Part shown: one piece after another, positions 1-64,000 of the stretch
Layout: every line of letters starts with the position of its first letter
Position numbering within the stretch: the stretch's first letter is position 1
Source of the DNA: Chalciporus piperatus
Lineage: Eukaryota; Basidiomycota; Agaricomycetes; Boletales; Boletaceae
NCBI GenBank assembly: GCA_038093975.1
Contig: JBBPTG010000038.1
Location: 1 to 64,000, forward strand
Direction: 5' to 3'
DNA length: 64,000 nt
The notes under the pieces: model-generated
What the model saw: only the letters and a program-made list of their open reading frames with translations
Databases searched by the model: none
Told to the model about the DNA's origin: nothing
Made by a program: the position numbers and the translations under genes

Positions 1-473
1 CGTACTACGACAGGACCGCGACGAGCGAAGAGGACCCTTACCATGACTGGGATGAGAACATGTCAATCAGGTGGAATAAACCTGCCCCGAAGCTGGTTAG
101 TTGACGATCTCTCCTCGCTCTTTTGTCTATGTCCGAGGCTCATCGTTCACTTTAGCTCCCTCCCGTACCACCACTCCCCCAACACCTGAAGAAACCCGCC
201 AGCGCTGAGCCACGGATCAGCTATCAGCAATCGGTGCTAGCTGACATCGAGACTCGTCTACTCCGGGTCTATACGAAGCCGGATGATTCAGTACATTACT
301 TCCCAGTCCCTTCGCAGAGGCGAAGTGAGGACTCTCATGGTGGGAAGACTTCTTTGGACTCGCCATCCTCTGTCTTCTCGTCGTCTTCCAAAACATCATC
401 CCTCAAGTCTAGCGGAACACTACGACGCCTGGGAAGCACCTTCTTCCGAGTCCGTACAAAACCAAGCGCTTGA
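1..473 (+). CDS. 3' end of an unrecognised gene (5' truncated by window edge)
   Basis: An open frame runs from the window edge to base 95 (reads ...DPYHDWDENMSIRWNKPAP...). It is followed by a GT-AG intron (about 96-191) and a last exon (192-473) in the same phase. The last exon encodes a short structured stretch (ISYQQSVLADIETRLLRVY) and then a Ser-rich basic tail ending near base 473. The protein is not recognised. Ser-rich tails like this are common at the end of fungal cytosolic signalling or membrane proteins, but that is only an observation. The 5' part lies outside the window, so length and domains cannot be judged. Confidence 0.45.
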
Positions 474-1439
474 ATTCTACGCGCCCCACTTTCCTTCCTC
501 ATCCGTTTCGCCATGGCACACACCACCGTCTCACTATCTCCAACCCTTCCACTCATTTTTTTATCAATTCATTATTTCCTTTCATGTGTTGTCTCTACCT
601 AGGATTTACTTCATCGCATGTTGGCACTCTATCTCATCTAGACTGTTTTGTACAACCTTGTTGTTTCATCCCGTTTGTAACATCCCCTTCGCTACACTTA
701 CGCTTAGGATAATCGAGGAGTGCATCATCACAATGTCAGTCACTTCTGCGAAGCTTGGATACGTGTCACGAGCTCGAGGCGCAAACATCAAAGTTCAAAG
801 TTTAATTTTCGAAGCAAGCGCCATCGCATGACTATGAGGGGCCGGACTGGACAAAAATAAATAATTGTGTTTTCGTTGGATTGTTTTCGCATCACGGTCG
901 AAAAGATTTGGATTTTGAAAAAAATCGTCTAAGAAAGAAGTTTCCACCATTTCAGGAAATACCCCTGAGGTCAGAGGAAAGGATGGGTAGAGGACCGCTA
1001 TCGTGATATGGTAGGGACCCGCCCTCAAACCGATCGAACAACCCTAATGCTAACCATCTCAGGGATGATAGCATGTGGCTGCTCTGTACATCCTTGGGGA
1101 GCTGATGTTTCCACTTTGAACTTGAAAGATGTCTAAGCAATGTCACGGTAACATGACACGGACACTTCTCTCTCGCTACTGTAATCACTTGGGGTGTCTG
1201 CATACTCCATATCCTCAATTAGATTGTATATATCTTACCTCCATGTGTCCTGCATCTGATTGATCCAACCAGAGCCATCAAAAGATCCGCCGTGGCGTTC
1301 ATTGTATCAGTTCCACAACAGATTGTTAATGATAATGTGGCAAGATTACACGAGTAACGATGTCGACATGTTCTACCAGTGCTCTCGTGGAGAAGGCGTC
1401 AAGGGCTATGCCTATCTCGCTGTGAATTAAGGATGACGT
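474..1439. other. Intergenic, no supported gene
   Basis: This is the 3' flank of the preceding gene, then AT-richer sequence. Short open frames on both strands have no recognisable motif and no convincing splice structure. It ends where the NUG1-like relic begins on the minus strand. Confidence 0.4.
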
Positions 1440-2432
1440 CTGATGGGACGACCTCCGAGTCGATCTCCTGCTCTACAAGCTCTTCACGATGAAAAGGGAC
1501 TGACTGCAGGGAGGGGACGCTCACTCGATGCTCGACGAAACTCGAGCGTGTTCGAGAAATCGGGGAGGTTGCATCATCGCCTGAGTTGTTCGGACAAGTA
1601 TTTCCTTCCACTATGCAACCGTGCCGGTTCGCGTCATCAAGTCGACCGTGGTTTTGAATGAGCGAGTAAAAGACGCACCGATGGCGATCGGATCATACTC
1701 GACTCTGACGGCCTTCCGAAGCAATACACTACTCTTCTGGTCTTCGTCTTCGTCGAACACGACTCCTGGTGAATCGATGGTCTTGAGACCGCGCTCCAGT
1801 TGTACGGTTTGTAGTTCCTTGGTATGTCCAGGCTGAGCCGCGACAGCGCAGGCGGCAGGCCTGGTCGAGGGTAAAGTAAAACTATAGATTCGATACATAT
1901 ATGAGAGTCAGAATGGACCTTTGATCGTTTCAGAGTCGATCAAACCACTCTTGCTGATGTTGAGGAACCCGACTACACCGACGGTGACGGTTTGCGCAGC
2001 ACTCGGTTTGTACACTTTCAGTAGACGTAGAAGAGCTGGAGCTGTTGCAGATGACAGATTTGATCGTTGATTGGCAGGCGCTGATCGGAATGGAAGCGTC
2101 GGTGTATTGTGTCGAAGGTACCTCAACCACTGCTGCGCATTCAGACGAACCTGGAACTGCGGCGGTTTGGTCCAGATAATCCTGGACGACTCAGAGTCGA
2201 CTCTGGCAGGGTTGGTTTGCTTCGCCCTGGGACCTTCGTCTTCTTCATCTGATGCCTCGTCACCATTGTTCGGACCATGAGGCAAGTTGAAATTAGCAAC
2301 CCAGGAAACAGAACTGTTCTCTTTTGCACGGACAGCATCTAGGCCTACCAAAGTTGTGTCAGGCTCACCTCCGAGATCATCGGCTTTAGTCTTCGCGAAT
2401 ATGTATTCGACAGCCGGGCAGTGGAGCAACAA
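1440..2432 (-). pseudogene. NUG1: Decayed copy of nucleolar GTPase NUG1/GNL3 (nucleostemin family)
   Basis: Read on the minus strand, the segments follow the order of the circularly permuted GTPase domain of Nug1/GNL3: WLRYLRHNTPTLPFRS, NQRSNLSSATAPALLRLLK, VGVVGFLNISKSG (the P-loop region), QPGHTKELQTVQLERG, DSPGVVFDED and finally NLPDFSNTLEF. Family members are ribosome-assembly GTPases acting in 60S maturation. This copy cannot be functional as it stands. The P-loop GxPNVGKS has become GFLNISKS. The frame is lost between the P-loop and the AVAAQPGHTKE segment. After RVEYDPIAI the frame runs into unrelated sequence and a stop, and the last conserved segment lies in another frame. The N-terminal half is mostly unrecognisable. 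It is most likely a segmental-duplication relic, with an intact gene expected elsewhere. Confidence 0.8.
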
Positions 2433-4087
2433 AGGTAAACGCCCTTCGGAGTCGTGTTGGCGCTTGGTCCGATAAACTGGAAATCTGATTCTCGTCGATG
2501 GAGAACAAAGGAGTATTCATACTAGGCTTACGCATGGAATGACGCTGGGTTGGTAGCACCGCCACCATTAGTCAGCACCATTTCAATTTTCCGAGAGCGT
2601 TTGCAAGAACTGGATCAAAAACCATTTATCTTTTATGTAAAGTATTTTCTTTTCTTTTTTGTCCATCCGGGACCACTATACATGACGTCTTATCTATTCC
2701 ATTCTATCTATCCCCGTCAAATGAAGTTGCCATGAGAGCGTTCGAAATGATGGTTGTTAAGGAATTGGTGTGTACACAGTACATGTCAAAATGAAATGAA
2801 TCATGTCTCGAAGAATGTTCGAGCAGCGGTTGAATGGAGAAGACCAGTTCATACCATAATTAACTTTATTCAGTCACCGACAACGTAGCGGGGCTCCAGG
2901 GGGCTTCTTGGAGGGAGCTGCCCATGCGAACGATGTCAGTAACTTACTACCTCCATCCTCGGGCGCGATCTAAACCCGGTCAATGGGCGGTGCGTCTAGA
3001 ACAATCAGGTCATTTCGTGGTCTCCGAATCTAAGTCGAGGTACGTCCTCAGACCTGACGATATCATGCCCCTCGCGACCAGCTTTCGAGGAGATAACGGA
3101 ATAGGAACACATAACGTCCTCGAAGGATGTCGTACCATTCCATGAGGAAAAAAAAGGTCGAGAGAAAAGAAGCTTATTCTGACCCTTGACAGCGACAACG
3201 CAACAGAGAGTTCAACTCACAAGTGAACTTGAGCCGAACTACGAAACTCCTCCCTCGTAACGTTAACGTCTGACTCGATTTCATTGCTGATGTGACTGTA
3301 TGATGCTACTTCGGGCCGGAGAAGCAATGGCACACATTGGAGACTTAACTAATAACTTACGGGAAGTGAGAGTCCCAACTCGCGGGATGATTTTAGCGGA
3401 GATAAGTGACAGATTGAAGAAGCACTGACTGCGATACCACGGAGTTAGAGGTGACCCATCCGAGCCAAAGAGAGAAGGAAAACGCGTGTTGTTGGAAATA
3501 CCTTTTGCACAGTAACCTGCAATCCACAAGTCCTTGTCAGAGACTTACCCATTCCGTCTCGTACAGCGCCATTTAATTCATCATAGATTGCGGAGAAGTA
3601 GTAATGGCAGGGTTCAGACTTTGATCCACTGGCGCGTTGCGATCGGAGTCTACCGCAAGGTTCCTTTGCTGAGCATCTTCCAACATTAATATTAACATTC
3701 CCATTTCCATTCGTTCCGCGACAGGCTGTGGGTGGGCCAAAGAGCGGAAGTTCGGCAAGTGTACTGTGTATGTTGAGCTTTACAACATCTATTGGTGAAC
3801 CAATGGTGAACAGAAACTTTCAACTCGACTATGTTTGTGCACGCTTGTCCAGTTGTGCCCACCCATGAACTCCATAGCGAAGGTGTCCCGGACATCTGTA
3901 CGGATCATCCTGAGTCAGGCGGATATCGCTACTTTTCCTAACGCAGAGCTACCTCGGTTTCTTCGAGCCCCTCCGTCCTAGTCATAGTCCCAGCCCTCCT
4001 ACCAAGCTCTACTCGCGAGGCGTCACCTTGGTAAGCGTTTCTCATGCAGATTCAGATACATTGTCTGAGCCATGGTGTTGTTAAGCG
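2433..4087. other. Long stretch without a supported gene
   Basis: It holds several 60-80 codon open frames on both strands. None shows a domain, a conserved motif or coherent splice sites. It lies between two decayed genes, so it is probably eroded accessory DNA. No transposon ends or terminal repeats were seen. Confidence 0.4.
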
Positions 4088-4770
4088 TTGATTCCCAATT
4101 TGATCTCCCTCCCGGAGAACGTGAAGGAGCTGCGATCTCCGGAACCAACAAAAGTTCCTGGATGTAGCCATCCGGCATGCGGTTGATTGGTACACATTTT
4201 CCGAACGCCGGCGCATGATGCGCAATGCCTCACTTTCTGCATGGTTTGTACCCCCGCGTAGGACCTGCGGATTACAACAGAAGATCCAATCAGACTGTGT
4301 TCGTACGTGGGTTCAGGATTATGGTCAATAGAGAACTATTACACTGGAAACGAGTCGCAATCGCGAACCGGGAGGGGACATTAGCGTCCAGGCTCGGCTT
4401 CGCAAATTCTCTGCTTGGAGGATCTGAAACCACAGAGGCTCCCCAGATCGATCCACAGAAGCCAGCGCCTGGAACCTCCAAGGACTTTGCTTTAGAGTAT
4501 GATTCTTCCTTGGATGAGGAACTCGACACGAATGAGCAAGTAATAATCCATCGTATACCGTCAATATCACAGGTTTGTTTTTGTTCTATGTAACCAAGTT
4601 TTCCAAGAGACTGACACAAGCACCATCAGATCTTATCAATCGATGTTTGCCAACCAAGGTTCGTTAATCGTGTTTCGTTTGAAAGGAACCTTTTGCGACC
4701 CATCACCCACGGTAGCCGATGGATTCAACTTCTTGAAAAGGTTTGTCAATAGTCTTACTTATCTGCATTT
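4088..4770 (+). pseudogene. Relic of the Agaricomycete 'NQTVF' family protein
   Basis: Plus-strand fragments match, in the same order, the family gene at 29.1-30.4 kb. They are ISGTNKSSWM followed by a stop (compare ITGLHKTRSW), then NQTVFVRGFRIMVN near 4290 (compare NQTVFITGFKVTV), PSDLINRCLPTK near 4627 (compare PSDLINHYLLAK) and PITHGSRWIQLLEK near 4700 (compare VAVTHDRQWMDVL). The fragments sit in different frames with a stop inside the first. The N-terminal third, around the GYPLW motif of the intact gene, was not found. This is a decayed paralogue; the family's function is unknown to me. Confidence 0.6.
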
Positions 4771-5385
4771 GATCGTTGAGCATAATATCGTAGTCAATGC
4801 TGGGACCTAGAGATCTTACATACGGAGGACGTCTGAACACTATCAACTGAAAATTGCCGTGTATCTTTACATGATGGTGAGTATTTAGTTTCTCTGCTTC
4901 GTCTGGGTTACCGATTCTTCGAAGGTGCTGGAGTCTTTTCCTGCTATCCAACTTCCGCATTATGAGGGCTTACACTCGCTCTGACTACATTCTTAGACAT
5001 GGTCGCTCTAGTGAGCGTTTCCCTTCACGTCCGCAGTCTCCTCAAATAACCACCGATATCTCATATTCACTCCTATGACCTTGTGGATGCAGACACGGAT
5101 ATCTCATTTATTCAATCAAGCATCCCGGCGCTACAACCGAAACCACGGCGGAGTTCTGCACTGTACGTCTGCGTCCCAACCTTACTTCTCAACTAGCTGC
5201 TGACTTGAATGATAAGGTCCCCGCCTGAACAATAATCGCCGCGTACTAGTACACTCCCGACAACGCTAATGTCAAGTCTCACTCAGCCTCGGCAGCCAAT
5301 ACCTTCAAGCCGCCAACATCCACGAAGTGGTCGCTAGGTCTTGCATCGTCCCGGAGAGGGCTGGGTCTCGTAGAGCCCCATGTGA
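4771..5385. other. Spacer between two relics, no supported gene
   Basis: Only short frames without recognisable motifs were seen. It separates the NQTVF relic from the HET relic on the same strand. Confidence 0.4.
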
Positions 5386-6173
5386 GTGATCGAAAGCAGC
5401 AACTGGCGCCCCATTGACTTCAAACAGGTTGTCAATCGCACCACTGTTGAGTTCAAGCGATACGTCAACGACGCGATACCACCCCGCTGTATAGATACTT
5501 CGAGCATTCAGTTAATCGAACGGGATGCCTTCGTTTCCACATTCCATGCAGAAATCGCAAAAATCATTGAACTCTCGCGCAACTTTGCAAACAGGCGAGG
5601 GAACTGGGGTATGGTCTGACCGTTATTGCATCAATAAGGAGAACACATGGGAGCATAGCACGACATTGCGCACGATGTTCCAATGGTATCCACACTCACA
5701 TTTGTATATCGCGCATCTCTCAGGTGGGTTGGACGCTCCTAGGAATCTTGGGCCCTCGGCGGATCAAATTCTACACCAAAGAATGGCAGCCGATTACTGA
5801 CCTTGACGTCCCCAACGACAAAGACGACGATAATGTCATGTCTGTGGTCTCCGCCGTTATTGGCATTCCCAAATCAGCCATCGTCGCGGATAACCGTGGA
5901 GGGGTCAAGGGTCGCGGGGTGTGGGATATTATGTCCTGGGCATCGGAACGCAGAGCGAGTCGTGTTGAGGATATGGCGTACTGCTTGTCCGGTCTCCTCG
6001 GCGTCGACATGTCGATCGTCTATGGGCCGATATACCAGCTTGGAACGTATGGCGACATCAAGGTAGAATGCGACTCGAGGGGTCTTCAGTGCATCTCTGA
6101 ATATACAGACCTTCGCGTTTGTATTCTCAACTACCACCTCGTGGAGCGGAGCCATCTCGGGGGTCTGGCCTAG
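5386..6173 (+). pseudogene. HET-domain protein relic, paralogue of the gene at 32.3-34.0 kb
   Basis: Three frames must be joined to follow the intact paralogue. The first reads CIDTSSIQLIERDAF...AEIAKI (compare LIDTSTMKFVTREAL...PEISKI). The second reads WSDRYCINKENTWEH...HSHLYIAHLS (compare WSDTCCIDKMNPTEL...NSHLCIVHLA). The third reads GWTLLGILGPRRIKFYTKEW...MSWASERRASRVEDMAYCL. The segment with the first HET motif (YVVFSHRW in the intact gene) is missing. A second deletion joins the VDMSIVYG region to TYGDIKVECDS, dropping well over 100 residues, and translation then stops early. HET proteins trigger programmed cell death in fungal incompatibility; this copy should be inactive. Confidence 0.8.
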
Positions 6174-6300
6174 CCGTGACCAGCCACGGTAAATTTCTCG
6201 AACTAAGTCATGCAAGCATCCATCTCCCCGTCCCGCATCAGGCTTCACGAAGTCTCCACGAGTAGGACTGTGCCAGTGAGCAGACCCAACGCAAGCCCTG

Positions 6301-6967
6301 CCATGCCTGCCTGGAATAAGTGGGAAGCGTATCTCATCTCCAAGGGTGTTTCTTTCGAATAAACCACGCAGGAAGTGCTCTATGAGCACTTCCGTGCGCA
6401 AGGTATTGCCGAAGAGGATCTGCCACGAACGCTCCAGCAGTACGATGACTTCATCAACAAGTCGTTCGCACAGTCCCTTAACAAAAGGGGCGAGCTCAAC
6501 ATCATGGGGGTATGTTCGTACTCTTTGTTCCAGTTTGCGACCTTATGCTGTCTTATCCAGGCCAAACCGTCCCTCGATTCGCCGTGTCAGTGCTTTCATA
6601 TTCCCGACACAAATTTCGTCATCCGCATCTGGGACGGTGGCATGGAAGACTTCACGAACTACTGTCTAGACTTATTTTGCCTCGAACGACAGATCCCGGT
6701 CAACTCTCCCTTGGGCTCCCAGATTTATCCTGTAGGCAGTTACGGAATGATGCTCCCGGCAGGAGAGCCCCTGCCTTCCGTAGAGAAGACATTCAACATC
6801 CCATTCGATCGCATTCCTGCCGGAGAGGAAAGGTTCTTCGTTCCGGAAGGTTCCCGTTGGTGCCTGAAACGTCCTCAGGCAGCCGACTACTATTTCTCTG
6901 TGCCGTTGCGAAATGTAGCGCCCACATGGTTCGCGCAACCTGTTGCCTTCCCGCTTCGTCATAATTA
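6301..6967 (+). pseudogene. Unknown protein gene with an in-frame stop near its start
   Basis: From the ATG at 6301 the frame reads MPAWNKWEAYLISKGVSFE, then TAA, and continues open as TTQEVLYEHFRAQGIAEEDL. A GT-AG intron (about 6510-6560) joins in phase to a second exon of about 135 codons, which ends at 6967. The 20 codons before the stop and the long frame after it look like one coding unit. The stop could be a nonsense mutation; CAA to TAA would be a C-to-T change. The only in-phase intron that removes it would be just 27 bases. No known domain was recognised. The second exon looks globular, with aromatic and proline-rich segments and no membrane span. If the stop is a sequencing error, the protein would have about 205 residues. 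Confidence 0.5.
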
Positions 6968-9900
6968 ATTCGCTTCCCAATGTTCAAATTTGTCATGGAT
7001 GGGGCTCCTGCTGGCTCCTGTGTGTTTTTGTTCTTGGTCTACGCTTCTCAGGCTGGGCTCATGACGCATTGATGCATGTATTGCCATGTTATTTACACAC
7101 CTGTGGATGTCGTCCTTTCTCCGAACGAATAATGATCAATGATTGCTCTTTGTATCCCTGGTTTCGAAGGGATCCGGGTTTCCAGGGAGGCCCCTGCAGC
7201 GAAGGAGGGCTCAATGGACACTGGGGATATTGAAGGTCACGGTTTCTGGTGGTCCGCCCTGGCCAGATGTATGTTGAAGATATGGGCGATATCCTTTGGA
7301 CTACTTACATAGTCACAAATCGTCTGCAAGCCGCGGAACATTGATAATATTAGTGATGTTAGCTTACAAGCTATACATTTCGAAGTTTTTTTTGAAGGTC
7401 TGAATGTCAACTTTCTGCCGGATTGGTTGATTTCGGGATGCCTACCAATTTATTGCTCCAGACCAACTCCAGACAGGCGTGTTTCCAACCCGCATCGTGC
7501 TCAAGGCGTTAATGGGGATGTATCTGTCAAAATATTTCGTGGTGCCGAGTAATACGACTGCCAGTGATCATACGTTGGTCAGGAAGAATGGACACAGACT
7601 GTTTCAAAGCGCTGACCCGCTGTGAATATTGACAGCCAAGTTCGCGTCCTGGAACGCGAAATCCACCGGCACGTACTCACCGTTGTTCACGGTCTTGTCC
7701 CTCCGTCCGTTCTTCGGTTGCTCGTCCCTTTGGGGACACAAGAATGCTGTCTGTCAAGTTCTTGGTGTTTAGCCGCGTCTTTCAGTTGAACCCGGAGCCT
7801 GCCCAGTCAATCCTATTGGCTGCTTGAACATGATACATATTGGCGGCCTGGCCGTGGCAGGGCACAATAAACGTGAAAGAAACACACTTCATCGTGATTT
7901 GGCGTCAACTCGTTTTGTAGTAATTGCGTGGAGATGGAAATGTACCAGACATGAAGTATATGATTCTATGCGACACACGCTGAACCACAGCCTCTTAGAC
8001 GTCGCCTGACTGAAGTTGCATAGAGACAACCAGGTAGTCTGCTTACACAGTTTTGATCCGTCAATGTAGGCATTCCAAAGTCCGGAGAGCAAGGAATGCA
8101 GGGATATTTTTACTCCAGCCGTACCAACAGCGTACCATCGATGTCCCGATTGCGATATTGCGATAAGGGTTCGAGTTAGAATGGGCTACGAGTTACCGTC
8201 GAGAGTGGAGTGGAGTCAACGTTTCAACTCTGTCCCTGGCCGTCAATTTGTTATGTCTTAACTTGCGACATTTCTCAACCAAGGTTTTCCCTACGCACGA
8301 AGAGTGTAGGATCGAGTGAGGTCCAGTGCCTGGTGCCTTATGGGCTTGTTCTCTGTCAATCAACAAGTCGTGGCCTTGGCCAGTCCTTGGCTTCGCACCC
8401 AATTTTCTCCGGAACGGTAGCACGGGTATGCAGCGGGAATGCGAAAGTCCGAGGATGGACGACGTTATGTGTACGCCGATGGGAAACCGAGTCAAAGAGC
8501 GAGATGGCGAACTACTCGTGTAGCACCTCCGTGATCTCAACTAGGCAGTCCGTCGATCAGCCAACAACATGCGCATTCTGCGTCTGGTTCATGTGACTGC
8601 AGCGTGGCCGTCAGGGGTGGCCCCTGGAGCGGTGCGATGAACGTTATTATATGAACGGCATTCATCGTGGTGAATCACAAATTTGCCCTTCGGTCAACTG
8701 ATACGAGTCGACCCATTTACGCATAGCAGCTATAATTTTGGCGTACCTGTGTGATGGTGTCCTTGCTGAAACTCGAATGGGAGGGAGTGACCTCGTTCAC
8801 CACGGAATGGCTTTATAGGGAGGAAATGGAGGGCTTTGATGTATCGCACACGTTCGGCGATGACCGAGATAAGAGCGCACATTCATAGACTCGCCATTCA
8901 CGATGGGTCGCGCTCCAACTGGGTGAGCGGCAATGTATGTACTGCGCAGTTGAACTGCGGGATGTACGTGATGTGGATGGTTGATTCGGGCTGATATTGG
9001 GCTGATATGGACCTACTCAGGGTATCAACCATGTTGATGAGTAACTTCCATCGTAACCAGCCTTTATTAAGTGCCTGGGCCCTGGTGGAAGACTGTAGCC
9101 CCGTAGAGGTTAGTCTGGGTGTGTGGCGAAAAACTTGCGGGAGTTTCCCAAGGTTTTCCTTCGGGACTTTTTAACTGAGGGAAGCGGTGTGGAAGGTCAC
9201 GGAAGGTCGCGGAAGGTCGCGGAAGGTCGTGTAAATGGGAGAAGAAGTGATTGTGACTAGCTGGTTGAGCTCAAGTGAGTCGTTCGCCTGTTCCAAGAGT
9301 TGTAAATAGCAGCAACTTCTTGTGGCATAGTGGTGACACTGACTGACAGGTAGTGCTGTGCGAGGCGAAGTTTGTGTATGAACACTTGCCCAGAATTAGA
9401 TTCGAGGAGGGTCCAGGATGAGGTCTGATGGCAATTCGTCCAGTTCGACGTAACCGTGAGTACGAGTGGGTGCAGGGCAGTGTTTCGCAGGATGGCTATT
9501 CTCGAATGAGAAACTGCAGTGTGTATAATGATCCACGATATTCATTCCGGGCAGCGCATTCGAGTACGGTGGTCTGTGAGGCAGTTGCGGACATAGGCAA
9601 CGAGGAGATAGGGACGACAACGTGCCAATTGACGGGAACATTCAACATGATATCCCTTGGCAAGTCGTCCGCCTTCCCAACCTCCAGGCACATTATCTTG
9701 ATCATGAACTCACATTCGTCGCCCAAGTTCCGCTTGTGTGCCCAGTGTGTGTCCAATGTGTGCCTCAGGTCACAGGGCAGATCAGGTATGTCGAGGATAA
9801 GAGCATAAAATAAAGTTATAATCTCCAAAATGGTGTTCTCAGAAAATAATAAAAATAATAAATAGAAATGGCTCAGGAACTGGACATGATGTGCCTGAGC

Positions 9901-10104
9901 GATGTGATTGGTCGAGCGCAGATCCTTCGCAGCTCTTCTTCCAGTCCTCCCACCGCCCCAAGGCCTCTTTCTCTCCTCCCTCAATACCCCCTCGAACGCC
10001 CGGTACAGTCCCTGCGCTGCGCTGCACGTCGCGCTCGACGTTCACAGCGACGACACCGTGCTCTTCACCTCGTCCCCGTCGTTCTCAACGTCCTACTAGG
10101 AACG
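6968..10104. other. Three-kilobase gene-poor stretch
   Basis: Apart from the small tandem repeat at 9191-9230, nothing convincing was found. Open frames reach 126-162 codons on opposite strands around 9430-9980, but they lack motifs and splice support and overlap each other. The last few hundred bases must contain the promoter and 5' UTR of the downstream oligopeptide transporter. No mobile-element ends were recognised. Confidence 0.4.
9191..9230 (+). repeat. Four tandem copies of a 10-bp unit (GGAAGGTCGC)
   Basis: Four consecutive decamers read GGAAGGTCAC, GGAAGGTCGC, GGAAGGTCGC and GGAAGGTCGT. A related GGAAGG-like pattern is not seen elsewhere nearby. It is a simple minisatellite in non-coding DNA. 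Confidence 0.9.
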
Positions 10105-13100
10105 ATGGCCCGTAGACCCATCGCCTCGGCTGGCGGTTCTCGCCCCTTCACATCCTCTGGTTTCCGCCCACCAACATCCACCGGCGCGTTCGACAACGAC
10201 CGTCAGTATACCTTGGATAATAACGCCTATTTCGAGGAGGAGGAGGAAGAGGAAAGCGATACCGAGGACCTATTCGCCTTTCTCCCTCCCTCTACTGCAG
10301 ATCAGCAGAGTCACCCGCAGAAGCATCCCTCTCAGGAGCTTCTCACGAGCGCTCCTCCCTACAACCAATTTTTCGCTCACGCACCTCCAGACGTCCCTTC
10401 CATCCCATATCCCGCCCCAACTTTCGATCCTTACGCTCGTGTTCCCGCTGATGCAGCTGGCCCTTCCACTCATTTCTCACCTCCCATATCAAATCTTCCC
10501 GTCGAAAGTCCTCCTTCGACCACGTCTCAGAATGCTGGAAGCGACCCGTATCGTATGCGCAGGCTCAGTACCGCTCGGACTGGTACAACGGAGACAAGGC
10601 CATCAAGGACCAGCGCTGTCAGCTCACGGGAAATTCATGTCAACCTTCCTTCCAGTCCTCCAGAGAAGACCCTCGACGGCAACCATCCTCGATCATCACG
10701 ACGAAAACATCATCCGTCGTCAACAATAGCTGCCGATACCGAGACACTCAATTTGACACCGAGCATGCTAGAGGAAGACAGTCGAGATGATTCGATCAAG
10801 TGCGTTCGCTGGTTCTCCAGCCATCTTTCCCCCTCTTACCTCCATCCCACAGGATGGAGTTTGACTTGGATGCAATCAACGAAGAGGACAGCCCCTTCCC
10901 AGAAGTTCGCGCCTCTGTTTCCAACATCGATGACCCTGAAATGCCCGTGATGACCTTGCGTATGTGGGTCATTGGTCTTCTGCTCTGCCTGATTGCCGGG
11001 TTGGTACATTTCTCTTTCTGTTCTTGCCGTATCTAGAATTCTTTTCTGAACTTCCGCAGATCATTGAACGTCTTCTTCAACTTCCGACAACCGGCCCCGA
11101 GTGTCTCGCCCCTTGTGCTTCTGATCATAAGTTATCCCATGGGCAAATTATTCGCTTTTGTCCTTCCCATTTCCACCTATCGACTTCCCCGGTGGCTCGG
11201 TGGGGTGGAATTTTCGCTGAATCCTGGCCCTTGGAATATCAAGGAGCATGTTATGGTCTATATCATGGCGAATGTTGCCGTTGGACCTCCCTATGCCATC
11301 AATACTATCGTCGTCACCCAAATGAATTATCACGTCCAGGTCGACTATTGGTTCAGCATTCTCCTGGTCGTCGCAACGCAGCTCACTGGTTTCGGTCTCG
11401 CTGGCATGTGCAGACGCTTCTTGGTTTGGCCAGCTGGGATGGTTTGGCCTCAGAACTTGGTGACGTGCACTCTCCTCAACACTTTACACGCCGAAGACGA
11501 GGAGGAGCCAGGAGCTATCACCCGCTATAGATATTTCCTGATTGTCACGTCGGGTGCATTCTTTTTCTTCTTCATACCTGGTAAGTTGATTCGGCCACCA
11601 AGGAACCAAAATGCTTATACTTTCCCAGGCTACCTTTTCCAAGCGCTTTCGGTGTTCTCGTGGATATGTTGGATCTTCCCCAACAATGTTCCAGTCAATC
11701 AGTTGTTCGGAGTCGGCTCTGGCTTGGGAATGAGCATCATCACCTTTGACTGGTCCCAGATAGCTTGGATCGGCAGCCCACTGATGTATCCATGGTGGGC
11801 TGAGGCGCATATCTTTGTTGGCTTTGTTCTCTTCTTCTGGATCATCACCCCTCTGATGTACTACACAAACGTGATTGCTTTTTACTTGTCCCAAGCTCCG
11901 TTTTGCTAACCTGCCTTCCCTGCACAGACTTGGGACCTTGCATACTTCCCCTTGAATGACGACAGTCCATACGACCGCTTTGGGCAGTATTACAATGTTT
12001 CCGCCGTACTGGACAGCTCAAGTCGGTTCAACCTCACGGCGTACAACGAGTACTCCCCACTATACCTACCAGCTACCTATGCCATGACATACCTCCTTGC
12101 GTTTGCACTTTCGACATGTGTGCTCGTCCACACTGGCTTGTATCATGGTCGCAGCTTATTGAACGGAATGAAGAGGATCCGCACAGAGCCAGACGATATC
12201 CACGCAAAATTGATGCGGCACTACCCAGAGGTTCCAGATTGGTGGTACATCGTGTTTTTCGTCGCCTTCTTCCTCATGATGGTGCTCGTCGCCGAGGTAC
12301 GCAACGTTGGTGTGTCTCCCCGTTCGTTGGTTTATTCATACTGTCGGCTTTAGGTATGGCACACCAATGTACCTGTGTGGGCACTGCTGTTGGCTGCATT
12401 CTTGCCAGCATTATACGTCCTGCCTTCCGGCTTTATCTTCGCAATGACAGGCCAGGGGGTGAGACCTTCCGTTTTGGATATTTGTCGGACAAAGTCTCAT
12501 TTTCTTTAGATTTCATTGAACTTGCTCGCTCAAATCATTCCGGGAACACTTCTGCCGGGTGACCCCATTGCCAACATGGTGCATATATGCTGTAGTTCAC
12601 TGTTTCGGCCGTATTTGCTGACAAACACGGTAGATCTTCAAGGCCTATTCGGTACAAACGTTGATAGAGGCGACCTCATTCGTCCAGGACTTGAAATTGG
12701 GTCATTACATCAAGATACCTCCGCGAGCAACCTTTTTGGGTATGATTGTTGTGGATTGCCTATGAGGGTACGGGCTGACGCCCACGACAGTCCAGGTTGT
12801 CGGCACAGTTCTTGCCTCATTCGTCCAAGTCGGCGTGAAGCAATGGATGTTCGACAATGTCAAGGATATCTGCTCGTTGACCCAGAAAAGCGATCTTACC
12901 TGCCCACACAATCAAGTGTTTTTCACTGCGTCCGTGGTCTGGTACGCTTTTGTTTCGTTTCCCCGAAGCCAACAGTCTACTCAAACTGCTCGCTCAAGGG
13001 GCCTCATCGGACCTACGCGGCAATTTGGTGCAGGGTCACTGTATCAACCTGAACTATACGCCACCATCGTTGGTGCCCTTCTACCTCTTCCCTTCTGGCT

Positions 13101-13641
13101 ATGGCAGCGGAGATACCCCAACTCTTGGGTCAAGTTTGTGAGCACCCCGATTATCCTCAACGGTGTATCCTATATACCCCCTGCCGGTGGTATCAACTAC
13201 TCGGCATGGTTCGCGACCGGATTTGTATTCCAATACCTTGTGCGAAAGCGGAACTTTGCTTGGTGGAGCAAGTTCAATTACGTTACGAGCGCCGCTATGG
13301 ATAGCGGTGAGTGGTCTCTTTGCGTTTCTACTTGTGATGTCCAAGGTTCTGACGTCGATTCCTTAGGTACTGTCCTATCAGCCATTGCAATCTTCTTCAC
13401 TTTAGCAGTGAGTAGAGCAGCTAAAACCACGCTGTTCATCGTCATGGTTCGCTGAAAACGTTTCCACAGTTCCCAAAAGGTGGTATCTATCTAGATTGGT
13501 GGGGAAACTCTGTGTTCCAGAACAGTAAGCGTCTTTCCTCTTTCCATTATTGTTATCACCCATTCACATCGCTGTGTAGCTGCAGATTGGAATCGCGTGG
13601 CGTTGAAAGCGATCCCTTCAGGGGGTATTCCATTGAGTTAA
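10105..13641 (+). CDS. Oligopeptide transporter, OPT family
   Basis: This is a proton-coupled importer of small peptides (or glutathione or siderophore-type ligands) in the plasma membrane. The OPT hallmarks are present: SLNVFFNFRQP at the first membrane region, NPGPWNIKEH (family consensus NPGPFNxKEH) near 11220, and YIKIPPR near 12710. About 14 hydrophobic segments follow. The cytosolic N-terminus of roughly 230 residues is long, acidic and Ser/Pro-rich (a run of Glu around residue 40), which suits regulation by phosphorylation or ubiquitination. The first introns are 10800-10852 and 11000-11059; many short introns follow. The last exon ends IPSGGIPLS. I chose the ATG at 10105 because it opens the Ser/Pro-rich segment; the frame is also open upstream. 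OPT is a multigene family in Agaricomycetes, so the substrate cannot be assigned. Confidence 0.93.
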
Positions 13642-14304
13642 ATGTACTTAGCAAAAAACGATCTGCATCAATATCAATCCAACTTCATCCAGGATTTCCT
13701 CATCCAAACCCACCCACTCCACCACCGTTTGTTTTTTTTAATTATTTTATCGTAGGACGAGTTATACGATAGGTATTTACGGTTTTTTTCGAGCCTGTTT
13801 TCGCGCGCGTCGAACGAGACGAGAAAAGGTGTTGGATTCAAGGATGATTTGTAGTCTTTGTTCTTTTGCGTCTGTCGATGTCACGGTGGTGTGGTTGTTT
13901 TCGTGCCAGTACAGTAGGTTCGATTCTGTTGGACAAGGGAGTGACAGGAGCGGACTGGAGAGAATGCTCACACGTCTTCGAGGGATAAACGGGGGATGTA
14001 GAATCACCCCGTGATCACGCAAAGACAAGTTTTGGCGCGGACGTCGACAAGGACCGAGCTCAGTGATTTCGGACGTGTCAGACCGTGGCTCATGGTTCAT
14101 GATGCAAGCTCAAGGCTGTCATGCATACGGTGCAAGACGTTTTGAGCTATATTTTTGGATCGTTATTAAATCTAACGTCAGGTGCAGTTGAAAGCAAGAT
14201 ATGATACAACGTGCGTCGTCGAGGAGAGGATGGCGTGCGATGCTCCCAAGAGGGATGTACAAAGTATGGATGGCCGCGTGATGGTCATGGTAGTGATTAC
14301 GCGG
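13642..14304. other. Convergent intergenic region between OPT gene and LSM4
   Basis: Both flanking genes end here, so this should contain two 3' UTRs and terminators. A T-rich stretch (13730-13745) follows the OPT stop. Short frames carry no motif. Confidence 0.45.
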
Positions 14305-15125
14305 TCAACCCCTTCCCCGCCCCCGGGGTCCACGGAGTCCAGTGCCTCGGGCGTTGCCACGTCCTAGGAAATGAGGTATGAGAACGGAAGAAGGAAGACG
14401 GGAATCGGAGCGAGCGGAAGTGGGCCACACGTACCTCTTAGTGGTGCCCCGCGTCCGCCTGTATGCGATGTATCGTGAAATTGACGTCACATCAACGAGT
14501 AAATAACAAGGGAGAGACGACGGGGGGTGTAGAAAAACGAGAAATAGGTGTCGTCTGTCAGTAGGGGAGAGGATGAGAAGAGTGGAATGGAACGTACCCC
14601 TGGGACCAGGACCTGCACCTCTCGCACTCCGCCCAGCTTCGCGGGCGCGTGCTTGTTCCTCTTTCACCGAATCCAAGAGGGTATCCGGTACACGCAAGTA
14701 TTTTATCTTCATCCCGCATCGCATCACACCGCGCCCATATCAATCACCCGACCAAGCCAAGATGAGCGTCATGTCCACCAAATCCGACTATCCAGGACTC
14801 ACCGTACTCCCCCGAATATAACACTCCTTGAGCTTCCAGAACCGATCTCCATCCGCGCTCGTCTGATAGACCTCTCGAAGGGTGATGTTCATAAAGTTGT
14901 CACAGTTGACGAGATGGCCGTTGAATGTCTCGCCGTTTTTCAGTTCTACCAGCTGTGGGACTGTCAGTATGCCGGGCCGAGATGGATGACTCTCGAGGAA
15001 TGTGTGATCAGGTGGTTTTAGGGCTCACCATTGGTTTGTTCTGGGCCGCGGTGAGGAGGGATAGTGGGAGCTGGAGGGGTTTTGGTTAGTGGTGATGAGG
15101 AGGGATAGAGAATACGTGGTACCAT
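14305..15125 (-). CDS. LSM4: U6 snRNA-associated Sm-like protein LSm4
   Basis: LSm4 is a subunit of the LSm1-7 (mRNA decay) and LSm2-8 (U6 snRNA) rings. The exons join in phase as 15125-15123 (ATG alone), 15070-15029, 14952-14803, 14706-14598 and 14363-14305, giving 120 residues. The Sm fold shows [20 protein letters not shown] (Sm1) and [13 protein letters not shown] (Sm2). The C-terminus is the Arg-Gly tail typical of LSm4 ([11 protein letters not shown]), which supports P-body assembly. The first coding exon holds only the start codon, immediately followed by the donor GTACC. Length and motif order match fungal LSm4 closely, so the call is firm. Confidence 0.95.
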
Positions 15126-15339
15126 TGTCGTTGACGATGAGGATGTCCGCGGTGGAGTGTCGTTGATCGTCTTCTTGATATCTGGAACACGAGCACGTTT
15201 ACGACCGCTGTCTGTGGCTGTGCAACACCATTATGACTTGACATAGAACTTTGAATTTGATCGACCTTGCCATCATGCACGATGCTTTACACATTGCTGA
15301 AATATTTTATACAGTGTGCTCTTTTGCATCTCGCATCTC

Positions 15340-16131
15340 TAGCCCAAACATGTCGCGCCTTCGAAGAATCCTCATTGAACCACCTAGCTATGAACTGAAC
15401 TCGAGGGATCTGCAGCTGTAACTATCTAGTACGCGGGTCCTTCGACTACCTGGACATTGCTGCACATGCGTATTTTTCTCGACATGAATCATTCGTTGAT
15501 TTACTCTTGGATCTGAAGTCTGTTCCGTTTACTATCCTCGCATCGTACGAGCCAAGCTTTCTCCTACACCCTTTCCCGCCCTCACCCATGTTTCCCTGAC
15601 CACATCCCGAACCTCGCTGTTGGTGTAGTGGAATCTGGATCGATCGATCAATATCCACCTTCAGCTCCATAGCGGCACACTTTCGCCCCAATTCCCTCCA
15701 CTCAATTGATCCAAGTTCCGACTCTCCTCGAAGGAATCGCCTTGAATTGAACTCGATCCGAGTACTTTTCGTGTTCACTCGCCTTCGGTCGCTGAACCTC
15801 TATACGTTATTCGTGACCTCTCTTGATGACGATGGTTTAAAAGAACTCACGTCCTCGTGGCCACTACTTGAAGAACTGTATCTCAACTACGACCTGGAAC
15901 GTCCTTCAGGATTCCTAGAGGTAATACCCACGGTTGCCCACATCTACGAGAACTCTCTCGTGGTCGATATGGAGTGGCTAGTTTATCCGCGCGACGGACT
16001 TGTAACCGCTCGATGTCGAGAGCGATCCTCGGTACTTCCCCTATCAAACTCCCCGAAGTTGTCGCAGGGTTCTTGAGAACGACCTTGCCTGGTGTTCACC
16101 AAGTGGATACAGAGGTTTGGGGAACGAGAAG
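15340..16131 (+). pseudogene. F-box/LRR protein relic
   Basis: Plus-strand fragments resemble Agaricomycete F-box/LRR proteins. FPALTHVSLTTSRTSLLV lies near 15580. A good LRR stretch, FTRLRSLNLYTLF...LTSSWPLLEELYLN, lies near 15780-15890. A C-terminal segment, PEVVAGFLRTTLPGVHQVD, lies near 16055. The pieces sit in different frames and are separated by stops, and no F-box start was found. It may be a fragment of an old duplicate of the type represented by the intact gene at 20.2-22.0 kb, although the two are not close in sequence. Confidence 0.5.
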
Positions 16132-16400
16132 TTCTAAAACTTAAATGCCGGTGCGAAAAAGCGAGCGTTGTGGGACCAAGTGAATGAGTTCCCTTCCAGC
16201 GACGGCAGAATGGGGCGTGATGGGAGAGGCCCTTGATGATACACAAAACACTAACATATTGTAAGCCTGTACTTTTACAACATACGTGGTCGTACATATA
16301 TCTGGCACACGACTACTATACAAGTATCGGACGAAAATTTGGAATGCAAAGCGGAAGCCAAAACACGAAAACGAGTCGATGAAACATGGAGAGACAACCA

Positions 16401-18014
16401 TCAAACCACAAGCTTCGCAGCACCCACAGTCGATGAGAGGGTGACCAAACCTTCGTTTTCGGAGCTACTTCCATCACTTTCCACCCATTTCACCTCTCCC
16501 TCAATGCGCCCACGCGATCTGTTCACCGATACTGACCGACGCCGTCCTTTGCCCGCAGGATCCTCCACACGACGTTGTTCCACAAGCTTGGCGCCAAGGG
16601 TGCTCTGCAGGGAGTACGTACCCTCGAACGCGCTGTCGAGCTGCACTTCAAGGCTGCCCACAACGGTTTGAGCGTGGCACTTAAAAACAGACTCAAGCGG
16701 GGAGTCGGTGAATTTGAGTGCCAGCCTCCCATGGGTGGACTCGGCATCAACCTCGAAGTTGCCTCCAGTTCCCGATTCAGAGGCAAGGGCGATATCTGCG
16801 TCGACTTCCCTGATTTGAAATCAGCTTGTGAGTAGAGAGGAAATGGTAATGACGTCACATACCCGTTGACGGTGCGCATGTTCAGTTTCGACGAAGGACC
16901 GCCCTTACGGTGTAACATGTTCACCGTGGATGTGATGCGTCCATTCTTGTTGCCCAAAACAAGGGAGGACCGTGTGTTGAATTGACCAGAGATGGCTCCA
17001 TTCATAGATGAGAATTCACCGACGTCAGAGGTGACGGACTGGATGGAAGGTCAGATAATGAATGGATACCAATGGCGACTAGCTTGCCTTGACCATGATG
17101 TAGCCATTCATGGAAGTAAGGGAGATTTTGTCGAACGAGACGGACTCGGACAAGTCTCCCACCTTTTGCGAATAGTTGGGTAGCGTAGTGTCGAGTTGGT
17201 TCACGGATAGTGGGCCCTCACTTCCAGCAGGCAAAGTGAGAGCGATCTCAAACCGGAGTTGATCCTTGGGAAGGTAGCGATGGGCATTTGGTGGAGTCTA
17301 ACGAAGTGCGTTAAGCAAACGTACAGCGAATCAAGTAACGAAGACGAACAAATATCCCGACACCATACTCGTTATCCGCCCGCATCATCTTGCAGACAGT
17401 AGCCCTATCGAGTGCCTCATCGGTATAATAAGACACTCGGACACGGACTTCCACTGTGTCAGTGACTTCTGTGGACTGGTCGATCTCGGCGAAACCAAGT
17501 TGGTATGCCCCTTCTGAGAGGAGATAATGTGCGTCTGCATCGAGTGGAAGAGAGAACGATGTCTCGGCCCCATAGGGGTATTCCACAGACCAATCGGGGT
17601 GATGGTAATACGTCGTCCAGTTAGCACCGTCGACGCATTGCTGGACTTGACCGTCTGCTGGGATGGGGTACTCCTTTTTGAACTCGTTCGAAAGCTGTTA
17701 TACAAGGGTTTTGAGTTAAAATGAGTACACTGGAAAGTAATTGGCCGAGAGGGCCATACCGTAGTTTGATGAGGCCACCCAAAGCCCAAGCTCTGTCTAC
17801 TGTCTGAAAGAAAGAGACAAGCGAGTGCCATGGCTCCGCAGGCCATCAAGCAGCCCTTGACGAACGATCGTGGATAGAAAGGTCGCTCTGTTGCTCCTAC
17901 ACCAGCAAGTCGTGCTTCAGTCTCAGAACCGGGCCAAGACTCGGCTTGACCACGACCTTTCTCGAGATTGCTGCTAGTGACGTCAGGATGAGTTTCGAGT
18001 TTGAGAGAGCTCAT
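16401..18014 (-). CDS. Single-pass membrane protein with adhesin-like repeat domain
   Basis: The N-terminus (MSSLKLETHPD...) is cytosolic and charged. Residues about 51-69 (FVKGCLMACGAMALACLFL) form a signal anchor, so this is a type II protein. The outer part contains CVDGANWTTYYHHPDW, then beta-rich segments with the SMNG motif used repeatedly (SMNGYIMV, SMNGAISGQF, TVNGYV). It ends with ESTHGRLALKF, FEGTYSLQSTLGAKL and RGRIEGEVKWVESDG. This pattern is that of the DUF4097-type beta-solenoid proteins common in Agaricomycetes; I did not verify the domain by search. Four or five short introns are needed. The function is unknown, possibly in the cell surface or wall. A decayed relative lies at 19.4-19.8 kb on the same strand. 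Confidence 0.75.
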
Positions 18015-19389
18015 GCCGGTTAGCGTGCAAAGCTATGCGCAGATGAAGGTGCAAAGGAATCGTCTGTTCCCCAGGTTAATATACGTGCGACAGGCTGCAA
18101 ATGTGTCCGAGCCGCAGTAGATCCTGATGGTGTGAAGAAGTTGGTGCTGCGCCGTAGCAGTGGCAGTGGCAGCGACATATATGTTCGGTTTTCGGTAACT
18201 TGTTTATCTGTTTACCGCGATGTGATCTCTGTAATTTGTCTGTAATCCGGTGTCAGTGTTAGCACTGAAGAGTCCTGGCTCAAAACACTGACCATATTGT
18301 CGAGGTGAACTTGTGAAGACGTCGCTAAATCGGTATGTCGGAGTTCACGGCTTCTCTGAATCGTGTACTTTGTTCAAGTTCATGCATCGGCCGAGGATGC
18401 AGTCCAACATCCATTCTCAAAGCAGGTTTCCAACGAACCATTCCTGAGCAGTCCACATGACGCTGAACCGCTCGGAGTCCCCACCTCGGGTCATCGCGAA
18501 AGGGGTAGTAGGCAAACCCGGAATGAGTCAAATGACGATTCGGATAGGCCGAGTCATCCCTCCTCACTCCAAGTCACGAAAACGCAGGGTACGCCTAAAC
18601 TGGCGATCAGTTCTTAGCATGATAATCATGGCGCCCTTTCCGACATGTATTGGTGGCTCGCGAAATTGTATCCGACACAGTCAGTAGTCTGTTATTCTCC
18701 CCCGTGCTCCCGCCAACATCAGAAGGAATGCCTCTTTGTGCACGTCGTATTCGACTCCCCTTGCGATCCTGGGTTGTGTTGATGTATCATTCCTCACCAG
18801 GTTCCTTGTGCGGAGTAACCATTGACAGTACTATCTATCGACGCGGATGCCGAACGTGAACGAAGTATCGTGCCTTTGAAGCGCACCGAAGCGGTTGACC
18901 AAAATGTACGTGGCATTCTGTCAGAGAAGCCGCTCCTACCGTCTACGGCTCTCGAGATGGGTCATCCTGAAACTAGCTGTCGAGTGGTTGGAGAAAGATC
19001 GATCTGTCGTTTTGGATGTCTTTTGCAGCTGCGTACGCCTCTGGATGACTTGCGTTCTGAGCACCCTGCGCTTGCCCGCAATGCTGGAGAAGGTGTTGCG
19101 ATATGATGTCGCAACTTTTCTCTCACTGTCCGATACCACCTTCGCTCAGGAAGAGGATCTACAACAATCACTGGATCTACTGGTGGAAGATATCAGTCGA
19201 GACCTCTTGCTTGTCGATCGTGCAGCGAAACTTGCCCGCACCGATTCTTTCACTATCTGTCTTGTGGATACGCCTCGTTAAACCGGTCCTAGACGCTCTT
19301 GGGTTCTCGGTGAGGGACTACTATTTTCAATGCTTGCCACAGCTGACCGATTCGTGATTTGAATCACAGACTCTAGGAGAGTTTGACCA
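18015..19389. other. No supported gene; probably eroded duplicate DNA
   Basis: The 5' flank of the adhesin-like gene occupies the first few hundred bases. Around 18820-19280 overlapping open frames exist on both strands (up to 128 codons) without known motifs. Because a relic of the adhesin-like gene begins just to the right on the minus strand, part of this region is probably its degraded 3' half. I could trace only weak similarity near 19380. Confidence 0.4.
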
Positions 19390-19785
19390 CTCGGACGTGA
19401 GAAGAAGACAGTAGGCGTCTGCATCTAGTTGAAGGCCAACGCTGTCTCGTGGAAACCATTGGGTTGATGGTAGTATGTCATCCAGTTAGTGCTGTCAACG
19501 CATTCCTTGCCCTCAGCAGGTGTGGTACCCACTTGAAAGCCATTTGTTACAGCACGCTGATGCTTGCGGTAAGGCCAACTCAAACTCGGCGTACCGTAGG
19601 CCGCTACGATAATTCCACAGGCGATTCAAACAGCCTTTCACAATCGATTGCTGACGGAAAATTCGGGCAGCTTGCTTCAGACTCCAGAGCCTCAAGGCTG
19701 GGGTTGACAATGCCATCTCTTGAGACAGTTGGTAGTTTCTGGTATGGTGGGCTATACTCAGACGAACTTGACAATGAGACACTCT
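19390..19785 (-). pseudogene. Relic of the adhesin-like membrane protein gene
   Basis: The minus strand reads in pieces PAEGKECVDSTNWMTYYHQP, followed by NGFHETALAFN. This matches PADGQVQQCVDGANWTTYYHHPDW of the gene at 16.4-18.0 kb. Upstream, a segment reading VKGCLNRLWN corresponds to the membrane-anchor start (VKGCLMACGA). The frame changes between these pieces, and the hydrophobic anchor is not preserved in one frame. It is a tandem duplicate in the same orientation, about 1.7 kb away, and clearly broken. Confidence 0.65.
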
Positions 19786-20238
19786 CCGTTACGGACCGCA
19801 GTATATCTCGATGCTGTGCCGTTACAAGAGGCAGCGACATGTTTTCGTATAAGTACATGATCAGTGTTGTCGCACAAATCATTGACACTGAGTCGTGTCG
19901 CTGAGATACCCGGATTTTGCCGAATGTTGTTTGCCGACACACTCGTTGTGTCGCTGGAGTTCATCGGGCAAATTTCGGGGGGGACCATGAGGCAAAACTC
20001 TCCAGGGCATTTCCGCATTCCAGGCGGAAACGCCCCACCTCGAGGTTATCGAAATGAAGCCAATTGATCGCCGTCCCAAGGAGCTGTTACTATGTGTCAT
20101 GTTGGTGTCATGTACGCATGTTGCATCCCTGCTTAGCGCGGCGGTCAAGTATACTGGTTTATTGGCCAGCTTGTTCAAGCTCAAGTTCTGGGTCTACCGT
20201 CTTGCTGTTCCATCTGTCCTACAGTAACTCTTCCCAGA
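19786..20238. other. Intergenic region upstream of the F-box gene
   Basis: It should hold the promoter of the F-box/LRR gene that starts at 20239. No gene or repeat was recognised. Confidence 0.4.
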
Positions 20239-21991
20239 ATGCTGAGTCTGGAAGACATTCCTCTGGATATTTTACACCCTGTGCTCGATCTGCTCGATCG
20301 GCGGGACTTGGTAAACGCTGCTCTTGTTAACTGGACGTTCAATCGTACTTCTACCCCGCTGCTGTACAGGACTTTAGACTCGCGGATCAATGAAAACAAA
20401 GTACTTATCAACTGATCATTCTCGTCCCAAGTGATCATATCATGCTCATGATCGACTCACTAGGTTCTCCTCCATCCTTGTACCACACTGCTTCGACGGC
20501 CAGAATTAGCGCAGTATGTTCGGAAGGCCACTGAAACAGGTAAGCTACACCGTGGTGACCTACTTACCCCACCTTGCCAAGTCTCACGATCGTAAAAGGT
20601 ACTGTCCAGATTCTTCGACGCGTCAATCCGAAAATCATTCAAGACATCAAGGCTGCGCTCCTATTGTGTACAAACCTCGAAATCGCACAGTATGTAGACG
20701 ATACGGATTCCCCGAAACTTAATTTTCTACCGATACTCGACGTTCTCATCACGCTTCCACTCAAAGAACTCGTTCTTCGCACTCATCATGACGTTGGCGA
20801 AGAGGCTTGGGCAAAGCTGAACAAGATGCGTGGCATCTGTCGTCTTTCGGTATGGTCGTTAGTTTCGGGACCACCGCGCGTACTCCAAGGATGGGCAGAT
20901 GAGTTGAGTTCCACTTTGGCGCAACTGGAACTCGGGGTAAGCCGCTTTGCATATTCTTCCGTGTCGTGCTCACAGTCACGTACGTGCATAGAGATGTGCT
21001 GGTGTTCCGCCCACGATTCTGATATCAGTCTTCCTGAAGCTCCCACTGCTCCGCGAACTTCGATTGAACGGAGTACCGAGCGCGGCTATTCCTGCCATCA
21101 TGGGTTGCCTGCCGAATCTCGTGGCACTTGTTACTGAATACCTAGGATTTGGGAATTATCGCGTGCCATTGACGCCTCTCCCTGCGTTGGAGCAATTGAC
21201 CATTCACACGGGCTCTATGGATCCCCTCGGGCCGGACCGACTCTGGACATGGACGCGATCGCTCCTCCCGCACGTAGGGACGCTTAAATCGTTTACCCTC
21301 AACTCGTTTTCGATCTACGGTCGCATGTCGATTCCATGGCCATTCATCGTTTTCCTGGCGAAGAAACAAAGCGTCTCGTTCAGGGAGTTGTTTCTCGGAA
21401 CCACACAGCTCTCCCTCGATGCCATATCGCTACTGTGCACCGATTGCCCTTCGCTGGAGACCTTGGTCTGCTCCGTTGCGAGCCCGGATGTGGTGAGTAT
21501 GTTTCGGCGCATTGGATGGCGTGCTTGCAAACCCACTATTGCAGGCGTCGATCGCAAGAGCCATAAGCACTGGAAACGCTCTTCGAACGCTCAGCCTCCA
21601 TGTGCTGTGGATCGAGGATGCAGTGGCTGGACCTCTTGGGACTGATTTCCACCCTCAGGTCTCAGAGGGTTCAGAGTCTGAGGAAAATCTACAGCGCCCT
21701 CTGACCCCCGATTATTCACGCCCTGCTCGTGAGAGCAGAAAGGTTGAGTTGACGCCAGAAGAAGCAAGGGAGATGATGCTTCGGCCAGGCTCAAAGTTGA
21801 GGGCAGTAAGAATGGACGACAATGCATATACGGTGAGTTAGAGTCACTCCACCTTCCTGGCTGTGTTTTGGTGAACTCGTCGTGTCTAGGGACGATGGGT
21901 ACTAGCTGGTACTTCATCAATGCTGTCAGATGAAAAGGCGGTTGATGGGCACATGGTTTTTGAGGTCGTCAGGGACACGACACGGTCCTGA
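20239..21991 (+). CDS. F-box and leucine-rich-repeat protein
   Basis: This is probably a substrate receptor of an SCF ubiquitin ligase. Exons 20239-20400, 20464-20539, 20599-20936, 20992-21492, 21545-21832 and 21890-21991 join in phase to give 488 residues. The F-box is at the N-terminus (LEDIPLDILHPVLDLLDRRD, then LVNAALVNWTFN), which would bind Skp1. The middle has LRR-like stretches: LKELVLRTHHD, LPLLRELRLNG, LPALEQLTIHTG and LRTLSLHVLWIED. The tail has an acidic linker (EGSESEEN). I placed exon 4 at 20992 (acceptor CATAG) because it restores the frame into GVPPTILISVFLKLPLL. F-box proteins of this kind are very numerous in Agaricomycetes, and no target can be inferred. Confidence 0.85.
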
Positions 21992-22282
21992 TGTGAGTGT
22001 CCCGGGGTTCGAACAAGGACACCAGTTGGTATCTGGGATGAAATGTACCGGTCTCGCTTTGCACCGGCGAGGGTTGAGCGAAGTAATTATTGGCGTAATT
22101 AGGGGTAATTCTTTCTTTAGATATCTGGTGCCTTTGAGATAAACCAAATCTGGGCGATCTAACGTGAACGAGCCCGAGTCATTCGTTCAACCAATCATAA
22201 CATCCCCGGTCTCGCTCTCTCCTCCTCAACCACCACCACCACACACGTTAGATCAGTACTAACTGCGAAAAGTCTACAGCTA

Positions 22283-24455
22283 ATGTCGACGATATACATC
22301 GACCAAGCAGCTGGAGTGGACGCTCCAGGCAACGGCACCGCCGATCGTCCATATCAAACCCTCGCCTATGCGATATTCTCGACCCCAGCTGCCGAGGTCG
22401 ATAACACGGTGTTCCAGATCAGGAAGAGTGCCGAGGTAGAGTTCGATGCGCCAACCCAATCAGCTACCAAGAAGGCCAAGAAAGATGCGCAAGGATTAGA
22501 GAAGAAACGCTTGAAAGCGGAAGCAGACGACAAAGAGGCGAGAGAGAGACAGGAGCGAAAGGAGAAGAGACTTGAGGAGAGTAGGAAGGTGGTGCTTGTT
22601 GAGGATCCGTCGCTCCCCTCGTCGACCAAGGTGGGATGTCTCCCGAATTTTTCTCTCTGTAGTATTCTGATCGCGTTTCTGAATCGGTTTAGTCCAAGAT
22701 TGTGAACTTGGCGAATTTGAGGGGTCAGAGGGTGAAGGTGTCGGGGTGGGTACACCGGTTGCGGGATCAGCAGGAGATCATGTTCATCGTATTGAGAGAC
22801 GGTACTGGGTACCTTCAAGCATTGCTTACTGGACAGACTGTGAGCATTTGTCATTCATGGAGAATACTCTGAATACTAAACATTTTTCTAGAGCAAAACT
22901 TATGATGCACTCACGTTGCAACTCGAGGCTTCGGTTGAGCTAATCGGAACCCTCAAGGAAGTTCCAGAGGGCCAGAAGGCACCTGGTGGACACGAACTTG
23001 TGGTGGACTACTGGAAGGTTCTTGGTCCTGCTCCAGGAGCGGATGAAGCTTTCAGCAACAGACTCAACGAGGTGATATCAGTTTTCAGGATGAAATTATT
23101 TCGTCCCATCGCTGACATTGTCCTATAGCAATCCGATCCCTCAATCCTGGCCGATCTCCGCCATCTCGTCTTGCGTGGCGAGACTGCTTCCAACGTCCTC
23201 CGACTACGCGCTGCTCTTCTTTCCGCTTTCCGTGCCACTTATGCTGAACACCACTGTTTGGAGGTCACACCGCCATGTCTCGTGCAGACCCAGGTCGAGG
23301 GTGGTGCAACGCTGTTCAAGCTAGACTACTACGGGCAACCCGCTTTTCTCACTCAAAGTTCGCAGCTATACCTCGAGACTTGTCTCCCTTCCCTCGGTGA
23401 TGTCTTCTGTGTTCAAGAGAGTTTCCGCGCCGAGAACAGGTAGGTTCCGCGCATATATGGTATCTTGGATATGGTCTGAACGACTGCTCAACAGTCACAC
23501 TCGCCGTCACCTGAGTGAATACACTCACATGGAGGCCGAGCTAGGATTCATTACCTTTGATGACCTGATGACGCACATCGAGGCGATTGTGAGATCTATG
23601 CCTCCCGCGCGGGTTCAGCAACTTATCTCTCGTCATAGATCTGCGAAACCGTCGATAAACTCCTCGCCGATCCCGCCTCTTCCTCACTGATCAAAACCCT
23701 CAACCCCAACTTCACCGCCCCAGTCCGACCCTTCAAACGGATGTCTTACATGGACGCGATCGCATGGCTCAACGAGCACGGAATCCTTCATGAAGATGAA
23801 GATACGGAGGGCCACACAAAGCTGGACGCCAATGGCAAGCCTGTGATGGTGCCACACGCGATTGGGGATGACATCGCTGAGGCTGCAGAGCGTCAGATGA
23901 CAGACATCATTGGGACGCCCATTTTCCTGCACGGGTTCCCGGCTCACCTCAAGGCGTTTTATATGCAGAAGATGCCCAGGAAGGAGGGGGAGACGGGGCC
24001 GATTTGTACAGAGAGTTGTGATTTGTTGATGCCTGGTGTTGGCGAGATCGTTGGTGCGTTTTCGCTCGATTGAGGTTTTCCTATCATGTCGAGGCTGAGA
24101 TGATCGGGATAGGTGGATCGATGAGGATAGCGGATGGAGAGGAGCTGCTGGCAGCGTATGCAAAGGAAGGCATTGATCCTGCTCCTTATTACTGGTTCAC
24201 CGACCTTCGGAAATATGGTACTTGCCAACACGGTGGATATGGTCTCGGTATCGAGGTGAGAGAAGTTGACGCATACATCCCTGGTCCGTGACACTGACTC
24301 GGATTCCTCGCACTTGTTAGCGTTTCCTCGCGTGGTTGGGGAACAGGTACACTGTGAGGGAATGTTCCTTGTTCCCAAGGTGCGTCGATCGTTGGGTAGG
24401 AGTGTAGAGTGTGCTGATGATCTTTCGCAGATGGCCTGGTCGTGCCACTCCTTGA
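22283..24455 (+). CDS. DED81: Asparagine--tRNA ligase, cytoplasmic
   Basis: This class II aminoacyl-tRNA synthetase charges tRNA-Asn in the cytosol. The N-terminal domain ([18 protein letters not shown]) is followed by a Lys/Glu-rich coiled coil typical of eukaryotic AsnRS. The OB-fold anticodon-binding part reads [20 protein letters not shown]. In the catalytic core, motif 2 reads [19 protein letters not shown] after splicing, and the motif 3 region reads GIERFLAWL, joined from two exons. [20 protein letters not shown] precedes GGSMRI. It ends WPGRATP at 24455, the usual AsnRS terminus. About eight introns are present. It is convergent with DPH5, with about 215 bp between stops. Confidence 0.95.
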
Positions 24456-24670
24456 GCGTGCTTCCTGAGGATAGAGTACTTCCCGAACGTTTTTGGATTT
24501 CTGATACCTCTAGAGGTTTCGGCGTGATAGAATTTCGGGAGTGCTGTAGAGTTGCAGTCTGAAGAATTAAATTTCCTATTTTCATTGACCGTCAAGGTTT
24601 CTCGCTGTTCCATGTGCCTTGGTGGGAGAAACATTGGCCCCGAGATTGATTCGAGATTGGTGACCTCTAT

Positions 24671-25776
24671 TCACTCTAACGCACATTCATAGACTCTACT
24701 TGCAACATCTCGCCAGGTTTCCTTGTCTACTGCGTATTCCTGTGCATAATCCACTTCAAGGTAATGCAATCTCTTTCCTATAATCACGAGACTATGCAAC
24801 GGCTCTCCAAAGACCTCGGGAGGTTGTCGAGCGAGTTCCTCGAGCGTTCCGCAGACGATTCGCTGATTGTCGGCATCGCCCCCAACTCTGGACATGGCGA
24901 TCGCAAGGGTCGAGGTTGGGGATAAGACTTTTTGGTCCCTGAGCGACTCGATCTCGAGGAGCTGGGAGACTGCCTGGGGTATTGACATGTACCGAGGAGG
25001 CTCGTATATCTTCCTACCCCTGTAATCAAGCATCAGTGTGAGCATCCATCCTTGCGCGATCGACTACAAGATCCCACCTCGCCAAATTCTCCTCACTCTG
25101 TTCCTTCACCTTAATATCCAACAACACGAGCGTATGCAACCCCAGATCACTATTCTCCTTGATCCGATCATAAAACGAATCTGGTTTCCACGTCTCGGTG
25201 AAGAAGACGAGGGAGACGCTTTGTCCGAAATTGTAGAGTTGGAGACCGCATGCGCCGATGGCGTTCATTATGGAGGCGTTGTGGATGATTCGGACGGGGA
25301 TGTGTTGGGCGCGGGCGCGGAGGGCGATGTCGATGTGAGTTGTTGCGCTGTCCACCGTGACGGTCAGTATAGGTGGTAGAGGGATGGAGGACAGGGAACG
25401 CACCCTAAGGGATCACCGACGACTAGGAACGCGACGTCTTCCTTGTCCGCATCTCGTAGGATGTCGTCGCTCTCTGTTTCTACCATGTCGCGGTCGGCGA
25501 GGATGAGAGGTTTTTCGTAGAATGCTTCCTTGCGGGTAATACGATCAGGGAACTCGTTCTGAACATGGACGGGGCTGGGGGCGTACCAGACGTTCTTTTT
25601 GGACCATGAGGATGCTGGTGTAGGCTTCGAGGTAGACTCTGGTGGAGGATTTGACTGCCTAGAGGAGCGAGACTGGTTCAGTTGTGGGTTCTTGTGAAAT
25701 GAGGGAAACCGACTTCGAGGCCTCGAACGGTGATGTCTTTTTCATCGCAGAGACCTAGCCCGATGATGTACAGCAT
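24671..25776 (-). CDS. DPH5: Diphthine methyl ester synthase
   Basis: Dph5 is the AdoMet-dependent methyltransferase that makes diphthine on elongation factor 2. The N-terminus [20 protein letters not shown], the spliced [16 protein letters not shown] segment and [20 protein letters not shown] are signatures of the Dph5 branch of the tetrapyrrole methylase fold. [20 protein letters not shown] and [18 protein letters not shown] follow. The C-terminus reads [20 protein letters not shown], with a stop at 24671. The start at 25776 is fixed by the conserved MLYIIGLG. Several introns split the gene; one separates GDPLG from ATTHID. The expected length is about 285 residues. Confidence 0.94.
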
Positions 25777-26165
25777 CCTCAAGATTGGTGTGTCAGTTCG
25801 GTAAAGCCAGTCGAGAGATGCCGTTGGTCAGAGATATAATATCTTGAAGATTAGATCTTGATCCACGGCACGTCAATTCGAACTTGAACTTGCTACCTTT
25901 TGATCAACTTTTCGAGCTTTTCACGAAATCAATTCAACTCCTCAACTCCTGCAATACTCGAGTTTGTCATGGTAGCTCGACGAATACTGGTTTTCATGAA
26001 CACTCCAAGCCTGAGTTTGGAGCGTTGCACGCCGACCTATAGTACCAACCGAGAACTTCGAGTCGCTCCAAATTCCCAGTTCATGCAACAAGATGACAGG
26101 CAAGTACATTCTCAAGCCATGCGCACCGGGCGAGCTTGTCCTCTCAGGTATCAACATCATCTATA
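25777..26165. other. Spacer between DPH5 start and the TPR gene end
   Basis: It holds the DPH5 promoter side and the 3' flank of the TPR gene, both of which lie on the minus strand. I looked for a CHAT-like domain continuing the TPR protein here and found none. Confidence 0.4.
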
Positions 26166-29145
26166 CTAAGTGTCCACACTATTGTAGCAAAGCTTGAATA
26201 TGATACAATAAAAATCACTTGTCGTCGGATGTTTACTCCAAGTGTAGTTCGTGTTTGCTTCCTTTGCGTGCACCATCTCTCCCTGATTCGCAATGGTTTG
26301 GTCGAGGTCCTTGATGTCTGCAAGCCTGTCGAAACGAGTGCTGAGATATCCTAAGGCTGTTGAGGTAGACAAAACGGTGTGGATGATCCTCCGGAGCGAG
26401 CTTCACAGCCTCTTTCTCCTTCGCAATGGCTCGTTCAAGGTCCTTGATGTCTCCAAGCATTTCAAAACGAGTGCGAAGAGACACTCCGAGGTTGTTGAGG
26501 TACGCAGCACGGTGTGGATGGTTCCCTGGAGTCAGCTCCACAGCCTTTTCTTGTTTCAAGATGGCTCGTTCGAGGTCCTCGTTGTCTCCCAGCTTGTCAA
26601 AACGAGTGCTGAGTGATACTCCAAGGTTGTTGACATACACGGCGCAGTGTGGATGATTCTCGGGAGTGAGATTTGCAGCCTCTTCTTCCTTCATGATTGC
26701 TTGTTCGAGGTCGCTGATGTCTCCAAGCTTGCCAAAACGAGTGAGAAGAGATACAGCAAGACTCCGGAGGCGTTGAGCACGGTCTGGATGATCCTCCGGA
26801 GTGAGCCGCACAGCCTCTTCCTCCTTCGAAATGGCCCGTTCGAGGTCCTTGAGGCCTCCGAGCCTTTTGAAAAAGGCTCTGAGGGATATCGCGAGGTTCT
26901 GGAGCCGCTGAGCACGATCTGGATGATCCTCCGGAGTGAGCCGCACAACCTCCTCCTGCTTCATAATCACTTGTTCGAGGTCCTTGATGTCTCCAAGTTT
27001 GCTGAAACGAGTGCCGAGAGATACCCCAAGGCTCTGAAGGCGCACGGCACGGCGTAGATGGTTCTCCGGAGTGAGCCGCACTGCCTCTTCCTGCCTTGCA
27101 ATTGCTTGCTCGAGGTCATGGATATCTCCAAGCTTGCTGAAGCGAGTACCAAGGGATACCCCAAGGTTCTGGAGGTGCTCAGCTCGTTGTGGATGATCCT
27201 CCCCTGTGAGATGCATGGCCTCTTCCCCCATTGCAATGGCTCGTTCGAGGTCGTCAATATCACCAAGCTTGTCAAAACGAGCTCTGAGAAATGCCGCAAG
27301 GTTCTGAATGTGCTCAGCGCGGCATGCATGCTCCTCTGGCGTCAGCAGCACGGCTTCTTCCCCCACCGCGATGGCTTGTTCGATGTCCTCGATGGCTCCA
27401 AACTTGTTGAAGCGACTGCAGAGAGATTCCCCGAGGTGGCTGAGATGAGAAGCGCGATTTGGACAATGCGGGTGAACGAGTAGTAGAACATCCTCATGGT
27501 TCGCGATTGCTTGGTCAAGATCATCAAGCCGACCTTGCTCTCCTTCTATTTGGAAACGTAGCCTCAGTGCGACGCCGAGGTTTTGCAGCCTGTAAGGCCA
27601 GTCAAAATAGTCTCTGGGGAAGACTCGAACAGCCGCATCCAATTCGAGGACCAACTTGTTGATTTCAGATAAATTGCAGTGATATTCAGCCCTGATCCGT
27701 TTGTATGTTTGGAGGAAAAGGATTGCAGCTCGGTGCTCATGACTGCCCCCAGCACAAGTCCTTGTGACCTCATTCATGAGTTTCTCCATCTCGTCCGTGA
27801 GGGGTTCGTCGTGTACCCGTCTCCGGTAGCGATGCAAGAGTGCCTGACCGAGGGCTAGCAGGGTGGCTGGGCGATCCGGATGAGGAGAACGGCGCATCTC
27901 GAGTGCCTCACCATATAGGGCAATAGATTTAGCGATCGTCTTGTCTCCACCCCTAGCCTCAAATATATAGTACTTTGCCTTCGCGAGGTTGAACAGTGCG
28001 GCAGGGCGACATTCATCGTCGGGATGACAAACGCGCAGAGCGCATTCGAAATGTTCGATAGCTTCTTTGAGATCCTCTTCCTTGTAGTACTCGTAATAGC
28101 GGAGGAGGGCATCATGCCCTATATCCGTCTCGTGCGCCACGGCTGAAGACCTTTCCCACTGCCACAAAGAACAATTTGTTGTGAGCAATATACGGACTCT
28201 CCGACAGGACAGGGGGCGTACATTGTTATTCTCATGACTAGAATAAGCCTCGAAATCCGGACAATATCTCCGTCCTGCAGTAATTAGAAGTGACGAACAA
28301 CGTTCCCTTCCTCCTGAAGAGAAATTGATGACTTTCATGATCTGAGTACCCACAAGTACGCAACAGGTCGTGATATTCTTACGGGAGGTGTTTCCAACCA
28401 GGTCCCCCACGGTGATATCTGCCGAGCAGAGAGTTGATCCGTTGCCGAGCATTGGCTCGATCTCGAATGCAGCACAGAATGAAAGTTGGAGTCTAGCAGA
28501 AGGATCATTGTACCTGAATATCATGAGTACAATAAAGCATAGAAGTTTGACGAGTGTCTCACAAAATGATTTCATCGTCCCATTCAATGACAGTTTCGCA
28601 TACCGGTATAGACCGAACCCCGGTCCTCCTTCGAAGCCCATTGAACTGGAGAAGAACATAAAAACCGACTGGTAGATGAGTGAGACCAGTGATGATGTCG
28701 TCAGCCCGGATGCCTGCAAGAGCTTTGTTAGGATTCATCAATAACACATTAAACAAGTCCGTACGTGAAATAACGATCCATGAATTGTCGATCGAAGGCG
28801 TACGGAGCGAGAATACCTCGATCTTGGGACACGGTTTAGTTGCATCCTTGCTGACGGCGACAAAAGTGTTGTTGTCCAAAGGCGAGGATAGGGTGGTCAC
28901 TTCGAGACTGGACACAACCTTGAGCCGTTTATTGCCATCTCCACTGTCAATGAAATAGTCCACACTCTGAACATTAGGAAGGAATGAAAAACGCACTTCT
29001 TGCTCTCCAGCCAAACGGCGTCTAAAAATAGCAGCGACAGGTCAATCCTTTTATATAGTCAACCATAAAAACAATCTACTTGCCATTCTCAGAAGCCGAG
29101 ACGTATTTGTCGCCCAAAACTTCCCAGACGTAGCCTTCGTTCACG
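26166..29145 (-). CDS. C2-like domain plus tandem TPR protein, frameshifted at its end
   Basis: Exons from about 29.14 kb encode a beta-rich stretch (GYVWEVLGDKYVSASENG, FSLRTPSIDNSWIVIS). A C2-like segment follows: LQFNGLRRRTGVRSIPVCET, VIEWDDEIIL, YNDPSARLQLSF and ITVGDLVG. From about 28140 a large exon carries helical repeats. Nine of them are regular 45-residue TPR units of the type GDIKDLEQ-I--QEE-VRLTPEDHP-RA--LQNLG-SL-TRF-KL. Such proteins in Agaricomycetes often end in a CHAT protease-like domain; here none follows. At about 26350 the frame slips from YLNSLRIS into a different frame. The repeat continues as LSTRFDRLADIKDLDQTIAN in the shifted frame, and both frames end within 200 bp. 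The product is therefore truncated. It may belong to one transcript with the gene upstream (29.1-30.4 kb). Confidence 0.7.
26290..27530 (-). repeat. Nine tandem 135-bp repeats coding for TPR units
   Basis: The spacing between equivalent CGAGGTC positions (for example 26571 and 26706) is 135 bp, or 45 codons. The units share long identical stretches at the DNA level. That suggests recent duplication or gene conversion within the array rather than only old protein similarity. A tenth unit is partly preserved beyond the frameshift at the 3' end of the gene. Confidence 0.85.
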
Positions 29146-30431
29146 GTACCATCGTATAATAGGTTCTCCTGTGGACTGGGTCAAGACGGAACGATACAGA
29201 CACTGTGCGGCGAACCGTGGTGAGCACGTCCATCCATTGTCTGTCGTGCGTGACAGCCACGTGGGCATTCGGATTCTGGCCGAAAAATAATCAGTGTGCT
29301 GCAGGATCCTAACGACGGTGCAAACCTTGGCCAAGAGATAATGGTTAATAAGATCAGAAGGGTGGAACGGCTGAAGGATAGCTCAATCATCGCAGCGAAC
29401 ATTGAGAAACATAACAAATGCTCGTACCTGAGATAATCGGGGTACATGTTCGTGACCTACTTGCCCATTTGTCCCGTTAAGATTCTGAACTATTTCAATG
29501 TCATGAACTCACTTTGGAGAGAAATTCGCTGCAAGAGCATGTTCCAAAGACCGAGCAGGACGTTCACCCATACGTGAAACAAAGCGAGACAAATGCTGGA
29601 TGATCGCGGTAGAAACTCAATGAGGGGGGTTGGAAGCCACCATCGCACCGTGACCTTGAAACCGGTGATGAAGACAGTTTGGTTGAGATTGTCAGCCCGC
29701 GTACTTCCGGGACCAGCACGCCAGTCCACAGAAAATGCAGGCTCCCACGTGTGTATTTGAGCATTTGCATCCTTCTCGTTTGGTCGCTTGACCAGGATCT
29801 CCCCACCATGCGGAGCACCATTGAACGAACCGAGAGACCACGAACGAGTTTTATGGAGACCGGTGATCAGGTATAGGGAGTCGCGCCGGGCAAATGTACA
29901 CCAGCTCTGGGCGTTTTTGACTGCAATCTTCCGGAAGTCTTCCTTATCTCTAAGTTCATGAGAGGTAGCCCCCGATGGTAGAATGAGGATGGCGCCAGGC
30001 GCTGCGGACGAGACGAATCTGTAAAGTACCCTTACAAGACAGTCAATCTCATCCCGACTCTCCACGCGAAATTCGTATCACCTTTCGTCGGATGGCGGTG
30101 GTTGCTCCCGCCGTATATGAGCGGGGTTAATACACCGCTCGCAAGGGATTGCATTTGGGGTTACATCAACTTCGACCTCCTCATCGCATTCGATTGGCTC
30201 GAAACCGACAGGAACACGGTGCTTGCGGTGGAGTTCGTGGTTGGAAGAGTACCGTATGTTGAAAAGGACTTTGAACCTTCCATAGCTATCAACGTAGCCA
30301 ACATCCCCAATCTGAAGTCCATCATTTTGATAGGACTCGGGGAGATTGCCACTTGGCTCGGGAGTCCAGAGCGGGTAGCCGAATTTTGTTGGTAGATTTT
30401 TCGCATATACATCCTGCAAGGAGTCCGACAT
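29146..30431 (-). CDS. Agaricomycete-specific 'NQTVF' family protein (function unknown)
   Basis: The start MSDSLQDVYAKNLPTKFGYP is followed by GYPLWTPEPSGNLPESYQND and IGDVGYVDSYGRFKVLFNI. A second exon has GAILILPSGATSHEL, SLYLITGLHKTRSWSLGSF and DNLNQTVFITGFKVTV. Smaller exons carry HPSDLINHYLLAK and AHVAVTHDRQWMDVL. I know this combination as a recurrent family of unnamed proteins in Agaricomycetes, without an assigned biochemical role. A Trp/Gly-rich beta structure seems likely. Translation of the last exon meets a stop near 29145. A nearby acceptor would instead join it to the GYVWEVLGD exon of the C2/TPR part, so a single large gene is possible. A decayed paralogue lies at 4.1-4.8 kb. 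Confidence 0.65.
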
Positions 30432-30831
30432 TGCGAGGTTGGTTTACAGTGGAAGACTTTGGTAGCGCCCAATGCATTATTCGAATTTCGCTTCGAGGCA
30501 AGCTAGTACACGTTGACTACACGCAAACTACACGTGAAGATGTTGTGCATGCAGTGCGAGTTGAACTAACCCTATTGTTTTCGGAATCAACTGTAACTAT
30601 CTTCGCTCTCCTTCACATTTGAGCTATTGTGCTGCCGTTCCAATCTGTGGCTAGACTTCGTTGCAACCCAACGTCCACATGTGGTAGTACGACCTCGGTT
30701 CCGAGACTACCTTCAAGTTCGAGGGTCTCGGAACCGCAATCTGTCAACCGACTGTCAACGCAGCTATACATAAACGATTCACTTTGAAGCTATCCCTAGC
30801 TCCTTCGTTCAAATTCAAGAGATAGCAAGAG
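30432..30831. other. Divergent promoter region
   Basis: It lies between the starts of the NQTVF-family gene (minus) and the unknown 374-residue gene (plus). No gene was seen. A near-palindromic pair of CGGTTCCGAGAC and GTCTCGGAACCG lies near 30700-30740 and may be a binding site or hairpin. Confidence 0.45.
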
Positions 30832-31956
30832 ATGCACCAAGCACACACAATTCCCTGGAACATGCTTGCCTCCCACTTCGTTTTCATACGGGATAACCCC
30901 CACCGAACACCGCGCACAACAGATATCTTCCCTATCGAACCCCCACGACCCACCCGCGCGGGAGACTTGATGCACTTCACGCGCGTTCTCGCCACGACAA
31001 TCCGTTCATTCGCGAGGACAGAACGAGAGAAACATCCATCAGCGGAAGAACTCCGATTGCAAGTCACTCCCACTCCCACTAGCGACAGCAATACCAACAG
31101 CACAAACATTCTATCCATGAATACCAAGGAGACTAGCATCGATCCCTCCTCTTCCTCCTCTTCCACGATAACCCCGCCAAAACTCTTCCCCGGCTTCCTC
31201 CTCACCCGGTATCCAAAATATTTGACCACGAAGATGCAAAACCCCGTGTACTGGGATAAACGCGCGCGGCGTAGCGTGTTTGATGGACGGCCCATCTACT
31301 CGACGTCAGATGGTGATCTCGCGGATGCCATCAAAGTCCTGATGTATGCCACCGATGCTCGTGCCGTCTTGTGCCTTGCACATCTGCCTTTCGAGAAAGG
31401 AACACAGAATGCGCCTGGACAAAACCCACATGTTCCATTCGCACCCGGGCCTGCCCTCAGGGCCCTCTCGAACCTCAGTTGGGGTCACTCCTTTGGATTC
31501 AACCGTATCGTAGACAGCGCTCTATGGGCATACATCTACCTCAATCTCTCCGCGTCGCTCGACCTCGTCTCATCAGGCACGTTCATGGAGACACACAATT
31601 TTGCGGTCATGTTTAGAGACACGACACAAGAGATGGATTATTGCGCCCAGCAGTTGCCTCATCGGGATTTCTGGGGGCGCATGGGGATCAACAGCACGGA
31701 CCCGTGTCTCAGACTGAACCCAGAGTTTTGCTCGAGGTTCGATATGTACGTGCCCAAATCGCGGCCATGGACGGGTTCAGATCTGGAATGGATGGAGCGC
31801 TATTTGAAGGAGGTCTTTCGGCTGTTGTACGTTTATGATATGGTGATGCGAGAGTGTGGGATGGAGGTACGGTGGGAGGATGAGATCGTTTTCACGGTCA
31901 GGGGCATAACCCGAGCCGCGGCGAGGATCGACGTGGGTGTTGTCGAATTCAGGTAA
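30832..31956 (+). CDS. Unknown intronless protein, 374 residues
   Basis: This is an uninterrupted frame from the ATG at 30832. The first 120 residues are low complexity with a Ser run (about residues 104-111). The C-terminal 250 residues look globular: LFPGFLLTRYPKYLTTKMQN, SDGDLADAIKVLMYATDARA, LSWGHSFGFNRIVDSALWAY, LPHRDFWGRMGINS and a final EVRWEDEIVFTVRG. No signal peptide or membrane span is visible. I do not recognise the family. The lack of introns is unusual in this window, where almost every gene is split. It lies between the NQTVF/TPR locus and an intact HET gene, so it may belong to the same accessory island. Confidence 0.65.
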   Translation: MHQAHTIPWNMLASHFVFIRDNPHRTPRTTDIFPIEPPRPTRAGDLMHFTRVLATTIRSFARTEREKHPSAEELRLQVTPTPTSDSNTNSTNILSMNTKETSIDPSSSSSSTITPPKLFPGFLLTRYPKYLTTKMQNPVYWDKRARRSVFDGRPIYSTSDGDLADAIKVLMYATDARAVLCLAHLPFEKGTQNAPGQNPHVPFAPGPALRALSNLSWGHSFGFNRIVDSALWAYIYLNLSASLDLVSSGTFMETHNFAVMFRDTTQEMDYCAQQLPHRDFWGRMGINSTDPCLRLNPEFCSRFDMYVPKSRPWTGSDLEWMERYLKEVFRLLYVYDMVMRECGMEVRWEDEIVFTVRGITRAAARIDVGVVEFR

Positions 31957-32342
31957 ACAGGAGGACGCAATAAGAAGTGTCATTCTTGCTATCCCCGTTC
32001 GAGGAGGCACGCAGCTTGGCAGGTGGTCTTGATGCACGCTCGATAGGGCCAACGTCAGCGTCAATCATGATGAATTTCGCAGCGCGTGGTGAGCACTCCT
32101 GGTCCAAGTTTGGGGAATTACGGGCGCTCATCATACACGGTGAAACCGTCTGTCGGTCACCGGTTGGCTGCATCTCGTGGCCGCAGCCCGAGGGTATATC
32201 TTGCTCTCTGAGCGTTCAATGGCTCCATATGCCCTCACTTCTCGTCTTCTACGCCATCCTTCGAACCGTGACCTTTTGAGGTACACTCTGCCAGGTATTG
32301 AAACGGCGGGAAGTTCTGAACACGAGGCTAGTCGCTCACCAG
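31957..32342. other. Spacer upstream of the HET gene
   Basis: No convincing gene is present; one open frame of 100 codons (about 31977-32279) lacks motifs. It should hold the HET gene promoter. Confidence 0.4.
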
Positions 32343-34009
32343 ATGGCGTCTCGCAGAAGCGGTATAATGCGCTTATGGTTTGGTAGCACAAGAAACTCAC
32401 CCGCCCCCGAGGCAATCCAACCAAACCCACCCACTAAGGTGAGTTCTATCCCCCAAGCAACACATCTCACCCACTTACGACATAGCGATCGGATGGCCAG
32501 GCCGACAGTCACATCGTCGACGAATTTCGGCAATACATCAACAATGAAATCCCTTTTCGTCTAATCGACACATCCACCATGAAATTCGTCACTCGAGAAG
32601 CCCTCTTCAACGTCTTCTCTCCCGAAATCTCCAAAATTACCGAAGACGTCGTCATCCAGCGCACGACACTCGATCACGGGGACTCCGACCCCGCATTGGG
32701 CATCTACGTATCCAAATACAAAGCAGCCGTCAGAGAGATCATTCAAGAAGTCGTTCGCTACGTCGTCTTCTCTCATCGCTGGACGGACAGCGAACCTACA
32801 TATCAAGAGATTTCTGCTGGATCGGCGAAGAAGAAACAGCGGGAAACGCCTGGATTCGTTAAACTTGCGCAGTTGTGCGAGAAAGCGAAGATGTTGAAAT
32901 ACAGGTTCGTCTGGTCGGATACGTGCTGCATTGATAAGATGAACCCGACGGAGCTGGGGGAAGCTATCCATGCGATGTTCAAGTGGTATGCGAATTCCCA
33001 CTTGTGCATCGTGCACCTGGCGGAGTCGATGTCATACTCTGACTTTGGTCACGAGTCCTGGTTCAGGAGGGGTTGGACGCTTCAGGAGCTCCTTGCCCCC
33101 AGCCGAATCAAGTTCTACAACAAAAAGTGGCAACCGGTTACAGGGCATCATATTCCCAACGACAAAAACGACATCGGTTTCATGTCCGCTCTCTCCACCA
33201 TCACCGGCATCCCACGGGACGCTGTCGTCGCGGACAATAGCAGAGGCATCAAAGGCCGCACGATCTGGGAGATCATGTCGTGGGCCTCGAAGCGCAAAAC
33301 GACCCGTACCGAGGACACTGCCTATTCTCTCCTCGGTCTCTTCGACATCAATGTCCCAGTCATGTACGGCGAAGGCGGAAAAGCCTTCCCCAGACTTGTC
33401 GAGGCAATTGTTGCAAAGTATGGCCGATGGGACGTGTTTGCTTGGGCTGGACAAGCTTCGGCAAATAACCCCGCACTTCCTTCCTCGCCTGCATGCTACC
33501 CCAAATTCGAGGAGATGATGGTGGCCGGGGACGTCGGGATGAACGACTTCTCGATCGCTCCCTGTGGGCTGCGGTTGAAGTCTGTCCCGCTTATCCCGGT
33601 GCGACTCGACTCGGTATTGGGGGAGCAAGTAGGTGGCTGTTTCAAGGTGACGCTGAAACCAAGAGCGCGCTCAGAGTCGAGCATATACGGTGACGTCGTC
33701 GTGCGCTGCGGGTCATCGCGGCTACGTCACATCCGCGAATCGAAGGATCTCCACGTATGCGTGCTCAATTACCAACCTGTCGGATGGAGCGGTCGCGGGA
33801 AGCTTAGGGTTGGGCGCGAATACGTTTGTTTCCTTTTGCACATGGAGAGCCGCGGTGCAGAGGGATCTGGGTGGCTCAAGTTCGCCACAGACAACCTTTT
33901 ACGCATTTCGTGCAAGGAGAGACCCAAGCATGCTTCCGGGGCCGAAGATGGTGTATTCGAGTTACCGCTCCAGACTACATACGTACGGGCTCCTCAAGCT
34001 ACTCTCTAG
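32343..34009 (+). CDS. HET-domain protein (heterokaryon incompatibility)
   Basis: HET domains are fungal cell-death inducing modules used in non-self recognition. Exon 1 (32343-32438) and exon 2 (32486-34009) join in phase to 539 residues. The three HET blocks are clear. They are YVVFSHRWTDSEPTYQEI; FVWSDTCCIDKMNPTELGEA with IHAMFKWYANSHLCIVHL; and WFRRGWTLQELLAPSRIKFY with TRTEDTAYSLLGLFDINVPV and MYGEGGKAFPRL. The upstream LIDTST motif is typical of the basidiomycete branch. The C-terminal 200 residues are a beta-rich region of the DUF8212 kind, I believe. No NACHT or WD40 part is present. It is the intact paralogue of the relic at 5.4-6.2 kb. Confidence 0.93.
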
Positions 34010-34239
34010 TTCTTTGTATCTTTTACATATGCATGCTGGACGTGTCAGGAGCTCTCCAGGCGGACCCTCTTTACGATGTTCTTATCGAATCGATTCAAAG
34101 GTACCCATGAGATTATCGTAAGTTACCAGCACGAGGCGTAAAACGAGAACAAAAAACGCGTAATAAATATACACAGATTGCACGACTCGCCCACTCATCT
34201 AAGAAACCAAAAGAAAAGGCGCCAGCACCCAATGCACGC

Positions 34240-36007
34240 TCATACCACATATACGTTCTCCTTCTGTATCTGGTATCCTTCCAAGCGTTTGAAATATTCC
34301 AGTCGCTCTCGTCTCTCTTTCTCGTACTGCTGGGGATTGGGGCTGTCAACACATTACCCCATGACTACAAGTCGAGCAAGAACTTACTTCTCGTGTACCG
34401 TCGGACATCCCGAGAACGTCCTCAAGAGCGGTTGCTTTCCCCTTCCCCTTCGTATCTTTGGAGATCGCTTTGCCCTTTGGTCGACCCCGCGAAGCAGGCT
34501 TGGCAGTCGTCGCCTTCCGAGTCTTTGTAGACACCTTCGATTTAGACTCTAACTTCTTAGACCTGCTAGATGCAGGCTTCGTGTGGGTCTCCGTTGTCGT
34601 CTTCGTGCCGCGAGCCCTCAACTTCATCCCACCACCCCCATCATCCGAACCGCTCTCCGTGCCTATTAACTTTGCATTCGCCCCAACGGCTGCCCGTCGC
34701 GTACTTCGTCTTGGAGGAACGGGCGTCGGTGGTGCCGATGATTTGCTTCGACGGGTCGAAGCTGGCGTAGACGACGGCGTAGGTATATGTTGATCTGAAA
34801 TCCTGACCCGCTTGCGCGTAACTGCCTGTGTAGTACGGTTCTCAACCGGCTGTTTGACGCGACCCTTCATCTGGGCCCTCGTCACTCTCAGTATGGGTAC
34901 AGGTATGGGGGTATGCGTATCGCTTCGTCTGCGATTGCTGTTTGTACCCACGGAGACTTTGACGGGGGATGGACTGGATGGCACGTCGCTCCCTTCTCCA
35001 TCCAGATCATCGTCTGGAGTTGGGGAGTCGCGACGCTTGCGTTTGCGTGGGGTACGTAGTGGATCAGGGAAAGTGGGCTGTGAGTGCGTCGTCCCGATGG
35101 CTGCGAGTGGTTGGTCGCTCTTCATCGTCAATAAAGGTGCAACGGGTATGGATGAGCGAGATGGGCCAGGTATTGGCTCATCAGAGTATAGACCTTCAAT
35201 GTCCTCGTTATTGGTGGGTACGGGTTCGTTGAGCTGGGAGAAGGAGAAAGCGGGTGTCTTGGAAGAGGTAGCTACCGTGCTGCGAGGGGGTGACTTTACA
35301 GTACTGGGACGGGTAACGGGTTTGTTGCGGGGTGCTGGTGCTGGTAAAACGGTGCGCTTGGCCTTTAACGCACGCTCTACCGCAAAGAACCCGAACGGAT
35401 CAGAGTCCGATGCTTTGGTAGGTGTGTTGACCTCGTACTCGTATCGAGAACTGGTGCGATGACCGCGAGAGCCACTTGTCGCATGTACATGGTCAAAGTT
35501 CGAGGTAGATGGAGGGAGTGGTGAACTGGGAGGGAGTGAGGAGGATGAGCGGGAATAAAGCCAATTAGGTGGATCAGCTGGATAAGCGAGCGACTTTGGC
35601 TTCTTCGGTCTTCTAGGTGGCTCGATCGTATTCGGTGCCGATCGTTTGAGCGACTTGAACACGCGGACAGGGGATGGTGAAGGTGGATGGAAGAACTGGT
35701 CGGTGATATCGCGGAGGGGCGTGTCCTGAGAGGCAACAGAGTGGGAGTGTGGTGTACGGGCTGCGAATACGGAGGATGAACGATGGACGGGTGCGTAGAC
35801 GGGTGGAGGCTGGGACGAGTGTTCGTCGAGGATCGGCGTGTTCTCGTCGTTCTCTTCCTCGAATAGACTGCCCTCGCCCTCTGGTTCGACATTATGTATT
35901 TCCCGGTCATTCTCGACGACGAGCTCCTCCCCTTCCTCGCTGTCGGCGACGATGAGCTCCTCTTCGGGCGTTGGATCTCGTCTTTGGCGACGCGTTCGAG
36001 GTGGCAT
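34240..36007 (-). CDS. Disordered nuclear protein, candidate fungal sororin
   Basis: Exon 1 (36007-34388) and exon 2 (34329-34240) join in phase, giving 569 residues. Almost the whole protein is disordered, rich in Ser, Pro and basic residues, with many SP/TP sites and an AT-hook-like RGRPKGK (508-514). Four motifs stand out: YSR at 151-153, DPFGFFAVERALKAKR with FGF at 205-207, a conserved-looking C-terminal helix (EKERRERLEYFKRLEGYQ) and KEN at 563-565. Metazoan sororin has YSR, then FGF (binding Pds5/Wapl), a KEN box for APC/C and a C-terminal helix with an F--E-F-L pattern that LEYFKRLEGYQIQKE matches. I chose the ATG at 36007 (MPPRTRRQRR); an in-frame ATG 25 codons upstream is possible. 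The sororin call is an inference. Another disordered chromatin protein remains possible. Confidence 0.8.
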
Positions 36008-36376
36008 GGTGGCAACAATGATAGGGTTCGTGCGTGGGAAAAACACAATTGTGTAATTGTCACGTGCAAGATTAAGCCTCATTGATCACATGACTCGGGT
36101 ATATGAATGGTTCCGGTACCGCAGTCATCTCGCCATCGACGCCAGTCTCGATCGACTCTTTGATATCAGACGATTCACTCGTAAATTCATTTGCACATTC
36201 GCTGCCAACATGACATGATGATATGATTCCTATTTCTTTAGCCCATACCACCCGGCCGGTCCCACACCCACCGAAATCGAATCACCCTCACACGACATCC
36301 CGTAACGAGCGTCAGGTGGTGATTATAATCCTTCTCCAATTCATCTCACTTACCCACACCAAACACCCACCCGACC

Positions 36377-37498
36377 ATGTTCTCCACATCCTTCAAACTC
36401 CCCCGGCACATCCCCATCACGCGGAACATCCTCCTCCAACACCGTCGGAACATGAGCGTACGTCCCCCGAAATCCCCACCATCATCCACTTCTTCCCCAC
36501 AAGCAAAGAAGACGACGATCGCTCGACTAGCCGAACTCCGGGCTTCGAAGACGCCCATATCCGTACTCACAGCTTATGACTTCCCAACCGCTCGTGCATG
36601 TTCCGCTCATCCCGTCGATATCACCCTCGTCGGTGATTCCCTCGCACAAGTATGCTTGGGATACCCTTCTACCACCCGTCTCACCCTCGACGAAATGCTA
36701 CACCACTGTCGCGCAGTCGCACGGGGCACCGCTACCCCTCTCCTCGTCGCTGACATGCCTTTCGGAACGTACGCAGCCAGTCCTAGAGACGCTGTACTCG
36801 CAGCAGTGAGGATGATCCAAGAAGGTCAAGTCGAAGCTGTCAAACTCGAAGGTGGTGAAGAACTCGTTCCACAGGTACGAGCACTCACCACGATGGGAAT
36901 ACCCGTCATGGCACACATCGGTCTTCTCCCACAACGTTCGACGTCCCTCTCGGGTTACCGAGTTCAGGGACGGACAGCCAAATCGGCTAGTGCCCTTCTA
37001 AGAGCTGCACTTGCCCTGGAGAAGGCAGGCGCCTTCTCGATCGTACTAGAAGCGGTACCCAGTCAGGTTGGGGAGTATATCACCGAGCAACTCGAGATAC
37101 CGACGATTGGAATTGGGGCTGGTCCCGGTACCAGTGGGCAGGTTCTGGTGTGGGATGATATGCTTGGGACCTGGCACGGTCACAAAGCCAAGTGAGTATC
37201 CTACCATACCCATCTAGTAAAGATCAATGCAGACCTAGGTTCTAGGTTCGTCCGCCATTTCGCCAACGTTGCGCAAGAAGTCTCCCTTGGGGTAGCAACA
37301 TACGTAGACGCTGTCAAAGAACGATCCTTCCCACATCTGGTGCGGGAAGGCTACTCCATGGACCCACAAGAATGGGATGCCTTCTTGCGCAGCGAGGGTC
37401 ATGAAGTACCAACACACTCGAGCACCACCAACCCATCACCCGAAGAACACCAACCACCCTCCCCAAGCGCCAACCAACCCATCACCACATCGCAATGA
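36377..37498 (+). CDS. ECM31: 3-methyl-2-oxobutanoate hydroxymethyltransferase (ketopantoate synthesis)
   Basis: This enzyme makes ketopantoate from 2-oxoisovalerate and methylene-THF, the first committed step of pantothenate and CoA synthesis. Exons 36377-37191 and 37246-37498 join in phase to 355 residues. PanB-family motifs are SVLTAYDFPTARACSAHPVD, ITLVGDSLAQVCLGYPSTTR, PLLVADMPFGTYAASP, VEAVKLEGGEE, PVMAHIGLLPQ and IGIGAGPGTSGQVLVWDDML. The Asp residues of VGDS and ADMP bind the metal in this family. The N-terminus MFSTSFKLPRHIPITRNILL is basic and hydroxylated and looks like a mitochondrial presequence; a second Met (MSVR) follows. The C-terminus has a Pro/Ser-rich tail beyond the enzyme core. 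Confidence 0.95.
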
Positions 37499-38090
37499 CC
37501 TCTACCATCACGCATTCACCTCCACCGCATACCAACGTTGACCTGGAAGATATTCTGCGTACATACACCCTACTTGGAATTTGTATGATTGAGATGTCGT
37601 TTTGATTTATACATAGCAGGATTCATGACATCGAGCGGGAATGGGTGATTGCATATGGGGTGCCTACGGGGCTTCCCCATGCCTACCTGGCCGTACCCAA
37701 TGAGCAGCACTCAGTGAGTATGATCAAGTAGAAATAAGGAAAGTGGCCCCAGTTTGAGTACTGAGCTCAGGTGTACGCGGAGAAGGTAGTGGAGCGTGTC
37801 AAGAGGAGGAAACGAGTGCATGCTTATATACATACTCATCCGACCCGTCCTAGCCCCGCAGTCATCCTGTTACGTTGTTACGTTTGCATCAGAAAACATC
37901 CGCTGAGTAAGAATGTATGCGAATGAAAGAAGCCCAACACGAATTATGTATATACCGATGATGAAACAATATATTAACTGTGGACGAAGAGGACTCTGAA
38001 TCAGCTGAGAGAACATGAACGCATACTTACATGGAGCCCACCGAGATCAAATCCAAGGTACGAAAACATGCTCGCCTCCAAACAGCCGCG
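37499..38090. other. Convergent intergenic region between ECM31 and ERV2
   Basis: Both genes end here, so it should hold two 3' UTRs. No further gene or repeat was recognised. Confidence 0.45.
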
Positions 38091-39285
38091 CTACCTCCGC
38101 CCACCTTTGATCATCTCCACCCCCGTCACATCATCCCTTGCGACGTCCCACTCCAGATCCGCGAGATCCACCGGGGGAGGCGTGGGTTGCACGACCATCG
38201 TTGCGGTTGATATGATTGTTGATGTTGAGGACGACTTTTTATCATCACCACATCCACAATCATACTCTTCATCGAGCTTCGAACAGTCGAACATCGGTTT
38301 CTCGAGCCGTACGTTGACTTCGTTGTGAACGGCACATAACCTGCGCGGTAGCGTTCAGTACTCAGTCATAATGCACGTTGGTTCGGAGGAGAGCTATACC
38401 ATAGACTTGCCGAGAGACGCGAAGAAGTCTAATTATAACATTGAACATGAGTGGGTTCGGACAAGGGAGAGATAACGCTCCAACGCACCTGTGGAGGAAA
38501 CTTTTTCAACAATTCTTGAAACTCGGCCGCACATTCTCCACAGGGGTATAATCGCGAGGTGAGATACATGTACGCTTCCAATGCTTCCCGTTCGTCTTGT
38601 GTCGGATTCTGTGCGAGCGAGAGCGAGAGAACCGGTCAAAGTCAAAGTCAGTTCAGCCACACCACACTACACCACAAAGGAACGGGCAAACGCACCTCGG
38701 GATATCTCAACGTCATCGTATGACTGCCCTTTCGAGTCGTTACCAGGTCATCAAGTGACTCACAAAGCAAAAAAAAGAAAGACGTACAGCAATTTCCACG
38801 TCGCACGTCCCAGTTCTGCCCTATTACAACCCACATGACATCGTCATCGTCAGCACCACATACCCACAAAACCCAAAACCTCAATCAAACACGAACGTAC
38901 TTTGCAGTCTCGTTCCCAAGTTTCGCCATGATCACACCCCCGACTTGACCCCCCACGGACGTCGGTGTCGGTGCGCCCGCATTCAAGTCTGGAGTGGCGG
39001 CAGTCGGCGGCGGCGTGGGTTTGGGTTTGGGCGTCGGATTTAGAGTACCCGTAGCGACGAAATGAGGATAAGGCAATATATGCAGATCCTTTTCGACTCC
39101 TCCTTCACCGAAAAGTTCGCCCGTCCATGGATCGATGTATGCACGTGAGGGTGGATGGAGGAAGCCGATGGTGGCGAGTAGGAACTGCCCAGGTGTCAGT
39201 GGACGTGTGTGTGGGTTAGAGGAATACGTACGAGGGCGATAGTAATGGCGAAAAAAGAACGAGCGAAACGGGATAATAGAGGCAT
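38091..39285 (-). CDS. ERV2: FAD-linked sulfhydryl oxidase, Erv2 type (ER)
   Basis: This flavoenzyme makes disulfides with oxygen as acceptor, feeding protein disulfide isomerase. The N-terminus (MPLLSRFARSFFAITIAL, then FLLATIGFL) is a signal anchor, which points to the ER lumen rather than mitochondria. A Pro/Thr-rich linker precedes the ALR/Erv core. That core reads across short exons as AELGRATWKLL, HTMTLRYPENPTQDEREALE, YMYLTSRLYPCGECAAEFQE (active-site CxxC) and LCAVHNEVNVRLEKPMFDCS. It ends with EEYDCGCGD, the C-x-C shuttle pair known from yeast Erv2. The start at 39285 opens the hydrophobic anchor. Six or more introns of normal type are needed. Confidence 0.95.
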
Positions 39286-39901
39286 TTTCAAGTACTTGAG
39301 AACAACTCGAGGAGATAGCGAGACCGATCGAAGAAAGGACAAACTTTGCCGATGTCACTTGGATGCCTCGAGTCAAAATTCGAGGCGGGCAATGAACTCG
39401 AAAAATGACACCTCCAGTTGTCTGTTCCTTTCGGCAGTGTACGCAGCTCGATCTACCTGTCGTGATGAAGGCTCGGAGGGAACCATCAATTCTGATTAGT
39501 TCGTCACACGAGTCCCGACTCGCAGTTGAACGCAACAATATCACATTGCCAGCGAGACGTCAAGGTCAGGCCAGGGTAAAGCTACAAGTACTATGGCGCA
39601 GACGTGTGTAGCATATCATCAAAAGGAAGACCACCCGCATAGGCAGGCAGACTCCCTCCGGATCCGAGCAGGAAAAGCTATGTAGTGAGTATGCAAGTAA
39701 AGACAGGTGAAAGTCAGATGGGTGAGTGATGGGATGGATGAGCTAATTCACAAGTAGTGCTACAAGGTGATGTACCGTATTATGCAAGGGAGTGACTTGT
39801 CCGTGAGTACCTGAGAGTCTATGAGCCCGTTCCAGAACGCCGTGGAAGAAGAAAGGAAAAGAAAAGATCATGGGAGTCGTAGACGATGTGTTCGACTTGT
39901 C
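39286..39901. other. Intergenic between ERV2 start and LRR gene end
   Basis: It contains the ERV2 promoter and the 3' flank of the LRR gene, both on the minus strand. No gene was recognised. Confidence 0.45.
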
Positions 39902-41593
39902 TCATGGAGTGGTCGTGCTCTTCTGACACACTCCACAGCCCGCAACGCTGGTCGTCGTTCCCTGCACGGAACACTGTTGAAGAGGACTCGGGCCACACGC
40001 AATGCTCCCACCGAGGCCCGAGTTTCCATTGAGCTCCAGGACCTGCAGCGTGCTTGGGAAAGTCGGTACTGCACCAGTAAGGTTGTTCGAGCCTAGCAAC
40101 AACTGCGTGAGTCCTTTCATGGAGGAGATATCACTCGGAATGGAACCGGTGAGCGACGTTGACGTGAGGTCAAGAGTGCGCAGTGACGCAGCAAGAGAGG
40201 AAGACCCAGCGATTGCGGCGAGCGGCGACGGCGACAATGGTTGCGAGTTCACAAGTCTACATGGCGGAGTCAGGACATCATCAAACGCGGACAAGGGGCT
40301 CAACTTACAGGCTCTGTAGTCCCGTTAGACCAGTCAAACTACTTGGGAGAGTTGGACCCATTTGTGAGTTGTGGACCAGCGCAAGGGTAGAAAGTTGCGT
40401 GAGACCTGGTGCGGAGAACAGCGAATTTGGCAGCGCAGTGATGGAGGTAGCCTCGAGGTGTAGATTCGAGAGGGAAGTCAAGTTGGTGAACGAACTTGGA
40501 AGGGAACCAGCTACGAAAATGCATGTTAACGTTGGTCATAATACCACTAGAGAACCGCTTACCTGGTATCGTGTTCCCCCCGATGACCTCAAGAGTCTGA
40601 AGTGCAGTCAAAGCGCCAATCTCATTGGGAAGCGTAGCCGGGACTCCAGGGAACATCAGTTGCCTGAGGAACAGTGAGTGAACGGCATTGTATGTATCCC
40701 CAGGAAGGCTCACAATGACGAGACGCGCTCCGAAGTATCGCAGACCACACCATTCCAGGTGCAGAAGTTGAGGTTCTGCACCCAGCTACCATTTCCGAGG
40801 GTAGCCTGCCCCTGCGAGTTCGCCGTCTCGTAGATTGCACGAAGACTGCAGAACTGAATAGCGTTATTTATCTGCTGCGCATTTTGGGAGTTCGCCGGAT
40901 TCGAGGCATACGACGAAGGCACAGCCTGAAGAGTCGATAGACAAGTCGAACAAGGATAGCCTGGGGGTGACGAGGGGGCGTTCAAGACATATTGCGAAAG
41001 ACATTGTTGAGCATCCACAGAAAGCGCATTCGCCGTCGACGTAGTTTGACTTGTCGACACCATTGACGATGTATTCGTAAGCGAGAGGACGCGGACGTCC
41101 AAAAAAACGACGTTTCCGATTAAGAGAAGGATGACGATGATGAGGAAGAGGAGGAGACAACACGATCTGCGATTTTGTTTCCTCATTCGAGCGTCGTGGT
41201 TAGGGTCATGAGGTTGTTGACATGGACGTTTCTCGACCTGAAGTGGTGGCCACTGAGAAAGCCGGGGGTCGTGTACAGGAATGAGGTCCGGTTCAGCGGG
41301 GTTGACAGTACGAACGTCGAGGTAGAGGTTCGTGAATCTACGGACACCGGAAGAGGTGGGTGGAGCACCTGGACACCGGAAGAGGTGGGTGGAGCACCTG
41401 CACCCGCCTCGATGTCGGGCGCGGGTTGAGAACGCTTGGAGTTATTCCTGCCAAACGAGAGAGGTGGGGGTTCAGATGGGGCGATGGTCGATGTCGGAGA
41501 GAATCTGGAGGTCTCGATGGGGATGTCTAGGTGGTTGGAGGGTATAGAGAGAGGTGGCAGGTGTTCACGGAACCTTGACCTTGGCTCGCTCAT
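39902..41593 (-). CDS. Type II membrane protein with plant-like leucine-rich repeats
   Basis: The cytosolic N-terminus (MSEPRSRFREHLPPLSIPSN) is Ser/Pro-rich, about 120 residues. An intron joins HHF to RKQNRRSCCLLLFLIIVILL, a signal anchor with basic residues before it, so the rest is outside the cell or in the lumen. The outside part starts with a Thr/Ser stretch and the LRRNT-like cap NLNFCTWNGVVCDTS. Plant-type LRRs follow: LPNEIGALTALQTLEVIGG, LRTLDLTSTSLTGSIPSDIS, GLTQLLLGSNNLTGAVPTFP and LQVLELNGNSGLGGSIACGP. It ends at 39902. No kinase domain is present. Such LRR ectodomain proteins are unusual in fungi but known in Agaricomycetes. A 29-bp tandem duplication lies in the cytosolic part. 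Confidence 0.82.
41342..41399. repeat. Perfect 29-bp tandem duplication inside the LRR gene
   Basis: The 29-base unit starting GGACACCGGAAGAGGTGGG occurs twice head to tail without mismatch. It lies in the first exon of the LRR gene on the minus strand. Because 29 is not a multiple of three, the two copies are read in different frames (APPTSSGVQ, then VLHPPLPVSVDS), and the frame downstream is set by having two copies. Confidence 0.95.
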
Positions 41594-41794
41594 CGTGGGG
41601 AGGGTCGTAAGAAGGAATGAGAGAAAAAAGAGAGAGGTCGTTAACCGTGCAAGTTCGTCAATCCAACCAGAGAACAATGAGGAAACCGAGGCAATCGACG
41701 TCACAATAGACTTCCAAATATAGTAATCAATGTTTGGTCTTGTTTATACCGATAACACCTCCGAAGTCAAGCAAAGTGTACCAAGTGTCCACGG

Positions 41795-44700
41795 TCATGA
41801 AACGGCCGCCTCCACCGCTTCTGGCCCCTTCTTATGCCGTCGTCTTCGTTTCTTCTTGGTCACGCCCTCTTCTCCCTCTCCCTCGCCTCCGCCGGGTCGT
41901 GCAAACGGGGTTCCAACATCCGAATCGTGTTTCCGCTTCCGCGATTTATCTTGGACGTTTGCCTCGGCACCGGCATCCTCGCCATCTTCGCCATCTCCAC
42001 CTTGCTCGCCAGGACTAGTTTTTAGCCTCGCTCGCTCTTTCTTCCCCATCCGCTTCTTCTTCTCTCCCCGTGCTTCGCCACTCCTATTAATTGAACCTCC
42101 GCGAACATCGAGGGACCATGCATCATCGTACTTCGAGTCCCGGGAGCGTAGAGTGTCCCGGAATTCCTTTAGGCGTTGGGCACGCGTTGGATCCCAATTT
42201 TTCTTCCCTGCGAGGGTGTTCAATTATGAGTACAAAGAGGAATGTAGACGATCTTGGAAAGCACACGAACCTCGGTCAACACGATATGGCGCCATCTTTT
42301 TGAGCCCGACATAAGAATTCAACTCTGCATCCCTCGCAAGCAAGATCTCAGCCGGTGTGAGGCCATAGTTTTCGGGTGTCGTCGTCGTGTAGTGGAAACG
42401 CGTGGGCATGTGCGATGTCTACGAAAAGTCCATTAGAACACAGCTCCGCAACGAGACAGAGACACTCACTATACCGCTGAACCCAAGCCGGGACACCACC
42501 TCATCCATATACGCGTCCACTTTACGTTTTCGTTCCTCTTCAGTCCCTTTCCATTCCCCTTCATCGTCGTCCCAGTCGTCCCAACCAGCACCGGTATCCA
42601 AATCTGCATCCATGGCATCGATGTCGACCCCGGAATCTTCCTGATTGTCATCTCCCTTCTTCTTTTTCTTCTGCTCTTTCTTTTTCTGCTTCTTGAGGTC
42701 AGCTTTGGATTTGGATTCTGACAGGGGTACGATGTCGTCGATGTCGATATCATCGTCCCAGGTTGGTTTTTGAATCTCGCCGTCGACTGTCCACAAACCA
42801 GAATTGGTTAGTTGAATCACCGTGGAAGATGATAGTCAACTTTACCGCCATCGTCGTCTCCGCCGTACAATATCGCCATTTGTGTGTCATGTTGAGATGG
42901 GTCCCAATCAGCATCGAGATCAAGGCGGGCCAGAGCTACAATAGAATTACAATGGGAAAAGCAATCTGATGAGACCAAATCCACTTACCATCCTCTCCGA
43001 TACCCCCCAGTCCACCTTCAGCGCTTACCATCTCCAGCTTTCTCCGCAACTCCTTCACTCTGAGCGCCTTCAAACGAGCGAGCTCGTCTTTCTTCTGTTG
43101 ATTCTTCAACTTCTTTCTGTCCGAGGTACCATCAACAATTGCGAACGTAGCCGCGTCATTGTCATCTGGTTCTTCCTCGGCAACCGCAGCTTCCACCAGC
43201 GCTCGCTCGTGCCGAATCTCTTCCCTCCGCTCTTCCAAGAGTGTTTTCTTCTCCGCTTCTTTTCGTTCCGTCTTTCGAGCGCGGGCGTCTTTCCGAGTGG
43301 TGGACTCGCGTCGGGCTGATAGGAGATTACGAGGGAAAGACGGGATATGTGCAGCGTCCCTGTGATGATCAATGTTAGTGGCCAGTAGGGAGCGAACTAT
43401 AGTCAAAACAGCACTTACGGCTCCTCGAACCTAAAGTTGTACGACGTCTCGAATGCATCTGCAAGGTCATCGAAGGAGTCTGCGTCTGAAAGCGTCGGGT
43501 CATGGTCTCCCTCTGCACCGCCGTCCAAGTCTTCTTCGCCGGCATCAGAGTCGGCAGAACGTTTGGCGGATTTCTTTCTCGAGGATTTCGACGACGAATC
43601 GACGATTTCGTTGTACGTTGGTACGCGTCGATTTGAGCGGTCTATCCAACCTCGATTGAAGATATAGCTATTAAATACGGTCAGTCGCTACCGGAGATGC
43701 AAAACAGAGCGAGGGTTTAAACACGCCAGTTCATGAGAGGTTACACGTACTTCATGAGGAATTCTTGATCTGTTTCTTCCGTGGGCTTTTTGCCGGTCTT
43801 CTTCGCGGCTTTCTTTCCCTCTTCACCGACCTTTGCCTCCTTGCTCGCCTTCTCTTCCTCTCGTTCCTTCTGACCCTTCTTTTTCTTGCCCCCGCGCTCC
43901 TTTTCACCATCGCCTGCGACTTCAGCTTGACTGCCACTCTGAGAACTAGTGGCAACTTTGTTTGTGTCCACGGTGACGAGCTCACGAAGATCCCCGCCAA
44001 CTTCCCGCTCCAGGAACGCTTTGTATTCCTCTTCTTCTAGCTCTAGTTCGTCGCGTGTGCGTTCACGCGGAACGAGTAAATCATCGTCCTCTCCTGCATG
44101 TGATCGTTATGCAATGTCCCACAAAATACCAAAAACATGGAACTGGGACTGGGACATACCTTCCTCCCTCGTGTCAACTGCGCCATGGAAAGCGGCGAGG
44201 GTCTCCGACCGAAGAATATGTTGTTCCTCGGCGTGGGTCAGGGGGCTTGGTTCTGGACTAGGTGAACGAGAGCCAGCGTCGGCAAGTGCAGATACGAGCG
44301 CTGCCTCTCGGATCGTGAGCGGTTTCGACTTGTTTCGTGCACAAGCATTAGTGGTCAAAAAGGCCATGTAGAATCGATCGCGCGGACCTTTTCTTTAGTC
44401 TTCGTTTTCGTGACCGGTGCTTTGTCCTGCGTTCGGGTATGTTCCTCTGTGAATGACATGAATTCGATCGGGCGCTCAGGCCGATGGAGGTCTATAAGAT
44501 AACAGACATACCTTCGAACACACTCCTCCCACCTTCGTATATAGCTGGGTCCTTCTTCCGTATCCGCGCAAGCGTCCTTAGAATGGCAGCGTCCACTGCG
44601 GGTGTGAGTTCTTCGCCATCAGAGTCCTCCTCTGTATCCTCGGAGTCCTCGGAGTCCGAAGAACCCGAGCCTGAATAGTCCGACCCGTACTTTTCTTTCA

Positions 44701-44883
44701 CTACATCACGATGACATCGTACACGCAGTCAGTGAGGAGACACACTGATCAGACGTGTGTGAACTGACGCTTCTCGAGCTCCTCGCGCTCTTTTTTGTAC
44801 TGGAAGGCTTTTGCGTAATGCTCGTTGATCGTGAAGGTATGCACGTCCGAGTCATTCGACTCCGAGTCCGAATCTGATAGCAT
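41795..44883 (-). CDS. KRI1: Ribosome biogenesis protein KRI1
   Basis: Kri1 is a nucleolar protein needed for 40S assembly, working with Krr1. The start MLSDSDSESNDSDVHTFTIN is followed by NEHYAKAFQYKKEREELE and KEKYGSDYSGSGSSDSED, the usual Kri1 opening. Then come LTIREAALVSALADAGSRSP, EEEYKAFLEREVGGDLREL, DQEFLMKYIFNRGWIDRSNR, HIPSFPRNLLSARRESTTRK and KKLKNQQKKDELARLKALRV. The C-terminal KRI1 domain reads MPTRFHYTTTTPENYGLTPA, EILLARDAELNSYVGLKKMA and PYR. Long acidic and Lys-rich stretches are normal for the family. It ends with the basic KKKRRRRHKKG tail at 41795. About ten introns are present, and the gene is tandem with the LRR gene (about 200 bp between). Confidence 0.95.
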
Positions 44884-45190
44884 GACGGCGATGGTTGTGG
44901 GTAGGGCGAGCTTGGGTCGATCAGGTTGGTTGTTTGTGTTTGTTCATTTAGCAAAGTATTATGTCATGCCAATGAAATGAGACATTCATTCTAACGAGTC
45001 CAACAGCTTCATACCTTTTACCTTCCACAAATGTCATATCCTATCTACGAGCCTGGAAGGTAATGAGACCAGGGACAACTTGATGCTTTCAACATTGAAA
45101 TCATCCATGAAGAAGATATTGAGCAATTCCACTTCCTCAGAATCTCAATGTCTCATCCGCAATCTATGAGGAAGATTTCGTTCCTCAGTG
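44884..45190. other. KRI1 upstream region
   Basis: This is the promoter side of KRI1 (minus strand). No gene was seen. A TTGTTTGTGTTTGTT tract just upstream of the start (about 44930) recurs at about 45390 at the far end of the KRI1 relic. Confidence 0.5.
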
Positions 45191-45405
45191 AGACTCTGTG
45201 AGTCAGGGACCTTGGTTCTGGACTTGGTGAATGAGAGCCAGCGTCGGCCCTCGGATCGCAAGCACTGGTCCCGACTTGTTTCGTGCACGAGCACTGAGGA
45301 CCTTTTCGTTAGTCTTCGTTTTCATTACCGGAACTTTATCCTGCGTTCTGTTCCTCTATGGCATCCACTTCGAATACATTCCGGGAAAGATTGTTTGTGT
45401 TTGTT
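45191..45405 (-). pseudogene. Decayed, internally deleted duplicate of KRI1 5' part
   Basis: DNA identity with KRI1 is visible without translation. GAGAGCCAGCGTCGGC occurs at 44268 in KRI1 and at 45233 here; GACTTGTTTCGTGCAC and AGTCTTCGTTTTC are also shared in the same order. The copy lacks exon pieces (the ALADAG...AALV part is shortened) and most of one intron (between GTGCAC and GGACCTTTTC). It ends with the TTGTTTGTGTTTGTT tract found upstream of KRI1. It is a partial duplicate placed head-to-tail just upstream of its parent and shrunk by deletions. Confidence 0.7.
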
Positions 45406-45816
45406 AGGATGACAAGGCTTTGCCTATCGTGTTGGTTGATGCCAAGGACGTACAGCTATGATAGGACAAGCGTCAACGAGCGCTGGTTGCTCAGGATCTG
45501 TTAAATATTATGGAGACCACGTCAAATCATCAACTTGCACTTGTCAGAGCACAGGAAATGTCCTGTTCGACCACTAACCCTATTTCAGGGTCGGGTGCAA
45601 CAAGTTGGCAGTGCCCCGCATCCGCCTGGTTTTCAAGCTCGAACCGCCCTTGTCACAACTCTCTCGCATAAACCTTTTGGAGCCTTTTGCCTACTTCGAA
45701 ATTCGAGGACTCGTTCGCTTGGCAAGCAGTCGTGCACCTGAACAGTCAGTCAGTCTCACGTAAGACAGACACGCGCTCTTGGCTTTCCGGTCATTTTATA
45801 GATCACGATCAAATAA
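45406..45816. other. Spacer between KRI1 relic and calpain gene
   Basis: This is the probable promoter and 5' UTR of the calpain gene starting at 45817. No gene was recognised. Confidence 0.4.
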
Positions 45817-48800
45817 ATGTCCTCGACTTCCAAGACTTTCCAAGAAGCAGAGGTAAACTTTCCGTTTGCAGGTTCGTCGTTGACCTCGTTGACGAAGCAT
45901 ACAAAACCAAGTCCATCTACAACCACGCAGCCAAATCAGAGTTCGCATCCGAATTTACGACTGCGTTCAACCTTTATCTCGAAGCGACAGACGCCTTCCT
46001 TACCCTTTCCCGCTCAGCATTCGCCTCCCCCACATTCCAGGCACAATGCAAGGCCAATGCCTCCAGAGCCATCCAGCGAGCTGAGAAAATCAAAAAGGCT
46101 AGCAAGACGCCCGGTACTCAGATAGGAGTGGTCGCCGCGCCTTTCAACTGGTTTGGACCAGGTAAATAGAGTGGAGTTGATTGGCTCTTGAGATGTCATC
46201 ACTCACGTTGTGCGTAGATCAGCAGTCTTATGTGCTTCGAAAATCGTCAATAGCCAATAATGGCCGTCATCCTCTATGGAGCGAACCTGTTCCCATCCCA
46301 CCTGACCCAGAGGCTTGGTACTCGTACGTACTTGCACCCGTGATGATAATGATGTTTTACTCATGCCTCGTGCCCACAAGTGACCCTAGCGGTCAACCCG
46401 CCATCCCCCCGTCTGTTTCAGCCAGCTCACAGAACTCCACGTGGAAAAGACTCTCATGGGGCGTTTCGAACACTGAGACCACGTCTTTACTTTTGACAGC
46501 TGCTGACATCGAGCAGAACATCATCAATGACTGTTCCGTCTGTGCTGCAGTCGCCGTTTGTGTACAGCATAATCAACAGTACAACTCAAGGGTAAGTTCC
46601 GCTCCCCTGTTCTCGTTGCTTGCTGCGCAGCGTGGTTATTGTGCGTGGTTTTCTCTCATCCATGCCATGCCATCAATTCCTTACAACTTGATGCTTTGAT
46701 GAGATCCACATACTGACCGCCTCTGCTTCAGTTGCTATCCTCGTCCTTGATGCCAGGAAATCAGCCAGGAAGATATGACCTGAGAGCATACCTCAACGGT
46801 GATTGTAGACGAGTATGTCATACGTTCTCTCTGATCGTCACATCTCAGTGATGGCTCGTGTCATCTTACAGATATGTAAGGCCCCTCCCCATGTCATTTT
46901 GATTGAGGTGTTAATGTCTTCATTTCTTATGTTGCACATTTCAAATCTACTCTCTCATGTTCATTAATGACTGTGCCTTACTTTCCCCCTGGATATGGAA
47001 ATTGGCGACCCGATTGGCCCGGAATGGCTTTGTCCCGACATCCTCGTCAACTTGAATGCGCATTCTGCCCACCCGATTTTCATGCTGACTCTCTACCGAA
47101 TTCTCAATACATGAAGCGATCGATGATCTACTTCCATTCGACGATCTGGGGCGTCCCATGGGAATCTCATCGGGCTGGAAAGGAGCAACTTGGCCTGCAC
47201 TGATTGAGAAGGCTGTATGTCGTCTTCCCTCATTGCCATCTAAAGTACCTTTGACGCCAGCACTCGTATGAACAGTATATGAAGTTAATGGGAGGTTACG
47301 ATTTTCCTGGATCGTGAGTGTCACGCCCCTTCAATTCCCGATTCACCCTTCTCAGCGTGCCGTAGGAACTCCTCTATCGATATACAGTGCGTCTGCAATC
47401 GATTTGGTTCCAATTTTCTACGGAAAATAATGCTGGTCTAGTGTATTGACAGGATGGATACCCGAGCATGTTGAATTACAAAGGTAAGGATACTCAGCAA
47501 GGGTTTCTCCAGAGGCTCTCTCTGTGCCCAGCTCTGTTGCATTTGTTACTCGTATATCCTCTGGTACTGATCGTAAACTGACAGCGCCACTTTTGAGAGG
47601 GAAAGAACCTGGGCACGAATATCCAATGGATTTCGAAAGGGTACATTCACAGTACGATCCACCGTCACACGATTGTGTTGATAAAATTTTTGATAGGTCA
47701 CTGTGTGCTAACCGTTGGCACGGATGCCAAGACGATGCTCAAAATCAAAGGTGTAAAGTTGTTGCCTACGCACAACTACGCTGTAGTGGGTGAGTCCAGC
47801 ACTTTTCTCTGTTCCCCGTTCCATACCCACCGATCTTTGTACTAGATGTTCGGGAAACAGACGGCGAACGTTGGATAACGCTGATAGACTCCAGGGTACC
47901 CGTAACTGGCCGATCCCATCCTGCGGGTGCGAACGGCGCGAGCTCGAGTGATTCCCGTAAGTATGTATTTGTTCTTCTTGAAGACACGGCTGCATTATCT
48001 TGGTAAACAGGCATGCTTGACATGCGATGGGACGATATATGCGCCACGTTTGAGGGTGTGTATGTATCTTGGGATCCAGAGTTGTTCAAGATGTGCCTTA
48101 ACTTTCATGGGTGCGTTTCTTCATTCGCTGGGTGATGGAACTGAAGGATTTTCACTCATTGGGATACAGGGTATGGAAACCACAAAATGCCGATGGAAAA
48201 GTACAAGGTGAGTTGTTTTACCGGTTTCTAGCCTCAGACGCCACTAACGACTTGCAGCATCTGTGCGCCGTCTCCGGTTGCTTTACACATGTCAGAGTAT
48301 GGCCGATGGCGGTGCTTTTCCGACGGATACGAGCAGAGATGTTTGGGTCCTACTCACGAGACATATCTCTGATACGCACAGGGGAACCGAATATGTCTCG
48401 TTGAGCGTACACGAAGACGAGGACGAGTGGAGAAATATAAGGATGAAAACGGGAGGTATGGAGGTGAAGGTAATCTCATTCGCTCGACTTGCGTGCAATG
48501 ACGTACTGAGATTTCGCAGGGTTCATACACGACCTCTTCGCACGTATTGGTGAGGACAAAACTTGGTGAGGAGCATCTAGGCTCTTCGCATGGCTCCAAC
48601 CCCGCCCCTCGAACATCGCCAGCACCTGTCCGGGTTTCGGGCGCCTTGTCCATCATCGCTAGCTACGACGGTCCGTTTGACGATGTCTACTTCACTGTGA
48701 ACGTATTCTGCGGAGCAGGCGTGCAAGTGGAATGGGACGAAGAAGCTGGCGTAAGTGATACCATCGGGCCCAGGGGCAATGGATTCAGCGCCAAGGTGCG

Positions 48801-50086
48801 TCTCCGCGTTTCGGCAACACGCTCACGCGTTCACCCACTCATCAACACGACAGGTCGAAGGAACACTCACTACCAAAAACGCAGGCGGAAACCACACTCA
48901 CCCGACCTACATGCTCAACCCTCAATGGCACCTACGTATTCACCACGACAACACCAACTTGAATGGTCACAGGAGACCTTCATCGGCCAACGGAGTTGGA
49001 TCGGGATCGTCGCCGAGGGGTTCTACGGTCGCGAGCGGAAGAGAGATGCCTGTGGTGGTGTTGAGTGCTCAAGGGCCCAGAGAAGTGCCGTTGAACGTGA
49101 CTGCTGTTTGGTCTTCGGGGGAACGTATCTTCGAGTGCGTGATTAAGCTTCGTCTGACGTCATTCATGGCTTGTGATACTTACTCTGTGTGGGGTAGACT
49201 AGCGCAGAAAGAGGTGGTTACTTCGTCTGGGGCATACACGTACGGCCGCGCGAGAGCCGCAGCAGACATGGCGCGTGAGTCCTCACATCCTCTTTGCCAT
49301 GATGGCAGTGACCGATGATTGGCGTCATGCACAGCGGGAGACTACACTGTCGTTCTTTCCGCATTCGAACCCCAAATCCACCTCGGGGCCTTCACGCTTA
49401 AGGTCGAGAGTTTACGCCGATTCGACCTCACTGCGATAACGCAGGAAGGTGCAGGGATGTACACTAGAGTCTCCAAGGGCGAGTGGTGAGTGTCGTTGTA
49501 TACTCGGTGGACTTGATTGCTTTTTCTAACTCTCCTTGCCAGGACTGCACAGACCGCCGCTGGAGGACCGAGCCATGGGCAGTATCATTTGAATCCGATA
49601 TATGAGGTCCAGATGCCCTCTGGTGCAAAGTTTGGGTGCGTCCATGTTTATCATTCATTCTCCCCTCCCTCCTTCCTCCTTCCTCCTTCCCCCTTCCCCC
49701 TTCCCCCTTCCCCCTTCCCCCTTCCCCCTTCCAAGCTCCTCTGTTTTTTCACTTCGACTAACATGGGCACCGTGTATTGTAGGGCTCGCCTACAACTTAC
49801 TTCACCCTCTCCGACCGCCTCTCTCAACATTTCCCTTTACCAAGCATCACCGTCCGCATCAAAACCCCTCTCGCTCGCTCGGCCTCTTGCATCCTCGGGC
49901 CCGTACAGCGATGCCCTCTCGGGAGCGTACATTCCGCCTCGGTCGTTGAGCGCAGGAACATACTGGCTTGTACCATCGACGTGGGCGGCAGGAGTACAGG
50001 CTTCGTTTCGATTGGTGGTTTATTGTTCTGATGTTGGATGCCTGGTATCTCCAGTGGGCTCACACACCCTGACACTCGTAGGCTAG
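45817..50086 (+). CDS. RIM13: Calpain-like cysteine protease of the Rim13/PalB type
   Basis: Rim13/PalB cleaves the transcription factor Rim101/PacC on ESCRT platforms during alkaline pH signalling. The N-terminal MIT-like domain reads SIYNHAAKSEFASEFTTAFN, LYLEATDAFLTLSRSAF and CKANASRAIQRAEKIKKASK. The catalytic core has the Cys motif IINDCSVCAAVAVC, then IDDLLPFDDLGRPMGISSGW and KAVYMKLMGGYDFPGS. The His motif is KGVKLLPTHNYAVV. C-terminal beta-sandwich domains follow (LGAFTLKVESLRRFDLT, ending GCLVSPVGSHTLTLVG at 50086). After the His motif the sequence reads WITLIDS, so the usual calpain NPW Asn is not obvious there. More than ten introns are needed. I chose the ATG at 45817 because it opens directly into the MIT region. 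Confidence 0.88.
49687..49732 (+). repeat. Intronic microsatellite (TTCCCCC)n, six perfect units
   Basis: Six exact heptamers TTCCCCC lie in an intron of the calpain gene, preceded by CCTTCCT-type pyrimidine sequence. One strand is pure pyrimidine and the other pure purine over more than 60 bases. Confidence 0.95.
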
Positions 50087-50497
50087 TATTCGATAGCTAT
50101 ATGATATACCACAACAGTGACGGTGAGTTGAACTTTGAGCAATGAAGCAAAAGTTCTACACAGTGTACAAGTCCTCGTGGCAGTTTGTGCCATATTGTAC
50201 CGCTCTCCCTCTCCCCTGCATCACATTCAAATCCGGATGAGCCAATTTTCTCTCGGCGACCGACCTCGGGCTAAACAGCAAACCCTCTTCAGGGAATACA
50301 TTTTTTCCCTGAGCAGACACCGGCTCGCATTATCTACGCGGTCTGCAGGGATGTAGACCCAGCACCAATTTGGAGGTACTGTTCGGAGGCGGGGGGTCGT
50401 GTCTAGCTGAGCGAACGCCAGAATTCGGCCAGGAGATCAAATAAGAATGGTCCAATGGAGAGTTGGTTCGTACCCTTGGTGTTGGGCCTGGTCAGGG
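50087..50497. other. Convergent intergenic region between calpain gene and RIT1
   Basis: It contains the two 3' flanks. No gene or RNA was recognised. Confidence 0.45.
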
Positions 50498-52301
50498 TTA
50501 TTTGCGAGCCACTGCACTACTCTGACTCGCTGCAATAGCTGGCGGCGAAAGAAGAAAGTCGTTTACACGCTTGAGCGTCGTGCGAGATGGATTTGCTTGT
50601 GGATAACTTGATATAATCCATTGAAGGCGAGTCTTGAGGACGTCTTTGGCTGCGGCACGTAGTACTCAGTGACTTTGCCTTGTTTGAAAGAACCCCCATG
50701 AAGGGACACGTACACAAACTGTCCCGTTCGTTTCCTTTTGGACAGACTGATCCGTCATCATGGAAACACATTGCGAGCGCAGCAACAGCGACCCCGACGC
50801 AGAGGTCGGTTCTAGTAGTGCATGCGATGCATACTTTACGTCCGTTATGGAGGTGGTGCTGGATGAACGGTAACGAGCGGGGAAGGACGACAGACAGAAA
50901 GTGGTGTCGGCCTTTCTTTCCCTCGGGAGTGTGGATGCTCAGCATCCTAGAGTCTGTTTCTGCAGGCTCCGTACTTGCCGTCGACCACTCAGAGTTCTCG
51001 GTAGTTAGACAGAGGAAAGCAATGTCTTGGAAGGCTTGTAGGAGTTCAGTGGAACGTCGCAATGAGGCCAAGGGGCATATCGAGAGGATCCCAGAAACGT
51101 GTTCGATTGGTATCGTATGAAGGGCATGTTCGGAATCATGACCGATGTTGTTGGTGGGAGTTGAGATAAGCGTACGAACGAGATCGGGAAGTTCAGACGA
51201 TGTCGCTCCCAGTATCACCTCGTAATTCTTCCAGAACATGTCCGGAGTGAGGCCCTGTGTGGGGAAGATGGAAATACTCAGCCAGTGTCGACATTGCAGG
51301 CGACAAATGGTACGAACCATGCTCCAAAGTTCGTGGTCATCTCCAGACCCTTGGATGTACGCGAACCCTGACGTACGGCGTTCCAGGCCGTCCGTTACCT
51401 GCTTGGATGCAGAGACGCAGATTATTGGATAAAATATACATCCCGGTGGTCTCGGGAAACTTGGGAATATGGTTGTGGTCGGGGTGATCCATATAGGGCG
51501 GAGTGGATAATCAAGCTTCGGTAGTTCATAGAATGAATCCTATCAAAGGGATTGAATACGTAGTTCGACACAGCCCGCAAAGCAGAAGGCCACTTACCGC
51601 GAGGTCGGAGGCCCATCGGTCGAGTCTGCGCTCGATTTGATTGTGTTCCTGCGGGCTGACGACCCCGGGGGGCGTGTACAGCGCAGTGTCCCAACTGAGC
51701 GCGTTGATCTCAGGTGATTTCTTGAGGATCGTACGATTGACGAGTGAGCACCATATTGGAACTGTTTTTGATAACGCGTCAGGTATGCGCTTCCCGGCTC
51801 GTGTTGAATCTACCAGAACGAGTCTGTTTCGTGAAACGCGTACTGAGACCGACGCGATGGATCGATGGGAGTAAAGACCTACCCGCCGTGAGAGGTTATC
51901 AAGGGAAGGAGATGGAGATTCGGTCTCCGTAGATTGAAGCTCCAGTTGTTTGTGTGACCATCCGTCGACTTGAAGTAGGCACGTTCCGTCGAGGCCTGCG
52001 ATTGTGGGCATGGTGTAGAGTTAGCACTTATGCCACCAATACTTGAACGTGGTCATACGATCTTTGGATTGGTATACCACGCGCCGCAGCGCATGTTTGC
52101 TAGGCAGATCTGGCATCAGTTGACTCAGAATCCAGAGACTGCCTAGTTAAGCTTACGCAGCAAAGGAAAATGTGGGTATTGTTCGTGGACTTGATTGACA
52201 AAAGCTGCATCTTCGGCGATGGATTGGATCCTGTTGAAGATGGACTGGGACTCCTTCCTCAGCTCTGCGAGAGCGTCCGCAGTGGCTTGCTTTAGATCCA
52301 T
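50498..52301 (-). CDS. RIT1: tRNA A64-2'-O-ribosylphosphate transferase
   Basis: Rit1 adds ribosyl phosphate to A64 of initiator tRNA-Met, which keeps it out of elongation. The start MDLKQATADALAELRKESQS is followed by FNRIQSIAEDAAFVNQVHEQ and YPHFPLL, then ANMRCGAWYTNP. The core reads GLDGTCLLQVDGWSHKQL, LVLVDSTRAGKRIPDALSKT, VPIWCSLVNR, ALYTPPGVVSPQEHNQIERR and GLTPDMFWKNYEVILGA. The C-terminal domain reads FLSVVLPRSLPFIQHHLHNG, RKVCIACTTRTDLCVGVAVA and LKTRLQWIISSYPQANPSRT. It ends AVARK at 50498 after splicing the last exon. Four or five introns are needed. The family is restricted to fungi and plants, and the motif match is strong. Confidence 0.94.
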
Positions 52302-52820
52302 GGGGGATCTACATATGCACTAGTTCAGGAACGGAGAGGATGGAAGTGAACCTCGTGGCTGATCCGCAACAAATCTCGGCCCTCGTCCAAAACGAACGTT
52401 GATCGTTCAAAATTTCAACGTTAATTCAACGTTCAAGTCCTTTGTTCGTCACGAACTGACGAATGACCCAGTACTTACATCGACCTCTTGATAAGGACGT
52501 ACATTCATGATGCGTCAATAGTGTTGTCACCGCGACGGTCAGGAATATTTCACGTAAGTTGACTTGGTCGAGACTAAGAAAATTTGAAGAAAATTCCAGC
52601 TTCTTACTTACCGCTAACCCCGGTGGTGCAAGCGGCCTATTACCCGACCGTGAGTCTGTTGTGTGAGCGTGTTTCGTCCTTCTTGGCCCATTAACTCGAC
52701 TGTTACTTACTAGCTTACATCACTTCAGCCTACAGGCTAAATCTTCCGTTCGTTACATAGTTCCTGGTTCCATCGTCGCTCTTTTTCTCCTCGTCCGCTC
52801 GTGGTGCCAAGTCACCACCT
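52302..52820. other. Divergent promoter region of RIT1 and the TM198-like gene
   Basis: Both flanking genes are transcribed away from this 519-bp stretch. Near 52390-52450 short inverted pieces around AACGTTGA/TCAACGTT recur several times (AACGAACGTTGATCGTT, TTTCAACGTTAATTCAACGTT). They may be protein-binding sites. Pyrimidine-rich leaders precede the plus-strand start. Confidence 0.5.
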
Positions 52821-54117
52821 ATGGCGGTTGCTTTCCGCCTTGCAGTCCTCCCTAATCATTCTTTCTTGTGCCTTTTGTCTCTCGTTCTCGCTACCTCGTT
52901 CATCCACCCAGTCTCCGCCGTCTCCACCTTCAACGGCCAAGCCTTCAATCGTTTACATGACCCAAATGTTGTCTTCGAAGACAATAATGGAACGACCGCC
53001 GTCTATAGCCCCATCACAGGCCAACAAATTCCCCAAGGTCTTGCCTCCGATGGAAGTGGCAGTGGTTTCTCCACGAGCGCAATCATCTGGATTGTCTTCT
53101 CGTTCGTCGTCGGTGCACCGCTGCTGTTCGTCGGCTTTCGAGGCTGGCGTGCTACCCTCGGTGCAGCCATTGGAACTGCGGCTGCCCTTGCTTGTAAGCC
53201 GTCTCCACTCGCGGCTGCATCTTGCACTCGTTAATCACAACCATATCACAGCTTGGGCTGTCTTCGTAAACACCTTGGATAACGTCGGCGTGTCGGATGT
53301 TGCTTTGACTTCCTTTGTTATCGTGCTCTTCGCAATGGGCTTTATATTAGGTCTTCTGGAAATGTCTCGCGTCGTCGGGATCCTCACCTTAGGAATTCTC
53401 GGCGGTCTGGCGATCGGTGTTCGCATTGTTCTCCTGAAAAGTGGACTGCTCATTTCAGATCCTGATGACTACTTCGTCAATTGGCTCTTGATAGGGATCT
53501 GCGGCCTTGCTGGCAGCATCCTCGTCATCTGGAAGCAGGGATATGGCGTCGTGAGTCGTCACTTGGTACGCATAAGCGCAAACCACTAACAAGTGGTCGT
53601 AGCTGAACGGATGCGCTTCCACTGGTTCATTTCTCTGTGCCCTCGGATTCGACCTTGCCATCAATCAACAGTCAGGAATGAGTCGTGGGCTCCGCTTTCT
53701 GTTTGACAGAAACCGCTATCATGTTTTGGTGCGTAAGATCCACGTTTTCTCTCGTGGTTAGTTAATCAGAGATGTCACAGGATACGATAACCAACGGTTA
53801 CACACCACCTACAACGACAGTGATCATTCTTGCAGTCTCTTTAGCTGTCACGTACGTTCTTCGTTTCTAGTTACCTCGAATCATCCAACGACATGCTCTT
53901 GCGTTTTAGGCCAGCCTTTGCCTATGCACAGTGGAAATTTTTCAAACGTCCCTTCGGCGGGACGAAATCTGAGACCTTTATTGGATCCCTTTATGAGCCG
54001 CAGGAAGTTGCTCAAGACGAGGAATCGGTTACAACTCCGCAGAAATCTATCGATGTGCCAGATACTCCAACGACCGAGAAGACATCGCCATCCGACAATG
54101 CCAAGAAGTCGAGCTGA
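52821..54117 (+). CDS. Multi-pass membrane protein, TM7S3/TM198-like domain
   Basis: MAVAFRLAVLPNHSFLCLLS is a signal peptide. A short lumenal part (FNGQAFNRLHDPNVVFEDNN) precedes the first membrane span (IIWIVFSFVVGAPLLFVGF). At least six further hydrophobic segments follow: GWRATLGAAIGTAAALA, LTSFVIVLFAMGFILGLLEM, VVGILTLGILGGLAIGVRIV, NWLLIGICGLAGSILVIW, NGCASTGSFLCALGFDLAI and TVIILAVSLAVTPAFAYAQW. The arrangement matches the TMEM198/TM7S3 domain found widely in fungi; its role there is not established. The cytosolic tail is acidic and Thr/Ser/Pro-rich and ends DNAKKSS at 54117. Five introns were inferred. Confidence 0.82.
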
Positions 54118-54894
54118 GCGGATTGGTCAGAGACGACTGCGCATGGACACACATTACTTTCTTACCGCATCGAAGGGACGCTTGGATTTCATTTGAATAG
54201 CACTTGCATTAACATCCCGGCTGCATCATGGCGCGAATTACGCGCCAAGGCCTTTAAATCAGTCATCCGTTCTTGTAGAGCTACAATAATACCTCGGACA
54301 TATAGAGCTCGGGTCGCTTTACATACCCTACAGTCAGACTATTATACCTGATATCTGAATCGATGGATACACCCATATGATTGTTTTCATCCGGACTTGA
54401 GTGAATGCTTTCCCGGACATAGGGGCTGCACGATCTGACTGTCTTTCTTGTGAGTGACCAGCGGTGGTTAGAGCGGGTATTTAGTGAGGTAATCCGAGTA
54501 GCACTTCCTCGGTTGAAAGCGTCGTCCAAGAGTCTTGTGTGCTACGGACGAGCGACTGGGATCGGTGCTAGGGCGGAAGCGACCCAATGTAGTAACTCGA
54601 TAGAAGATTCACATGTTAAAATCCGCCCAGATCGAAGAGTGATTTCCAAGGTGATGTCGTACAAAATCGGTAGGTCAGAAATCATAAGGGGGGTATCGAT
54701 TTCCGGGGCAATGTGTGACTCCTCGAAAGGATACAAGTACTGAAGACGATCTGCCCTCCCATCTCATCGACTTCCACCCCCTGGTCCTCACTCTTTCCTA
54801 CCATCGTTGATCCTTTCAACTTGGTTTTGTCAATCTTTTTGCCATACCCCTCCATCTAAACGTTCTCCTATTATTCTTGTTTTGACGTCGGACG
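54118..54894. other. Intergenic; small minus-strand ORF of doubtful value
   Basis: A minus-strand frame at 54542-54736 (MYPFEESHIAPEIDTPLMIS...) has a protein-like composition but only 64 codons, no motif and no clear splice partner. Pyrimidine-rich sequence before 54895 looks like the promoter/5' UTR of the carrier gene. Confidence 0.35.
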
Positions 54895-56219
54895 ATGTCA
54901 AGAAACGGCGAGAAGAAGCCTGTTGGGTTTGCGACACACATCACAGCTGGAGGGATCGCTGGAGCGATGGAAGCGGTGCGTACTACACCCATACATCGAC
55001 GAACGAGTTACGAACGCCATCGTTGCCCGCCAGCTATCCTGTCAACCACTCGACACCATCAAAGTCCGTATGCAGCTCTCCAGGTCTGGTAGAGCCCCAG
55101 GGGTACGTCGCATCTCCATCTCCGCCGTACAACCAACACGAACTGAGTAACCACCCGACGGCGTTAACAGACGAAACCGCGAGGCTTCATCGCGACTGGG
55201 ATCATGATCGTGAAACGGGAAACACCTCTTGCGTTGTACAAGGGCCTTGGCGCGGTCTTGTCGGGGATTGTCCCTAAAATGGCCATCCGCTTCGCGAGCT
55301 TCGAGACGTACCAAGGGTGGTTGGCGGATAAAGACACCGGGAAGACTAGCACGGGAAACATATTCATCTGTGCGTTTCGCATTTTGGTTGCCGTCGAGGG
55401 TGAGGATGGTGTTCTAAAGGGTTGCTTTTTTTCGACGAATCAGCTGGCCTCGCCGCGGGTACGAGCGAAGCAATCGCCGTGGTTTGTCCGATGGAAGTGG
55501 TGAAGATCAGATTGCAGGCTCAACAACATTCGTTGGTCGATCCGCTGGAAACGCCTCGATATCGTAATGCAGCGCATGCCGTTTACACAATCGTTCGCGA
55601 GGAAGGACTCTCGGCGCTCTATCGGGGCGTTTCCCTCACCGCGTTGCGCCAAGCCACAAACCAGGGTAAGAGTTCTTTTTTCGCGGAGAATTTGGCTGGT
55701 TTCGTCCGTGTGTTTGGCTAAAAGTATTCTACGACGGAAACGTCAGGCGCAAACTTCACGGCATACCAAGAATTGAAGAAGTTGGCCCATCGATACCAAC
55801 CTGATCTCGCCCAACTTCCGTCGTACCAGCATATGATCATCGGACTGATATCGGGGGCCATGGGGCCGTTTTCGAATGCGCCTATTGACACGATCAAAAC
55901 ACGTGAGTATTACGCCCGTAACACGTTTGACCAGTTTGTGTGATTTCTGAAGCAAAACAACTGACTGACTGGTTTCTATTGGTATAAAGGACTTCAAAAA
56001 GCGACATGGGAGCCCGAGACGACTGCATTCCAACGAATATCAATCATTGCAAAGGATATGTGGCGCAGAGAAGGTGCTAGGTCCTTCTACAAGGGTATCA
56101 CCCCTCGAGTCCTCCGCGTCGCACCTGGACAAGCCATCGTCTTCGCCGTGTATGAGAAAGTGAGAAGGAATATTGAAAAGATTAGCGTGTCACCCTCGGG
56201 GGACCACTATACCGAGTAA
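54895..56219 (+). CDS. SFC1: Mitochondrial succinate/fumarate carrier
   Basis: This inner-membrane antiporter exchanges succinate for fumarate, linking glyoxylate-cycle products to gluconeogenesis on two-carbon sources. All three mitochondrial carrier repeats are present with PxDxxK/R-type signatures: PLDTIKVRMQL, PMEVVKIRLQAQ and PIDTIKTRLQ. The distal halves of the repeats read ALYKGLGAVLSGIVPKMAIR, ALYRGVSLTALRQATNQ and SFYKGITPRVLRVAPGQAIV. RFASFETYQGWLADK and NFTAYQELKKLAHRYQPDLA fit the Sfc1 subgroup better than other carriers. The start MSRNGEKKPVGFATHITAGG leads directly into helix 1. Seven or so introns are required. The end at 56219 follows SPSGDHYTE. Confidence 0.9.
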
Positions 56220-57364
56220 GAGGGTCTTTGTCTGTACTATGTAGGCAATCTGGGGTACATTGGTTGATGGATGGTAGAGTGTAGATTGGATCTGGAGACA
56301 ATTTACCCACTGATGCATTAGTTCGGGGAAGATGAGTCGTATAGTCGTTTGCGCAGAGGCTGATAGTGGTACCACTTCTCGAGGATCGGCGTGGCGCTGA
56401 GCTTGGCTGAAGTGGTGTCGAGTTTTTCCTCTTGGAGAAGGAGCGCGTGTTGGTCTTTCCTTGGAATCTTGGATGGTGATTCTGGCAGAACGCGAATGCA
56501 AGATCGGGCCTTGCGGAAACAGCGAGCCAGAGCAAGCCACCAAATCGCAAATGACCGGAATGGAGGTGGGAAAAACGCAGCCGAACCAACTTTACAGATC
56601 TGTCGACTCACTTCTGTCCCTTCACTGACAACAGCCGTCCCCGCAATGTAATAAGACACTCACATTGAATTGTCAGAAATACGCTGCGATCTGAGTCAGG
56701 CCACAAGCTTGTTCGTCACTCGGACAGGCCCTACAGTACGCCGTGAATGAGGTAAGTCACGCATTTGTTTGCGTTTCAGCTCCGGGTGAACCTGAACCAG
56801 GTTTGATTGCCCTGATGCGTTCGGACCTGCGGGGGCCGCAAAAATGTATAGCGGCGTGATATATTGGGCTGTAGGTTGGCTGTAGGCTGCTTTGGGAATG
56901 GAGAGTGTGCTAATCAAAGCTAATCGCGCGGCGCATTCAAGCTCAAAGTTCACCGTCTCGGCGTCTCGCAGCAGGGATGGCCACTGAGTGGTTTAACCAT
57001 AAAGAAGGTCACCATGGAAAATATCAGAGTGGCGCTACGTCTTGATGGCCCTCGTACAGCTTCCTGGTTTCATGGATTCTAGCCTCCAGTACATGCTAAT
57101 GACTTCCTGTGATGGCTAGCGTAGTCACAATAGTACTCAATTGTCATGCTTCCATACTTACCGCGTGACGGCATACCAATGAGTGACATAACGCGTGACC
57201 ATTAGATGTGACAGCGATATGGAGTTCCCACGGGCTGATAAACATCGGTACACAGAGGCGAGTTAGGTGCTTGCCTCAAAGGAAGCCACCAGCTCTCTCT
57301 TTCTTTCATCCGGCGCGTTTACTGCATTCCCCCCCTCATCTTAACGCGTCAAGGTTCGTACGCG
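56220..57364. other. Intergenic with one possible small minus-strand gene
   Basis: A minus-strand frame of 113 codons (56659-56318) begins MSYYIAGTAVVSEGTEVSRQ and ends EKWYHYQPLRKRLYDSSSPN. It contains possible GT-AG junctions, so a small spliced protein is conceivable. The start faintly resembles small ATP-synthase-associated subunits, but the rest does not. The remainder of the interval shows no gene; its right end holds the transportin promoter. Confidence 0.35.
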
Positions 57365-60300
57365 ATGGCATCTTGGAGTCCTCAGCCTGCAGGATTGCAG
57401 GAAATCCTACAAACGATACGCGATTCGACAGACACCCAAAACAAAGTTCAGAGAACCATAACTCACGTATGAACTCCACTCGCACTCGTCCCGATCTTGC
57501 AGTGTTCACTCCCATTTCATCTAGAAACTCAGCAGCTTCACGCGCGTACCAGACTACATAGCGTATCTGGCTCATATCTTGGCTGCCTTGCCACAGGAGG
57601 AGGACCAGATCCGCACAATTGCCGGTTACCTTCTCAAGAATAATGCATATCTTCTCCTCAAAGCATCCCCCGAGGCTGCAGAGTATGCTAAGGCTGCCGT
57701 GCTTTCTGCTTTCAGTGACCCTTCTGCTCTCGTCCGCACCGCCGCTGGTCAGGACGTCGTTGCCTTCCTAGGGGTCTTGGAACCCAAAAATTGGCCCGAT
57801 TGCCTCGAACAGCTCGTGGCTATGCTGGATGATCCAACTCGTCAAGAGGTGAGTCAAATAGCCTCTGAAAGGATCAAGCCACTACGGTGTGTCTGCGCTA
57901 TACCCCACGCAAACCCTTGCTTGCGTGCACTTTGTGCGCCACATTGGTTGTTTGTGGCAAATCTCGCCCTGTTAGGCGGCTTGGCCACATACGTTCTGCT
58001 AAGAGTGCCGTAATATGCCTCTAGGTCATGCATAGTTCAACATCCAAAGCTGTCGCAGGGCCTTGTCTGCCACTCCCGCCGATCACACTTTCTAGTGGCG
58101 TTTTAATATGCTTTCAATCATTTACTGAAACTTTGAGCGTAGGCTGCCTTCAGTGTCTTTGAGAAAGCTTGCGAAGATTTCCCTCGTAAACTGGACATTG
58201 AGATCAACGGAACACGCCCCCTCGACTTCATCATTCCAAAGTTCTTGATGCTATCAGAACACCCCTCACCTAAAATGCGATCTCACTCCGTCGCTTGCTT
58301 GTCTTATTTCGTCCCGATCAACTCGCAATCTCTCTTTGCCCACATTGACACCTTCATCGCATGTTTATTCAAGCGCGCATCAGATGAAGACCCCTCGGTT
58401 CGCCGTCATGTGTGCCAAGCACTAGTACTACTCCTCGCAGCTCGTCCTGAGAAGCTCATGCCGGAGATGGTCAGTGTAGCAGAGTATATGCTGTACTCCA
58501 CCAAGGACAAGAACGAGAGTGTCGCATTGGAGGCATGTGAATTTTGGTTAACCTTTGCCGAAGACCCCGATCTTGCACCTTACTTGCATCCTCTATTGGA
58601 CCGGGTCGGACCTGTCCTTCTGGATTGCATGGTTTATGGCGAAGACGACTTGCTTTGGCTCGAGGGGGACACTCAAGACACGAACGTCCCCGACAAAGAA
58701 TCCGACATCAAACCACGTCATTACGGTGCCAAAGCCCATGGAATGGAGCGCGAGGGAGGCGAAAGTACCGAGGAACTAGCCAAGCGCAGCGCCTATGGCC
58801 AGGAGACACTAGACGACGACGAAGACGACTACGACCTAGACGATGACGATTTCGCTGACGAGATGTCAACGGAGTGGAACCTACGGAAATGCGCAGCGGC
58901 AGCACTGGATGTATTGGCTGTCAGGTTCGGCGTCGATCTGATGAATGTCCTCCTTGCCCCTCTGAAGAACAAACTATGGAGTGAGGAATGGTTGCAGCGG
59001 GAGAGTGCGATCTTGGCATTGGGTGCTATGGCGGAAGGTGGGGTTGTTCACGTGTTCGAATGGCCCAATTCTAACTAAACGACCAGGCTGCATCGACCAC
59101 ATCGAGGACCATCTCAAGGTCCTGATCCCCTACTTGATAAACACACTTAATGACCCCAAGGCACGTTAGACCCTGCTTCGAAATGCTCCGCCCTTGATTT
59201 TTGACCCCCGTAGCCCCTTGTTCGTTCGATTACCTGTTGGACGCTAGGCCGTTATGCAAGTTGGTGTACCCAACCGCTATCGGAAGAACACAAGAATCGA
59301 TACTTCATCCCTACAATGGAAGGTGTACGTATGGGGTCTACCGTCTGATCTTCGCTGGCTTATTCCGTAAACAGCTTCTTCGCATGGTTTTAGACGACAA
59401 CAAGCGTGTACAAGAGGCTGGATGCAGTGCCTTTGCTACGCTTGAAGAAGACGCCGGAGCAGAACTCGTTCCCTATCTTGAACCAGTTTTACGAAACTTG
59501 GTTTTCGCGTTCCAGAAGTATCAGCACAAGAACATGCTCATTTTGTATGATGCCGTTGGCACCCTTGCAGACGCAGTCGGACGTGCATTGTCGAATCCCC
59601 AATATGTTGACATCTTGATGCCCCCGATTACTGAGCGGTGGAATAAACTACAAGATGACGATGAAGATCTGATCCCCCTCCTCGAGGTGAATGGTATTGT
59701 TCATGAGTGCTACAGAGACTTACACCTTTCACACAGTGTCTTTCATCGGTCAGCATCGCTATGGGTGCTGGATTCACTCCCTACGCTCCTCTCGTGTTCC
59801 AGCGCTGTGTCAACATTGTCCACCAAGCGCTTCTTCAATACCAAGCCTACCAACAAAATCCAGACCTGGATGAGCCCGACAAGTCTTTCCTCGTCGTTTC
59901 ACTGGATCTCCTATCAGGTCTAGCGCAGGGCATGGGTGCCGCGCTCGAGCCCATCATTTCACAGACGCAGCCTAGTCTTGTTTCGCTACTCACCGTGTGC
60001 TTGAAACACCCTCAAGCACCAGTGCGTCAGTCGGCGTACGCACTCGTCGGCGACCTTGCAATGGGATGCTTCAATCTATTGCGTCCTCACCTTCCTGCCA
60101 TCATGGCTGAGCTCATCCTACAGCTTGATCCTGAGCCAAAGGTGGAGTTTGTCAGCGCTTGCAATAATGCTGCTTGGTCGGTTGGTGAGGTCGCTTTGCG
60201 CTACGGGCGAGGTGAGACTTTTCCCGTTCTGTCTTAACCGTGTACCTAACTCGTTCATTCATACCTTCGTAGATGACCCCGAGTTCCAACAATGGGTCAA

Positions 60301-60788
60301 CCCCCTGATTGCCCGCCTCATCCCAATCTTGCTCCACCCCAAGGCACCTCGTAGTCTCCATGAAAACGCTGCAGTGTCGATTGGTCGGATCGGTCTCATG
60401 CACCCCGTCCATGTTGCTCCCCATCTGCCAGAGTTCGCTCAATCATGGTGTCAGGCATTGTACGAAATTCGGGACAACGAAGAGAAAGACTCGGCTTTCC
60501 GTGGTCTCTGCACCCTGGTGCAGACGAATCCTGCTGGTATCGCAAAGGTCAGGAAGCATGTCTTCCGTAAGAACGAACATGCGCGCTGACCACATCCTCC
60601 ATTTCCAGAGTTTACTCTGGTTCTGCAACGCCATTGTTCGATGGAACAATCCTTCCCCGGAGCTGAACGCGATGTTCCAGCAAATCCTGACGGGCTTCCG
60701 GAACCACGACGTCGCTGGGTGGCAGGCCCAAGTGTCTGTCTTCCCTCCAGCGATTCAAGAGAGACTCGCCGCACGGTACGGCGTGTGA
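57365..60788 (+). CDS. KAP104: Transportin (importin beta-2, karyopherin Kap104)
   Basis: This nuclear import receptor for PY-NLS cargoes such as hnRNP proteins releases cargo by RanGTP binding. Exon 1 reads [20 protein letters not shown] and exon 2 [20 protein letters not shown]. Then come [79 protein letters not shown] and other HEAT repeats. The acidic loop specific to transportin is obvious near 58810 ([20 protein letters not shown]). Later parts read [26 protein letters not shown]-like helices and [20 protein letters not shown]. It ends with [17 protein letters not shown] at 60788. The intron starting at 59161 has a GC donor (GCACGT), confirmed by the join NDPK to PLVRSITCW. Confidence 0.95.
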
Positions 60789-61668
60789 TCGGGTCATCGT
60801 CGAACCATTTCCCCTTTCATGTCCTCACGATCTCACCCATCAATCAAGACATATCTTCCGTGTAGCATCAAATACCGAATCCTACGATCCGAAACGACCG
60901 CTTCCTCTGCCCCTTATACACCGTCTCTCTACCTGTTGTCCCCGGATCCTGTTCCCCAATATTTGTGTGTCAAGCATCGATTGGATCTTCGTTCTGCCTC
61001 TCCTTTTTCTTACGTACGTACACAGTAGCAGTAGCATCTTTTTCTCCCTCTCCCTTGCGGGGTCTCGTGCCGCTCGTTTTCTCTCCGTTCGTGCGTTGTC
61101 TCGGCTCAAGAATTTGTTTTCTTCCCGACTCTGTAGTTACAAAGTAGTAGTAGTAGTTACCACACGATTACCTAGTAGTACATACCTAACTTCCTCTTCC
61201 CTTCCCCTCCTCCGCTCGTTGACGGTCTACGTCTGTGCGTGGATACGACGAACGAGCGAACCACTAAATATCATCCTCTCGATGCCTTCCCTTCGCCTTC
61301 GACATCACTCATTTATTCTCTTTTCCCTTACGTAGATAGAACGACCACCTCACGAGGCCCACCATCTTCTTTTGTAGTAGATAGCAGTAGATACACTTTA
61401 TTTCATTTCGAGCAACGCACCGACGAACTTGGATGTCAACGCAATTTCGATTTGCAAACCCTCGTCTTCGTGTTCGGGTCCTCGCGCAGTATCCAAGATC
61501 TAACTTGAGTGGACAGGCCCCCACGGCCTAGGACCGAGAGGTTACAAGTGTGGATTAGCGATAGCGATGATCATTTCGTATGTATCCCATGCCAGCGAGC
61601 GATACACCCATCCATGCACAATAAAGAAAAATTGAATCCGAAATCCAAACCCGAATCCGTCTCGACAT
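60789..61668. other. Convergent intergenic region, low complexity
   Basis: It contains the 3' UTRs of transportin and the lectin gene. Short TAG/AGT triplet repeats occur near 61025, 61140-61185 and 61375-61395, along with pyrimidine-rich stretches. Frames here are shadows of low complexity. Confidence 0.5.
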
Positions 61669-63561
61669 TCACAACCGCCTCCTAGAGGCATACCCCCGAT
61701 CCCCAAAATCCATCCCCAACCCACCCAACGTACTCTTTCCCGACCCACCCACGCCAAACCCACCACCATAACGCGTTCGAAGTTTGTAACCTTGGTATGC
61801 ATACGCGCCTCCGACGCATAATCCGAGGAAGAAGACGAGTTTGACGAAAAAGGAGAGCCAGGAGGAGGATGAGGAGGAGGAGCCGAAGCGGGGAGCGGTG
61901 GAGAGTTTGTTGAGGGGGGCGTCTTTGGATGAGAGGACGGCCGAGTGGGTTGTTATCGAGATGACGCTGTAGGCGGAGGGTAAGGGTAAGCGTGAGTGGG
62001 GGTGTGCGACGAGTGGTAGGATAACTTACTCATGAGCATCGAAGACTTGTCCCGTAAGTGCAGACACGCCCAAGAAAGGCGAATTGGGCAATTTGATTCC
62101 CTCAACGCGGAAACAATCTGACCAGTCGTCCCCTACAAATATCGCGAAAACCGACAGATCAGCACACCGTCCGTCATTGACGATCGCTCGGGTCATACGT
62201 ACAAGCTCTGTAGTGGACTTTGACCTAATCGCAAACGCATCAAGTTAGTGGTGCTAGCAAGCGATGAAATGCATTCATAAAAAAAACTCACGTCGAGATA
62301 CGAGTCCTTGACGTATGTAATCTTCAACTTGGTAATCACGTTCGTGCGTCGGATCATCGCCTATTCGATGCACGCGCATACATCGTGAGCAGCACATATT
62401 GAATTAGGTCAAACGCTGTCTCAGCAGAACCACAAGGGCGTGCGAGAGAGCTTACCGAGCACGATCCAATAGAGTTCGCATGTCCGTCATTCGCCTGATC
62501 ATATGGTGTCTTTCCGTCTCCAAGCATGCCCACGATGCGAGGGAAGCCGTATGGATGCCGAGAGTTGGCATAGCTGGTTGGTCAAATGTTAGGACCAGCT
62601 CAGTGAATCAAGCGAGTGCCTCTTACGTGTCTAAGAAGATAGCCAATCCCTCAACGTTGTCTGTCAAAACAGGGGTGCATGAGGACGCGTCGGACCAAAT
62701 ACGAGGAGAATTAGACAGACCTTTATTCCCAAATACAGGCCCAGGCTGTGCCCGCTCGGTCGTAAGCCAGATGGCCATCCCATCGCCATACAAATGGGTC
62801 GACTCGCCCGAGATCTGAGAGCCATGGCGAGTGAGTCGCGGATAGAAGACGAGAGTGGGTAAGAAGCGAACCTTGAACTCGACCTCGATGACGTAGCTCG
62901 TCGAGGTCAAAGGGAGACGAGACCATAGCCATCCCTGCGCAACGGTTCATCAGTGGATAAACGGCGGCGAGGGAGAGGCGTACCGTTTGAGATGGAGCCG
63001 CTCGCGTGAGACGGATATGTTTGTTCGTGTTCTATCCCCGCACAATACCCACCATCCATACCAAACGCGCAAAAGAAAGAAATACAAAAACCTCATTAGT
63101 ACACCTCCCAATCTGAATCAGAATGAGACAACCCACAATATAAGCATCCGCACCAAAGTCCCACCATCTACACTCGAGTCAGCATGGATAACTCAAACCC
63201 GGCCTACGGCTGAGGACGCACCGGTTTTGGAGGTCTTGGTCGATATAAGGAGGATGTATCGAGTGTGTGCGGAGTTGGACGGTCTGAAAGGTCTGTTAGA
63301 TTGCCGTTCGTCATTTTCGACCCTCGTTCCCCTCCCCCCTGCCCAATGCACCCTACGCAACTGCGAATCAAGCCCAACCCTCCGCCCTAGCCCTAGCCCA
63401 AACCCATCCACCCCGACTCAGCGAAACAACGGAGCGGAACTCACCCGCTCAATAGTTCTATTTGCCACCTTCGTGTCCGCGGCCGCACGAACGCCAGGTA
63501 GCACCGACACGAACGCAAGCGCAAGATAAATCGCGGCTAGGCACCGCGTCGCCGAGAACAT
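61669..63561 (-). CDS. L-type lectin cargo receptor (VIP36/Emp46-47 like)
   Basis: This is a membrane lectin that binds N-glycans of cargo in the ER-Golgi pathway. The signal peptide is MFSATRCLAAIYLALAFVSV, cut near LPGVRAAAD. The lectin fold shows SRLPLTSTSYVIEVEFKV, SGESTHLYGDGMAIWLTTER, DNVEGLAIFLDT, the following PYG-type segment (ANSRHPYGFPRIVGMLGDGK) and VHYRAWDDWSDCFRVEGIKL with LGVSALTGQVFDAHDVISIT. The Asp of YGDG and of FLDT are the usual calcium/sugar-binding positions. Near the C-terminus WLSFFVKLVFFLGLCVGGAY spans the membrane. A short cytosolic tail ends in SRRRL, a basic retrieval-like signal. Seven or so introns are present. Confidence 0.9.
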
Positions 63562-64000
63562 CGTCGAGATTCACTGAAAGGTTGAGGGGAGGATAGCTGT
63601 GATTGTGACCGTTGGATGGATCAGAGTTTTCCGAGTTGTCGAGTTTCGAATGTCGTGTTTTCGAAAGTCGAGAGTCGTGAACGAGGAAAACGAGCGAAAA
63701 TGTGTGCAGTCGGTGCTGTGGAGGGAGGAATGCCTTGTCGGGCTGGCCCAGGGAGGTAACAAAAAAGTTGGTTGTAAACTTGTCAGAGACCTGTGGTCGA
63801 GTCGCTTAGGCTGCAATGTCGGTTTCTCACGGACACTCTCATATCCATTGCTTTGAGTTTTTCCTCCTTGGATACTATTTCGATCATTGTAGAATAGAAA
63901 CCAACTCGCTCGGCATCTTTCATCAGGGCTACGCTAATACCACGTCGACGGTCGAAAACGTGACGAGGCGTAGTCGTCTCCAAGATAGCAACAGCAAGTG
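63562..64000 (-). other. Lectin gene upstream region and possible gene edge
   Basis: The first 200 bases are the lectin promoter and 5' UTR. From 64000 to 63783 the minus strand is open and reads ETTTPRHVFDRRRGISVALM, KDAERVGFYSTMIEIVSKEE, which looks protein-like. It could be the last exon of a gene cut by the window edge. No family was recognised. Confidence 0.3.

What the first reader, a model, noticed from the sequence alone, without database searches (positions are those of the whole stretch)
34240..36007. Candidate fungal sororin: YSR, FGF, KEN and a sororin-like C-terminal helix in one disordered protein
Seen: a 569-residue disordered basic protein with YSR (151-153), DPFGFFAVER (FGF 205-207), an AT-hook, many SP/TP sites, and a C-terminal helix whose pattern F---E-Y-I--E matches the end of metazoan sororin (F---E-F-L--E), overlapping a KEN box. 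Known: sororin uses YSR and FGF to bind Pds5/Wapl, and its C-terminal helix is the conserved domain. Inference: this could be the basidiomycete sororin, a Wapl antagonist that protects sister-chromatid cohesion. The C-terminal exon is only 30 codons and is easily missed, because the ORF otherwise runs into the intron.
Basis: partly seen in the sequence, partly recalled or inferred. Interest (0 to 1): 0.75.

Follow-up and report, generated by a model that had tools for sequence, protein, structure and literature searches.

The report
Likely mushroom sororin, a cohesion protector
A mushroom gene with no database annotation encodes a mostly unstructured protein whose two longest conserved patches look like those of sororin, the protein that keeps sister chromosomes glued together until cell division; if confirmed, it would extend sororin to the mushroom-forming fungi.

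Summary
I collected 130 relatives, all unannotated Agaricomycete or metagenome proteins. The two longest conserved islands are DPFGF-AVE--LKA (128 of 130) and a C-terminal box ending at the stop (98 of 130; 19 of the other 32 models read past the same intron donor). AlphaFold2 predicts a mostly disordered protein with a confident helix on each island. FGF, then a K/R-rich stretch, linker and C-terminal F--[LV][DE]-Y helix is the published sororin layout, and F553/L556/E557/Y559 have the spacing of four residues needed in S. pombe Sor1. Wapl, Pds5, Eco1, Scc3, Rad21 and Smc3 matches are in the genome. Against: no Pfam sororin match, no significant profile match to mammalian sororin, YSR not conserved, KEN probably not a degron. 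Verdict: probable basidiomycete sororin (0.68), a new member of a known kind. Binding and cohesion are untested.

The parts
34388..36007 (-). Exon 1 (residues 1-540), disordered basic protein
   Evidence: Open frame from the ATG at 36007 to the GTAAGT donor at 34387; 65% identical to P0001 over its residues 1-549 in the own-genome search
34330..34387 (-). 58-base intron, GTAAGT...CCCCAG
   Evidence: homologous models either splice to TRE-x-YE or read on past the same donor (19 of 130 by pattern, none of which has the box)
34240..34329 (-). Exon 2: C-terminal box QYEKERRERLEYFKRLEGYQIQKENVYVV (residues 541-569) plus stop
   Evidence: complete box in 98 of 130 sequences; helix in the AF2 model of P0052
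34273..34293 (-). F553-x-x-L556-E557-x-Y559, same spacing as F299/V302/D303/Y305 of S. pombe Sor1
   Evidence: column-permutation P = 0.0012, residue classes chosen by me
34255..34263 (-). KEN 563-565, inside the box
   Evidence: KEN in 69 of 94 complete boxes (stricter pattern, no insertion); E in 86 of 86 unique tails, K in 73, N in 75
34436..34576 (-). K/R-rich stretch with an AT-hook-like RGRPKGK (about residues 478-524), followed by a polar linker
   Evidence: 22 K/R against 6 D/E in the 79 residues before the last 31
35354..35404 (-). FGF island SDPFGFFAVERALKAKR (residues 202-218)
   Evidence: FGF 120, FGL 4, FGI 4 of 130; helix in AF2 (P0052 123-136)
35519..35536 (-). LPPSSP island (residues 158-163), short but the highest mean identity of the six islands
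   Evidence: [LF]PPSSP in 121 of 130, island mean 0.87
34958..34978 (-). SSPSPVK island (residues 344-350)
   Evidence: SPSPxK in 96 of 130
35042..35053 (-). TPRK island (residues 319-322)
   Evidence: TPxK in 114 of 130
35702..35716 (-). LRDIT island (residues 98-102)
   Evidence: [LFMIV]xDIT in 94 of 130; RxxLxDIT in 0 of 130
35549..35557 (-). YSR (residues 151-153): present but not conserved in the family
   Evidence: 13 of 130

Best explanation
This is the Agaricomycete sororin, a Wapl antagonist. The most likely mechanism has two contacts, both inferred. The C-terminal helix and the short tail after it dock on the closed Smc3-Rad21 N-terminal gate of acetylated cohesin and hold it shut. 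The DPFGF island sits either in the Pds5 groove or in the Wapl cleft that Wapl would otherwise use to open the gate, so Wapl cannot release cohesin from replicated sister chromatids. Conserved SP/TP islands would let mitotic kinases remove the protein before anaphase. Shown here: gene structure, conservation, predicted helices, order of elements, matches to the partner genes. Inferred: orthology to sororin, both binding sites, Wapl antagonism and kinase control.
For: The two longest islands are FGF and a C-terminal box ending at the stop. The order of elements equals the published definition: positive stretch, polar linker of 10-20 residues, C-terminal motif (PMC11148194, passages). AF2 gives a disordered protein (mean pLDDT 53) with a 21-residue C-terminal helix (301-321, block pLDDT 84 and 91) and a helix on FGF (123-136, blocks 82 and 65); PMC10656103 describes the sororin box as a six-turn helix. 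The four residues needed for S. pombe Sor1 function (F299, V302, D303, Y305) have same-spaced counterparts, column-permutation P = 0.0012. Sor1 also has a putative FGF. Partners in the genome: Pds5 (best E 7.8e-78) with an APDAP loop, Eco1 (5.1e-14), Scc3/STAG (9.6e-34), Rad21/Rec8 (2.5e-16), Smc3 with GLKKDEY (4.9e-25), and Wapl (1.0e-4, 25.8 bits over a 24.6 cut-off, one exon only) with YGR and TY-x4-RSFL in the same frame. Apart from one small fragment the gene is the only match to its Hydnomerulius homologue in the genome.
Against: Pfam Sororin_C and Sororin_middle do not match: 0 families for the window protein and for its box at E up to 10, neither among the 16 families hit by 46 members, none in the whole genome (no control genome rang, and only a bacterial control rang, below cut-off, with no candidate scored in G000). 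hhalign against mammalian tails gives P = 0.56 on one aligned column. In the ungapped profile test the F-anchored offset is the best of 41 but not significant (P = 0.57), and the published animal consensus gives P = 0.10. The W, N and upstream hydrophobic positions of the animal box do not match. The published motif includes a beta strand; the model assigns none to the tail. YSR is not conserved. No known fungal sororin sequence could be fetched, so the link to Sor1 rests on four residues and lengths given in a paper. LPPSSP, an island with no counterpart that I can name in sororin, is as conserved as the other two.
Confidence: 0.68

Rival explanations
1. A Pds5- or Wapl-binding cohesin regulator that is not descended from sororin: it acquired an FGF-type motif to dock on Pds5 or Wapl, and its C-terminal helix contacts something else.
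For: FGF motifs are short and are also found in Wapl itself (PMC10656103 passages). The profile match of the C-terminal box to metazoan sororin is not significant.
Against: It does not explain why the second long island is a C-terminal helix with the S. pombe Sor1 spacing, preceded by a K/R-rich stretch and linker.
Confidence: 0.12
2. An Agaricomycete-specific nuclear or chromatin protein with no role in cohesion; FGF and FxxL[DE]xY are chance resemblances found by looking for sororin.
For: The motifs were chosen after seeing the sequence. No named hit outside Agaricomycetes was seen in the two searches. Disordered, basic, AT-hook and SP/TP features are common in nuclear proteins (general knowledge). 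LPPSSP, which has no sororin counterpart known to me, has the highest mean identity of the islands.
Against: The two motifs coincide with the two longest of six islands. A rough product estimate gives 0.0005 to 0.008 proteins per 12,000 with both in place by chance (independent residues assumed, choice of motifs not corrected for).
Confidence: 0.17
3. Another known cell-cycle protein (securin, shugoshin, INCENP-like) in diverged form.
For: Conserved SP/TP islands and an LxDIT island.
Against: No Pfam family is hit by more than 1 of 46 members, and the best of these (E 0.0042) is bone sialoprotein; NCBIfam, a prokaryote-oriented library, gives 0 families for 4 of 4 proteins. No folded domain in the model.
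Confidence: 0.03

Closest known systems
S. pombe Sor1 (SPAC9E9.05) and the Pezizomycotina, Lipomyces and Yarrowia sororin-like proteins (PMC11148194, passages and sections 6 and 8 seen)
   Same: K/R-rich stretch, then C-terminal box; FxxVDxY (14 residues before the end in Sor1) corresponds to FxxL[DE]xY (16 before the end here); putative FGF in Sor1
   Different: No named ascomycete appeared in our search from the mushroom side; sequences could not be fetched for direct alignment; the mushroom tail ends in a fixed [ED][ND]VYV[VI]
Vertebrate sororin (CDCA5)
   Same: Order FGF, basic stretch, linker, C-terminal box; F, acidic residue, aromatic and final E at the same spacing
   Different: No YSR next to FGF, no N-terminal KEN, lacks the W and N of the animal box; no significant profile match
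Sordaria macrospora Sororin (PMC12758814, passages seen)
   Same: Fungal, mostly unstructured, C-terminal sororin box
   Different: Reported to lack FGF and KEN motifs, whereas the mushroom family keeps FGF in 120 of 130
A. thaliana SORORIN (PMC11148194)
   Same: K/R-rich stretch and C-terminal sororin domain
   Different: Reported to lack FGF and KEN

Membership tests
Sororin | Short conserved C-terminal motif with key F, hydrophobic, acidic and aromatic residues at the extreme C-terminus | tested here: met
   F553/L556/E557/Y559, 16 residues from F to the end; complete box in 98 of 130, strict FxxPhi[DE]x[FY] in 81 of those 98
Sororin | Statistically significant profile match to the sororin C-terminal region | tested here: not met
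   No Sororin_C hit at E up to 10; hhalign P = 0.56 against 46 unique mammalian tails. PMC11148194 reports that its S. pombe candidate was also only E = 1, so I treat this as a failed test of significance, not as exclusion
Sororin | K/R-rich stretch and polar linker before the box | tested here: met
   By a lenient rule (4 or more K/R in 8 residues) a basic cluster precedes F in 98 of 98 complete boxes, median 24.5 residues, range 17-65, 35 or fewer in 88 of 98; window 28
Sororin | C-terminal helix of about six turns | tested here: met
   AF2 helix 301-321 of P0052, block pLDDT 84 and 91; the beta strand named in the paper is not assigned
Sororin | FGF motif (vertebrates, putative in S. pombe; reported absent in plants and Sordaria) | tested here: met
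   FGF in 120 of 130, FGL/FGI in 8
Sororin | YSR motif close to FGF (vertebrates) | tested here: not met
   13 of 130; 51 residues away in the window. Described as a vertebrate feature in PMC10656103, so not defining for the whole family
Sororin | KEN degron (vertebrates, Drosophila) | tested here: inconclusive
   KEN anywhere in 81 of 130; in the window it lies inside the box
Sororin | Binds cohesin (Smc3) and Pds5 | not testable with these tools
   Single-chain prediction only
Sororin | Loss causes a cohesion defect relieved by loss of Wapl | not testable with these tools
   Needs genetics
Sororin | Host has the Wapl-Pds5-Eco1 release and protection system | tested here: met
   the Wapl match is one exon just over the cut-off, supported by fungal Wapl motifs in the same frame

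The most novel reading that the evidence does not exclude
Mushroom-forming fungi keep a sororin of vertebrate-like layout (FGF, basic stretch, C-terminal gate-clamping helix) that other fungi have partly lost, with an additional conserved set of SP/TP islands for mitotic removal. Sororin with FGF would then date to the animal-fungal ancestor, and prophase-type control of cohesion could be studied in a mushroom.
Probability: 0.5. Interest if true: 0.65.

Novelty: new member of a known kind. Interest (0 to 1): 0.52.

Why it matters
Sororin was known only from vertebrates and insects until S. pombe and Arabidopsis proteins were reported (PMC11148194, 2024) and a Sordaria one studied (PMC12758814, 2025). 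A clear family in Agaricomycetes gives 98 aligned boxes for modelling the disputed docking site (STAG versus the Smc3-Rad21N gate). It also points to unannotated genes, such as PC9H_008087 of Pleurotus ostreatus (P0196), for direct deletion.

Tried and rejected
Searches for a better-fitting family gave nothing credible: Pfam hit 16 families, each in 1 of 46 members, best E 0.0042; PDB 1 hit at E 0.4; NCBIfam none for 4 of 4 proteins.

YSR as evidence: rejected, not conserved. KEN as a degron: not supported. An N-terminal D-box was considered for the LxDIT island: the RxxLxDIT form occurs in 0 of 130. The SSP islands resemble the polo-box-binding S-[pS/pT]-P form, and human sororin is recalled to bind Plk1 through such a site; the literature search did not confirm it (0 occurrences of 'ST159P' in the 8 of 11 papers listed, none opened), so it stays a lead.

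Profile comparison with mammalian sororin: not significant by hhalign, ungapped profile score or animal consensus. Of 248 sororin hits only 120 were listed, and the named ones are mammals, so a broader metazoan profile could not be built. No Sor1 or other ascomycete sequence could be fetched.

The masked-island profile search showed no named sequence outside Agaricomycetes. Its word filter and length window limit reach, so absence elsewhere is not shown.

Literature: sororin with basidiomycot* gave 0 papers in the held library. A six-term search listed 20 of 10,698 papers, none with sororin. Of the 4 papers, PMC12759081 and PMC11048021 were not opened. Supplementary Fig. 1 of PMC11148194, which may show basidiomycetes, was not readable here.

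Full report
OBSERVATION. The gene model is right. On the minus strand the frame opens with ATG at 36007 and runs to a GTAAGT donor at 34387. A 58-base intron ends at 34330, and a last exon of 29 codons plus stop ends at 34240. The acceptor is a tandem CAG CAG. The 569-residue protein holds YSR 151-153, FGF 205-207, RGRP 507-510 and KEN 563-565.

THE FAMILY. The full-length homologue search returned 75 proteins at E up to 10. A second search with a masked profile of the two main islands returned 94, of which 54 were new. Window plus 129 proteins make 130 sequences; all were kept in the counts, including truncated models. Five of the 129 never reached E 0.001 in either listing (P0064, P0067, P0068 and P0070, and P0249); the first four carry both islands (for P0070 the second F of FGF is L) and P0249 only the FGF island. 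P0070 was also one of the six profile sequences. No listed member has a precomputed Pfam domain, and the named ones are called hypothetical, uncharacterized or unnamed. Named members include Paxillus, Suillus, Coniophora, Mycena, Pleurotus, Marasmius and Schizophyllum. Orders were looked up for Athelia (Atheliales), Thelephora (Thelephorales), Auriscalpium (Russulales) and Trametes (Polyporales); Boletales and Agaricales are recalled placements. The window protein groups with Boletus, Chiua, Butyriboletus and Imleria in a quick tree of 18 sequences. The own-genome search with the Hydnomerulius homologue finds the two exons of this gene and otherwise one fragment.

WHAT IS CONSERVED. In an alignment of 46 diverse members six islands stand out: LxDIT, LPPSSP, DPFGFxAVExxLKA, TPxK, SSPSP and the C-terminal box. 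The box (28 columns) and the FGF island (18) are the longest; LPPSSP has the highest mean identity (0.87, against 0.75 for FGF and 0.73 for the box). DPFG followed by F, L or I is found in 128 of 130 and the complete box, with one inserted residue allowed, in 98 of 130. Because 54 sequences were found with these very islands, the fair count is the other 76: DPFG-[F/I/L] in 75, complete box in 50. In 86 unique tails (taken from the 94 boxes without insertion) the R at -21, the E at -6 and the Y at -3 are invariant, and Y-18, F-17, L-14 and Y-11 are kept in 84 or 85.

STRUCTURE. AlphaFold2 on the Mycena homologue P0052 with 46 sequences gives mean pLDDT 53 and pTM 0.18 (disordered). Two elements are confident: a helix at 123-136, starting inside FGF (block pLDDT 82, then 65), and a helix at 301-321 on the box (84 and 91). 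A third helix, 36-49, is low confidence. The last eleven residues have no assigned structure. The sororin box is described as a six-turn helix followed by 4-5 residues lying across beta sheets (PMC10656103, section 10 part 1 read).

COMPARISON WITH SORORIN. PMC11148194 (passages, sections 6 and 8) defines sororins by a positive stretch, a polar linker of 10-20 residues and a C-terminal motif of two helices and a strand. It shows that F299, V302, D303 and Y305 of the 313-residue S. pombe Sor1 are needed. The window's F553, L556, E557 and Y559 have the same spacing and lie 16 rather than 14 residues from the end. Permuting the family's columns reaches the observed agreement with this four-residue pattern with P = 0.0012 (20,000 permutations; V widened to VILM, D to DE, Y to FY). 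The published animal consensus also scores best on the same F, but P = 0.10. The mammalian profile prefers the same register (best of 41 offsets) but is not significant (P = 0.57), and hhalign finds nothing (P = 0.56). Pfam's Sororin_C and Sororin_middle do not match; no control genome rang, and no candidate was scored, so those two say little about absence. The link is therefore architectural plus a four-residue register, not a significant sequence match.

PARTNERS. The genome holds matches to Wapl (one exon, 25.8 bits against a cut-off of 24.6; an N-terminal YGR motif and a TYAGRSRSFL motif in the same frame, one residue longer than the published fungal consensus), Pds5 with an APDAP loop (a methanogen control also rang for this family), an Eco1-type acetyltransferase, Scc3/STAG, Rad21/Rec8-type kleisins (four matches), and Smc3 with GLKKDEY, the acetylated-lysine site by recalled knowledge. 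No FGF was seen in the Wapl exon examined.

MECHANISM. I commit to a Wapl antagonist. The C-terminal helix clamps the Smc3-Rad21N gate and FGF occupies the Pds5 or Wapl groove. The gene structure, conservation, predicted helices and partner matches are shown. The contacts and the antagonism are inferred from the published models of animal, plant and Aspergillus sororins.

YSR is present in 13 of 130 and is not near FGF. KEN in the window is part of a conserved E-[N/D]-VYV tail. AT-hook-like patterns occur in 39 of 130.

LITERATURE. Within the held library no paper contains both sororin and a word beginning basidiomycot. PMC10656103 mentions basidiomycetes only for the Wapl-Pds5-Scc3 complex and for Scc3 in the passages seen. 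Whether Supplementary Fig. 1 of PMC11148194 includes a basidiomycete is unknown.

Noticed in passing
L024 1435-1621 (contig C161), matching window 34959-35150: A fragment of this gene (193 aligned columns, 84% identical) lies elsewhere in the genome, in a frame that soon departs from the family: a dispersed partial copy.
   Followed up: partly
window 32486-34009 (+): HET-domain (heterokaryon incompatibility) frame, convergent with the sororin candidate.
   Followed up: no
window 36329-37195 (+): Ketopantoate hydroxymethyltransferase frame, divergent from the sororin candidate.
   Followed up: no
window 26233-28734 (-): Long frame with a TPR array.
   Followed up: no
window 40710-41441 (-): By eye: a hydrophobic, membrane-like stretch followed by a sequence like the N-terminal cap of plant leucine-rich-repeat receptors (NFCTWNGVVC); no Pfam hit for this frame.
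   Followed up: no
window 50517-51539 (-) and 58143-59923 (+): Rit1-type (Init_tRNA_PT) frame, and HEAT-repeat frames (Pfam hit on 58143-59078) that resemble a karyopherin (recalled resemblance).
   Followed up: no
Family members P0208, P0231, P0237, P0238, P0241: These carry one extra residue between L-D and Y in the box (as in KLDSDY), perhaps a tolerated kink at the helix end.
   Followed up: no
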